Of a stretch of 64,000 nucleotides of DNA, positions 1 to 64,000 are shown piece after piece; the first letter of the stretch is position 1; every line of letters begins with the position of its first letter. A program made the translations under genes and the position numbers. The notes under the pieces were generated by a model. The model was not told the DNA's origin and did not search any database. It worked only from the letters and a program-made list of their open reading frames with translations. The stretch is from NCBI RefSeq assembly GCF_001625215.2, contig NC_030388.2:25966558-26030557 (forward strand), written 5' to 3'. This DNA comes from Daucus carota subsp. sativus (lineage: Eukaryota > Streptophyta > Magnoliopsida > Apiales > Apiaceae).

Positions 1-135
1 TTGCTGGCTTGCTGCACTAAATTAGTTTTGTTTCCTACCCCTCTGTTGCTGGAGCTTAATTCTTTTCTCAGTTTCTTTGCCAAGCATATAATATTGTCAG
101 TCGTGGCTAAATATGTTACAACTGTACTTTCTAAG

Positions 136-3100
136 GATATATCAAGATGCCTTCTCTGGACTCAGAGACATCATCAAACATGGCCACCCATTCGTACTGA
201 CACTCTCATGAAGCCTGTGGATTTGTTAATGCTGAACAGACTGAAAGAGTCCTATTGTGAGATCAGAGTGAGTATATGTTAATTGCTCTTTTGTATCATT
301 GTTAATTTTGCCTTGTAGTATTATTTTTGTCATTTCATTAGCATTATCCAAACTTGCATGTTTGAAGAATCTTGAAGGAAAGCTTAGTAATAGCATCTAC
401 CCTTGGCAAACTTAAATAGAATAGAGGATTGTGTTCATGGGAAAAAAATAATTATTTGTATATAAACTCTGTTGTGATAATTCCCTTGAAGTAAATAAAA
501 ATTATAAACACTTGCGTGTTTTACTAAACTGAACAGCAGAATTAGAACTTGTATATGTGTATGTGTGTGCAATGTGTGTCTGCACATAATTAAATGTTTA
601 TTTATATTTGTTAGCTTGTACGTTTGTACTTTGTAGTAAAGTTGATATTTTGTTACCAAAGCAATAAGTAATGTGAAAGTTCCTTCAATTTGAAGGAAGT
701 GGGAAGCCAGGATTACCACAATAAGAGGGTGACTGAGTGGCTCCCACATATAGCTTTCGCAAAACCCTCGGGAGTAATTAATATAAACCCATTAGGAGTC
801 AATCTGAGCACAAAGCTGCACTCATCTCTGAATACACCAAAGCTCCAAGCCACTACATGAATGAAAACAGCATATAGGGAGAACACGATCTACACTGATC
901 AGGGTCTAATCCACTACCACATTAATTAATGGGGTTTTATATCAAACTAGCCACCCATTACGTCAAAATATCTCACTTGACCCACCCATCTCATCGGGGA
1001 CTCATTTAAGCCACTATAAACTAAATATATATCATTAAACCCACATCACTATTCATATCTCTTTACTTAATCATTTATCAAAAATTAACAGTTTAACTTT
1101 TTACTGCAAAACCACTTCGAGTACTTTCATAATTGTCTCGGGTATTTATCAAAATAATTTGGGAATTCCTAAAGTAACATAGCGACGTAGTTGAAAAAAT
1201 ATATAGCTATAAATATATATATTTGTGTGATCACCCTAACTATGTTGCTCTATAAATTCCCAAATTATTTTGATAAATACTAGAGACAATTATGAAAGTA
1301 CTCGAAGTGATTTTGTAGTAAAAAGTTAAACGGTTAATTTTTGATAAATGATGAAGTAAAGAGGTATGAATGATGATGTGAGTAAAATGATATATATTTG
1401 GTTTATAATGACTTAAATGAGTCCCCGATGAGATGGGTGGGTCAAGTGGAATATATTGACGTAAAGGGTAGCCTGTTTGATATAAAACCCTTGATTAATG
1501 ATAGTGTTGTTGAATACTCAACCTCTCAATGCTATCAAGGGAGAAAAGAACCTTTAGGCCACAGCTTCTTGACCACATTAATATTGATCTTACTCAAAGT
1601 GTTCCTATCTGTAAGACAATCCCTTAAGTGTGTAACACCTTATTATTAAGTTTCTGCCTTGAATTTTTTTTCCTTATATCAGGTTTTTCTGGGGAACCCC
1701 CCATCATGTACCATAAATTAAATGTGATTGGCAGACAGTAGTTATATATATGTAGAATAATTTTTTTGTCCTTTTTCTGCAGGAGGGGGAGGTTGAAGCT
1801 GTTTCTACAGTTCATTCTTATGAGGATGGCATGCCAGCTGGGTCGCACAAGACGAAACTAACCGCTCTTAACGTATTTACATATTGTTACTGTGATTTAT
1901 TGTTGTTATGTCAGATTAACTAATGTTTGTGTTATACCTACTAAATTTGACCCGATAAATCACTCATTAGGATGCATGACTTCGGAGAAAATATTATCTT
2001 TTTCTTAAGTAAAATCAGTTACATATTTTATTAAATACTCAGGCATGACAAGTCTTAAAACTTTTCATCTTCTAATTGCTGAAAAAGATTTGACAAAATC
2101 AGGAAATTTAAATTATTTGATATTCTGCTATTCTTGCTCTCCCTATTTCCCCAATCTCTTTCATTGCAAAATCCTTTTTGATTAGTATCACAATTTATAT
2201 GTAATGTACTGTCAATCAATCCAAGAGGCAACTATTTTTGTGTATCTGCTTAATCTTAGTAATTTATTTCTCCATCCGCCCCATTTTCACTTTGACTTTT
2301 GGCATGAATTTGTAAGTTCATAAATTAGTATTTATATATAACATTAACTTATAAATTATAATTGTTATATCAAATAAATTTTCTAGATTCAAAATTTAAA
2401 TTTGATACAAAAATTAAAATTAAAAAATAGACATAAATGCTATTCTTCTACGCTTCAAAATGCATGCCAGAAGTCAAAGTACAACTGAAAGGGGGCGGAG
2501 GGAATATTTGTTACAGTTTCATAGTTAGTGCTAATAGAATTTGTAATATATACATTTAATTATCCTATTGAGATGTAAGTAGTCTACTTTAGCGTCGACA
2601 TGATTCATGATAATTTCTTGAAACAGGTTGCCCCTATGGGTCTGTTCTACCCAACACTTTTGGTTCCAGATGTGTATCCTTCACCACCACGGTCTTGGTT
2701 AGTGATAACCTTCAGTTATATCTACTGTTGCTATCATTTACTTTAATTAAAAAAAAAGTGATAGCCTTCTTCGTACTAATGATTTTACTTCAGGTTAAGT
2801 GATCACGAGGATATGCTGGAGGACACATGGCATATGGAGCTTCCCAGAAGAACAGACATGTCAGATGGATTTTTTCCTGGGATGAGTGGTGGAATGCCTA
2901 TGTGGGATAACTACCCCATATTTCAAAACAAATCCAAGAAAGAATATAAGATTGGTCTGGCAGATGCTATCTCCAAGAGCATTCTATCAGCTGGTATGTG
3001 AAACATCTAATATGTTCAATTGTGTTCCACTCTGATTTATAGATTTAATGAATCTATATCATATACAACTGCAGGGCGCATAGACCTTCAGAGAAGATTG

Positions 3101-5817
3101 TTCTGTAGCATGCAACTGGTGAGTTTAAGCTGCATGCAAGTATGTTAATTAAACATTTAGTAGCTAAAAGGAGATTACCTTTCTTGGTGCTTTTAGATTG
3201 GTGGAGTGGCTTTGACAAGTGGTCTTATTTCTGCTGTAGAGGAGAGGTGTGTTCCAACTCCTATATCTTTCAGTTATAAAATTTATGAATGCACTTGTGC
3301 GAGGATGTTACAAAAATTGATGCAAAATGCTGTAAAAAGTTGTGAGTTGTGACATATTAAGAGCTACCATCTGAATAACTATTAATTTCAGAGCTTGTTT
3401 ACAAGGCTCGGAAATTTATCATCAAAATCTTATTTTTCTTGCCTTTCAGATGTTGCATGCACATGTTGTAATACTAACTACAGATGTCTTGAGTTGTTGC
3501 CAAATTGTCATGTCTGAAAATAATATTGGTAGAGAAAAATAAAACCAAATGCTAATTTTACAATTGATACCTTGTTTAAGGTTCAATATTTCGATTACAT
3601 ATATGGAGTGTAGGAGCATTAATGGAAATGTGTAAGAAGTTTTAGGATATCTCTTGCCCATCATATTATCTTTCGACTTTAATCTCATAAATTACTTCGT
3701 ATAGCAATCCATTAGTTTTGTTATTCATTTATGTTAATTAGACCAAGTGTGCAGCTTTCTGCTTACATGATGGAAGCAGTTGTCAGATTTGCCTAATGAT
3801 TTTTTAATGGTCGTATCATTTGTTATTGTGGGTATATAAACTAGATCGGCAAGATTATTATACTGATCGGCTAAGCAATAGGATCAGAATATCATCCCTT
3901 CAACACCCAATTAAGCATTTAAGCTTTAAGTTCTCATTTTCCTAAAGCTTTTTCTAGTACTTATATTTTTCTTAACAGAAGAAGAACATACACTTTTATT
4001 TAGGCGTGTATCCGCATCAAGTCTTATCAAGAGACATAATCAAATATTTGTTATAATGCATGATATTGTTTTTCAAAATTTCAACATCACACCTGGAACA
4101 CTTCTTATCCTTTACATGGATACTCGTATCTGTAACAGTCCATTAAATTAGAAGATTAACATCAGGAATATTATTTTTGCGATGCGCCATAATTGGCCTG
4201 TGATAAAAAAAATTTATTTTTCCGTCATTTATCTTCAGCATTCAGATCTCCTTTCTTTTAATATAATATTCAACTTCCTCAGAGCTATGTAATGTGTAGT
4301 TTTTGTGTTGGTCAAGGCAACTTTAAAAATGTTCTACAGTTACAGTACAATTTTCAGTCTCCTAATAATTTCACTCATATGTAGTCAAGTCACCTTAGTG
4401 TTTATGTACATTTAAAGTGATATTTAGAGTGTCCCTTTGCATTTTTGTCCTGTGATTCAGGTCTGCTGTCCTGTTCTCTCTGTTGTCAATGTTTCTTAGC
4501 AGTTAGCTCCTAGTTCAAGGGTGGTGAAAATGGAAAGATAATGTAACTTGGCTTTTCCAAAATCCGAGACTGAGGGAAGGGGGTTGGTGATTTCTAGAGC
4601 ATGTTATAAATTGGTGGCTGTAGAAGTATTTAAGTTGATCAACTTGCATTAGCAAAATCCAGAAACATTAGGCAAAGGTCACTCCACTACTTTTGGTGTG
4701 GGGTGATATTGCTTTTATGTTACATGTCCTTTGTTTCATATGAAAGTTGACAAAGTGAATTATTTTAACAAGAAGGAAGCATCCTGCTAAGATTTGACAC
4801 CAAAAGGTATTTTAATTAGAACTCCTTATGGAAGAAACCGTACTGCTTAGTTATTAGCGGATCCTACATCCTAGTTGTTGTCAACTCTAAATATGCTATG
4901 AGAGATCTTCATCCAGAGCCAAACCTCTTGGTGTATGCATGTGCACCAGTTCTGTGGCTAAACTGGATTATAGAGTACTCAGTATTTGTCAGCAGTCTCA
5001 TTAGTAGTTCTATGTTACATCTATATTACCTATTTGTCTCATTGAGGATACTACCCAATCTTGAACTCTACCAGTAATCTTTACATGTATTACAGCAAGA
5101 GACTTGGACAACTACCTTAAGAGATTAATGTAACTTCTTAATTTGTTTTTACACGTGATTAGAACTTGATTTTCTGTTGCAGAGTCTTGCATGCAATACC
5201 TTCAAATGAAGCAATTGATACTGTTGAGGTTAGTGTGTAGTCTTATCACTCTCGCTTATCTTAGTCCATCCCTTAAAAAATGATTGAGATTGATTATCTG
5301 CTTCCTCATTGAGTCAGTTGAAACTTGCTTGATATAAGTTATTCATTGCCAATATTTAACTTGGGCTGACATGATCAACTTGATATGTGTTTCGATAGGT
5401 TCTGCAAACAAGAACAAATCCATCGTATGTGTCGTGGAAAGGTGGAGCGGTAATTCAACCACATCCTTTTATCAATAAGTTATTTCATGTGCTCCACTTC
5501 ATAAAATACAAAAGACTATCTCTTTAATATGTATAATGCTGATAGCTGTAACTAACATATTAAAGACCCTAACTAACGATATTAGTTAGTTGAGAGATCT
5601 TGTGGAATGATTGGCTCAGAGCTTCAACTTTATGTGTCATTAATTGTCTTTGCATCTGACCTGTGAATTGCAGATCCTAGGTATTTTGGATTTTGTGCGG
5701 GATGCTTGGATACATCGGGTGGACTGGATCAAAAATGGGATTCACCCCGGAAGTGGCAGGAAGTACAAGGACTCTTATTATCTTCAAGCACAAGTAATGT
5801 GTTACATGAATAACTAG
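136..5817 (+). CDS. ARP9: Actin-related protein 9 (ARP9-like), 5' end outside window
   Basis: This is the 3' part of a spliced gene for a nuclear actin-related protein. Exons read from GT-AG borders are 136-267, 1783-1872, 2627-2697, 2794-2993, 3075-3118, 3197-3246, 5183-5228, 5399-5449 and 5674-5817 (stop TAG). All join in frame. The joined peptide includes the actin-fold stretch IGGVALTSGLISAVEERV and the ending WKGGAILGILDF, which is typical of the actin C-terminal core. The segment ISRCLLWTQRHHQTWPP and the block around MLEDTWHMELP match what I know of plant ARP9, an orphan ARP usually linked to the INO80 remodelling complex as the ARP8 counterpart. Introns are long: the first (268-1782) holds a hairpin element and the intron at 3247-5182 is about 1.9 kb. 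The last nine residues, after the LQAQ motif, may be lineage-specific. Earlier exons lie left of the window. Confidence 0.88.
700..1560. other. Intron segment around hairpin element
   Basis: This is ARP9 intron sequence flanking the foldback element at 932-1490. Apart from that element I see no exon or gene here. Confidence 0.6.
932..1490. mobile_element. Foldback MULE-type MITE (559 bp) in ARP9 intron
   Basis: The element starts GGGTTTTATATCAAAC and ends with the reverse complement GTTTGATATAAAACCC. The two halves (about 932-1195 and 1230-1490) are near-perfect inverted copies, so nearly the whole element is one long hairpin. The flanks 922-931 (ttaattaatg) and 1491-1500 (ttgattaatg) match at 9 of 10 positions, which fits the 9-10 bp target duplication of Mutator-like elements. 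It has no coding capacity. Confidence 0.8.
2270..2505. mobile_element. Degenerate Stowaway-like MITE in ARP9 intron
   Basis: The left end reads CTCCATCCGCCCCATTTTC and the right end GAAAGGGGGCGGAGGGA, flanking an AT-rich core. An inner arm pair (GACTTTTGGCAT / ATGCCAGAAGTC) supports a diverged inverted-repeat element of the CTCCCTCC mariner/Stowaway type. The TA duplication is no longer clear. Confidence 0.55.
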
Positions 5818-7650
5818 AGGTGATCTCAGTTCCTTAAGCAAGTATATATCTTTTACTATAATATTCATGTCACCCGTAGTATGCTGAGTTCCCCTTCATA
5901 TAAGATATAACTAATCCCCTGGCCACGTTCATCAGTGTGTTCACATTCTCACCTAGGATATATTACTTGCAGGCTGTTTTTTCCATCCCATGTCGCAGTT
6001 TTGGGAGATAAGTTCATGTTATGTCAAAGCCCCCCTGCTATAAGGTTTGCAAAAGAAGTTGAAGTTGGATAAATTCTTGAAGACACGAACAGGAAGGAAG
6101 AAAGTGGAAGTTAGAAAGTTTAATGTAGTGAGGATGGGTTTTATCAAATGTTGAGAAAACATGGAGTTGATAGCTTTTTTTGCCAGGTGGAGTTGGTAGC
6201 TTTGACTTGTGTTAAAAACTTAAAATGTAAACTTTTGTCAAAATTAGCGTCTCGTAACCCAGTGTAAATCTTCACAGATGTGATCAGTTACCAAGCTGAA
6301 ACCTTGACCAATTTGACATGCTACCAATTTATCTTGTTGCGCTGGTCAGTAGCACACTTATCTCGATATAATGTAGTATATAAATTATCTACCAATTTAT
6401 CTTGTTGATACATGTATTTAATTGAATGTAACATGAATAACTAGCACTGGTTGATACATATACTGACAAGATGTTGTGATGTTGTCAGGCTATAAATAAC
6501 ACCCCCTTCTCGATGGTCCTTTGTAAAAAAATTATTTCGACTTAGTTGAGTCTTTTATTCCTTTTTATTTATCATTTTTATTATACAGTTGAACTTCGAT
6601 AAAGTTATAATTGATAATGTAATATTTTCAATAAAGTAATTTTTTCCTGGCTCAATATAATGTAGATAATGTATGTATATTCACGATATAATAATATTTT
6701 TTGTTGGTCCAATGTTATTAAAAGTTTAACCGGTTATTTAAAAAAGTTTAACTATATCATACATCTACCTTGTAGTAAATCAACATAATACAATGGATAA
6801 CATAACAAATATCGATAAGGATGAAAAGATGTTCTTTTTCATTTGTCTATTGTTTATTTAATATCATAGAAGTCAGCACAACATATATTTTTTAAATTGG
6901 GATGGAGAAACTGAAAAAATGAAATTATTGGAATGATTTTTGGCACACTATTCTGTAAAGAAGATAGATGGCACCTTGTTGCAGTCTTGCAGATGCGTGA
7001 GAGAGAGGAGAAATGTCCCACATCGAGGAAAAGAAGATATACACACCAGGGGAGTAGTATATTAAAAGGGGGCACACAAAGGGTGAATGTTAAAAGGGTC
7101 AGTTGGCTAAATATGCCACGCTCATCCTTGAATGGTGAGTGCTGTATGGCTATCAAGACATATGGCTGACATAATTTGTGCAACTCAAAGGGTTGGCTCG
7201 CTTTGGTCGACCCTACTATTCTTTAGTCCTAAATCTTATCATATTCTAAAATTTAAGAAAGAAAACATTGTTTTCTTTTAAGAATTTCAAGAGGTATAAG
7301 AAACCGAGGAAAAACCAAGTTTGAGTTAATTGCTACTGGTTCTATATCAAGAATACTAAATTATTCTCTGTTGAAATAGTTACAAAGACCTTTTTAATGC
7401 TAAAACTAAAATTTCATAAATATTTATTAAGGGCTGGTAGATGAAAATAGCATTTTAGTAATTCATTGCCTCTGGTAAAAAAACAATAAACTAACTCCAG
7501 GTCCAGAATTTAAAAATTACAGAACTCTGCTTTACAGTTCATATTCAATTGATCCCATACTCTACAACATCATCAATATCTTATTGCCAATTTTTACACC
7601 AAACACAACATCAACGCTACTCAACTTATTCCTAACACGGCTGAGCAAGA
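5818..7650. other. Intergenic region between convergent ARP9 and ECI1
   Basis: This is the shared 3' flank of two convergent genes. It is AT-rich and contains a stretch near 6590-6790 about GAACTTCGATAAAGTTATAA that resembles an old dispersed repeat also glimpsed near 9060-9200. I find no supported gene. Confidence 0.5.
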
Positions 7651-9713
7651 TCAAAGCCGTGATGTTGTTGTGCCTGTACCATCCAATCCCACGAGACCAC
7701 ATAGTTCTGGATACAGCGACTTTCTTATCTCACTGTACACTACTCCGTCCCATTTCCTCTTCCCCAATTTCTCCGCCAGCTGCATTGCTGCTTCCACTGT
7801 CTTCTCTCCGTCATCGTGTGCTGAGTCGATTAATCCCATTGCCACTGCATCCTCTGCCTTCACCTTCATTCCGTTCAACAACACGTTCCTCCGTGCTGCT
7901 GGAGATGCCACCTTCGCTCTACAGTAAAATCAACAATCGACAACTACATAAAAACTTCATAATTCAATCACAAAATAGCATTGATCTTATCAGCTTAATT
8001 TGTACTCTATGATGCAACCAAAATTTAACTCAAAACTGAAACCCTTGTGAATTTACTAGTAGCCGTATCATTTAATATTGATTCTTGAACTACAAATCAG
8101 AGTGATAATAGTCAATAGCTAGTGGCCGGCTGCCCGGATCAATCTAAATTGAGACTTCAACCTTAATCCAAACCCCAACGAAGCTACTAGCATACTGGTT
8201 ATTGCACCTCACCTCGGGCACACCACATCCTACAGTAGTTGAAATTTGAACCTCTGGTAAATGACTACTATATTGAACCTCATCTTGCGAATGACTTGAA
8301 TCTCGATCCAAACTACTAGCATACTGGTTCTTCAACCTCACCTCTTGCACACTACAGTAGTTGAAATTTAAACCTCTGCTACATTACTAGCACTATATTG
8401 AACCTCATCTGTTGTAACTTGTAACACTAAACCTCAAAGCCTAAGAGCAAGTCCAATAATGTCCTAGCAAGTGCCCTATATATATAATAAAAAATAATGT
8501 CCTAGTGATTTAGGACATCATTTTAATATAACAACTCCAACAATATGCCTTATTATTGTGCCTTATTATTTAAATAATAGTATATTTGAATTATTGTTGG
8601 AGGGAAGTAGAAAAGAAAGAGAAGAGAGGTGTGTTGGAATTTGAGTAATCTAATATTTTATTGATAGAAATAGTTTAGGGCATGCATGATTGTGCCTCAA
8701 AAATAAGGCATTTGTTAGATGTCCTAGTGTTTTGAGGCACCACTAGGACATTGTTGGAGCACCATTTTACCTCAAATGCCTTAAATTTTGATTTAGGCCA
8801 TGATTTTAGGACACTCTTGGACTTGCTCTAACTTTAATTCCAGTAATTTATTATATTCACCAATTTCTACCGAGTCTTGCAACTCGAACTTCATTGAACT
8901 TCATTGAATTACAAAAAGCATACTCGAATCTTCAGCCTCTGTTAAAAACTGCCGTACATTTTTATGTATCGGTGCTAAGCCTCAACCTCAGTATAGAGCT
9001 ATACACTCAATTGAACCTCCAACCCCCACTTACAACTCTAGTAACTTATGATTATTACAGTAAAACCTCGATTAATTAATGACCCACAATAAATTGAACT
9101 ACAGATTTTTGATCCCACCAGCATAACCCTACATCGATCAACTAATAATCTCAAATAAATTAATAAAATTTAGCAATGTGATGTATTGTAAACTAAAATT
9201 AGTTAAACTATATCAATCATATCAAATATCAACAAAAAAAAAAAAATCCAATTCATACCTGAAAAAGGTACTAAAATAATCCGGAAGAGTCAACCCAATA
9301 TCAACCTCACTCATATACATAATCCCACGATCCCTCCTCATAAGAACATGATCATGGCTCAGCGCCAGCACCATCCCCGCCGCCGCCGCATGCCCCGTCA
9401 CGGCGGCCACCGTCGGCATCGGCAAGTCCATCAAATCCGCCACCACCGGCCTGAACAGCTCGACCATCTCGAGAAGCTTGTCCCGGGCCGACCCAGAAGG
9501 GCCGGCGGTCTTCTCAGCCCAGTCCAAGTCAAAGCCGTTGGAGAAGAACTTGCCTTGGGCTAGAGTGAGAAGAGCAGAGCCGCGCGTGGACTGGGCCTTG
9601 GCTTGGGAGAGATGTGATCGGAGGGTGGAGATTAGGGTGGGGTTGAGGCGGTGTTGGTCGTCGCCGGCTAGGGTTAGGATGAAGATGTTGCCGCGTTTTT
9701 GTAAAGTACACAT
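7651..9713 (-). CDS. ECI1: Peroxisomal delta3,delta2-enoyl-CoA isomerase, ECI1-like
   Basis: Two minus-strand exons, 9713-9259 and 7918-7651, join in frame to give 240 residues, the length I recall for Arabidopsis ECI1. The fold is crotonase. An oxyanion-hole segment surrounds FFSNGFDL (residues 56-63), GHAAAAG lies at 107-113, and the putative catalytic Glu is E136 in SEVDIGL. The protein ends SRL, a PTS1-type peroxisomal signal, which fits a role in beta-oxidation of unsaturated fatty acids by moving a 3-double bond to trans-2. The ATG at 9713 gives a compact start MCTLQKRGNIF typical of the family. The 1340-bp intron (7919-9258) is unusually loaded: a tandem duplication (8180-8412) and a Harbinger-type MITE (8445-8828). 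Distinguishing ECI1 from ECI2/ECI3 paralogues needs an alignment. Confidence 0.88.
8182..8412. repeat. Tandem duplication, period about 128 bp, in ECI1 intron
   Basis: The block beginning CTACTAGCATACTGGTT near 8184 recurs near 8312. Both copies carry CAGTAGTTGAAATTT and TATATTGAACCTCATC in the same order with scattered changes. It is a local two-copy tandem duplication inside the intron. Confidence 0.75.
8445..8828. mobile_element. PIF/Harbinger-type MITE (384 bp) in ECI1 intron
   Basis: The ends are GAGCAAGTCCAA and TTGGACTTGCTC, a perfect inverted match. The flanks are TAA at 8442-8444 and TAA at 8829-8831, the 3-bp duplication of PIF/Harbinger elements. The subterminal motif AATGTCCTA / TAGGACA is repeated inside. 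It is non-coding. Confidence 0.8.
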
Positions 9714-12485
9714 GGTACGAATATGATAGGAGAGGATATGATACGATGGGTTTTGCGCTTGTTGTTTGGGCGAGCGAGGAAAAGTACAGGAATGGGATCT
9801 GAATAATCTGGTATACTGGAGTCTTTACAAGTTTTGAAAATGTTTTGTTGGACACGATAGCGTAAGCATTTGAAATTAGAAATCGGGTTAAATGGACATT
9901 AAATGTTTAATTCAATATTATTTTCAGTCATTTATTGAATTAAATTTTTTATCTAAATGTTTTTGTTCATTGTTAATAATAATATTTGGACAGTTTTTAA
10001 TATACAACTAACTCAAACGAAACCAAACATATTCTGTATATCTCGCTTGGAGCAGGATCTGATGAGGGTAACATGTACGCAGATCATGCCCCTACCCTTC
10101 CGACTTAATTCACAATAAATAAAATAGTGTGTGATATGATATTAATATAATACCTTAACCTATGCCTTCTTCACATCAGATTTACCTAAAAAGTTCCCTT
10201 TGTTGATGATGGATGACAATGATCAAGAATGAAAATATCATACTGGATAAAAACTACCATTGCACACTTTCTTGAATTATATTGATTTCTTTTTGTGTAA
10301 TCCATTCATGTGGGTTCTCTTTTATCTACGCTGACAAAGCAACAACCCCCGCTACACTAACCGTCACAAATCCAACGGAGCCTATTGTTTTCCCACCCCA
10401 TGTAATACATTGTAGATTATGTTGACACGAATTCAGACACCCCATCACAAGAGTACGGTCACGCCAAAATTATTTAGAAACAACGTGGAACCTTGTCAAA
10501 TCTTCCGACGAACCAACATCCGTGATGATCCATTGGTATGCACGATTTTAACGTAGATGATTCTAAGCTATGAACGTTGATCGCATGTTGCTATATAATT
10601 TATGTGAATGAAGAAATTGTAACAGTATATCAGGCAAAACAAACCACCCATTAATAAGTTTGATTTTACCCGAGCAACCTGTTAGACTTGTTTGTGATTT
10701 AGTTTGGTTGATTACTGTTGCAAAGATAGTTATAAATTTGTAATACAAGTTTCCTATATTTCACATATCGTGTGTATAAACCACAACATGTCGGGTCTGA
10801 AAAAGAAATGGATTAAATATCTAAAGTTCTTGTCTTCATTTGAGCGGGCCAATAAGTGCTTGTTTGGTTACCAATAGGAAGTTAAATCCTATGTAATTTG
10901 AAATTATTATGGAAATTATAATAAATGGGAAGTTAAAATTTGTGTTTGGTTGATAGCTGATTTTTAATTTCCTACAGGAAGTGCAAGTTACCAAGGGGGG
11001 TCAAGGTCAATAACTTCCTATGTTTTGTAGCCCTTCGACTCATGTGTATAAGAAGTATAGCAACATTTTACAATAATTTTACGATATGAAAACAAGATAC
11101 AACATAAGCATTAATATTAATAGTGACTATGATATGTCACTTTTAATCTCCCATAGTCAATCCTCATGTATGATTTATGAAAAGCTCCGGTATATTTAGG
11201 AGTCGTTTGGCGTAATTAAAAAAATAATTTATTACTTCAAATAAATAATAGAATTCTAAGTGATTTTATCATTTGATTTATAAATTATTAAAAGTGTTTG
11301 GATAATTTTATTTATAAGTCAATTAAGATAATTTAAATTTATAAATTGAAAAAAACTCATAATATTAAAACACAAGAAATTTTATATATAAATTAAATCT
11401 ATTACACATTAAGAATTTAAAAATTCTATAATAAATTGCAAATCAATGAAAAGGTCCAAAAAATCAGCATTTCCGACATCCAGCTTGTGACTTTTAAATC
11501 CAGAAAAAAAGGACTTGTTTTTGTTCTTGCGTGGTTAATGTAAAGATTTTGGATATGCCGGATTTTATGGAGTTTGATTCGGTAATAAAGATTTGATGGC
11601 GCTGTAATTATGGTCGACAGCTCAAACTGATTATGATAAAATCGATATATGTACATATATGAAATTCAACAAATCAATTTATTGTGCCTTCATAAAACTA
11701 TATTAATCAGTGATATGATCTATTTTATGTTTGTTGTTTTTAAATGCGGTGTAATATTATTGAATTAATCCCCCTCTTTCTAAAGGAAAAAGTTTGAGCT
11801 ATATGAAAAAATGAAAATGGTACCTGGGTTTTACCAAGTCCAGGAACAAAGAAGAACAATGTCGGCCCATATTCTTTATCACCTGACTCATAAAGACGTC
11901 TCCGCTTCAAATCCTCACTGAATAAAAACAGGTCAATAAATACAGTAAACATGTATAGTATGAATGTATGATACATCAATTTGAGATGTTTTAATCGATA
12001 AAATTATTATATAAACAGATTTATTATTATATTTAGTAAAATCATGACCAATTATATATGATTAAAAAATACTTGAATACTCAAACATTTTCAGATTAAA
12101 ATCAAAATCAGGAAATTAACCAGTAAATGTGAATCTCGAAATGTATTCAATATTCCTCCCCCTAATTACCCGAAGAATCACGGCAGTAAATTATTCTACT
12201 TCCCCGCCAAAATATTCACCAAACCCAAGGAAATTTCACCTCAGTAAAAAAATTCTCCCTCTCGCGCCAAACAATCAGTGTAGCCTATTAAACATTTTCG
12301 AAATCACCCGCGTAAGTATTATTAAACCCCTTCCCGCCACTTTTCTCTTCTCAATAAAACCCCTCCACTTTTTCCTAATCAGACCATTCTCTCTTAACCC
12401 TTCATTTCTCTTCACATATCAATCCATTTCAATTTTATATTTTTTAATATAATTTTAAGGGTTTTGATCTGGGTTGGGTCTAGAA
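9714..12485. other. Divergent intergenic region ECI1/RAD5B
   Basis: This is the shared upstream region of the two divergent genes. It is AT-rich, with possible Tourist-like pieces (TTTGGTTACC near 10865, GTCGTTTGGCG near 11202). One isolated exon-like segment lies at 11829-11921 on the minus strand. The RAD5B leader (about 12150-12485) is C/T-rich. I cannot place a confident TATA box. Confidence 0.45.
11824..11921 (-). pseudogene. Isolated exon-like fragment, unknown gene
   Basis: On the minus strand an acceptor-like ...TTATTCAG is followed by about 98 bp of open frame (peptide includes EDLKRRRLYESGDKEYGPTL), ending CCCAG before a donor-like GTACC. It looks like a single orphan internal exon: no partner exons are evident on either side. 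I do not recognise the family. It could be a captured or decayed gene fragment, or chance. Confidence 0.3.
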
Positions 12486-15400
12486 ATGGAAGCAATGGCT
12501 TTAGATGGCATTGATGTAAAGGAAGAGGAGAATATGAAGGTAATTAAATCGATATTTGGGTGTGATGTGCCTGAGAGCAATGTTAAATCCGTGTTGTTGA
12601 AGTGTAAAAACGATCTGGGTGTTGCTATTAATGAGATTCTTGATAACCCTTTGGTTTTGTCTTCGGATTTCGGGGTTAAGAAGACGGTTACGAGCACCGG
12701 GGCTCGTGTGATGGCGCAGTTTAAGGGGGAAGAGGGTGAGGAGTGTGTGGATGTGAAACCCCTTTTGGAGTGGAAGGTGGAGGGGAAGGGAGAAGGGGAG
12801 GTTGATATGGGGCCTCACTGCGCGTTATGTGTTCAATGGAATCGATGGAATGGTGGTGAGGGGGGAGATGAATGTGAGGGTGTGGTTAAGGTTGAGGAGG
12901 AGTGTGGACAGATTGTTCGAGAAAATGGGGATGGGATTATTTGTGTTGAGGATGAGGGAGGGAGTGAGGGTAAGGGTGTGGTTAAGGTGGATGAAGAGTG
13001 TGGAAAGGGGGATGTTGAAATGGGGTGTGAGTGTGGACCGGTTGTTCGAGAAAGTGTTGATGTGGTTTGTGTTGAGGATGAGGGGGGGAGTGAGTGTAAG
13101 GAGGTAGTTAAGGTTGAGGAGTGTGAAAAGGGGGACATTGAAATGGGATGTGAGTGTGCACCAATTGTTCGAGAAAATGTTGATGTGGTTTGTGTTGAGG
13201 ATGAGGGGGGGAGTGAGTGTAAGGAGGTAGTTAAGGTTGAGGAGTGTGAAAAGGGGGATATTGAAATGGGATTTGAGTGTGCACCGATTGTTAGAGAGAA
13301 TGTCGATGTGGTTTGTGTTGAGGATGAGGGGGGAAATGAGTGTAAGGAGGTAGTTAAGGTCAAGGAGGAGTGTGAAAAGGATATTGAAATGGGATTTGAG
13401 TGTGCACCGATTGTTAGAGAGAATGTCGATGTGGTTTGTGTTGAGGATGAGGGGGGAAATGAGTGTAAGGAGGTAGTGAAGGTCAAGGAGGTGTGTGAAA
13501 AGGGGGATGTGAAGATGAATTGTGAGGGTGAGCCGCCTGTTGAAGAGGGTGTCGGGGAGAATGATTTTGTTGAGGATGAAGCAGAGAGTGCGTACAGGCC
13601 TCTGGTCAAGGGGAAGAAACAAGGTGGTGTGAAGCGAAACAATGACAGAGCTCTTGTTGTGAAAGATGGAGCAATCATGGTTGAGCCGTTGTCTTCGGTG
13701 CCTGCGAAGCCGAAGATGTCTATGTATGATAGGTTGAAACCTTCTGGTGTGAAGAAGCAAAAAGTGGAGGATAATGTGTTGAGTACTGTTGTGATTGATG
13801 ATGCGGATTTTCCGGAAGAGGAAGATTGGTTGTTGGTGGGAAGGACTGCCATTACTGGGCTTTCGACAACTAGAGGGAGGAAGTTGGAGAATAATGAGGT
13901 TGTCCACTTGGCATTTCCTGGCAGTGACATGAAATCGAAGTGTAGTTCACCATTTATTCGGTCAAAGACAGTTGCTGCCTTGTCGGGGATTGTTCGTTTT
14001 TCAACCACAAGATATGGAGAGGTAAATATCTATTTTCAATGTCAAATCCAAATCCTTTTACTTTCATTCAGTTTCCAAATCAAATTAACTATATTTGTCA
14101 GTCATTTGGTTCACATTGTTAATATTAGCATTTTTTTAATCAGTCACTTACAGCTACTTGAACTATTGGTCTTTTGTAGTCGTGTTATTGCTATATTGTT
14201 CTCATTATACACTTGAAAGTTTATGCAGTTATTCCTTTAGCCCCAATGTTGGTCACCAATTAAATAATGATCTCGAAATGTGTTTAGAAATCTAAGTAGG
14301 TTTTACTTTCTTATAAACCTAGGTGTTAATAGTTGGGCTGCATCAATTCGAGCTCACTTGTTAGTGTATATACTAATGCATGAAATTTGTATGTTCATGG
14401 TACAAACAGATTGGTCGTCTTCCAATGGAGTGGGGGAAATGCCTCATTCCACTAGTTAACTCTTCTAAGGTGAAAGTTCTTTGTCGGTGCATAGCTGTTC
14501 CTACAAATCTGCAGTTGATGCAAGAAATATTGTTGTATGGAAGGTAAATTGACATTTAACTTGGCAAGATGTTATCTTTTGTTTGTAATTAGCTTTCTTA
14601 TTTATACTATTGGTTACAATTATATTTCCTAAGACAAACGTAAAAGTTCTTACGTTTATTCTTTCTTTTGCTGGCAGCTTTTATATTCATCGTTCGCTTT
14701 TCACAGAAGTCACCAACTCATCCTGGAAGCTAGATGCTCCTTCTAACATTGACTCAACTATTTATCCTCTCTTGACTTTGTTCAAGTTACTAAAGATACA
14801 ACCATATCAGAAGGTACTTTACATAGTGGAACTGAGACTTTTCAGATGCAATTCAATTTTGCTGTCTTATTGATATGTTTTTCTATTACTTTCAATCAGG
14901 CTGAATTTACCCCGGAGGAACTTCAGTCAAGAAAACGTGGTTTGAACTTAGATGTATGTTTGAAGGCCTGGCTCAACGTGTTTTATTTGGAAACTAGATA
15001 GGTTAAGATAATTTTCAGCTGTAACTTTTTAAATATTGACAGGATGAATCTAAAGAATTTGCTGGTGTGTTGCCCGTGCTGAAACGAGGCAAAGGTTGCC
15101 AGCCAGACCATGGTAAAGATGAGCAAGCTATACTGGAATCATCCTTAAACAAGCTTGTTGGTGCTGCAGATGTGTATAACTTGGAGGTAAAATTATTATT
15201 GCTCAAACATTAATATATGAGTTATTAAATTGTGAGTTTTCAATTTTGTTTTTCTCTCTTTATCTTTTGGTTTTTTTATAATGTATAGGAGATGGAACCC
15301 CCAAGTACTCTTATGTGTGACTTAAGACCATACCAGAAGCAAGCACTCTACTGGATGACAGAATTGGAGAAGGGAGTTGATGCCGAGAAAGCAACAAAAA

Positions 15401-18400
15401 CACTCCATCCCTGCTGGGCGGCATATCGCTTATGTGATGAGTATGTTTCCCTGCTGAATCTTCAGATGATTAAGCAACAGTGTTACAATGGAGTCTTCAG
15501 TAACATCCTAGGTTGCACTTATCATATTTGTTATATTATGTATAGTTGATGATTGAAGCTTTTTATTTTTTAACAGGAGGGCTTCTTCCATACATGTGAA
15601 CGTCTTCTCTGGTGAAGCAACAACTCAATTCCCAACTGCCACACAAACTGCCAGGGGAGGGGTGAGTTCTTCTTTAGCCCCTTCACGTATTAGTTTAAAA
15701 TTATATAACAAATATGCATAAAGAATATAATGAAATGCATACTGATATTTTATTCTCTCTTTTAGTTCTTTTACACACTCTTTTATGTTATATAATCTTG
15801 TGCATGTTTTTTAATTGCTGGAATTGCTTTTAACTCAACATGCATATATCTAGATTTTAGCAGATGCAATGGGGCTGGGAAAAACTGTAATGACAATAGG
15901 TCTTATACTTGCAAGACCTGGGAGGGGAATTCCTGAAGCTAAGCATATTGTTCCGGAAGCACCAATTGACACAGAATATCCAACGACAAAGAGAACAGAT
16001 AATGGACTGTCAAGAAAAGCAAGAGGTGGGACTCTTATTATATGTCCTATGGCATTGCTAGGCCAGTGGAAGGTTAGTAGCTTCACTAGTGTGTGGTATG
16101 AGTAAATAGGTCCTTGAATTCTTCTGTCAAGTTGAGTTTCATTGGTTTGCAAGTGTCTAATTATATCATCTTTCTTTGATTTTCTTGGATCAACATTCTT
16201 ATTATATGTGCAGGATGAGCTTATAACCCATTCCAAGCCAGAAAGTATTACAGTATCTGTTCACTATGGTGGTGAAAGAAGTAATGATCCTGAGGTCATA
16301 GCAGAACCTGATGTAGTTTTAACAACTTATGGTGTCCTAACTGCAGCTTATAAGAGTGTAAGTTCAAATTCATTTAACTATGTTTCTTTTGTTAATACCA
16401 AGACGAATGAATTCTAATGGCTGCTTGTTACTTTTCTAATATTTTAACCAGGATCCAAATAACAGCATCTTTCATAGAGTAGACTGGCACAGGGTGGTGT
16501 TGGATGAAGCTCATACCATAAAATCCTCCAAGACTCAAGCTGCACAGGCAGCCTTTGCGTTGTCCTCATATTGCAGGTGGTGTCTCACCGGTACACCTCT
16601 TCAGGTATTTCTCCACTATTTTGCAGAAGTGCCTCTTTTGTGTGGGTATAAGCCCTGACTATTAATAGATCCTCACTCTTTTAAGTGCCTTTGCAATGCA
16701 TGTGTATTGTACAGCTCAAGGGGATTGCTTGTGTGATTGGGGATGCTTAAATTGGTTGTAATTAAAAATTATGCTATATATTTGCTATTTTCTGTGTCCT
16801 GTCTAAAAGCTGTTCTTAAATTAAAACAATTTTTATGCATTTTGTGCTGTTAATATATGCCGATCTAAACAGACACAACTACTTATTTGTGCAGAATAGC
16901 TTGGAAGACATCTATAGTCTATTATGCTTTTTGCATGTCGAGCCATGGTGCAACTGGGCATGGTATAGCTTTTTTGACATAATTTTCTATCTGAAGTATC
17001 TCCAGAAAAACTACTTCGAAGGCAATATATTTATGCTAAAACAAAAATACTTGATACAGGTGGCACAAGTTGATTCAGAAACCCTATGAAAATGGTGATT
17101 ACCGAGGACTTAAACTGATAAAAGCTATTCTGAGACCATTAATGTTAAGGAGAAGTAAAGATACTGTGGATAAACATGGAAGGTAAAATTCTACTCTGTT
17201 TTTTATATTACTGTTTTGCAGTATTGCTAGCATATTCATGTGACTAGCTGCATGTCAAATCAGGCCAATTCTTGTTCTGCCACCAACTGACATTCAAATC
17301 ATTGAATGCAAGCAATCAGAAGCTGAACGTGACTTTTATGATGCTCTCTTTAAGAGATCCAAAGTAAGGTTTCCTTTAAACATATATCGTCCTTGTGTAG
17401 GTCTGATTAATTAGTCTCTATAAAAATATTGCTATATGATTGACAACGGATTCGTGATCCAAGTTACTTGTACAGTTGTACTGTAGTTTGAAATTGTAAT
17501 GCATCTATATCAGTCCCTAAATGCATTGTAAATTTACTTGATTATAGTTAGGCTGCTTACTAATGAAGCATCCTTTAATTCTATTAACAGGTTCAATTTG
17601 ACCAATTTGTGGCACAAGGAAAAGTTCTCCACAACTATGCAAATATTCTTGAGTTGTTACTTCGGTTGAGACAGTGTTGCAACCACCCATTTCTTGTAAT
17701 GAGGTGGAAATTCAAATAAATCTTTAAAATATAGTAGAACAAAAGTCTTTTCATTTTATTTTAACAATTTTCTCACAGTGACAATGTCTTGTTCTCAATC
17801 TGCAGCCGAGGTGATTCACAGGAGTACGCTGATTTAAATAAGCTTGCAAAGAGATTCCTGGAAACTGATCCTGATTCTGCAAATCCAATTCAAGTTCCTT
17901 CTCGAGCATATATTGAAGAGGTTGTTGATGGTATCAGGCGTGGTGATAACACGGAGTGTCCTATATGCCTGGAGTCTGCGGATGACCCTGTACTCACACC
18001 ATGTGCACACCGAATGTGCAGGGAATGCCTTCTCTCCAGCTGGAGAACTCCAGCTGCCGGACAGTGCCCAATATGCCGCCATATACTGAACAAAAATGAA
18101 CTCATCACATGCCCATCTGAGAACCGGTTTCGAATTGATGTTGATAAGAACTGGACAGAGTCTTCCAAGGTGTCACATCTCTTAGATTGCTTGGAACAAA
18201 TTAGGCGTCAAAAGTCTGGTGATAAAAGCATCATATTTAGCCAATGGACTTCATTTCTGGACCTCCTGGAAATTCCTCTAAAGAGGAGAAATATTGGGTT
18301 CTTGAGATTTGATGGAAAATTGTCACAGAAACAAAGGGAGAAGGTTTTAAAGGAGTTTAGTGAGACTAATGTAAAAATGGTAAGAAATACAAACACTACT

Positions 18401-19472
18401 TTGCATCTGGTACAATGTTCTCCAGACAATAAGTGATGAACTAGTAATTGCTAAATTAAATTCAATTTTTGCAATTTTCAGGTTATGTTAATGTCATTAA
18501 AAGTTGGCGGAGTGGGCTTGAATTTGACTTCAGCATCAAATGTCTTTCTCATGGTACACTTTCATATCAAGTATCTTTATTCCCCACTCACATACCTTCA
18601 CTTTTATTACTGTCATATTTACACTCTGATCATAATTTCTATAGGATCCTTGGTGGAATCCTGCTGTGGAAGAGCAAGCAATCATGCGTATTCATCGCAT
18701 TGGTCAAAAGAAAACAGTTCGTGTCAGAAGATTCATTGTTAAGGTAGTTATCTATTTCATCTTTCTTCTCACTCTCTGAACTTTCAATTTGCTTAAATTC
18801 AGATGATTAGCTCAGAATTTTGTATTCTCCTTACTTTTGCAAAGCTCTGCAGTACAACCTCAAATAGATTGCTTCTGCAAACTATAAGTTATTTTAAATG
18901 CCTTGTGACTAATTGTAACTTATAAGCATTAATCTGGGTATAATATTCTTCTATAAACTAAAATTAATGCAAGCAAGGACTAAGCACCTGCTGCAATGTG
19001 TGATTCTGAATCTGATTATAGATTAGCATGATAAGATGTGATAAGTTTCGGTTCTCTGATATTTTATCTTTCAATCACATTCTAGGCTCTATTATCATGA
19101 GTTCAAGTGTTCTGAATTGGTCTATAGTTTGCAAGTGTTTAACCTTGTTATGTGTTATTCTATTAGCAACTAGTAATCAGTCCCTTTTAGAGTTTTAGTT
19201 ACATCAAAAACAGGACTCTCAACTACTGGTAGTTCAACTACTATAAAAAAAACTCAATTGGTCGAAAGACTTGAACTGATTTAATAATTAGTGTCAATAA
19301 TCAACCAACCTTGCAACGGGTTTATATAATTCTTTTTTTATTAATGCAGGAAACAGTAGAGGATCGAATGCAACAAGTTCAAGCGAGAAAACAAAGGATG
19401 ATTGCCGGAGCGTTAACTGATGAAGAAGTCCGTTCTGCCAGAATCGATGAACTCAAAATGCTGTTTAGATAA
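12486..19472 (+). CDS. RAD5B: RAD5-type DNA repair helicase/E3 ligase (RAD5B-like)
   Basis: There are 18 exons: 12486-14021, 14410-14543, 14678-14813, 14900-14953, 15043-15186, 15289-15440, 15577-15661, 15854-16072, 16214-16357, 16452-16604, 16895-16962, 17060-17182, 17264-17363, 17591-17703, 17806-18379, 18482-18553, 18645-18743 and 19350-19472. They sum to 4029 nt, a clean frame of 1342 residues. Domain order: UBA/CUE-like start (about 14-45), acidic repeats (about 121-350), HIRAN (from about 443), SNF2 ATPase with GLGKT (754-758) and DEAH (886-889), C3HC4 RING inserted in the helicase (C1105, C1108, C1120, H1122, C1125, C1128, C1141, C1144), then helicase C with the IHRIGQ motif. This is the RAD5/HLTF architecture for PCNA polyubiquitination and fork-damage tolerance. 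The long N terminus and the nearby ARP9 favour RAD5B over RAD5A. The ATG at 12486 is the first in frame. Confidence 0.93.
12850..13530 (+). repeat. Coding minisatellite: acidic about 40-residue repeats in RAD5B exon 1
   Basis: Five to six tandem units of roughly 120-126 bp encode variants of [14 protein letters not shown] and [18 protein letters not shown]. The two central junctions are almost identical at the DNA level (for example around 13120-13260 and 13300-13440), while the outer units are diverged. Unit length changes by whole codons, so the frame is kept. The repeats are rich in Glu, Val and Cys and lie between the UBA-like start and the HIRAN domain. Confidence 0.9.
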
Positions 19473-20362
19473 TTCATTCTTTCTTCATTTTTCATATTAT
19501 CTGGATTAGCAGGTAGTAGTATTATGTAGCAGTTAAGATGAGTAGTGACACATTTTCCTCATTTTAGCATGGAGGAATGCTTTTGTTACTAGTGATGCTA
19601 CTCTATTGTAAAGCAAAACTTAACCGAGGCCTATCTTCAACTTTTGGTGCTTGTATATTTATGATATGGAAGTATATATTTTCAGGGTACATGGTTTTTC
19701 GTTGTTGATATTTTCTTGGAATAAAATGTAATAATCATGATATATCGAATCTTGTCAAAAAGATACAAATAATCCATGTTTAGACCAAATAATCTGAACC
19801 AATCAAACTGAATGAGTTATTTTTCTTTTAAACTGAATAAATTGTACTGGGTTAGAATTCAAGTAATTTAAACTTGAAATATTATGAGTGCTTTGAATAG
19901 TTTAAGTGATGAGATTACTTTATATTGTCTGGCAATCGGATCGACCAATCGGCCAACCAAATTCATGTGCTTAATGAACTTGATAAAACACGTAACAAAA
20001 AATATGCTGCGTTCTTTCAAAAAAAAAAACCTACGTTAAAATTAAGAGTTGTTTTTGTGTATCACGGAAAATAAGGGGTGTTAAAAAGTGAAACGCAACT
20101 AATTTCAATAATACCATAAAAATACAATTATTTTGTTGAAAAGGAAAACAATGGTCCACATATGTTGTTTATAAACACCACCCACAATTTCGTAAAAGTT
20201 TGAAAAACAAACAGAATAAAATAAGTGTGGGACCATATCTTTCTTGTTCTTGTTCATTCAAATCGTATTCAACAGTCGCCACTTTGACTGACAAATAAAG
20301 AAACCCATAAAAAGATAAATACTCGAATATTCTAAAGACGAGAAAAGATAAATGAGTAGCTA
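19473..20362. other. RAD5B 3' flank
   Basis: This is a 3'UTR-like AT-rich sequence after the RAD5B stop, with AATAAA-like signals (GAATAAAATG near 19719). No gene is supported. Confidence 0.5.
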
Positions 20363-20621
20363 CTCCCTCCGTCTCTAAATACTTTTCCTGTTTGTACTTT
20401 TTACGTTTGCCAACACACATTTTTAATCGTTAATATTTTTCATTTCGTAGTAGCATTAAAAATAAAAACTTCACTGTATTAAAGTACTCGTGAATACGAA
20501 TCTAACAAGATCACTCATGACTATATTTAGTTTTATAGATTAGATGTAAATTAGTAATTTGTCTCATGTTATGAACAGTACCGACATCCCAAATAGGAAA
20601 AGAATAAAGAGACGGAGGGAG
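20363..20621. mobile_element. Stowaway-type MITE (259 bp)
   Basis: The ends are CTCCCTCCGTCTCTAAATA and AGAGACGGAGGGAG. TA lies on both sides (20361-20362 and 20622-20623), as expected for mariner/Stowaway insertion. It sits about 70 bp outside the left end of the large Mutator-like element. Confidence 0.85.
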
Positions 20622-20769
20622 TATTTTTGACAAGGAAATGAATATTATTTTATTTTGAATTTGCTTAGATCAGAACCTATCCAACAGTAAAAAGGCCCTG
20701 AATAACCATATTTTAACTTTTAATGCCCATAATAACAATATTTGATAAAATGGCCCCTAATAACCATTA

Positions 20770-20873
20770 GAGACGCGGCTGTATTAGCGTCTATGTCTGA
20801 GACTAAGACGCTACAGCGTGTAGCGTCTCCCCCTTTTTTAATATAGACCCAAACGCTACACGCAGTAGCGTTT
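20770..20873. repeat. Left cluster of ACGCTAC/GTAGCGT palindromes
   Basis: Three units: 20770-20792 (imperfect), 20806-20828 (AGACGCTAC-N5-GTAGCGTCT, perfect 9-bp arms) and 20851-20873 (AAACGCTAC-N5-GTAGCGTTT, perfect 9-bp arms). They lie just inside the left terminal repeat, where transposase or accessory-protein binding sites would be expected. Confidence 0.85.
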
Positions 20874-21023
20874 CCCTTTAATATAAATAAATCCTCTTAA
20901 AAACAACGGCTAACATCACAGAGGAGAGGAGAGTAGTGATATATACAGAGGGAGGAGAGGGTGATTTCTTAAAGTTATATATAACCATCTACTGAAGCGA
21001 GCTGATTCAACGACTTATAACCT

Positions 21024-24000
21024 ATGGATTTCAATGTATGTTCTTCATATTTGGGCGATTTTAATGTCAAAAATGTTTTAATTTTCACTGTTTTGACATG
21101 CCTGCTATGTGTTTGATGAATGTTTCTTAAAGTATTTCAATGCCTGCTATGGATTTCAATGTATGTTCTTTCATATTTGGCCGATTTCTTAAAGTGATAT
21201 ATGCCTGCTATGTGTTTTGACATGCCTGTGTTAATCTATGTCCTGCTATGTGTTTGTTGTATGTTTCGCAAGAATTCAAAGACAGCTGACACAGATTCTT
21301 ATCAAACTGATATCATACTGTATGGTGCTCAATTGCAGACCTCACGCCAAGCAGCAATGTATATGTATTAATTTGAAAGAAATATAAGCTGTAAATGAAA
21401 AGAATCAGTACTGTTAGGATAGCATTAACTATGAAAACACCTCTAATATCTTGATATAATTATGGTCTCTCATTCGAATATAATTATGCTCTTATCATCT
21501 GGGGGAACACAAAAAAATTAAAACAATAATAAAACAATGCTTAACTTTTATCTTGCTCCGAAGTATGAATTTCTTGACTAGTTTTCTCCGTAATCCGCCT
21601 TTCGGGCTCCTGCCATTTTACAGTATGTTTTTTTACTTTGTATTATTAGCCTGTGCTCAAGATTGCAGTCTCAATATGTGCTCCTAGCTTGACTTATATT
21701 TGGATGTATTATCAGATTACATCTTAGTTTTTGATATTTGTAAAACGATAGAAATTCCTATAAATTTTAACAACAGGACTCCTTATAATTCCGTGCACTG
21801 TTTCTGTTTCTTGAGATCACAGAAGTTTAATTCATGACAATTTTTTAGATTTTTGGAGGCAGATGAGTAAATATTGTCATGACCGACCAATATACCGATT
21901 TTTAAACTCTGCCGATTATTATTTTGTACTGCACCCCTGCAGGCTGCAGCTGCTTATAAACAAAAGGTTTCTTGATCTAATGCACCAGAAGTGAAACAAA
22001 AGGATTTTTAATGACCTAGCTAGCGTTACACTACTTGAAAGTGTTGAGAACTTATTTCCGCGCACACATACATTGCTTTTGTTATTAGCATGATTAATAT
22101 TGACAGGATATGACTATCTCTTTATTATGTATTATTATATGTCTTTGGATGGCTAATTAATTATGAGAATTGACATTAGCATATTAAGACATGATTTATC
22201 GGTGAATAATATACATGCTATTTTATTATATTATTGGTTATTGGATTTACATGATACTATTATATACCATTCTGCGGGAATCGTAGTATTTGTATTGTGT
22301 TAATTTAATTAGTTTCTATCTAAGGTTAGTATGATGTGCTGACTTTGTATTTCCTTGTTTTTGTTCACAGGCTATTATTAGAGACCAGGGACCTCGTGAT
22401 CCTAGCCTTCTTCACCTACAGGCCACTCATAGGTCTCGTTCTGTCTGGAGAACTGGTGCTGCGCCCTCGCAGTATTTCAGGCGTCGTGATGCCAACCAGT
22501 CTGATTTGAACATTGATGTTCGATTGATCCCCATTCTGCAGGCAGCCGGTTTTTATGGGGTAGCTCGGGTATCCACTCTTCAACTTGATTGGAGTTTGCT
22601 TGGTGCTCTGGTAGAGAGATGGCGACCAGAGACACATTCATTCCACCTGCCGATGGGAGAGTGTACTATTACACTGCAGGATGTTGGTGTCTTGCTCGGG
22701 TTACCCATTGACGGAGAGCCCGTTATGTGTCCTGTAGGCCCTCCACCTGGACAGAGATGGGAGACCATCGTTGGTGAGATTTTTGGACAGATTCCTCCAC
22801 CCGAGGCTTTCAATAACTCGAGGCTACGGCTCACATGGGTAGAGGGTCTCACTCCAGCGAGATTACGTGATGATGCAGGCGTTGAGGAGATCAGGCTTCA
22901 CGCCAGGTGTTACTTGCTACAGTTGTTTGGGGGGTCACTGTTCACCGACCATTCTGGTGGACTTATACACTCCTCGTGGGTTCATTTTGTTCGTGACCTG
23001 GAGGCGCTCGGAGGCTATGCATGGGGTCCAGCTGTTCTAGCTCGTCTATACAGGGAGCTTTGCAATGGTTGCAAAGCGAGTATTAAGGAGGTAGCTGGAT
23101 GCCTTCTCTTACTGCAGCTATGGGCATGGGAGAGGTTGCCCACTCTTGCCCCTGTTCGGACCACTGTTCCATTAGAGGATGTTGCTTTTTGGGGGCATCA
23201 GCTTCCAGGACCACATGGAGCCAGGTACATAGTAGCTGTGTTTTTACTGGTTTGTACATTTCAAGTTGTGAATTGTCTTTTTAAATTGACTAATGTGTTT
23301 TTTTGTATTCCTATGATGTCTATAGGTGGCTTGTTGGACATTCATTCGTTGAGAGTGATGGAAGCACTGTGACTACGTCTCGGGCGGCATTGGATGCGCT
23401 TGCTCCACATGAGTTTATTTGGGAGCCTTATGCTGGGATTCTTGATACACTGCCAGACTATTGTTTAGCCGGCCGTCATCTCTGGCGCTTTCGCGGCCCC
23501 ATGATATGTGTTTACATAGTCGAGCCACATCAGCCGGACAGAGTTGCTAGACAGTTTGGCATGATACAGCGTATTCCCGATCAGCCACACTACTCCCACG
23601 AGCATCACGGTATGACGCTGAGGGGCCAGAAGGTCTTGGATTATGCAGTCGTACATCAGCCCAGTATGACACACTGGCAGCATCGTCTGGAGCATATTTG
23701 GATTGATGACGTGATTGATGGTCATGCTACAGTCCCAGAGTACATGGATTGGTACTTGCCTCGGACTGTGAGGTTCATTAGTCAGTTGGGTGCACTGCAT
23801 ACCCACCTGGTAAGTATTTTTTGACTATTATATCTGTACTTTCTGTGATATGTGTCGTGTGTATTCCTTATCTGTAGTTGGGGTATTAGTTGTATTAGTC
23901 GTCATGCTTTATTTGATGGGTTCTAGTAGTTGATATTGCATTTGTATTCGTTGTATTTCAGGGAGTTGTGCTAGAGACTATAGCAGCCAGGACAGCAGAC

Positions 24001-24846
24001 GTCCTCCCGGATATGTCCCAACTAGCCACTCAGAGTCTGCACCATCTCCGAGATCGGAATGCATACAGGTTTGATCCACGTCAAGTTGAGGAGCAGGATG
24101 CTAGACAGGACGGGGGAGGGGAGGATGCAGGTGGTAGAGGAGGCCGTGGTGGTGGCAGGAGAGGCCGTGGTGGTGCCGAGAGAGGCCGTGCTCGTGGCAG
24201 AGGAGGCCGTGCTCGTGGCGATGGAGGCCGAGGCAGTGGACGGTTAGTTGATGAGCCGGATGATGATGCTGATCATGCGGATCATATAGGTACAGGCGAG
24301 GATCGAGGCCCAGAGTCTTCTGCTACTGCTGCTACAGCTACTGTTGCTGATGCTTCTGCTGCTGCTGCTACTGCCACAGCTACTGCTACTGTAGCCGAGG
24401 CTTCTACTCCCCATGCTGCTGCTGCTGCCACAGCTACTGCTACTGTAGCCGAGGCTTCTACTCCCCCTGCTGCTGCTGCCGCTGCTACTACTACCGCCGG
24501 TGACTGGTGGCCTAGTTTTTCTCTAGGCCTAAGTTTGCCTTCACAGCCAGTACCTGAGCAGCAGACTTCTCAGATGCCAGATACCAGTACAGAGCAGCCT
24601 CCTCCTGTTGTGCAGCGTCAGCATAGGATTCGACCTTGGCATGGTACACCAGAGGTACCCCCTTTTGACTTGGGCAGCTCATCACAGTCTACACAGTCTA
24701 CGCAGCCTAGTCAGCCTAGTCAGCCTAGTCAGCCTAGTCAGCCTGCTACGCAGCCTATTGTACCCCTTTTTGATGTCTTTTTTGTTCGCCGGTCAAAGAG
24801 GGCTAAGAAGGTTCCTGACTGTGGTACTGGTTCACATAGGGGATGA
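21024..24846 (+). CDS. Plant mobile domain protein (MAIN/PP7-long-form-like) carried by MULE
   Basis: Exons are 22371-23224, 23326-23809 and 23962-24846, all with GT-AG borders and in-frame joins. A 12-nt first exon at 21024-21035 (ATG GAT TTC AAT) is inferred because exon 2 opens at an acceptor with no ATG nearby. The product is about 744 residues. Its first ~450 residues are a plant mobile (aminotransferase-like) domain, marked by ITLQDVGVLLGLPIDGEPV and many conserved Trp residues. The tail is low-complexity: an RGG/RGR-rich, nucleic-acid-binding-like block (about 24110-24240), Ala/Thr repeats, a Ser-Gln-Pro repeat, and a basic RRSKRAKK near the end that could act as a nuclear signal. PMD proteins such as MAIN and MAIL1 work in the nucleus in gene and transposon silencing, and TE-borne copies are known. 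The actual function of this copy is unknown. The micro-exon is the weakest part. Confidence 0.8.
24099..24240 (+). repeat. RGG/RGR-coding repeat tract in PMD gene
   Basis: This is a tandem run of GGCCGTGGTGG-like units coding for Gly-Arg-Gly-Gly stretches within the last PMD exon. A further run at 24700-24740 encodes repeated Ser-Gln-Pro from CAGCCTAGT units. Confidence 0.8.
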
Positions 24847-24981
24847 TTATATTTGTCGGTTTTTGATGATATTCTAGTTATAGGATGCTGAACTTGTGAT
24901 ATATGATAGCACGGATCTTGTAAATATTTTAATTTCATGTCGTATGTTTCTGTTTTAGTATAGCTTCAATGTTTTAATAAT

Positions 24982-25120
24982 TAAATTGGCCGACGGTTAG
25001 GGTTTAGGATGGAGGGAGTAGGGCCGGTAGGCCCTACTCCCTCGAGCCTAAACCCTAATTAAGCGAGGCTGAAGGGCCGAAGGCCCTGAAGCCGAGACGC
25101 CGGCGGAATGATAATTTTAT
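24982..25120. repeat. GC-rich hairpin unit, copy 1
   Basis: This is the first of two direct copies of a 139-bp unit (second at 25179-25317). It contains a 62-bp inverted repeat at 24997-25058 (TTAGGGTTTAGGA...CCTAAACCCTAA, two mispairs, GGTA loop) and a second small hairpin GGGCC-GAA-GGCCC. The arms include telo-box AAACCCTAA motifs. It lies about 150 bp after the PMD stop. Confidence 0.85.
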
Positions 25121-25178
25121 AACCGTTAACATTTAGGGTTTAGGTTTGGGTTTTAGAAAGATTAATTCATACTGCATA

Positions 25179-25317
25179 TAAATTGGCCGACGGTTAGGGT
25201 TTAGGATTGAGGGAGTAGGGCCGGTAGGCCCTACTCCCTCAATCCTAAACCCTAATTAAGCGAGGCTGAAGGGCCGAAGGCCCTGAAGCCGAGACGCCGG
25301 CGGAATGATAATTTTAT
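25179..25317. repeat. GC-rich hairpin unit, copy 2
   Basis: This is the second copy of the 139-bp unit. Here the 62-bp inverted repeat (25194-25255) is perfect: 29-bp arms around a GGTA loop. Relative to copy 1, the changes inside the stem restore pairing. The unit ends CGGCGGAATGATAATTTTAT like copy 1. No protein-coding potential is seen. Confidence 0.85.
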
Positions 25318-25518
25318 ACCTTAATTTAACTTAAATTAAGGCAAGGTTTTAATTCAAATTTCCAGCAAAAAAGATTTGATATTTTTACAAATCATTTTTA
25401 ATATACATTTTTAATTTAATATACATTTTACAAATTCATTATACATTTTACAAATCATTTTTAATTCAAACAAATGCGTTTTTAAATTAAAAGAAATTCA
25501 ATAATTAGTATGATGAAC

Positions 25519-25760
25519 ACGCTACTGGCAGTAGCGTTTCTTTAGTTTATATTAATATAACATACAGACGCGAAAGCGTGTAGCGTTTTAACAGTTAATG
25601 AATATAACTTGCAGACGCGAAAGCGTGTAGCGTTTTCCTTTAACAGTTAATGCATGAAAACGCTTTTTAAAATAGCGTTTCAGTTTTCTATAAACCTGCT
25701 AGACGCTAGTGCGTCTAGCGTTTTTGGTTTTAAACCTATACCCCAACAGCAGAACGCTAT
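25519..25760. repeat. Internal cluster of GTAGCGT palindromes upstream of transposase
   Basis: Units lie at 25519-25537, 25567-25588, 25614-25635, 25657-25680 and 25701-25723, with a half site near 25752. The two units with core GACGCGAAAGCGTGTAGCGT sit in a short direct repeat that also shares AACAGTTAATG. The motif is the same as at both ends of the element. The cluster ends about 130 bp before the transposase ATG, so it overlaps its likely promoter or leader. Confidence 0.85.
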
Positions 25761-25890
25761 ACTCCCAGACATAACACTTGTACTGCCATACACATATACA
25801 CCACACTGCCATACATTTTGTGCCCTAATTCACCCTAATTCACCCAAAATCTGCCCTAATTCATATTTCAAACATTCTATACATACAATC

Positions 25891-28270
25891 ATGGCTTCTG
25901 GTTCGGGCTCGGGTTCGAAAGCTGGGAATACGGTTGTTGGATGGATATACCATGACGGTAATATTATCGAATCTCAATTAGAAGGTTTTATTTATGATAA
26001 ACCTGTTTCAAAGCATGTTAGGCTCGATTTATCTATGAATTATGCCAATTTATGTGCTTTGTTACATTCCAAGTTGAAGATTGATAGTAGTAGTAGGTTG
26101 AGGATATTTTATAGGTCTAAAAATCCCGATAATTTGAAATTCGGGATTATACCTATTGAGGATGATGATGATGTAGAATTAATGTTTGGTGTTGTGGTGT
26201 CAAAAGGGATGCCATTTTTTGTTGAACTTTATGTAGAGAAATTGTCTTGTGATGGAAATTTGGTAAGGAGTAGTTCGAGTGTGGGGGAGAAGAGTAGTGG
26301 GCGTGATTCGGGGGGTAGTCATTTTAGACATGATCAGGATGTGGGTGATAGCTATATGTCTGTGGATACTTCCCATTTAGAGAGGATGACCTCATTCGAC
26401 GATGTCGAGGTTGAAAATAATGAGGTCCCGTTGGAGTTGAAGGAGGGAAGGTTATTTAGCACGAAAGAGGATTTGATGCATGTGGTGAAGCAATACCACA
26501 TTCAGAATCACTTAGAGATTGGAGTGATACGATCAGATCCGAGTAGTTGGTATGTTGCTTGCAAGTATAGAAATGATGGTTGTATTTGGAAGTTGAAAGC
26601 TAGAAAGAGGACTTCACATGGTAAATTTCAAATCATGGAGAGTGTAGGACCACATACTTGCTTGAGCACTACCATCACACGAGATCATCCCAACTTGACA
26701 GCCTCGGAGATTGCTGGAGTGATTAAATCTCAAATTGTTGCTGATCCGACAATTAAGGAGAAGGTGTTGTTAGCCACTGCTAAAGATAAGTTTGGATATG
26801 AGCCGGGCCGAAAGAAGATTAGGAATGCAAAGAAGATTGCATTGGAAGATATTCATGGCTCGTGGGAAGGATCATATGAGGACTTGCCACATTTGATGGA
26901 AACTCTTCAGTCCTTCAATGTGGGCACGAAGGTGGACTGGTGCTTTAAGGAGGATGATGCAGAGCACCTAGAGGTATGTTCTATCACCGTGTAATTTAAT
27001 TCATTTTCATTAAGTATTTGGACTCCGTTATTCATTTTCTAATGTAATGTTTGTTATTTATTTGGAACAGGAAGTGACATTTAGGAGATTGTTCTGGGCT
27101 TTTAAGCCATGCATTGATGGCTTCGAGTATTGCAGACCCGTCATACTGATAGACGGGACTCATTTGTATGGACCATATCCGGGTGTTCTTCTGAGTGCAA
27201 CAGCTGTAGATGGTTTTAGTCACATTCTACCATTGGCGTGTGCTATAGTGGAGTCGGAGAACAACTCTAGCTGGGAGTGGTTCATGGATAGGTTGAGGAG
27301 CTTGGTGGTTGGTCGGAGGCACGGGATATGTATCATTTCTGATAAACATTTAGGGATCATGGCAGCTATGCAGAAGGAGGGATGGTGTGAGCCACTTAAT
27401 CATCATCGGTACTGTGTGAGACATTTTGCCACAAACTTTGCCACCAAATTCAAGAAAGCTGGATTGAAGGATAGATTGGTTGAGTTGGCATATCAGGTCC
27501 AGCCTAAGAAATTTGAACTACTATGGGGTGAGTTGTTGGCACTAGAGCCTCGAGCACTTGCATGGTTTGAGGACAAACCAGTAAGGAACTGGTCACTGGC
27601 ACATGACTACGAGCATCATCGTTTTGGCATCATGACTACCAACCATGCTGAGAGTTGGAACAATGCAATTGTCGATGCTCGGAGGCTCCCGCTTACTTCA
27701 TTGGTGCGAGTACTATTCCATAAGACGGTTGAGTACTTTGATCAACGTCGCCTTGAGATTGCAACACAAGTATCGAAAGGTAATATTTTCACCAAATATG
27801 CATCCCATCTCTTGAATCGTGCTGTAAGACGTTCCACGGGTCATAGTGTGAAGATATTTGATCGGGGGACTTGGTTATTCCAAGTAGTTACAAGGAAGGA
27901 TGGGTTGAAAGGGGGAAACACACACACGGTTCGTCTTATGGAGTCTAGTTGTACTTGTGGAAAATTTCAAGCTTATAGAATCCCTTGCTCCCATGTAATT
28001 GCATGTTGTTCACATGTGAGGATGGACTTCCATGGGTTTGTTGGTGATTGGTATAAGTTAGAGAACCAATCGAAGATTTATAATGGTATCTTTGAGCCAA
28101 TTCCAAACAAGGGTGATCCTCGATATCCTACCGAGCTTGCTTTCCCGAGAGTTGTGCATGACCCCGATATGGAGAAGAAGAAGGGCCGAAGAAAATCAAC
28201 GAGGTACAAGAACGAAATGGATTTCCAGAGCCGGGGAAAGCATGGAGGGACTTCATCGAGAGATAGTTGA
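25891..28270 (+). CDS. MuDR-family (Mutator-like) transposase
   Basis: Two exons, 25891-26973 and 27071-28270, give 760 residues without a stop. The start ATG at 25891 follows the palindrome cluster and opens MASGSGSGSK. Domain order: PB1-like N-terminal segment (about 12-110), MuDR N-terminal DNA-binding domain (about 190-300, with CKYRNDGCIWKLKA), MULE transposase core, SWIM zinc finger. Candidate catalytic residues are D389 (ILIDGTHLYG), D452 (IISDKHLGI) and E555 (TTNHAESWNN). The SWIM finger is CTCGKFQAYRIPCSH. The C terminus is basic (KKKGRRKSTRYK). It would cut and rejoin the terminal repeats of the element at 20694-28869 in the nucleus. An intact frame with all key residues suggests the source is young. 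An ORF extending upstream to 25654 exists, but it runs through the palindromes and lacks conserved residues. Confidence 0.93.
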
Positions 28271-28486
28271 TTCTCTAGTTGTTTTTATTGTTGTAGTACT
28301 ATGGTTCAAGTACAATTTGATATGGTTGTTTGAATTTCGCGAAAATTGGAATTGTATGAATGATTTATGATATAAATTAAATTTTATGTTGTTATGAATT
28401 AGTTTATATTGTCCATGCAATTTACATTGAATTGGTGTTTTAAAGTTTTGGTTTTTAAGTTGCGGTTGGAGTTTTGTTTTTTTAGT

Positions 28487-28793
28487 GGCAGAAGGCAGTA
28501 GCTTCTGCCTTGGTTTCAAAAATTTAACAGGACAACGCTATTAGGTGTAGCGTTTTAGTGTTTTTATTGAACTTAGACGCTACACGGTGTAGCGTTTCTG
28601 CTGTTTAACAAAAATCTATATTTAGAACTGAGACGCTACACCGAGGAGCGTTTTTGTTGATTTAAAGAACTGAGACGCTATACGATGTAGCGTTTGTTGT
28701 TTTAACAAAAAAACAACTTTTTTTGTAACTTAGACGCTACACGATGTAGCGTTTTTGTTGTTTTAACAAAAACGCTACTCTAAAAACGTCTCT
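28487..28793. repeat. Right cluster of ACGCTAC/GTAGCGT palindromes
   Basis: Units lie at 28534-28555, 28575-28597, 28631-28653, 28673-28695, 28732-28754 and 28769-28793, spaced about 40-60 bp. The consensus is GACGCTACACG-TGTAGCGTTT. A separate palindrome GGCAGAAG-N7-CTTCTGCC sits at 28487-28509. The cluster ends at the inner edge of the right terminal repeat. Confidence 0.85.
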
Positions 28794-28869
28794 ACTGGTT
28801 ATTGAGGGCCATCTTCCGGGTATTTGGTTATTTAGGGCATTTTGAACCTAAATATGGTTATATGGGGCC

Positions 28870-29619
28870 AAAACCCATCCTGTTGATAACAATATTAATC
28901 TCACCCACTCTGTACTTAACGTGCACCACTCTTTTTTTATATGGAGTTTTAGGGGACACGTTGAAGCAATCCTCGCCGTTCGATCACTCGTTTTATTGCT
29001 TGTTTTGTGTTTTGTGCGTTGGAAAACATGGAGGATCTCACGTGATGGCGAATTCGATATGATTTATGACATGATTTGTCGCACCTAAATTCAGCACAAA
29101 TATTATTTATAAGATTCTTTTTCGGGTAAACACTATGTCAGTCACTATCCCAAACTTAATTAACTTGTTTAATTTTAATATACTACGATTTAGAGTTTAC
29201 TGACAGTATAGTCATACAATTTATTTTTAAAATTTAATTTTATAAACCAAAATGTTAAATATAAATTTTTTGTTTATGAAAAAAATTAAATTATGGAACT
29301 AGACGGTCAATATATCTAAGTTATGTGTTTGAAATTAATTAGCTCTTTTAACTTGAGATGAAAGGAATAATAAAAATTCATTCAACTTGTCAACAAAATA
29401 CGTCTGGAATTCATTAATTAATTAATTTACTTTCTTTGTTTTGAATTTTTATCACACACTGTCAAATGTTTTAACTATCTATCTAAAATTATTATATATA
29501 AGCCTTTTTGTGAATAAAAATATATAATATAGTATAAAAAAGTTATCTTATAACTAAAACAATTATAATATATGTCCAAAAATTAAATAACTGCAAAAAT
29601 CAAATAATTTATACAAAAA
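28870..29619. other. AT-rich gap between MULE and Helitron
   Basis: This is AT-rich sequence with no reading frame or repeat that I can assign. Confidence 0.4.
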
Positions 29620-31114
29620 TCTATACTATACTATTAAAGCCGAAACATTAAAAGTTTGGTCGGTCGGTCGGTACTTGGGCCAAAATACGGGCCTATCTAT
29701 ATAACCAATTATTCTGGGCCTATTTATATAAATAATTTATTCTTTTTAATTTGGGTCAAAGTACAGGCCTATCTATATAACCAATTAATAATAATCCTTT
29801 TAAAACTGAAACATTAAAAGTTTGGTAGGTCAGTACTTGGGTCAAAATACGGGCCTATCTTGGGTCAAAATACGGGCCTATCTATATAACCAATTATTCT
29901 GGGTCTATCTATATAACCAATTATTCTTTTTAATTTGGGCCATAGTACGGGCCTATCTATATAACCAGATAATCCTTTTAATTGAAATATATTACTTTTT
30001 TATATTTTTGACTAAAAAACTCAATCTTCTAAAATAACATTGAGAAACATGGTAATTACTTTTTTAACTAAAATATATTATCTTTTTATAAATTTTCCAA
30101 CTAAAAAATTAATCTTTTACAATTAATACGGACATGGGCGACATATTTATACGTAAAGATGTGTGCCAAAAGTATAAAAGTCAAATAATAAAAAATAGAG
30201 GGAGTATTATTATATTGGTCGGGCGGTCGGTACTTGGGCCGAAGTACGGGCCTATCTATATATATAACCAATTATTCTTTTTAACTAAAATAAATTATCT
30301 TCTATATATTTTTTAGATAAAAAAAAATCAATCTTCTAAAATAATATCGAGCAACATAGTAATTGTCTTTTTAATCAAAACGCTTTATCTTTTTTAGATT
30401 TTCTAACTAAAAAAACCGAGTTTTTACAATCAACACGGGCGCCATATATATAAAAATATAATATCATTAAATATAATTATTAATAAATAACATGTGATAT
30501 TATTCAACCAAAATACATTAATAACATTATTTTTAAATACTCTAATGATCTCATATTAAAAGAAATATTACAAATCTGTCATATACTATATATTATTACA
30601 CTATTAAAGCCAAAAATAAAAATTCACTTGGTTGGTCAGTTAGTTGAGTTTGGTGAATCGTTTGGTATTCGACCCACGGAGCTCTTAAATTTATAACATG
30701 TTATAGTATATTTTTTATTATCAATTAAACCAAAACATCAAATTTAGGTTAGTATGATGGGGAGGTATTTGGTTCATGCGTATGTTTTATACCATATTAT
30801 TAATTATTATTAACTAAATATCAAAGGTTGATTGGTTAGTTTATATCTGAGTTTATAGGCCACCTTAAATTATAACATGTAAAAGAAAATAATTTAACAT
30901 TCTCATTAAAATATATATGTTCGACCTAATTTTCAATTAGCCATTTGACGGACTTAACTATGAAGAATTTATCCAACTGTTAAGTAAAAAATTTATTAAA
31001 CCATGTTATTCTATCATAATTTTATTTTTACAATAAAATTAGGTAACTTTAAAATATATATAATAAAATAACAAATATGTTAACCGCCCGTGCATTGCAC
31101 GGGTTATAAGCTAG
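29620..31114 (+). mobile_element. Non-autonomous Helitron (about 1.5 kb)
   Basis: The 5' end reads A|TCTATACTATACTATTAAAG and the 3' end is a perfect hairpin CCCGTGCATTGCACGGG (31087-31103) followed by TTATAAG and CTAG|T (31111-31115). This is the standard plant Helitron layout of 5' TC, 3' hairpin, CTAG and insertion between A and T. No Rep/helicase frame is present. A second 5'-like end (TC at 30575, then ACTATTAAAGCC) lies inside, so a 540-bp nested or truncated version may share the 3' end. Confidence 0.78.
29640..30265 (+). repeat. Diverged tandem repeats inside Helitron
   Basis: The motif TACGGGCCTATCTATATAAC occurs at least five times (about 29686, 29846, 29873, 29947, 30247) with GGTCGGTACTTGGG and CCAATTATTCTTTTTAA around it. 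Spacing is irregular (about 30-300 bp). Confidence 0.7.
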
Positions 31115-31672
31115 TATCATATAAATCAAACAACTTATAAAGAAAAATAAAAGGTTCTACTCAAAATTATACCCGTAAAAAAAAAGAAGAGAGTGACGTC
31201 GGTACGGGGAGTCGTGAGCTTTCGGTCAGAATCTGGGGGTGGAAAGAGTTAAAGAATACACGGGTGCCCGTTAAAGGGGCGTCAAAGATGCACAATTTCA
31301 CTACCTATTATTTTTGTTATATTCCCCTACACTCTTTTGACCATTTTATATGCATCTTTTATGTCTATTTTCATTTTGTTTTTGCTTCCGGGTGAAGTGA
31401 AGTTTGTTCAACTCACAAATTTTGAAAATGTATCTCAACTTTGATTGCTTCCTCACAAAGTCTAATCAATCATGTGGAAGTCTTATTTATATGATTAGGT
31501 CAAAATATCCATTTATTTGTCGAACATCGTTTGGATAAGATTAAAAAAAAATAAAATCTTATTTAAAATTAAAAAATAAATTAGAAATGTGAATTAAATA
31601 AGTTAATAAAATGTTTAGAAAAGAAGTATAAGCTCCGAAGGAATAGTTAGCATTCTTAACCAAAAGTACTTA

Positions 31673-31909
31673 CTCCCTCCGTCCTCCTAGGTAGTTTACC
31701 TTGGGGACGAGACTCGAGAGTTCGGCACGCATTTTAATATTCTTAGGAAAAATGTTTTCGTAATTTATTTTTTAATTTTTTCTTTTAAATAAAAATTAAT
31801 GTTTGAAGAAAATCTCAAAAATAAGTTACGGAACTATGTTTTATAAGAGTTTTAAAATGCGTGTCGAGCAGTTAAAATAACTGTAAAAAAATGAGTGAGA
31901 CGGAGTTTG
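31673..31909. mobile_element. Stowaway-type MITE, right end decayed
   Basis: TA then CTCCCTCCGTCCTCCTAGG at the left. The right end GTGAGACGGAGTTTG|TA is degraded. The inner sequence (GTTACGGAACTATGTTTTATAAGAG, AAAATGCGTGTCGAGCAG) matches the MITEs at 34486-36024 and 47586-47834. Confidence 0.7.
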
Positions 31910-32139
31910 TATTACTTTTTATACACATAGATAAAAAAACAAAAATTGTTTCTGTGAAACAAACTGCCCTGAGACGTTAATAAAACTGAGTTAGAATAAA
32001 ATATAATTTTTATATATAAATCGATTTAAGCAAGAAAGTTTGATATTGAGGTGTTCAACCTTAAGAAAACCAGCTAACAATTGTTGTTAGTCAAATCAAC
32101 CAAAGCCGACTTTTTCAGAAACCCAACTCATCCCAGCTA

Positions 32140-32401
32140 CTCCCTCCCTCCCACAATACATGTCTCTTTTGGAAGAAATTTTTGTCCCATAATATTTGTC
32201 CACTTTTAATTTCCAATGCAAAAATATTGATATTATTCCAAAATTACCCTCCTTGAAAGTTGTATGACAATTAATAAGGGTTGAATAAGAGTCTACATTC
32301 ATGCATTTATTAGGGGTATAAGTAGAAATTTTTATATAATTAATATTTTCTTAATATGCGTAATTTTTTCAAAAGAGACATGTATTGTGGGACGGAGGGA
32401 G
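32140..32401. mobile_element. Stowaway-type MITE (262 bp) in promoter of 32594 gene
   Basis: The terminal inverted repeats are long, about 32 bp: CTCCCTCCCTCCCACAATAC at the left against GTATTGTGGGACGGAGGGAG at the right. TA flanks both ends (32138-32139, 32402-32403). It ends about 190 bp before the start codon of the next gene. Confidence 0.87.
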
Positions 32402-32454
32402 TAATCATAAACCCAACTTCTCACATCCAAAAAGACACACATTTGCCAAACACG

Positions 32455-32500
32455 CCCTTAATACGTGTCCTCCACACGCCCTCTCTCCCCTTATATAAAC
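32455..32500 (+). promoter_or_regulatory. Core promoter of the 32594 gene
   Basis: A TATA box TTATATAAA lies at about 32491-32499, roughly 100 bp before the ATG. It is followed by a C/T-rich leader (CTCTCTCCCCTCTC). Upstream is an ACGTGT element (about 32463), a G-box/ABRE-like core. Confidence 0.6.
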
Positions 32501-32593
32501 CACTTATCTCTCTCCCCTCTCTCACAAACAAGCTCTCTCCGTTCACACTTTCACATCCACAGCTCATCTATACACACATAAATTATATCTATC

Positions 32594-32929
32594 ATGTCCG
32601 ATACATCCGTGAAGAGCTCCGGCAATCGGCGACTATCAAGCCGCCTCCAAAAACGAGCTCCGGCGTCGATAAAAATCTCTCCGGCGACGGACTGGAACGT
32701 CGCGATCCCGTTATTATCGCCGCTCGACGGATCTCCGCCGTCTCTCCCGCTCCGTGCATCGGAGATAAAAGATTGTCGAGATAATGCTCGGAAAAACAAC
32801 GTGACTGAAAAAGCTCCGGCGCCGGTGGTGTATAAGAAGTGGCAACATCCGGCGGCGCCGTTTTGTTATAACGAGACGGCGCCGATGAGGCCGTTTATGT
32901 TTTGTACGGCGGTTTCGGATAGATCGTGA
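32594..32929 (+). CDS. Small conserved plant protein of unknown function (111 aa)
   Basis: This is a single-exon frame starting MSDTSVKSSGNRRLSSRLQK. It has a good TATA box and a C/T-rich leader upstream, and GC-rich codon use unlike the AT-rich surroundings. The protein is basic at the start, has a central DWNVAIPLLSPL motif, and ends with Pro/Phe-rich text (KKWQHPAAPFCYNE, MRPFMFCTAV). No signal peptide or membrane segment is seen. I recognise the style of a short plant-specific protein with RRLSxRLQKRAPAS and a DWNVAIPLLSPL core, but I cannot name it or give a function. The minus-strand frame at 32551-32799 is a shadow. A Stowaway MITE sits directly upstream of the promoter. Confidence 0.75.
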   Translation: MSDTSVKSSGNRRLSSRLQKRAPASIKISPATDWNVAIPLLSPLDGSPPSLPLRASEIKDCRDNARKNNVTEKAPAPVVYKKWQHPAAPFCYNETAPMRPFMFCTAVSDRS

Positions 32930-33141
32930 AGAAATGTGATTGATTAGATCTAGATATGTATGTACACTGTAGTATGTGTGTGTGTATACATGTATTGGTG
33001 TATGTATAACTCACTTTGACCGGTTTTAATTCGATGTAGATTATATTTTTGGCAACGAGATTTTAATGGATTCGAGATGATGGTGAAGTAGTTTGCTGGT
33101 AACTGCATAAGTGAATCCCGTGAAGACAATAGTATGAGTAA

Positions 33142-33536
33142 GAGCATCTCCAACGGCGTTGGCTATAATTGTTGGCTAAATTGGACCTGTAAGACATTAT
33201 GTAAAATTTGCTGAACCTGTAAGACATTTTGCTTCAATGGTACTGGCTATATTGGTTGGCTATAATTTAAAAATAGTATGTTATTAATATTTTAAATTGT
33301 TAAAATAGAATATATCAGTTCAATATGGTAATAAATGATGTACAATCTTCCTACAGATTTTCTTACAGACCTGTAGAGGTTCGACAAATTTAGCCATCCA
33401 TAGGAGGTTGGCTAAATTTATAGACAACAGCTGATCATGGTTGGAGTTGGGTTTTTGGAGCTGTTGGCTAAATTTTTTTATTTTAGGTATGCCACCTCAC
33501 TTTTTAGCCAAGGGCTTTAGATGGTTGGAGATGCTC
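33142..33536. mobile_element. PIF/Harbinger-type MITE (395 bp), family copy 1
   Basis: The ends are GAGCATCTCCAAC and GGTTGGAGATGCTC with TAA on both sides (33139-33141, 33537-33539). The interior (GACATTATGTAAAATTTGCTG, GTAGAGGTTCGACAAATTTAG) matches, in reverse orientation, the copy at 38752-39141. Confidence 0.87.
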
Positions 33537-33869
33537 TAACGCACTAAAATCACCTCAAATAATATTACATGGCATCAAAAAATATCTAGTCAAATGTACA
33601 ATAACTTTTTAAATAATGCTAAACCATTCGAAATATAGAATACATATTTCAAATTTTGTGTATAATAGGATTATTATATTTATGAGGGAATATTTATAAA
33701 AATGAAATAATTTGTTATTTGAATTTTTTGAGAAATTTTCTAGATGTTCTCGTATTTCCCTTTTATTTCCGCAAATAGAATGGGGTAAATAATTAATTTT
33801 AACTAGAAACGGAAGTCATTTTATTTGGATGATTTATATACATGCAATGTCTATCATTATTAGCAGAAG

Positions 33870-34476
33870 TGTACACGATTCCAACCTTCGGGTTGGATGG
33901 GTTAACAGAATTTATTAACCCAACCCTAGTTAAATCGTATTTGCAAAATTTCAACCCAAACCAATTTGTAGTATCAGTTTGGATCGGTTTGATTCGGTTA
34001 ATAAATATATTCATAAATTTAATCTTATATTCTCATTCATGTTTGTTTGCTACTTAGATATATCAATTTAAGGCTATAAATATATCTACGTAACAAACAA
34101 ACAATATTCATGTTGGTATGCTCCTAAACAAACATAATAATGAATTTAATCTCATGTTCTTATTCATAATTTTAGTCTCATATATATATATTTAAATAGC
34201 AAACAAAAATTATTATATTAAATTTAGGGAGCACACAGATACAATAAAACTAAATGGACTAAGCTAATATGTGATGGATGGATAAATTTATTATGTTCTC
34301 GTATTTTTCAATCGGGTTCGGTTGGATCGGTTTATAAAATCCGAAACCTATGTTCAACCCAATTAAATCGGGTTAATACTTTCTCAATCCAATTATTTAT
34401 CGGGTTAAAAAATTCTATATTGGATCGGACGAAATATGATCGGTTTGGATCGGTTTGACCAACCCGTGTACACCCT
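33870..34476. mobile_element. hAT-like non-autonomous element (about 600 bp)
   Basis: The left end is AGTGTACACGATTCCAACC and the right end ACCAACCCGTGTACACCCTT, inverted. Subterminal GGTTTGGATCGGTTTGA motifs are repeated. The flanks show ATTATTA on both sides, compatible with a 7-8 bp duplication. It is related in style to the elements at 41168-41854 and 62881-63525. Confidence 0.6.
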
Positions 34477-34485
34477 TAATTATTA

Positions 34486-36024
34486 CTCCCTCCGTCCCCC
34501 TCATTTGTTTACATTGGGGGCTCGGCACGCATTCTAATGCTCTCGTAAAACGTAGTTCGATAAATTATTTTGAACTTTTTTTCTTCTGAATAAAAATTTG
34601 ATGTTTAAATTTTTATACAAAATAGAAATTTTTTAAAAATAAGTTATAGAACTATGTTTTATATGCGCCTTAAAATGCGTGTCGAGCTGTTAGGTATCAG
34701 CCCATTACAAGGTAACATGGACTTTGGTGATCCAAAATATATAAGGATAATAATTGTATGTTTAGACAATTATTAAAAGATATGTCTTGGTCACAAAGAT
34801 AGAAGACCTAGTTGGAAATTTTAGTTGGAAATCAGAATTGGATTAGGACTATGTGTAGCTGTTTTAGAATTAGATTCTGATTTGTCTAGTTTGAGATGGC
34901 TATATATACATAGTCATATTGTGTTTGATAGGTGTGCTCAAGATGTAGACTTAGGTATCGCTTGCGGGCGGAAACCTGAGTAGTAGGCTTGAGTATCCAA
35001 GTTGGTTTGACTGTATTATTGATAACGGTTTTTATTAATAATACAAGTTGGGACGTGGGTTTTCCGCGTCAAATATATTGTTTTGTGTGTGATTTGCATT
35101 AGAAGATTGAATCTCGTGTTTATCCCTAACAAGTGGTATCAAGAGCCCAGGTTAGGATCGTGATTGATGGGGTTGAGGATAAATTCGGGATTCAATCGAG
35201 AATGTAGAGTATGGTGAATTTTGTTAGCAGGAAGAGACAAAGTTATGTGCGGTTTGACGGTTGACTTGCACCGTGGATCAATCATGATGGACTCAATATG
35301 GAAGAAGATTGGATGGTTCTTCTAGAGGCCGGAGGATTGTGAAAGCAAGGATCGGGTGACTCATGGATGGAAGAGCACTCGGGGTTGATGCACGTGATTT
35401 TGTAGATGGATAAAATTTGGAAGAACGAGACATGGAGATTCTTGTTCGAGGGGAGGCATTGGCGGATGGAGGTCGATGTCTTGATCGTGATTGTTGATTG
35501 TATTGGGCTGAAGGGGAGGATTGTTAGGTATCAGCCCATTACAAGGTAACATGGACTTTGGTGATCCAAAATATATAAGGATAATAATTGTATGTTTAGA
35601 CAATTATTATAAGATATGTCTTGGTCACAAAGATAGAAGACCTAGTTGGAATTGGATTCTGATTTTAGTTGGAAATCAGAATTGGATTAGGACTATATGT
35701 AGCTGTTTTAGAATGAGATTCTGATTTGTCTAGTTTGAGATGGCTATATATACATAGTCATATTGTGTTTGATAGGTGTGCTCAAGATGTAGACTTAGGT
35801 ATCGCTTGCGGGCGGAAACCTGAGTAGTAGGCTTGAGTATCCAAGTTGGTTTGACTGTATTATTGATAACGGTTTTGATTAATAATACAAGTTGGGACGT
35901 GGGTTTTCCGCGTCAAATATATTGTTGTGTGTGTGCTTTGTATTAGAAGATTGAATCTCGTATTTTTACTCCTAACATCGAGCAGTGTGAAAAAATTGTA
36001 AACAAATGATAGGGACAGGGAGAG
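34486..36024. mobile_element. Stowaway-type MITE split by a TRIM
   Basis: The left part 34486-34687 begins CTCCCTCCGTCCCCCTCATT after TA. The right part 35978-36024 ends AACAAATGATAGGGACAGGG-AGAG before TA. Removing the TRIM at 34688-35977 and one target copy rejoins the sequence GTGTCGAGCAG found in the sister MITE at 31673-31909. Confidence 0.85.
34688..35977 (+). mobile_element. TRIM-type miniature LTR retrotransposon (1290 bp)
   Basis: Two direct repeats, 34688-35131 (444 bp) and 35522-35977 (456 bp), start TGTTAGGTATCAGCCC and end CCTAACA. They differ by a small indel of about 12 bp and a few substitutions. A primer-binding site TGGTATCAAGAGC (from 35134) matches the initiator-tRNA-Met type, and a polypurine tract AAGGGGAGGA (35511-35520) precedes the second repeat. 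The 6-bp target duplication TCGAGC is perfect (34682-34687 and 35978-35983). The 390-bp interior has no gag or pol, so it must move with help from another element. Confidence 0.92.
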
Positions 36025-36026
36025 TA

Positions 36027-36990
36027 GTATAAAATGAACTAACCATACATTATCAACTACATATTTCTGAGAAAATAATCTGAGAACACGAATCAAATGA
36101 TCCCGAAGTGTTTTTAAGCTGAACTGGACTTCCGATTTCAAATGGTTAGAATACGCAAGTTTTAGGTCGATTTTGATTTCAGTTCGGTTCTTATGCTGGC
36201 CCCTGAATGAGTTGGATTACAGACTGGAAAATTGTTGAAAGTTCACTCCAAATACGAAGGCACGGGCCACAGTGTTGTCCCAACTCCCGATATAGAAAGT
36301 AAAATTGTTTTGGCAACTTTGGTTTAGCTTAAAATAGAAGAGCTTGCTATGTGAAATGGGCTTTTATGCTTTATGGGTTGAATTTAAAACTGGGCTGTAA
36401 CGAGATTTGCCTAAATATCTAGACCAAATATAAGAGATGCTAATAATTGTGGCTCTTCTTTTCATTCATTAATTTAACAACGATATATAGTCAGATAATG
36501 ATTTCGAATGATAGATGATGAGAAAAGAATTGATAATCTCAAGAATGCTTTCGCAACTTTTTATTTTCTTTTCTAATCACAAAGTTTTTAATAATTCAAC
36601 ATAATTATCCAAATCAAAAGATTTGGCCACAAAAGGCACAAGTTATTGACCAGAAATGAGTAGTCACTTGTTAATTCATCTGCATATTGCTTTACTAACT
36701 TTTAACATAGTAGTTAGAATATTGGTGGCAAAAAGAAGAAAAGATTGTCAATAACACAGACAAAAAAGCAACCTCTCCATGTTCATGACAAGCAATCTAC
36801 ATATAAACATGTCAATGAATATACAGTATTGGATTTATGTAAACCTGAGCTTTTTACATAAGTTATTATATATAATTAATTTATTTGTTAGATAATGTAA
36901 TGCCGAATAGAGATACCACTAGCTCTATATTTTACTTTTTTATTATAATGAAATGCTTATCAAAGCATAATTGGGTTACATAAATTTGGA
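36027..36990. other. Gene-free AT-rich stretch
   Basis: I see no gene, array or clear element in this stretch. Confidence 0.4.
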
Positions 36991-36995
36991 ACAAA

Positions 36996-37235
36996 ATACT
37001 AGTGTGTTTGGCCACGGCTTAAAAGCCGGCTTCTGGATTTATAAGTTAGAAGCACTTATTTCGTACTGTTTGTGTAATAAGTCAATAAGCACTTATAAAA
37101 ATCTGAGAATGCTAACTTCTGTTTCTTTCCAAAACACTTTAATCACTTATAAGTCTTAATTTGTTTTAACTTTTATTTTACTTCTTTACTTTAAACTAAA
37201 AGAACTTATTTTAAATTAAGCCAAACGACACATTA
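36996..37235. mobile_element. Tourist-like MITE, copy 1
   Basis: TGTGTTTGGCCACGGCTTAA at the left, AAATTAAGCCAAACGACACA at the right, with inner motifs GGATTTATAAGTTAGAAGCA and CACTTATAAGTCTTAA. It is the inverted-orientation relative of the copies at 37993 and 57640. Confidence 0.7.
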
Positions 37236-37992
37236 ATTTAATCTAAAGATTGAGTAACAAGTCACATACAGATACAAAAAGTATATGGGAGCAGTTGAAG
37301 TGTGTAGACTTATATTCTTACACGAAAGTGACACCAAACACATACTTCCATGCAAAGGTAGCGAAAGTTGGTGCAAATTTATCTGGCATTTGTTCTATTC
37401 TCTATTTTCTTTCTTTTGGACTGCTAATTCTTCTAACCTTCTCTACTAAACTTACATTAGTTCTTTATGTATATTGTCTGTGTTACAACTGTATCCTTGA
37501 TCCCATGTTTAGGTAAATGAAGTGAACTGAACACGAATAAAATCTGAATTTGGCCGGTGAGACTCGTTTAGTTCAATTTGATATGTAATAAACTCTAGGT
37601 TGAATATGAAAAATGTGCTCCGTAAACGAGTTTGAGCAGTGTAAACTAAACTAAATGATAGAAATATCAAATATGACCAGATAGCATAGGATATGTCAAA
37701 GCAGTTTGAAATATTCTGCCGCGTGTTTGAATAATTTTTGGAATAAATATGTTTGGTTTTAAAATTTTGTATTATTAGTCGTCATAGATTATTTACATAA
37801 TTATATATTATATTTAATTATTAAATAAAGAAGACAATACTTGAAATAAAAAATATTTTATAAATGATTTTATATGACATTAGTGACATGATATTAAAAG
37901 TGATTGTTAACCCAGACAGTCTTTTTTTTTTTTTTATATATATTTATAATCAACAAAAATATGATTTCTTATACTTTTAGAGATATAATTTA

Positions 37993-38240
37993 GGGGCCGT
38001 TTGGGTGAGCTTAAAATAAGTGCTTTTTGCTTAAAATAAATAAGTGGAGTAGAAGTTAGAAGCAAGATAAGACTTATAAGTGATTAAAGTGTTTGAGAAA
38101 TAAGTAGAAGCCTTGAAACAAAAGCTAGCATTCTTAGCTTTTTATAAGTACTTCTTGACTTATTACACAAATGGTACGAATAAGTGCTTCTAACTTATAA
38201 TCCAGAAGCTGAACTTAAAAGTCGCAAACAAACACCCACA
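37993..38240. mobile_element. Tourist-like MITE, copy 2
   Basis: Starts GGGGCCGTTTGGGTGAGCTT after TTA and ends near AGTCGCAAACAAACACCC. The interior (AAGTGATTAAAGTGTTTGAG, GACTTATTACACAAATGGTA) is shared with copy 3. The right duplication is unclear. Confidence 0.7.
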
Positions 38241-38751
38241 TAATATTTTAATTCACGCACAAACTTAGGAGTAACTTTCAAACAGACACTCAATTTATTC
38301 GGAAGGAGTTGAACACTGTGTAAGATGGGATAAAAATATTTTAGGTGTACAATATGAGATAAATTAATCAATAGTATAATTTCTCGATGGATAAGCACAC
38401 GATGATCAGAGGTATACCAGTTGTAACATGAAAAAAAATGGTAATCAAATCAATAATCATCTGATTTTCGCATAATAATTGACATTCTGCGTATGTCTTT
38501 ACTCATTAGTCAAATGCAAGGCAACAACTCCCACTCAGTTTTATGTATAATGCAGAGACGAGAAAGAGTTTCGATACATCCGATTTTAAGTATAGCTATA
38601 ATACTCATCGTGTATGTTGTATAATATTTTCATTTTTGACATACACTTTTAACTGTTTTGAAAAATAAATCAATATGTTATTCTTTAGAATTATTTTAAT
38701 ATTATCAAATTTTTAATTCATCAATTATTTTATTATCCGCTCGACCATTTA

Positions 38752-39141
38752 GAGCATCTCCAACCTTACAAAACCTTTAGGTAAAAAACGAGTTGGCATA
38801 CCTTATATAAAAAATATAGCCAATCTGTTGAAAAAAGCACACTCCAACCACATGAAACTGTTATCTATAATTTTAGCCAACCTCCCATGGATGGCTATAT
38901 TTGTCGAACCTCTACAGGTAAGAAATCTGTAGGAAGATTACACATCATTTATTACCATATTAAACTGATTTATTCTATTTTAACAAACTAAAATATTAAT
39001 AACATACTATTTTTAAATTATAGCCAACCAATATAGCCAATACCGTCGAAACAAAATGTCTTACAGGTTCAGCAAATTTTACATAATGTCTTACGGGTCC
39101 AATTTAACCAACGATTATAACCAACGCCGTTGGAGATGCTC
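38752..39141. mobile_element. PIF/Harbinger-type MITE (390 bp), family copy 2
   Basis: The ends are GAGCATCTCCAACC and CGTTGGAGATGCTC with TTA on both sides (38749-38751, 39142-39144). It is the same family as 33142-33536 but in opposite orientation, 5.2 kb away. Confidence 0.87.
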
Positions 39142-39443
39142 TTAAATATGTGTGTTAAAAATCAAAATCTCAGATTAAAAAAACAAAAAGAGTATATTGA
39201 GCTTGGACGAGTATGAGCTCTAACTTATGGACTTATAAATCTTAAGTAACTTGTTCATACGATAAAAAAATTATAAATGTTTATTTTTAGTCACGAATCA
39301 AATTGTACTTTATTTTTAAAAGAAAGTATTATCGTAAAAACTGAGAAAAAATTCCTTAAAATTGTTTATACAAATAATGTCAAGTATATCTCGCAGCGAC
39401 TGACTGAACGACAAATCGCGTTGAACGAAAACTGATTTCGTTA

Positions 39444-40505
39444 GAGCATCTCCAACGCTAACATTGAAAACTGTTAGCTAAATGATGCTTAGCTAAAATT
39501 TTATTGAACCTGTGATTTTTGCTCCAATGGGGTTAGCTATAGCTATCAGCTATATTTAAAATATTATATTTTTACTTTTTTTGAATATATAATTAAAATA
39601 CATTTAAATAAATTTGCTATGCATGAAAATCAATGTTGCATTGTATAAAACTATAACAAAATTATAACATTTTTATATTTATGTCAATATGTTAAAATAA
39701 ACATTATAAAATAAAAAAATAATTATAACACTTAATAATATTACATAACATCATAACTTTATAAATTAAAAATATAAATAGTATATCTATATATAATATA
39801 ATGATACACATATACATAATTTGTATATTATAATATTATGTAACTTAAACTTACTTGAAATATGTCAAGTTATATACTGATTATTAGAATTTTTAAATGT
39901 AGGTAACAATAAAATCATATTTTTACACTTTTATTAAATAACATTTTTATTTATAAATTAAAAATTTAAATAATACATCTATACATATAGTAATTATGAA
40001 CATATATAAATAATTTTTATATTATATATTTAAACTATAATTTAGATATTTTAAATTAAATATTGAAAAAAGATTCAAGTTAGTATGTTATATATTATAA
40101 ATAAAAAATAATAAGATTTGGACTAAATAAAATAATATATGTGTGTGTGTGTGTGTGTGTATTCAATATAAGTAAAAATATACAAGTTAAATATATATAT
40201 TTTAGCTATATATATTCAATATTTTAAATTATATATTTAAAAAGTGATTTAAGATATTATATTATATGTTATAAATAAAAATAAGAATTAAAAGAAGGCT
40301 TGGTTTAGACTACTGAGAAGATGTTTTGCAAGTTAAAGGTGACGTGGATTGTTTTAGATGATGGCAGGAGGATCAACAAATGTGACGTCCCCTTTTTTCG
40401 GTAGGTAAAATTATACCTAACAGGAGCCTGCGTTGGAGTAGTCATTTTATAAGACAGTGACACGTAGATATTATAGCTAACAGTTGTATAGGGTCGGAGA
40501 TGCTC
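39444..40505. mobile_element. PIF/Harbinger-type element (1062 bp), larger relative
   Basis: The ends are GAGCATCTCCAACGCTAAC and GGTCGGAGATGCTC with TTA on both sides (39441-39443, 40506-40508). The interior is very AT-rich with a (TG)n run at 40140-40160. No transposase frame is seen. Confidence 0.8.
40138..40161. repeat. (TG)n microsatellite
   Basis: This is an uninterrupted TG dinucleotide run of about 11 units. Confidence 0.9.
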
Positions 40506-40890
40506 TTAGCATATACTAAAACAAGCAACGATCTTTGGCAATTGTCTACCATATTTCCTTATTGATAGCTTTTGACTTTGAAATACGTGTTCGCACAATT
40601 TATATTCTCCCACCAAATTGTTACAATATGCAAATTTCAACCCTTTTAAAGTAATATATGTGCACATATCATAAAGTAGTTCAAATCATTTTCCCCCTCC
40701 ATAACTTCCTCTCCTTCACGGCAACAACTCGCATATTGTGCATGTTCCTCCTGTGAAGTTTAATACAAAACACATTCTCAATGCTTTCCCCTCACCACAA
40801 GATTTAACCATAGATTAATAGGTATAAAACTAATTTCACAAAATTATTATATTACTTTTCATTCATTTCTCATATCATATTATCATTCTT

Positions 40891-40965
40891 GTCCTGAGGT
40901 TAAGTAACCATTTCATCAATACCGGTTTAAGAGCGGTGTCAGGTTCGAGTTCCTCGACCCCTATT
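40891..40965 (+). mobile_element. tRNA-derived SINE head (fragment)
   Basis: A B-box-like GGTTCGAGTTCC (40942-40953) lies about 40 bp after an A-box-like TGAGGTTAAGT. The stretch looks like a tRNA-derived Pol III promoter, but it does not fold as a convincing tRNA by eye. Confidence 0.4.
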
Positions 40966-41167
40966 TTTAATTTAAAAATATATTAATATATGTGTTTGTT
41001 ATTAATAATTTATCTTCGATCATGAAAGAGTGAAGAGTGTTGAAGAATACGATCATATTAGAACTTTTTATCTGACATCTTAAAATTTTAGATCAACTCG
41101 AGTTTTAGTCCAATTACAACCCGCTGAAATGGCATGCCAACTCACAGTCATGGACATGGCATATAGG

Positions 41168-41854
41168 TAGGGCTGTACATTCAATCCGCTCAACCGCATC
41201 AACCGCAACAACCACCCGCAACCGATCCGTGTATTATGGATAACCGCACAATGTGGGCGGTCGCGGATGAATTTTTTAATAACCATTAATTTGCGGTTTG
41301 GTTGCGGATTCATTTTTTTTAAAACCGCAAAAAACCAACCGCAACCGCCAACCGCACATTATATAAATTTAAATATTTTTATTATATATGTTTATATATT
41401 TACATATAGATATGTAAACTACAGAGTTTGTCTGTTTGAATATGGATGAAGACTTGGATGGTTGATGAAAATATGAAGTCTGGAAAGCTCTGCTTCAAGT
41501 TATATATTCCAAGATTAGTTTGCTTTTGTAACATGTAATCAGATTTGTGTATTAACTTTATGCAAGATTTTAAGTGATAACTTATATATTTTTGAGTTAA
41601 AGCCTCTAATTTATTTCATGCTCTGACTGGAAACTTATATCAGAGTATATGATATGATAGAACTTCTTTGTCTAACTATTTTAGCGGTTGAACCGCAACT
41701 CAAACCGCAACCAACCGCAATTATGTGGATGGATTTGGTTGATTTTTTTTAACCAACGGTTTGATCGCGGTTTGAGATTTTAGAAAACCGCAAGTTGCGG
41801 TTTGATTCGGTTATTACCCTCCAACCGAACCAATCCGAACCGCGTACAGGCCTA
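41168..41854. mobile_element. hAT-type non-autonomous element (687 bp)
   Basis: Starts TAGGGCTGTACATTC and ends GCGTACAGGCCTA. The 8-bp duplication CATATAGG is perfect (41160-41167 and 41855-41862). Subterminal zones are packed with AACCGCAACC / GGTTGCGGTT repeats. Its centre is AT-rich and non-coding. Confidence 0.88.
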
Positions 41855-42329
41855 CATATAGGTATGTTGTGCACACGTAACGCTTCAAAATGCAACTCTC
41901 CGAATAAACAAATATGAACAAGAATCTCTATACAAATAAAAATGAACAAGAAAAGACCAAAAAGAAAAGACGTAGAAAAAGAATGCCACTACTTTGTGGA
42001 TCTATCAATCAAATTTGTGATCCCAACACATCCTTTATCTCCCTTTGTTTTTCTTAATTTTTTCCAAATCTTTTTATTCAACACGGAAACACTCCCACAC
42101 GTTTCTCAAATTATTTGCATGTAATTTATGTACTCGCATTTCTTCAAATTTTTGTCTCCAATTTGAATTCTAACTCATTATTAGTTGACTTCGTTTTTTC
42201 AACTAATGGAATCCAGTGTTGTTGCATGAACTTAAAGTGTTCTTGATTATACTTCCCGCTGGAGGTTCGGGTTTGAGTTCGAGTTCATATCGGATATACT
42301 GTGTATAGAGTATATAGAAGCTGTGAGCA

Positions 42330-44036
42330 ATGGTGGTTGAGACGTGGCTACTGAAGATGACAAGCCAAGTAAGTGCAAATTTCAAGCATGCCCTTCTTGA
42401 ATCTTCAAAAAAATCAAATGCTAAAAAACAAGAAGTAAAAGAAAGTACTGGAATTCTCTGTTTTGAAGTTGCTAATTTGATGTCGAAAACTGTTTTACTC
42501 CACAAATCATTAGGTGATAAAGAGATTTCTAAGTTGAAGAGTGAGTTGTTGAATTGTCAAGGCATAAAGAACCTTATATCTTGTGATGAGGCTTTTATTT
42601 TTGAGCTTGCATTATGTGAAAAGATGGAGGAGTTGAATAGAGTAGCTGGGGTGGTTTCGAGATTAGGGAAAAAGTGTAATTTACCAGCTTTACAAGGGTT
42701 TGAGCATGTGTATGGGGATATAGTGAGTGGAGTTCTTGGAGTGAAGGATTTGGGTTTTTTGGTTAAAGATATGGAGGCAATGGTGAGGAAAATGGAGAGG
42801 TTTGTGAATTTAACAGGTGCCCTTTATGGCGAAATCGCGGTTTTGAGAGAATTGGAGATAACCACCAAGAAGTTTCAGCAGAGTCATCTTGAGGAGACAA
42901 GGAAGGCTTTTGAACAGAAATTGATGTGGCAGGAGCAAGATGTGAAGCATCTTAAGGATGTTTCACTTTGGAACCAGAGTTTTGATAAGGTTGTGGAGAT
43001 GTTGGCAAGAACAGTTTGCACCCTTTATGTGAGGATTTGTAATGTTTTAGGGTCAGAATCAGGGCAAAGAAATGATGGTTTACGTCAGTTGAAGGCGGAT
43101 TGTGGAGTGAAATTTGGTCGGATTGATGTGAAACTAGAGAATTCTGTCGTGATCAGGAGAGGCTTGAGGAAGAAGAATGGGGGTGATATGTCTGGATTGA
43201 CTGAGAGAAATAGGATGGAGAAGAGAAAATCAAATGTCAGGCCCAAGGTTGAGGAGCAACTGTTTCGAGCAGAACATTTAGATATTCTGTGCGGCATGGG
43301 TCGAGGAGGGCTATTCAAGGAGTGCCTAAATTTAGGTAGTCCTGGTACAAAGGTGGATGATGATAATGAGTGTAGTGGTCTTGAGGATAGAAGTGTCGCA
43401 GGTGGTGAGAAGAGGAATAATCTAAAACACTCAGGCGGCGTTGTTTCATCTCAAACAAGTAGTACTTTCAGTTTCAGTGAAGCTAATTGTTCCAGATCTA
43501 CCCTAAAAAGTAGTTTCATGGACTATGCTACTCCTAGCACCATTGGAGGCTCCGGATTAGCATTGCGTTATGCTAATGTAGTAATTGTCGTAGAGAAGTT
43601 ACTTATGTATCCTCATCTTGTTGGGGAGGAAGCAAGAGATGATTTATATTTTCTGTTACCAACCAACTTGAGAATGTCATTAAAGACTGGTCTCAAGTCT
43701 TTTAAAGAAGATTTTGCAATATATGATGCTTCTCTGGCTCATGACTGGAAGGAAAGGCTTGACCAAATACTGCAGTGGCTCGCTCCTCTAGCACATAACA
43801 TGATCAGGTGGCTAAATGAAAGAAATATTGAGCAGCAACAAGTTATTAAACGAACAAATGTTCTCCTGCTCCAGACTTTGTATTTTGCTGATAGGGTGAA
43901 GACGGAGGAGGCGTTATGTGAAGTTCTAATTGGTTTGAATTATATTTGTCACTACGAGCATCAACATGATGCATTACTGGATTGTTCCAGCAGTTTTGAT
44001 CTTGATGATTGTGTGGGGGACTGGCAGTTGCCATAG
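42330..44036 (+). CDS. DUF3475/DUF668 protein (PSK-simulator-related)
   Basis: This is an intronless frame of 568 residues beginning MVVETWLLKMTSQVS, a start seen in this family. The N-terminal DUF3475 (about 45-100: GILCFEVANLMSKTVLLHKS, then SLGDKEISKLKSE) and C-terminal DUF668 (about 407-492: ALRYANVVIVVEKLLMYPHL, TNLRMSLKTGLK) are in the usual order. They are joined by a helical, charged middle (LEETRKAFEQKLMWQEQDVK) and a Ser-rich linker. Related Arabidopsis proteins include PSI1-3, linked to phytosulfokine growth signalling. This shorter type lacks the myristoylation start of PSI, and its biochemical role is not settled. No membrane segment is seen. A PSI symbol would overstate the match, so none is given. 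Confidence 0.88.
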   Translation: MVVETWLLKMTSQVSANFKHALLESSKKSNAKKQEVKESTGILCFEVANLMSKTVLLHKSLGDKEISKLKSELLNCQGIKNLISCDEAFIFELALCEKMEELNRVAGVVSRLGKKCNLPALQGFEHVYGDIVSGVLGVKDLGFLVKDMEAMVRKMERFVNLTGALYGEIAVLRELEITTKKFQQSHLEETRKAFEQKLMWQEQDVKHLKDVSLWNQSFDKVVEMLARTVCTLYVRICNVLGSESGQRNDGLRQLKADCGVKFGRIDVKLENSVVIRRGLRKKNGGDMSGLTERNRMEKRKSNVRPKVEEQLFRAEHLDILCGMGRGGLFKECLNLGSPGTKVDDDNECSGLEDRSVAGGEKRNNLKHSGGVVSSQTSSTFSFSEANCSRSTLKSSFMDYATPSTIGGSGLALRYANVVIVVEKLLMYPHLVGEEARDDLYFLLPTNLRMSLKTGLKSFKEDFAIYDASLAHDWKERLDQILQWLAPLAHNMIRWLNERNIEQQQVIKRTNVLLLQTLYFADRVKTEEALCEVLIGLNYICHYEHQHDALLDCSSSFDLDDCVGDWQLP

Positions 44037-47000
44037 GGAGGTTCTCTATACATAAATGTTGGCTTCTTTGTCGGATTAAAATACAATGATTGCAGTCAGT
44101 TTGCTGATCTGAAAGCACTTCTACGATGAACTCTCTGACAGATAAACTTTAGCATAGTGTAAATATATTTTTCTCTTTGGACGAGTAGCGTACTTTAGTG
44201 TTTTGTCACTGAAGAACTCTGCTTCAGGAAATGGAGTTCATTGCATTCTTTGTGAAGTTATACAGTTTTAGTCTTTCAGAGTAACTAATTCAAAACTATG
44301 GATATATATTTTCTATCATTTTTGTACATTATATCTTTTTTCTTTTAAATTTGTCCCGTCTTTTTTGAAGACCTATATTAATGTTTTTTATGAACATTTG
44401 GAACATACTGATGGTAAGGACCAAAGTTACGTCCACCCTAATGGTCTGTCCAGTTTTAAGGGCCGAGGCCTGGGAATGGTCTGAGTTTAGAATCCGACAG
44501 ACTGCATGAGCTAGATTTCCTGTTTCAAGAAGCTCAGTGATCTGGAGATGATCAGGCAGAACTTCAAGAGTTCTCTTCTGTTATCTGATATCTAAAAAGG
44601 CTGGCAGAAATTTCTGTCACCTGAAGAGCATATGCAAGAAGCAAAATTCATATGAGTTTGTAAGTTTACTTTGCTATTTTGTCAGAGTTACAGCTTCGTC
44701 ACTCAACTTTAGATCAATATTAAACATGGTGAAGTAGTGCTGATTTATGTTTGTGAGCTCTATCACATAAACTTAAAACGACACACCTAAGTTATCCGAA
44801 CTAGTAAGGTGTACATTTGGAGAACTCCTGACTGAATCACAGGTATTCAGTCAATGTAGAAGTGTGATTCTTGAAATTGTAAGTTATGTGGATCATTTGG
44901 AGTATGACTCTCGCAAAGTTTCAGTTTAAACTTCCTCTTTGTTTGCAATGTTGGTTTTTCTTGCCTCTGGTATTTACTTAATTAATAGTTTAAGATGTAT
45001 ATATTCTTATTTTCATGTTGCCAGTTATGGCGGTTTCTATAGTCTGATACATCCATTTTTTGCCCAGTGCGTTATGCCACAGTGCTCCAGGGGTGTGGTT
45101 TGCTCTTGCCAGGGATATAGTATGTGATCCTTATACACTTGCGACGACACTGAATAACCATTTGCCCTGCAATCCCAACTTCTTTGTAGTATGCAAAAAG
45201 TGTTATTATGTTAAGAAGTAATACATCTTACTCTGATGCTCGACTTCTGTTTCACTTGCACTGAATGTTTCTTTTTCATCTGCAATTTTTTTCCCAGACA
45301 ATTAAAAACACTCACCCACCTGATCCTCATAAGTTTTACCTTGGACATTCCGGAGCGAGAGACATACTCTTAGCTGTCCCGTTTAACTTTGAAATGATCA
45401 AATTAGTCAATTATCTGCTGGCTTAACTTTTAAATTGTCAAATTAGCCAAAATTTGACTCAAACTTGCGTATATACCCCTCCATCCCAATTTAAATGAGT
45501 CAGTTGATTTTGGGAACACAATTTAAAATGCATTCACCATTGTACTCCTAGAGAGCATTATTCACAATTTAAACGAGTCCGTTGATTCTGGATATCTCGG
45601 TAAATGATGCGGAGGTCGTGATGGAATGGTCCATAACCATTATTACTCCTAGAGAGCATGCCCTGTGGTTGAATTCTCTGAGGAAGCGCTTAGGCGCTCA
45701 AGCTGTTACGTCCGTAAGTAACATTGAATTTCATTTTCCTTTTTGTTAATATCGTCTTTGTATATATTGACTTCATTTCATTTGTGTTTTCTTGTAGATC
45801 ATAGCTTATCTTCAGGCTGTCGTTCTAACCCTGAGGAAGTTGAGGACTGAGAAGACAGTCTAGAGAGGCAGTTGTCCCGTCAAGAGGGCAACTACAAAGT
45901 TTTGGTTAAATTCGGAAGGCGAGGTTGATTCTCAGGACTCAGGAGGAGACAGAGACCACCATTGGAACCTCCTTAACTATTTCTTCTTAGTATTTTTAAA
46001 TATTGCATTCGGTATGTGTGATATTTGCTTCTTTATATATTTCGTAATATTTTTGTGTGTTATCGGTTTAAATTATTATATTTTATTATGTTCTTTTTGA
46101 GTTATCTGTTTAAATTATTATATTTTATTATGTTCTTTTCGAGTTAATGTCAGAGTTGCTCGCTTTACTTTTCGATATTTTTTTGTTAAAATAAAACCAG
46201 TGATAGACAACTTGCGACGGATATTTATGATGAAAATTCAATTTCAAAATTTTTCTTTATTTTTTTTCCCTTCCGGACATATTGTTTAAATAGTTATCTT
46301 ACGACGGAAATTAAATCTCTGATTTTTCTTTAAATTTTTAATTTTTTCTCCGGACATATTGTTTGAATAACTATCTTTTAAACAGTTATCTTGCAACATT
46401 TTATGACAAAAACTTAATATGGGAATTCTCGTGACGGGTTTTTTACGAACTATGTTTGTGTATTTTATTTTAATTTTTTTTTCATAATAGTTTATTTTGG
46501 ATACTTAAACTTGCAAAGGAAAACATATGACAATTTGCTTCACGGAAGAAACTCATTTTATTTTATTTGTCGGTATTAAAATTTTAATACTAAAATATTA
46601 TATACGCGACGGAAACGATTCCACTAATATGCCATATGTTTGTGACTGAACATATGCTGATTTTAATATTCTGTCATACGTATTTCATAAAACCCAATTT
46701 TATTGTAATAAATATTAATTAATTTAGCTAAGTATTATATTCAAAATAATTTTTTGATATCTTGATAACGTTGGATTTGAGAAAATACTCTACAAATTTA
46801 TCATAAATCAAGAATCATCTATAATCTTTATTCATTTGAGGTTATTTTGTTTTGCATGCACTTTGTCATATACGGATTTGTGTATTGAGTACCGGAAAAT
46901 CTCTCATAATTCAAGAATGATCAATCATTTTTATTCATGTAAAATTATTTTATTTTTCAAGACACTTTGTCATAGACGAACCTGTGTATTGAGGAGAGGC

Positions 47001-47512
47001 GTCTTACTCAACTTTGCATTTTTTTTTTACAGATGGTGAGTGTATTGAGTATTAAGAACGTACGTGCCTCACTCAACTTTTCTCTCAAATATAATAAGAT
47101 AATATAAATATTTACATTATCTATTATAATTTATGTGATCTCGTTAGTTTGAGAATACTCGTGAATGCGATTTTAGTGAATTCAAACCTTTTGAATACTT
47201 GGTTTATGTGATAATTAAATGGTCATTTATTTGACAAATTAAAAAATGAAAAAAAATCAACAAATCATTGCACTAATCTTTTAAAAATTATAGAATGAAA
47301 TATGAATGCATGCTATTCTTTTAAATAAAATGTCCCACTTAAAATAATTTCTATATTTATCATAACATGTTAAACTCAAGTCATACAAGATCTCCAACTA
47401 TATTATATTAGAATGAGAGTGTTCCACGGCGCACACATTGCGACATACAATGCACAATCTCAAAAACCATATCCTTTAATCAATCACACAATAACTCTTC
47501 GCTCTCGTATGT
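44037..47512. other. Gene-poor region with a possible captured fragment
   Basis: AT-rich 3' flank and TE debris. A partial CCCTCCATCCC-type MITE end lies near 45478. The segment 45600-45985 is less AT-rich, with two exon-like blocks (CTTAGGCGCTCAAGC... then a donor GTAAGT at 45715, and after TTGTAG at 45798 a peptide IIAYLQAVVLTLRKLRTEK) followed by stops. It may be a decayed or captured gene piece. I cannot name it. Confidence 0.35.
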
Positions 47513-47514
47513 TA

Positions 47515-48020
47515 CCCTCCGTCCCCTTTTACATGTTATTTTGCTTTTCGAAGAGTCAAATTGATCAAGTTTTGACTAAACATTACTCCCTCCGTCCCCC
47601 TGAGTTGTATACATTGGGGGACGGGGACGCGGCACGGACTTTAATGTCCTGCAAAGTGTAGTTTTGCAATTTATTTTAAAATTTTTCTTTTCTAAATTAA
47701 AATTTGGATGTTATATTTTTATACAGAAAAAGAAAATCTCAAAAATAAGTTACGGAACTATATTTTATAAGAGTATTGAAATGTGTGTCAAGCAGTTAAA
47801 AAGAAACGTATAGAATTAAATGGGACAGAGGGAGTACAAATTATCTATACATTATTTTTGAAATCTGAAAGTTACATATTAAAATAGATAAAATACACCA
47901 TCTAATGATATAATTTTTATTATTTTTCTTAATTATCTAATATATGTAAATTTCAGTTAAAATATAATGAATTTGACTGGTCAAAAGTCAAAATAGACAT
48001 GTAAAAGGAGACGGAGGGAG
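47515..48020. mobile_element. Stowaway-type MITE containing a second MITE
   Basis: The outer left end is CCCTCCGTCCCCTTTTACAT after TA, and the right end is ATGTAAAAGGAGACGGAGGG-AG before TA (48021-48022). Inner arms CAAGTTTTGAC / GTCAAAAGTC match. The left end seems to lack the first two bases of the usual CTCCCTCC. Confidence 0.82.
47586..47834. mobile_element. Inner Stowaway-type MITE (249 bp)
   Basis: Ends CTCCCTCCGTCCCCCTGAG and AATGGGACAGAGGGAG? reads AAATGGGACAGAGGGAG at the right. TA lies at 47584-47585 and 47835-47836. It belongs to the same subfamily as 31673-31909 (shared AAAATAAGTTACGGAACTA). It sits inside the outer MITE. Confidence 0.85.
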
Positions 48021-48644
48021 TATATCATCTTGTTTGAAACATCGATCAGGTGTACAAAGATTTGTTCTTAGATTACATTCAGAAGGTTTCATTATTTTCA
48101 TTTCGGACCAAGTTAGCCCACAACCAAAGACCGACAACTTTTTAAATTAAATCGGCCGTTTCGAGATTAATCCTTTTTATTTCTTATACCAACATTGCAA
48201 AATAGCAAGTATCTACAAGTACTTCTAATATGACGACGAAGTAGCTCTTTTTCATTCTAAAATCAGTATTTTTAATGGAAGCATGACATATTTTCCCACT
48301 TTGGCAAACTCTTCCCTCCAAATTCATTACTATCTCTCAATCTGTCCATCTCGGGCCGCCCTGCTTTTGTTATCGAGACAACGACGTGCAACCTACCTTG
48401 GGAGGAGCATGGGACCCACAAAAACCCTAAAAGTTTTATAGAGCAAAACAAGAGCTAAAAACCAAAACTCCCCAATAAGCAAACAAATTAGCTCATCAAA
48501 TCAAAGAAACCAAGACCATTTCCATGTACAATAATACCAACCCTACATACAAACACTATTGTTTTAACATTTTTTAATATTCTAACCGACTGTATATGTT
48601 TGTATCACCATAGTGCCCTACAATATTTTTGTCTTAGCTTTAGC

Positions 48645-49047
48645 CCAATAGTATATATAGCCTGGTGTGCCTTTACACTTTAATTTCTCTTTAGGTGCTC
48701 ATAAGTGATTCTATTAACCCATTATCAATTACACAGCTTTTGCATCTCACCTTACTTTGTTCTCTTAGCTCTAATCTATAAGTACTAATTAATCCTCTAC
48801 TTTCTTAACTTTCTCTCTGTTTCTGTTATCTTTCTGTATCTTAGTTATCATCATACTTCATCCTCCAAACTATTGCATCTAATTCTCTCCTTTACTTTCC
48901 CTTATTCATTTCATAATCATAAAATATATATTTGTTCAGCATTCGAGATTGTTGTTGCTGTTTCTTCCCTCTAGGTCAAGAAATTAACGATTTTTTTTCG
49001 TTTTGAGTTGATTGCTCGGTAAAATTAAAGCCGTTTTTGTTGTAGTG
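48645..49047 (+). promoter_or_regulatory. AHL20 core promoter and leader
   Basis: A TATA box TATATATA lies near 48651-48659. It is followed by a C/T-rich leader with many CTCTC and TTTCT tracts up to the ATG at 49048. The leader would be about 350 nt if transcription starts about 30 bp after the TATA box. Confidence 0.5.
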
Positions 49048-49893
49048 ATGGCGAATCCGTGGTGGACGGGGCAGGTAGGGTTGCTTCCGGGGATGAATCC
49101 CGGAGGCTCCCCGCTTATGCTAAACAACAAAACGCAACAAGATGTGGCGATTAATAATAATAATAGCGGTGGTGATGAGGAAGATGAAGATAGAGATAAT
49201 TGCGATGATCCCAACGAAGGAGCTGTCGTGGTGGGATCTCGTAGACCTAGAGGCCGGCCTCCAGGTTCGAAGAACAGACCTAAACCGCCGATAATCGTGA
49301 CACGTGACAGCCCTAATTCGCTTCGCAGCCACGTCATGGAGATCGCAAGCGGAACCGACGTGGCAGAAAGTATAGCTCAATTCTCTCGGAGGCGACAGCG
49401 TGGCGTTTGTGTGTTGAGTGGGAGTGGCTCGGTAGCTAATGTGACTCTGCGGCAGCCAGCCGCGCCTGGCGCGGTGATTGCGCTTCAAGGAAGGTTCGAG
49501 ATTCTGTCCCTCACAGGCGCGTTTTTGCCTGGGCCAGCCCCGCCTGGATCGACGGGGCTGACCGTCTACTTGGCAGGAGGCCAAGGCCAAGTAGTAGGAG
49601 GGAGTGTCGTGGGGTCCCTTGTGGCCGCGGGACCCGTTATGGTCATAGCGGCCACTTTCACTAATGCAACTTACGAAAGACTACCGCTGGAAGAGGATGA
49701 GGAGGAGGGAATTGTAGCTGGAAACGGCGGCGCTTCGCCACCCGATATCGGAAGCAGTGGACAGCATTCGGGCTTGCCTGATCCATCGGGTCTTCCGGTT
49801 TACAATATTCAGGCGAATCTGGCACCGAATGGTGGACAAATGAGTTCTCATGATGCGTATGCTTGGGCTCATGCATCTCGGCCGGCCTATTGA
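49048..49893 (+). CDS. AHL20: AT-hook nuclear-localized protein, AHL20-like
   Basis: This is an intronless frame of 281 residues, as usual for clade-A AHL genes. The ATG at 49048 gives [12 protein letters not shown], the N terminus typical of AHL20-type proteins. Order: acidic stretch ([20 protein letters not shown]), one AT-hook ([17 protein letters not shown], about residues 68-84), then a PPC/DUF296 domain (about 93-225) with [10 protein letters not shown] and [20 protein letters not shown], then a tail ending in [13 protein letters not shown]. The AT-hook binds the minor groove of AT-rich DNA and PPC trimerises and recruits partners; family members repress transcription in growth, flowering and defence. 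AHL15/19/27/29 paralogues share this layout, but the N and C termini fit AHL20 best from memory. Confidence 0.92.
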
Positions 49894-50860
49894 GATTGAT
49901 TTTTCCAAAAAAAAAAAAAAAAAAATCGGAAAATTAAGGTAATTAAATTAGTGAATAATTAAGTTGGTGTTTTGTGTTACGAATGTGAGAAATTAAGTTG
50001 AAACAAGTTTGTGTGTTTATATGTAGGCCAGAAGAGTGATGTGTAGAAGAGCAAACACAGTCTTTAATTTTTACATATGTAAATATTCAACTTAATTATC
50101 TGTTCTCTTGATTGCACTTTGTGTTGGCAATAAAATGTTGTTTCTTTAAAATATTGTTTTATAGGATGATGGATTAAGTTATCATATACACAATCTGTTT
50201 ATCACAGAGTAAACATGAAAATATGTTGAGCAAAGCATAAAGAATGAATGATGAAGAATGTGAGCTGTTAGTCTATTGGGTTTCATATCCTAGGATTTCA
50301 TTATTGTAAGAATTAACAACTTTTGAAGCTGTTAATTAGAATATTTAAGTAATACATTATTGTACTTGTTCAGATTTCTGTCACTAAATTAAAGGGATGA
50401 TCACACTTCTTCCTCTCTTCTGGTGTTATATTAGCACAGCCTTCGCTAAATATATTTTTAATTTACGAGGATTGATGTGATCTCGTTATATATTAGTTTA
50501 CAACTTCAGGTAGTCGGACTATTTTCGTCTTAAAAACTTTAGAAACGAACTTGTTTTATGCCTATCTAGCTAGTGACGTACTGTTCTTCGCTAACACTTG
50601 AGACTTTTGCCGAGGAATTATATATTAGCTAAGCTAAAGTAAATTAGGGTTTCAACGAAACTAGAAATAATTAAAACAATACTCTTCCTATTCAATACGT
50701 ATCCCATTTTAATTAATATTTGACTTTTCAATACGTATGTTAACTATTAAGGTGTTTAAAATATAGTAGTTACGTCCTGAACAAATTTAATTTTTTTTTG
50801 AAATTAAAATTTAGATTCTGGATTTTTATTTGATTTAAATTTTATTAACAATAATTATAA
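49894..50860. other. AHL20 3' flank, no gene seen
   Basis: A poly(A) run at 49907-49924 directly follows the stop. The rest is AT-rich sequence without a supported feature. Confidence 0.45.
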
Positions 50861-50929
50861 TCTACTTATCTACTTATTATATTATATATATAGTAGCCCA
50901 ACACGTTCGTGTCAAGCCTCCCTCCTGAG

Positions 50930-51075
50930 CAAATAAATTACCAGCTCCGAACCCGAGCCTAACTCCGAACCTAACTTCTTCTCACATATATAAAAAAATG
51001 TTTTTCTTAGGAATTGAACCCAAGACCTCTCCAACACAATTACACCACTTAAACCACTTGAGCTACACAATCAAT
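50930..51075 (-). mobile_element. tRNA-derived SINE (minus strand)
   Basis: Read on the minus strand, an A box TAGCTCAAGTGG (51054-51065) is followed about 34 bp later by a B box GGTTCAATTCC (51010-51020), the Pol III promoter spacing of tRNA-derived SINEs. The body continues into TTAGGTTCGGAGTTAGGCTC. The 3' limit and duplication are not clear. Confidence 0.6.
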
Positions 51076-51301
51076 TAGTTTTTTATTCAAAAGCATTAAT
51101 CACATACATTAAAACTGTTGTATTTATATTATTTTCAATGTCTTATTTATTTGAGATAGGTTATTATTTGAGTTAAGTCTCATATGTTGTTTGCATGATA
51201 GATTAATATCTGTAAATTAATTATTTGCGTGAATAAATTTAAAATTTAAAAAGAATCTGAACAATCGGGCTCGAACTGTGATTCAGATTTCTAAAAATAA
51301 A

Positions 51302-51572
51302 TATAATTTTTATTCAAATAAAATTAAGATTTCAGTGAGCATCTTTAAAAAGAAAAATTGATGGACTTTCAACATGGACTATGTCATATTAATGTTTTTA
51401 AAAAAATTATAGATATAAGAATAGTGACAAAGACATTATAATTTATATTCAAATAAAATTGAGATTTCAGTGAGCATCTTTAAAAAGAAAAATTGATGGA
51501 CTTTCAACATGGACTATGTCATATTATTTTTTTTAAAAAAATTATAGATATAAGAATAATGACAAAGACATC
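51302..51572. repeat. Two-copy tandem repeat, period about 136 bp
   Basis: The block containing AGATTTCAGTGAGCATCTTT and GACTTTCAACATGGACTATG is present at about 51302-51437 and again at 51438-51572, with very few differences, implying a recent duplication. Confidence 0.88.
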
Positions 51573-52148
51573 AAATTTGGTGTTAGAAAATATATCTAAA
51601 TGATGTACTTTTGATGATATATTCATTTGAAATATTATGACTTGTGATATAAAGGTTAATTTAGGGTAATTCTATATTGTTAGTCAAAAGTCAACCAAAT
51701 TATAATAAAAAACATTTATGTGACTTACTAAAAATAATTGAGTTATAAATTTTACTTGGTTAAAATAAAATAATGCAGAGAAATAAGTTAAATAAAATGA
51801 TTCAAACTACAATTAAATTAATTAATCATCTACAAATTAAACTAATAAAATATTATTAATTCTGAACCGGATAATCCGACGCGATATGGTGAAAACTAAT
51901 ATCTGACTAAACGGGACTAAAAAAAGAATAATTTTCCTATAATCCAGAATATCGAGTACCTGCTTTGGTCTTTAACAATTGAACATGATATGCTACATTT
52001 CTCACCTTAAGAAATACGAGTATCAACATATTTAAAAATGTGAGTTTGCACAAAGCTATAAACGTAATTACACGACTAATTAAACTAATGTTATTATGAA
52101 CTTCATTGGTATCTACTCTCTTTTTGCTATTTGAAATTTCAGCATTTT

Positions 52149-53105
52149 GAAATCTAAGACATTGAATTAGTATATAATTGATATGAAAATTAAAAGGGTA
52201 AGCCACATCAAAGGTGTCAAAAATTTTGTGGGTAAAATTATAAGGTTAGTAGTTCAATCGATGCTTTTATAATAAAATAAGTATGAGTGTTTTTTCATAA
52301 AACACATGTTACAAATTCTATTTATATGTGTGCAAAATATGCTAAAAGAGAATGTGTTTGATGATTTGCCCTATCATGTATCGCTTAACTATTACACAAA
52401 CCCGCGCTCAAGAAAGAAGAAATAAATTTAAAACAGCGCGGACCACACATCTTCATCTAATCATGATTTTGGATATCGTAATTCACATATCAAGAATAAG
52501 TTTTCAACAAAATCATGTTTTTTTTGTCAGGTCACATCATGTTATATCAGATGAAATAATCTAATTTTCAACAATAAATTACAGATTCTATTGATGAGGT
52601 ATAATATAGTTAATATCTAAAGGTAAAATCAATTTGAGATCTAAGACATTGAAGTACTATATAATTGATATAAAAAATAAAAGGGTAAGCCACATCAAAG
52701 GTGTCAGAATTTTTTTTGGGTACAATTATAAGGTTAGTAGTTCAATTGATGTTTTTATAATAAAATATGGTATGGGTTTTTTTACATACAACATATGTTT
52801 CAATTTCTATTTGTACAAAATGTGTGCAACATATGTTATAAAATAATGTGTTGATGATCTGCCCCATCATCACCATGTATCACTTAACTATTACGCAAAC
52901 CTATGATAAAAAAGAAGAAATAAAATTAAAACAACGCGGACCACACATCTTCATTTAATCATGATTTAGGATATCGTAATTCACATATTAAGAACAAGTT
53001 TTCATCAAAATCATGTTAAAATAGATGAAATGATTTAATAATTTTCAACAATAAATTACAAATACTTTTAATGAGGTATAATATATTTAAAATCTAAAAA
53101 ATCAA
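52149..53105. repeat. Two-copy tandem repeat, period about 489 bp
   Basis: The series TCTAAGACATTGAA, GGGTAAGCCACATCAAAGGT, GGTTAGTAGTTCAAT, GCGGACCACACATCTTCAT and GGATATCGTAATTCACATAT occurs in the same order twice (from about 52149 and 52638). The copies differ by point changes and small indels, for example the loss of a segment near 52530 in the second copy. Confidence 0.85.
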
Positions 53106-53374
53106 CATTAATTTCAAATATAATTTTGAACATGTAGATAATATGATAGTGGACTCTATATCCTAACGAATCTGAATATAGAATAATCAGTTCAAATGGA
53201 GTTTTTGATCCATTTTTTTTAATAATATGGTACTTATTGTTACTATTAATATTATTAGGTTGCAAATATTACATTTTTATATTTACATATTTTGTCAAAG
53301 AATAAAACGTAATAGTTACATTCGAAATAATATGATGACACATGAATATTATTTATGATACAAACACGAACTAG

Positions 53375-53404
53375 GCCCGTGCCTCGCACGGGCTTTTATG
53401 CTAG
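53375..53404 (+). mobile_element. Helitron 3' end
   Basis: A perfect hairpin GCCCGTGCCTCGCACGGGC (53375-53393) is followed by TTTTATG and CTAG|T (53401-53405). The 5' end is uncertain. A TCTACTTATC start after A at 50861 is one candidate, which would make the element about 2.5 kb and place the SINE and both tandem repeats inside it. Confidence 0.65.
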
Positions 53405-54412
53405 TTATACTTATATGTGATAGTTTTACTATTTTGAAATACGAATCACAAGTCTAATGAATTCTAACCGTATTTTAAGGCTAATGGTTGTCTTTACATT
53501 TGATTAATGATCGATCGCCATCAAAAATTTGATTGATTCTTTAATTAATTCGATGATCTAAATTAAATTTATTATTATTTATTTAAAATTATGAATTAAA
53601 CACCTTTTAACTTTTAAAGTTTCAATCTGATTTTTGAAGGTGACAATAAAGAAATAAAAGTTGTCTAGTTTGACAAAAATAATAAAATTATGATTAATTT
53701 ATCTAAAAATATAAATTGAACTCTAATGAATATTAAATAAAATAATAAATTAGGGCAACAGATCGAGGGATGTCTTCATGTCTACACTAGAATGAAAAAG
53801 AAAAATAAATAAATTACGAGATGTTAGATACGACATGCTTGATAGTTCGTTATCCAACAGAAAAATGATTTTGTCCTTGTAAGCACCCCATCCACTCGTT
53901 TTTAATATACAGCAGTGCCCCGTCCATATATCCACTTATATTTATTCCAAGAACAACAAGCATTATTAATTAATCATCAATATATATATATATAAAGGAG
54001 GATGCGGGCGTCTCTAGAATTGTTCGATTCAGTCTTCTGATTTTTCTTAAATTTCGGATAGAAAATATAGTTATAATTCAAAAATTCAGGTTTAAGAATT
54101 CTAAAAGTAATACAACTCTTTTCTTATCAAATTCTAAACATGATACAATTCTTTTCTTATTTAGTATTTCTTATTGAATTCTAAAGATAAGACAATTCTT
54201 TTCTTATTTAGTAATCCTAATAGAAATAGGATTATATTTATTCAAACTAACAAAATCATAGATAAAATACAATTTATATTTAAGATTTGTAAGGTAATAC
54301 GTACAATTTATATTATTGATTTACTCTTATAATTTTCTTAATTTTCGAATAGAAAATAAAGGATTGTAAAGATAATAATCATTAAAAAAACTGATAGCAA
54401 CAAAAATTAGAA

Positions 54413-54884
54413 CCATAAAAGAATAATAACTTTTAACTAATAAATAGGCATCAAAAAATAAAAAAAATTAACAAATAAAATAATATATAAAAAATAGGAA
54501 TCATATATTAATTTTATGATAATGTAAATGGGTCTTGATTAGTATTGTGTTTGACGGGCACGGGAGGCGGCCCAAACTAATTTTTATCTAAATAATAATA
54601 ATTTTTTTATTAGTATTATGTTTGACGGGAAAGTCGCTAAAATAATTTTTATAAAAGAATAATAATTTTTAACTAATAAATTGGAATCAAAAAATAAAAA
54701 TAATTAACAAATAAAATAATATATAAAAAATAGGTATCATATATTGATTTTATGATAATGTAAATGGTTCTTGATCAGTATATCGTTTGACGGGCACGGG
54801 AGGCAGCCCAAACTAATTTTTATCCAAATAATAATAAATTTTCTATTAGTATTATGTTTGACGGTAAAGTCGCTAAAATAATTT
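54413..54884. repeat. Local tandem duplication (period about 236 bp) in Helitron copy A
   Basis: The block from AAAAGAATAATAACTTTTAA through GACGGGCACGGGAGGC to AAGTCGCTAAAATAATTTTT appears twice (about 54413-54648 and 54649-54884) in copy A but once in copy B (about 56118-56345). Confidence 0.82.
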
Positions 54885-55013
54885 TTTATCTATGTTATAA
54901 TATATTTTTTTGTTACACAATTTAAAATAATCTCTAATTTTGTCATAATTAGAATAATTTTTATTAGTATTGTGTTTGACACTAAAACGACTCAAACTAA
55001 TATCTAAATTATA

Positions 55014-55270
55014 CTTCCTCCATCCCATTTTAAGTGTCCTGTTTAACTTTTGAATGGTTAAATTGACCAAATTTTAACTGAGATTTACACATATAATATA
55101 ATTTTTAAAAGTAAAAAAAATTATGTCATTATAAAATACATACAATATACTATAAAATGTAATTTTTAGTTTTTCAAAATAATAATGAATTTGTTTTTTA
55201 TGCTTGGTCAAATTTGGTCAATTTGACCGTTATAAGTCAAAACAGGATGCTTAAAATGGGATGGAGGGAG
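55014..55270. mobile_element. Stowaway-type MITE (257 bp) inside Helitron copy A
   Basis: The ends are CTTCCTCCATCCCATTTTAA and TTAAAATGGGATGGAGGGAG. TA lies at 55012-55013 and 55271-55272. The matching site in Helitron copy B (AAATTATAATGTTTTG near 56491) lacks the element and has one TA, giving a direct empty-site proof. Confidence 0.93.
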
Positions 55271-55576
55271 TAATGTTTTGTTATAAGTATTGTGTTTGAC
55301 AAGAGAGCGACTCAAACTAATTTTGATCTAAATTATAATATTTAATTTATCATAAAAATAATAATTATGGATTAATATTGTTTTTGACGGGAGTGGGGTT
55401 CGAACTAATTTTATTATTAGTATTGTGTTTGACAGGATGATCACTTAAACAAATTTTTATATCAATTATAATATTTTTTATTTGTAATATGTTTAATGGG
55501 AAGATGACTCAAAATAATTTTTATCCTATTATAATTCTAATTCATATCAAAATTTATCACGCCGCCGCGAAGCGCG

Positions 55577-56815
55577 ATATATAATGGAGGATGCGAGCGT
55601 CCTATAATTGCTCGATTCAGTCTTCTGAATTTTCTTAAATTTCGGATAGAAAATATAGTTGTAATTCAAAAAATCAGATTCAAGAATTCTAAAGATGATA
55701 CAATTCTTTTCTTATTGAATTCTAAAGATGATACAATTCTTTTCTTTTTTATTTAATATTTCTTATTGAATTCTAAAGATGACATAATTCTTTTCTTATT
55801 TAGTAATCCTAAAAGAAATAAGATTATGTTTAAAAGAAATCAACTTGAAGGATTTCAAAAGTTAATATAATTCTTTTTTTTTTCAGATTCTAGAGGTAAT
55901 ACAATTTTTTTATTATCTAGGAATGCCAAAAGGAATATGATTATATTTATTTAAACTAATAATCATAGATAAAATACAATTTATATTTAAGATTTGTAAG
56001 GTAATACGTACAATTTTTATTTCCGATTTAGTCTTATAATTTTCTTAAATTTCGAATAGAAAATAAAAGATTGTAAAGATAATAATCATTAAAAAACTAA
56101 TACCAAAAATATTAGAACCATAAAAGAATAATAATTTTAAACTAATAAATAGGAGTCAAAAAATAAAAATAATTAACATATAAAATAATACATATAAAAT
56201 AGGAATCATATATTGATTTTATGATAATGTTGATTAGTATTGTGTTTGACGGGCACGGGAGGCGGCCCAAACTAATTTTTATCTAAATAATAATAAATTT
56301 TCTATTAGTATTATGTTTGACAGGAAAGTGGCTAAAATAATTTTTTATCTATGTTATAGTATATATTTTTGTTAAAACGGGACCACAGTTCAAAATACTT
56401 TTTGTCCAATTATAATCTTTAATTTTATCATAATTAGAATAATTTTTATTAGTATGTGTTTGGCAATAAAGCGACTCAAACTAATATCTAAATTATAATG
56501 TTTTGTTATTGGTATTGTGTTTGATAAGAGAGCGGCTCAAACTAATTTTGATCTAAATTATAGTATTTAATTTTATCATAAAAATAATAATTATGGATTA
56601 ATATTGTCTTTGACGGGAAGGAGGTTCAAACTAATTTTATTATTAGTATTGTGTTTGACAGGATGACCACTTAAACAAATATTTATACCAATTATAATAT
56701 TTTTCATTTGTGATATGTTTAACGGAAAGATGACTCAAATAATTTCTATGTTATTATAATACTTATTCATATCAAAATTTATCACGCCGCCGCGAAGCGC
56801 GGCTTTTTTCACTAG
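55577..56815 (+). mobile_element. Helitron copy B of a head-to-tail tandem
   Basis: Starts ATATATAATGGAGGATGCGAGCG and ends with the GC-rich hairpin GCCGCCGCGAAGCGCGGC (56786-56803), TTTTTTCA and CTAG|T (56812-56816). No Rep/helicase is encoded. The repeated motif TTAGTATTGTGTTTGAC occurs many times inside both copies. Confidence 0.82.
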
Positions 56816-57639
56816 TTATAAATAACTTCAAATCAATCTAAAACTCCAAACGAAAAGTAATTCGCGAGCTGCTCTGCGCGCAGTTCTAATGATGATTACT
56901 TTATAATCTAGCTTTAATTATATATAAATTAACGAAGGTCTCGCAAACATGAAGGGCCCTCTTCACATGAAATCACGTGTCATGGTGCTTAAACAATCAC
57001 TAATTATGAATCACCCTTTGTTTTAACTTTAATACAACATTCCAACGCTAAAGTCGTAGTGTTCTGGACCCTCTATTTGTTCAATAATTGTTCAACGTTT
57101 TGGATTAAAGAAATCAACAATGAGACATATTCACCCAATTAACAAGTGGCCTCGTTTGGACCACTTGCAGATGAGTGCAGATTAGATTAAATTAATCCAA
57201 GTCGTACATCACCATGAAAGCAAGCGAATCCACTAATTATGGATTAATGAAATTCAGACCGCTAATTAGTATTTAATTACTGGCAAACATTGAAATCAGT
57301 GGTGGGGGCTGCAATATTATTATAAATGTCATCAGCAGTGGTAAATTATCTGCTCTAACAACTATTTGTCGTTTTTGTTAATTTCAACTCTGTGTTTTGA
57401 TGACTTGATGGTGCGATCCAATCGATCAGTTGCTGATTGCACTACCTGTTTTGTGGACTACTCCGACTTAACTTCATACTCAGTAATCAGATATGATCTA
57501 GAGGGTAAGATAACGGGTGTGATTATGTAAAGGACCTTCTCATGATGCAGCAAACAAACCGAGCACAACATGTAAAGTAATTATAGGGGAATAAGGGGTG
57601 CCACCGTGCCTGGTGAATGCCCTCCGGAATCTGAATTTA
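56816..57639. other. Gene-free stretch after Helitron
   Basis: Somewhat less AT-rich unique-looking sequence. I find no frame, splice pattern or repeat that supports a gene. Confidence 0.4.
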
Positions 57640-57798
57640 AGAGTCATTTGGACGAGTTTAAAATAAGTGTTTCTTGCTTAAAATAAAAAAGTAGATTAGA
57701 AGTTAGAAACAAGTTAAAACTTATAAATAATTAAAGTGTTTGGAAAATAAATAGAAGCCGTGAAACAAAAGTTAGCGATCCTAACTTTTAACAAGTGT

Positions 57799-60221
57799 CA
57801 TGGTTGTCACGGCGCTCGACTAGTCGACGACTAGTCGAGCAGTCGAGAATGGGAAGTCGACTAGAGAAAAACTCATATTTCGTCTGACTTGTCGACTGAC
57901 TGGTCGATTGGGCGACTAGTCGAGTCGACTAGTCACTTGGATCCTCGACTGGTTTTAAAATTGACCCAAACTTGGTCAAAACTCGGTCAAGATCGAGCTG
58001 AACTTGTTTTAACCTATAAAACATATCTTCAACCTTAATTACATCATATAACAGCTACCAGCGACGACTAGTTCACTGCGTTTGTTTTCCACTAGTTCAC
58101 TGCCCAGATGTGCAGATTGCAGAGTCAAAATTCTGCGGTTTTATAATCTGCAGGTTTTGCATTCCGCTGCTGAATGTTCTTAATTAACTCTGCAGTTAAT
58201 TGTGTTTGGCATGTTTTATATAATTGTTAGGTCCAAAGTATCGTAGAAGGGGGGGTTGAATACGATACTCACTACAATTTGAAATTCTTTCGAATCTTGC
58301 GGATAAATAAATTGCAGTCCTGTAATGGGTTTCGTGTTCCGGATATTTATTGGGTCAGTTTCTGAGGATATGAAAATATTAAACCAACACACAATATTTT
58401 CCAAGGTATATCCGTATATTGATAAATACCTCGAAGGTGCTATAAATCCAAACCCGAAGGTTGGCTGCAGAGACTACAATACACTCTACACACAAACGCC
58501 TATCAAAACAGATCTTCTATCTAAGCTCTCGTATGTGTGTAGTGTGTGCACTTTACAAAGTGTGTAATGTGGGTAGTTGTAGTTGTATATTCAAAATGAA
58601 ACACAAAGCCTCTATTTATAGACTTGGGATTCAACACTCAGCTGGTGCTTGTTCTTGGCGCAAGGAAGCTTTCAACCAATCAGAACAAAGCTTCCTCGTT
58701 CCTTGTATTAGCTTCCTTGCTCCAATCTACCTTGCTCCTCCTTCAACTTGCACCAAAACAATTCAGAAGAAATGTTTACATGATTTAAATGGCGCAAGGA
58801 AGAAATAAGAATTGGAAATTCCTTCCTCGTTCCAGTTAAATCAATTTAACAGAATTGTTTAATAAACTGGCGCAAGCAAACCAATATCTTCCTTGTTCCA
58901 ATTGGCGCAAGGAAGACAATTCCTTCCTTGTTCCAATTGGCGCAAGGAAGAAGTGGCTGGATGATGAATTTGGCGCAAGGAAGAATTATAATTAATAATT
59001 CTTTCCTTGTTCCATTCTTGGCGCAAGGAGGAATTATAAATAATAATTTCTTCCTTGTTCCATTCTTGGCGCAAGGAAGAATTAAAATAATTAATTCCTT
59101 CCTTGTTCCATTCCTTCCTTGTTCTTTTCTAGCTTGCTCCATTTCTTCCTTGTTCCTCTCTAGCTTGCTCCATTTCTTCCTTGTTCCTCCTTCAACTTGC
59201 GCCAAAACAATTGTTGAATTCGTTTTAGTGGCGCAAGGAAAGAATAAAAGTCAGAGGTTCCTTCCTTGTTCCAACCAAAACAATTCAACAGAATTGTTTA
59301 AGTTGATTCTAATATATTTTGGCGCAAGGAAGTCTTTTGAATAAATCAAAAGCTTCCTTGTTCCTCCTTTAATATCATGTGGCGCCAGGAAGATAATTGG
59401 CTCCATTTATTCCTTGTTCTAACTTAGAACAATCTAGCACACCTATATATATACATATATGTTACACATATATACATATAAGTGTTTACTAGTTAATTTG
59501 GAGGTCGCTTTGCCTTGACTTGATTAAGTTATTCTTGATTGAATCCTTCGAATCCAATTCACACGTACTGACGTCCTGTGTACTGGTCTGGTTCACGAAC
59601 GACTAATACAGAATTGATTCTCCGTCTTCTTTTCTTGACAACGTACTTAATCAGTCACACCAGACTTGAGTTTTGCTTCAATTTGTTGATTATAAATAAC
59701 CAACCAAGATATCCTGAAATATCTTGCTTCAGGGGTTGCACTGAAATCTTTCGAGTACTTGGACAACATCTTCATTGCTTCCACAATCTTGAATACTTCA
59801 ATCTTTATTCTTCACTGAGGCATGAACATATTAATGAACTTCTTCCAGTGAACTTATTCCTTCAAGACTGTAGATGGCTTCTTCAACCTTTGTCTTCGTA
59901 TCTTCCGATTTCGGTGCAGGCATAGTGTTATTTACTTGTCCTGTTCTATTGTTGAGTTATCATCCCTATGTAACAGATAGAGTTGTCTTTACATTTAGAC
60001 TTACAATAATTTTTTGTTTTCTGCTCTGTTTTTCAGCATTAGAACTGCAGTGTTTGTTTTACAACTTGCTCTATTTTTCTCTAGTTGTTTTGACCATAAT
60101 GCATTCTTGTTTGCTATAGCCTACATGTTCCATTATACGGTGTTATTGTAGTCAACTACATTTGGTAGGTAACTAGGTATATACTATCGACTCGCCTCGA
60201 CTTACCGTCGTGACAATCATG
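57799..60221. mobile_element. hAT-like element (2423 bp) inserted in the MITE
   Basis: Inverted ends CATGGTTGTCACGGCG and CGTCGTGACAATCATG. Flanks ACAAGTGT (57791-57798) and ATAAGTGT (60222-60229) match at 7 of 8 positions. Next to the left end are TCGACTAGTCG palindromes repeated several times (57830-57950). No transposase is recognised. The family is inferred from duplication length only. Confidence 0.65.
58640..59420. repeat. GGCGCAAGGAAG / TTCCTTGTTCC degenerate repeat array
   Basis: About ten units alternate TGGCGCAAGGAAGAAT with CTTCCTTGTTCCA over about 780 bp. Unit length varies, about 45-75 bp. Adjacent motifs are partly complementary (GGAAGAA / TTCTTCC), so the array can form many short hairpins. 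Open frames in it are by-products of the repeats. Confidence 0.8.
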
Positions 60222-60324
60222 ATAAGTGTTTCTCGACTTATTACACAAACAGTACGAATAAGTATTTCTAACTTATAAATCTAGAAGTCGGGCTTTTAAA
60301 ATGCAGTAAACAAACACCCCCTTA

Positions 60325-61049
60325 GATTCATCCGGTATAAATTCTTTTAAGAAAGTAATATTAAATTCAATCCTCATAATATTAAATTTACATATATATT
60401 GAGATTCATATGTAAATTTTGAGGCCGGGCATTGCAGATGATGACGGCAACATTGACACAAGCGGAGGTGAGGAAGAGAGGTCCGGTACAAATTTCGAAG
60501 ATCGTTAACTATGCCAATCACCTAATATTAGATCATAAGGTGGTCGTGTGATTAAGGATTAAACTCTTTTATATGTAATTTAATTAACGGCGCAATTTTT
60601 GTAACTTTTGTATGATGACAGAGATAAAATTTTGTAATAACGATTACATTTTGTTAATCTTATGTATTAAGTAATTTTTTGTGTTTAATATTTGAGATAT
60701 GAAATTCTATTTGGTTGCGCGTTTGTGTATATGTAATTCAATTTTGAATAGATTCATGAGTTTGAGTTTATGTTGTGGACATGTGTGTATGTATATTGGA
60801 CGCCGAAACAATGACATGAAATCGGAAAACAATAGTAGACATTTTTTTTTTGAAAACTCCCAACTTGTAATTTATGACGGACATTTTTGTCCGAAGTTTC
60901 TATATCCCAGAAATTAATGACGAATTTTTTTCCCGTTATTTCTAAATGATATAACAAAATTTTGATTGTATTAAATCAACTACCGATGAAAGTGTCTCCT
61001 TGTTAATTCAACTTAAAATTTGAGAAATGAATCTCATATTTTAATACAA
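60325..61049. other. Gene-free stretch
   Basis: A slightly GC-richer patch at 60420-60540 (GCCGGGCATTGCAGATGATG...) might be a gene fragment, but I cannot assign it. The rest is AT-rich without features. Confidence 0.35.
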
Positions 61050-61852
61050 CTAGCTTCTTAACCGCAAAGTACGGATTGCTTTAAATTATTTTATTTAATA
61101 CATGTTATATCCTTTTGTTCATCTTTTTTAAATTGAAATTTCATATTTATTTATATTTTAAATCATATTATGTTGATATCTATATGTACACATATACTCA
61201 CTATTATAATATTTAATAAAATATAAATACAAAAAATATATACTATTTAAAATTTTATTATATAATTAAATTACTACTCACCTAAAATAATTGAAAATCT
61301 AATATAAAAAATGAAATTCTTGCCGAATCAGAGTCTTTGTCATAAAGTTATTTATATATTTATTATTATTCGAATATAATATATATATATATAATATTTT
61401 ATTAAATCATAATAATTAAATATTCTAAAAATCGGCCGATTAATCAATATTCAAACATATTTTTAATCCGATTTGGTGAAATTCAGTTAAATCGATGATT
61501 AATTGGTCAAAATTGGATTAATCATTCAGGTAGAATACTAAGATTTATATAATTTGTGAGGAAAATTTAAAATTTTAAAAATGATTTTATACATATATTA
61601 TTTGCATACATAATATCAAATAATTTTAAATAATGATCATGTTAATCATTTCGATTAATCGTCAATTTTTTGATTTTCATTTTTTACGATACGGGATATT
61701 TATTTATTTATTAAATCATAATTATAAATATCATATGCATATATGTATTGGAGTTTTAATTATAAAGCAATTAATGTATATTAATGATTAGACATTAATG
61801 TCTAATAAATACGTCAGTATTAAAAACCAATAATAACCTTTATATATATAGA
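61050..61852 (-). mobile_element. Probable Helitron on minus strand (803 bp)
   Basis: Read on the minus strand it starts A|TCTATATATATAAAGG and ends with a short imperfect stem CCGTACTTTGCGG, TTAAGAAG, CTAG|T. Insertion between A and T is satisfied at both ends. The stem is weak (3 bp perfect), so confidence is moderate. Confidence 0.5.
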
Positions 61853-61984
61853 TATTGTATAATGAGCAAAAGGTAGAGTTGTCATTTTGAATTAAATTAC
61901 TCAAGTTTGCTCTATTAGATATATAATAGATTATAATTATGTTATAATAACTGAGGAAAGTTAACTTAATAAAATGATAAAAAA

Positions 61985-62333
61985 AAATCTTTCCTTAATC
62001 TATCTTGAAAATTTGGGATCATACTTGATAATATGACGATAATTATGTTGTAATATTAGAATATAACATGGCAATGCTCGGTAAGCAATTTCAGGGACAA
62101 GAGTTAAACACAATTTTGGTAATATGGCGGACCGTTTGATAAAGAACACCAAATTTCGGCGTTCTTTATTAAACGGTCTGCTAATAGAGCAGCTTATCAA
62201 TTAGCTAGAGTCTTGTATTCATTTCCAGATCGAGTGTTTGATCATAGGAGTTCTGTCCCTATATGTGTTAAAAATGTTTTATTGTCTGATTTTGTGACTT
62301 AATAAAATCTCCTTGTTTGTCAAAAAAAAAAAT
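61985..62333 (+). pseudogene. Truncated LINE 3' end with inverted 5' segment
   Basis: A frame from about 62165 to a TGA/TAA near 62300 encodes SANRAAYQLARVLYS and SSVPICVKNVLLSDFVT, like the RNase-H-type C terminus of plant LINE ORF2. An A-run follows at 62321-62331. Just before it is an inverted repeat (62132-62150 against 62158-62176, GACCGTTTGATAAAGAAC / GTTCTTTATTAAACGGTC), which may mark a 5' inversion from twin priming. Confidence 0.55.
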
Positions 62334-62872
62334 GAAAGATATCCATAAATATCTCAGAATTTTTATTCTTTTTGTAATATATTAGAAAAATACAAAGTAT
62401 TCAAAAATATCTCAAACTAAAGTATCCTTGTTCGAACTATATTTTCCACATCATGAGAACACCCTGGTGGGTGGAATCTCCTCCACGTTCTTCAGGAAAT
62501 TCATTCAGATCAACGTCTAATTTGACATCATGATTCAAATCAATTTTTAAGTTTGTAATGCTTTTTTCTTCATTTTTGTCTACTCTTTTGTCTTCATTTG
62601 CACCCTCCATTATCTAAAAGATGAGTACTTTAAAAAATAAGAATGAAATAGTGTGTAGAACAAGTATACGTATGAGTTTATATGGAAACAGAGAAGGAGA
62701 TGAAAGAGTTCAGATAGATGACATTAAAGAGAGAGTAACGAGAAAATGAGAAAATTTTATAACAAGTCAAAAAGAATCAATTAAGAATAAGTAGGTGAGT
62801 GAAACTAGATTCTTGAGGATAAAAAACGGCTAATAAAGAACGTCTAATATAGTGGAATTGAGGGAATATAAT
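62334..62872. other. Gene-free AT-rich stretch
   Basis: I see nothing here that supports a gene or named element. Confidence 0.35.
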
Positions 62873-62880
62873 ATAGAGAT

Positions 62881-63525
62881 TAGGGGTGATCGCGGTCTGG
62901 TTTGGTTCGGGTTGGAGGTAGAACCGGAACCAAACCATACATTAGCGGTTTTTTAAAATCTCAAACCAACCCATGACCCGCAAACCAATTAACTCGGACC
63001 AAGCGGTGCGGTTTTTGATGGTTCAGTTAAGCAGATTGATCGGTTTATGACTAAGGCTTATAATCAAAGACGAGGATTTATGAATAATACTAGAAAATAA
63101 AGTATCATTTTGTCTCCATTTACACAATTTCATGTAGTTAAATTAAAATACAAACTTTAGTGTAATAAAATGCATAAACTTGAATCGAAGTCGTGGATTA
63201 CTGAATTGATATGACTTGTAGTTGGTATTGATAAGGTAAGTAACTAAACAACAGCCTAGCAATTATAAACTAAAAAAATGAATATATTTATATAAAATTA
63301 ATATTATATATATAATATTAAATATTTATATTATATATATAAATACGCGGTTCGGTTTTATAACGGGTTGATTTAATATAAAACCGAAACCAACCCACAA
63401 ACCACGGTTTTTTAAATTAGTCGAACCGAAACCGTAAACCTCATTTCGGTTTCGGTTTGGATCGGATTAATATCGGATTGGTTTATGCGGATTTTGCGGT
63501 TTAAACCAGACCGTGATTACCCCTA
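62881..63525. mobile_element. hAT-type non-autonomous element (645 bp)
   Basis: Starts TAGGGGTGATCGCGGTCTGG and ends CCAGACCGTGATTACCCCTA. The 8-bp duplication ATAGAGAT is perfect (62873-62880 and 63526-63533). GGTTTCGGTTTGG and AACCGAAACC subterminal repeats resemble the element at 41168-41854. It is non-coding. Confidence 0.9.
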
Positions 63526-63533
63526 ATAGAGAT

Positions 63534-64000
63534 ATTTATGGATATATGTGACAATTTTAACATGAAAAAAAAAAATTTGTTCAAGTTTGTAGGAAATTTA
63601 ATCCCCACATCAATCTCAACCCTCTCATAAGTCATAAGAATCATTTTTCATTATTACACGTCATCATACCAAGTTACCAACACCCACATATCAGTCACCT
63701 TTGTCCAATGTGTTTTCGCCGATAGGTGTGCTAAATCAAGTCTTAAATCCAAAAATAGGGAATATGGGATAAAATTGCACTCCAACACTATGCTAGTGAT
63801 GTGCTAAATCACTAGCACAAGCCTCCCCTTCCCTATTTTTAGAATATGCTAGCCACTTCTAAACTATTTTTATCATTAAAATATTCATTTCTCTCTCTCC
63901 TTCACATCATTTCCTTCTCTTTTTTCCCTCTCTCCTCCACTATTTAATATTATTATAGTAATAGGGAATGGATATAGGGAGTACTATTGGAGCTCATGTG
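63534..64000. other. Right edge, possible MITE cut by window
   Basis: C/T-rich tracts (CTCTCTCTCC, TCCCTCTCTCC) and the pair CACTCCAACACTATGC (63779) and CTATTGGAGC (63984) suggest the start and end of another small element, or the upstream region of a gene to the right. It cannot be resolved within the window. Confidence 0.3.

Follow-up and report, generated by a model that had tools for sequence, protein, structure and literature searches.

Can a transposon that carries a plant mobile domain (PMD) gene use the encoded protein against the silencing of its own DNA? The question is raised by a 64,000-nucleotide stretch of carrot DNA (the window), in which positions 20687–28876 hold a Mutator-like element (MULE) with two tandem genes, PMD then transposase, both on the + strand. 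An earlier note on this DNA had placed the ends of the element at 20694 and 28869. The terminal inverted repeats are indeed present there (20694–20741 and 28822–28869, 48 nt, 71% complementary), whereas comparison across copies puts the true ends near 20687 and 28876, giving a left terminal repeat at 20687–20741 (+) that pairs with a right one at 28822–28876 (−). The end sequences are G(A/T)AAAA(A/T)GGCCC and GGCCNNNACCC, the latter found at the right end of seven of the eight copies that show both ends (the exception being L014).

The PMD gene has four exons, encodes 744 amino acids and contains no internal stops. Exon 1 (21024–21035), which encodes MDFN, is joined by a GT–AG intron to exon 2 (22371–23224), and is followed by exons 3 (23326–23809) and 4 (23962–24846), both open, the last encoding an RGG-rich low-complexity tail. 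Pfam placed the PMD domain (PF10536) at residues 64–432 with an E-value of 4.7e-80, covering profile positions 1–346 of 347. The public carrot gene model P0002 shares the start and is 99% identical over residues 1–480, and the exact first exon was found in seven of ten copies. The transposase gene (760 amino acids, two exons, no internal stops) has its DNA-binding region in exon 1 (25891–26973), with DBD_Tnp_Mut at residues 184–248, and its MULE domain and SWIM finger in exon 2 (27071–28270). The SWIM finger, already read from the sequence by the earlier note, and the MULE domain (PF10551, 2.8e-17) were found by Pfam, together with DBD_Tnp_Mut and Transposase_mut. D389 is invariant and D452 nearly so among 21 relatives, and we take E555 to be the third catalytic residue. 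The public carrot model P0121 is identical to the transposase (100%, rounded), whose start codon is present in 10 of 10 copies. The open frames of both genes use exactly the splice sites that had been named for them.

Downstream of PMD lie two 140-nt repeats (24982–25121 and 25179–25318) that are 98% alike, each holding a 29-nt near-perfect hairpin with telomere-like TTAGGGTTTAGG/CCTAAACCCTAA; every other copy contains several matches to the repeat unit. Rfam identified nothing within the element. Elsewhere in the window we observed a U11 minor-spliceosome RNA gene at 7091–7217 on the + strand (74.8 bits, full Rfam model); 123-nt tandem repeats at 12940–13552, within a 582-codon open frame; inverted repeats at 33139–33539 and 38749–39144 (222 nt at 94% and 171 nt at 79%, separated by about 6 kb), which may belong to a different transposon; and, in very AT-rich DNA, nested duplicated blocks at 54014–56801 that include a tandem pair of 236 nt. 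ARAGORN found no tRNA in the window.

To look beyond this copy, we retrieved nine further loci around matches to palindromes between the two genes, a sample biased by this choice. Each of the nine has both genes, arranged and oriented as in the window copy; in L016 the transposase is partly deleted. Among the eight two-ended copies, five (L009, L010, L011, L013 and L017) have a perfect 9-bp target duplication, one (L015) has flanking 9-mers matching at eight of nine positions, and L014 and the window copy have unmatched flanks; L012 and L016, without a readable right end, stand outside this count. The perfect duplications indicate that the two-gene unit has transposed as such. No target-site duplication was found for the window copy, for which the best match was 6/9, compared with a maximum of 7/9 in a control that joined flanks from different copies (56 pairs, each taken at the best of 49 offsets). 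Its closest copy, L009, about 0.37 Mb away, is 97–100% identical per 500 nt from 22187 to 28876, with identity of 65, 44 and 43% in the successive 500-nt segments of the first 1.5 kb. The absent duplication and this drop in identity indicate that the window copy is a mosaic of family members, and we rejected the idea that it is an intact recent insertion. The earlier note's concern that the two ends might come from different elements thus touches the window copy, with its recombined-looking ends, but not the family.

Less biased than the palindrome-based choice of loci were protein searches, in which 59 of 883 transposase candidates and 62 of 886 PMD candidates were scored; manual selection from both tables, with exon pieces combined, yielded 38 transposase loci and 35 PMD loci. 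Among the matches listed, PMD lies upstream on the same strand within 10 kb at 22 of 24 transposase loci of at least 84% identity, near one of three at 60–84%, near three of five at 50–60% (there downstream and on the opposite strand) and near none of six at 33–35%, and 8 of the 35 PMD loci have no listed transposase. By chance, about 0.0016 such pairings would be expected per locus. In six of ten copies both genes are open, and in the other four both are broken (PMD exons 2–4 and the whole transposase examined). The proposal that the two genes share one mobile unit is therefore borne out, the further copies that the note suggested looking for exist, and loss or decay of PMD in all other copies, which would have told against it, is not what they show. 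The carrot family is a multi-copy, autonomous-looking two-gene MULE.

Open frames and selection characterize both genes. Two PMD types, A and B, occur among the carrot copies, and the suggested comparison of substitution rates between them, window copy against L011, gave dN 0.131 and dS 0.342 for the PMD domain, a ratio of 0.38 that signifies purifying selection, with the low-complexity tail less constrained (ratios from 0.36 to 1.30). For the same pair the transposase gave dN 0.005 and dS 0.041. Because the PMD types have diverged while the transposases are near-identical, the PMD gene and left end have been exchanged as a module, both versions of which are open. In eight of nine copies, divergence from the window copy is much higher in non-coding windows than in coding ones; L009, from 22187 on, departs from this pattern.

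The non-coding DNA of the element is set apart by palindromes. These form a left array of three sites (20772–20872) upstream of PMD, an intergenic array of five (25518–25722, the site at 25518 starting with C) upstream of the transposase, and an array of five (28534–28753) at the right end. The half-site ACGCTA/TAGCGT occurs 23 times in the 1,973 nt of non-coding element DNA outside intron 1, once in PMD intron 1 (1,335 nt), never in the 4,518 nt of element coding DNA and seven times in the remaining 55,824 nt of the window. The counts in element non-coding DNA are far above chance, and a chance origin of the palindromes was rejected. In the non-coding DNA of ten copies (for L012 and L016, 1,200 nt downstream of the transposase), converging ACGCT/AGCGT pairs with a gap of at most 40 nt were spaced by exactly 9 nt in 110 of 117 cases, by 8 nt in three and by 2 nt in four, and the 110 palindromes represent 67 different 21-mers. 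Constant half-sites, a single spacing and free cores suggest a dimer-binding site. The rest of the window contains no ACGCT-N9-AGCGT palindrome, and the DNA flanking the ten loci is free of ACGCTA/TAGCGT half-sites, of which two stray copies occur within the transposase genes of L012 and L015. Every half-site contains a CpG. Palindromes with a CpG transition occur once each in L012, L013, L015 and L016, the four broken copies, and in none of the six open ones, and the CpG observed/expected ratio is 1.05–1.24 in element non-coding DNA compared with 0.49–0.72 in genes, a base composition only suggestive of lost DNA methylation at the element.

Other carrot PMD-MULEs vary this plan. A second family, with its genes facing each other, comprises L060 and loci near C1:31398125, C5:14406160 and C5:3803242. 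In L060, the one locus in which its sites were counted, the transposase is 57% and the PMD 42% identical to those of family 1, ACGCT-N9-AGCGT is absent and 10 of 14 converging pairs have the spacing CGCAT-N7-ATGCG, an arrangement that in turn is absent from family 1. Of the family 2 sites, nine precede the transposase start by 200–550 nt and one precedes PMD; the interval between the 3′ ends of the two genes has none. A third family (L061, L062; 67% and 59%), represented by 2.5 kb of one locus, has AAACGCC-type sites with a spacing of 11 in 10 of 18 CGC/GCG pairs. Common to all three families is CGC-N11-GCG, the next inner bases being T then mostly A in family 1, AT in family 2 and mostly C in family 3. 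No CGC/GCG pairs were present in about 2.4 kb beside a single control locus, a 35%-identical MULE without a listed PMD, and no spacing-11 peak was seen in the window outside the element.

Which protein might read such sites? The earlier note had likened PMD to VANC, the anti-silencing factor of Arabidopsis VANDAL MULEs, while regarding the two as unrelated protein families. The predicted structure of the element PMD matches the VANC21 fold, which leaves the latter view unsupported, and a host-type PMD–phosphatase protein is modelled with the same VANC21-like fold. Searching the sequences of solved structures with three queries (A1, P0029 and A3) returned no match to VANC21 at E ≤ 10. The profile match between PMD and DUF1985, the VANC domain, is weak (P 0.0031, probability 10%), with DUF2110 scoring nearly as high in the Pfam scan; ten of 64 relatives gave a DUF1985 match, the strongest at E 0.0012, with the three listed scores falling below the Pfam cut-off, and in the carrot PMD protein PMD was the only domain found, with no DUF1985 above cut-off. 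The link thus rests on the fold together with the weak profile match. Carrot also contains DUF1985 (VANC-type) frames, with at least 48 matches at E ≤ 0.001, some weak or partial (L048–L059).

The likeness to VANC (VANC21, VANC6; DUF1985) would extend from a second MULE protein with the predicted VANC21 fold to the short motif repeats that both VANDALs and the carrot family have in non-coding DNA. VANC21 binds YAGTATTAY in the non-coding DNA of its own element and removes methylation, and the motifs of VANC21 and VANC6 differ between related families much as the adjoining bases do among the carrot PMD-MULEs. The carrot protein, however, is called PMD by Pfam rather than DUF1985, and its sites are fixed-spacing palindromes, whereas the VANC21 motif is one nine-base YAGTATTAY. 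A likeness by eye of the half-site TAGCGTT to that motif was given no weight.

In the mechanism best supported by these data, the transposase would cut and join DNA and PMD, probably as a dimer, would bind the palindromes of its own element, in promoters and at the ends; binding would keep element DNA free of silencing marks, and silencing-free promoters would allow expression of both genes. The two-gene unit, its past movement, the predicted shared fold, the fixed palindrome geometry and the family-specific half-sites are results of computation. We rate VANC-like self-recognition and anti-silencing best because the second MULE protein has the predicted VANC fold, the non-coding DNA holds arrays, and the sites vary by family around a fixed plan; the anti-silencing role first suggested for PMD is kept on these grounds. 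From them we infer that the palindromes are bound by PMD and not by the transposase, that PMD binds as a dimer and that it counters silencing, a reading whose chances we put at about even; a common fold does not prove a common function. Types A and B (dN 0.13) stand beside the same half-site and near-identical transposases, which is neutral evidence or tells slightly against PMD being the reader. That shared half-site also favours the main rival, in which the palindromes, at the ends and inside, are bound by the transposase, and PMD, a VANC-fold accessory, either aids transposition or acts on different DNA. The transposase has a DBD_Tnp_Mut domain, and arrays occupy both ends, of which the right has no promoter for either gene. 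One array is nevertheless internal, preceding the transposase gene; the placement of the family 2 sites is promoter-like, nine before the transposase, one before PMD and none between the 3′ ends; and the single MULE copy without a listed PMD has no such sites in 2.4 kb. We consider this rival rather unlikely.

Host MAIN, MAIL1, MAIL2 and MAIL3 have the same Pfam domain as the element PMD, and passages in two papers (PMC7156037, PMC9899485) describe MAIN and MAIL1 as aiding transposon silencing and binding PP7L, whereas the carrot PMD is carried by a transposon. The domain it shares with MAIN and MAIL1 could let the element PMD compete with or divert host MAIN/MAIL1–PP7L complexes without reading element DNA; this would leave the VANC fold and the family-specific palindromes unexplained, and seems improbable to us. 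It is harder still to see PMD as a captured host gene, a passenger without function for the element, given its presence in 22 of 24 close copies among the matches listed, open frames in 6 of 10, a dN/dS of 0.38 between its types, celery PMD and transposase models some of which have consecutive locus tags, and its retention, in opposite orientation, at three of five listed loci of a divergent carrot family; we give this very little credence. VANC-like binding by PMD fits within a wider and more tentative proposal, to which we give somewhat less than even weight: PMD and VANC/DUF1985 would form one superfamily of sequence-specific DNA readers, in which MULE PMDs are self-specific anti-silencers binding CGC-N11-GCG as dimers, with specificity shifting through the adjoining bases, and host MAIN/MAIL proteins share the fold and bind DNA directly, for instance at the DOWN motif (CATGCAGTTT) of genes under their control.

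MuDR-type MULEs with a second gene likewise combine a MULE transposase with another gene and 9-bp duplications. The second gene of maize MuDR is mudrB; in the carrot element it is PMD instead. According to the passages found, MULE-encoded PMD-C occurs in several grasses and Amborella, with anti-silencing suggested there (Ikeda et al. 2017, PMC5418596), and a review passage repeats both points (PMC8616336). The PMD-C proteins described in the passages of Ikeda et al. are fusions with the transposase, whereas carrot PMD is a separate gene in a eudicot, upstream in family 1 and convergent in family 2. The arrangement is therefore less novel than the earlier note supposed, a MULE-borne PMD and the anti-silencing idea being already published; the palindrome arrays of the carrot elements are absent from the literature found, including the passages of PMC5418596 on PMD-C. 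Within open-access literature, which leaves most subscription papers outside its scope, we found no report of a PMD–VANC fold relation or of CGC-N11-GCG arrays, and no paper on the structure 9lnj, a paper that may discuss PMD; the passages found treat VANC and PMD separately. In the literature found, what appears to be new is the fold link and the switching of half-sites between families.

Beyond carrot, celery has PMD and transposase models with consecutive locus tags (AgCh_031500/031499, 001497/001498 and 003961/003962) and models holding both PMD and MULE domains (AgCh_028454, 034778 and 025115), and models with both domains also occur in Vitis, Heliosperma, Senna and Cuscuta. The PMD clusters P0160, P0207 and P0240 have 87, 69 and 160 members in Fagus, Quercus and Glycine. 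Clusters of this size suggest that transposon-borne PMDs may be far commoner in eudicots than reported.

A VANC21-like fold predicts direct, sequence-specific reading of DNA and so makes the question testable, with the palindromes as candidate targets that come with three natural half-sites. If the proposal is true, anti-silencing by the VANC fold extends beyond VANDALs, and host silencing factors and a transposon counter-factor would have one fold in common.
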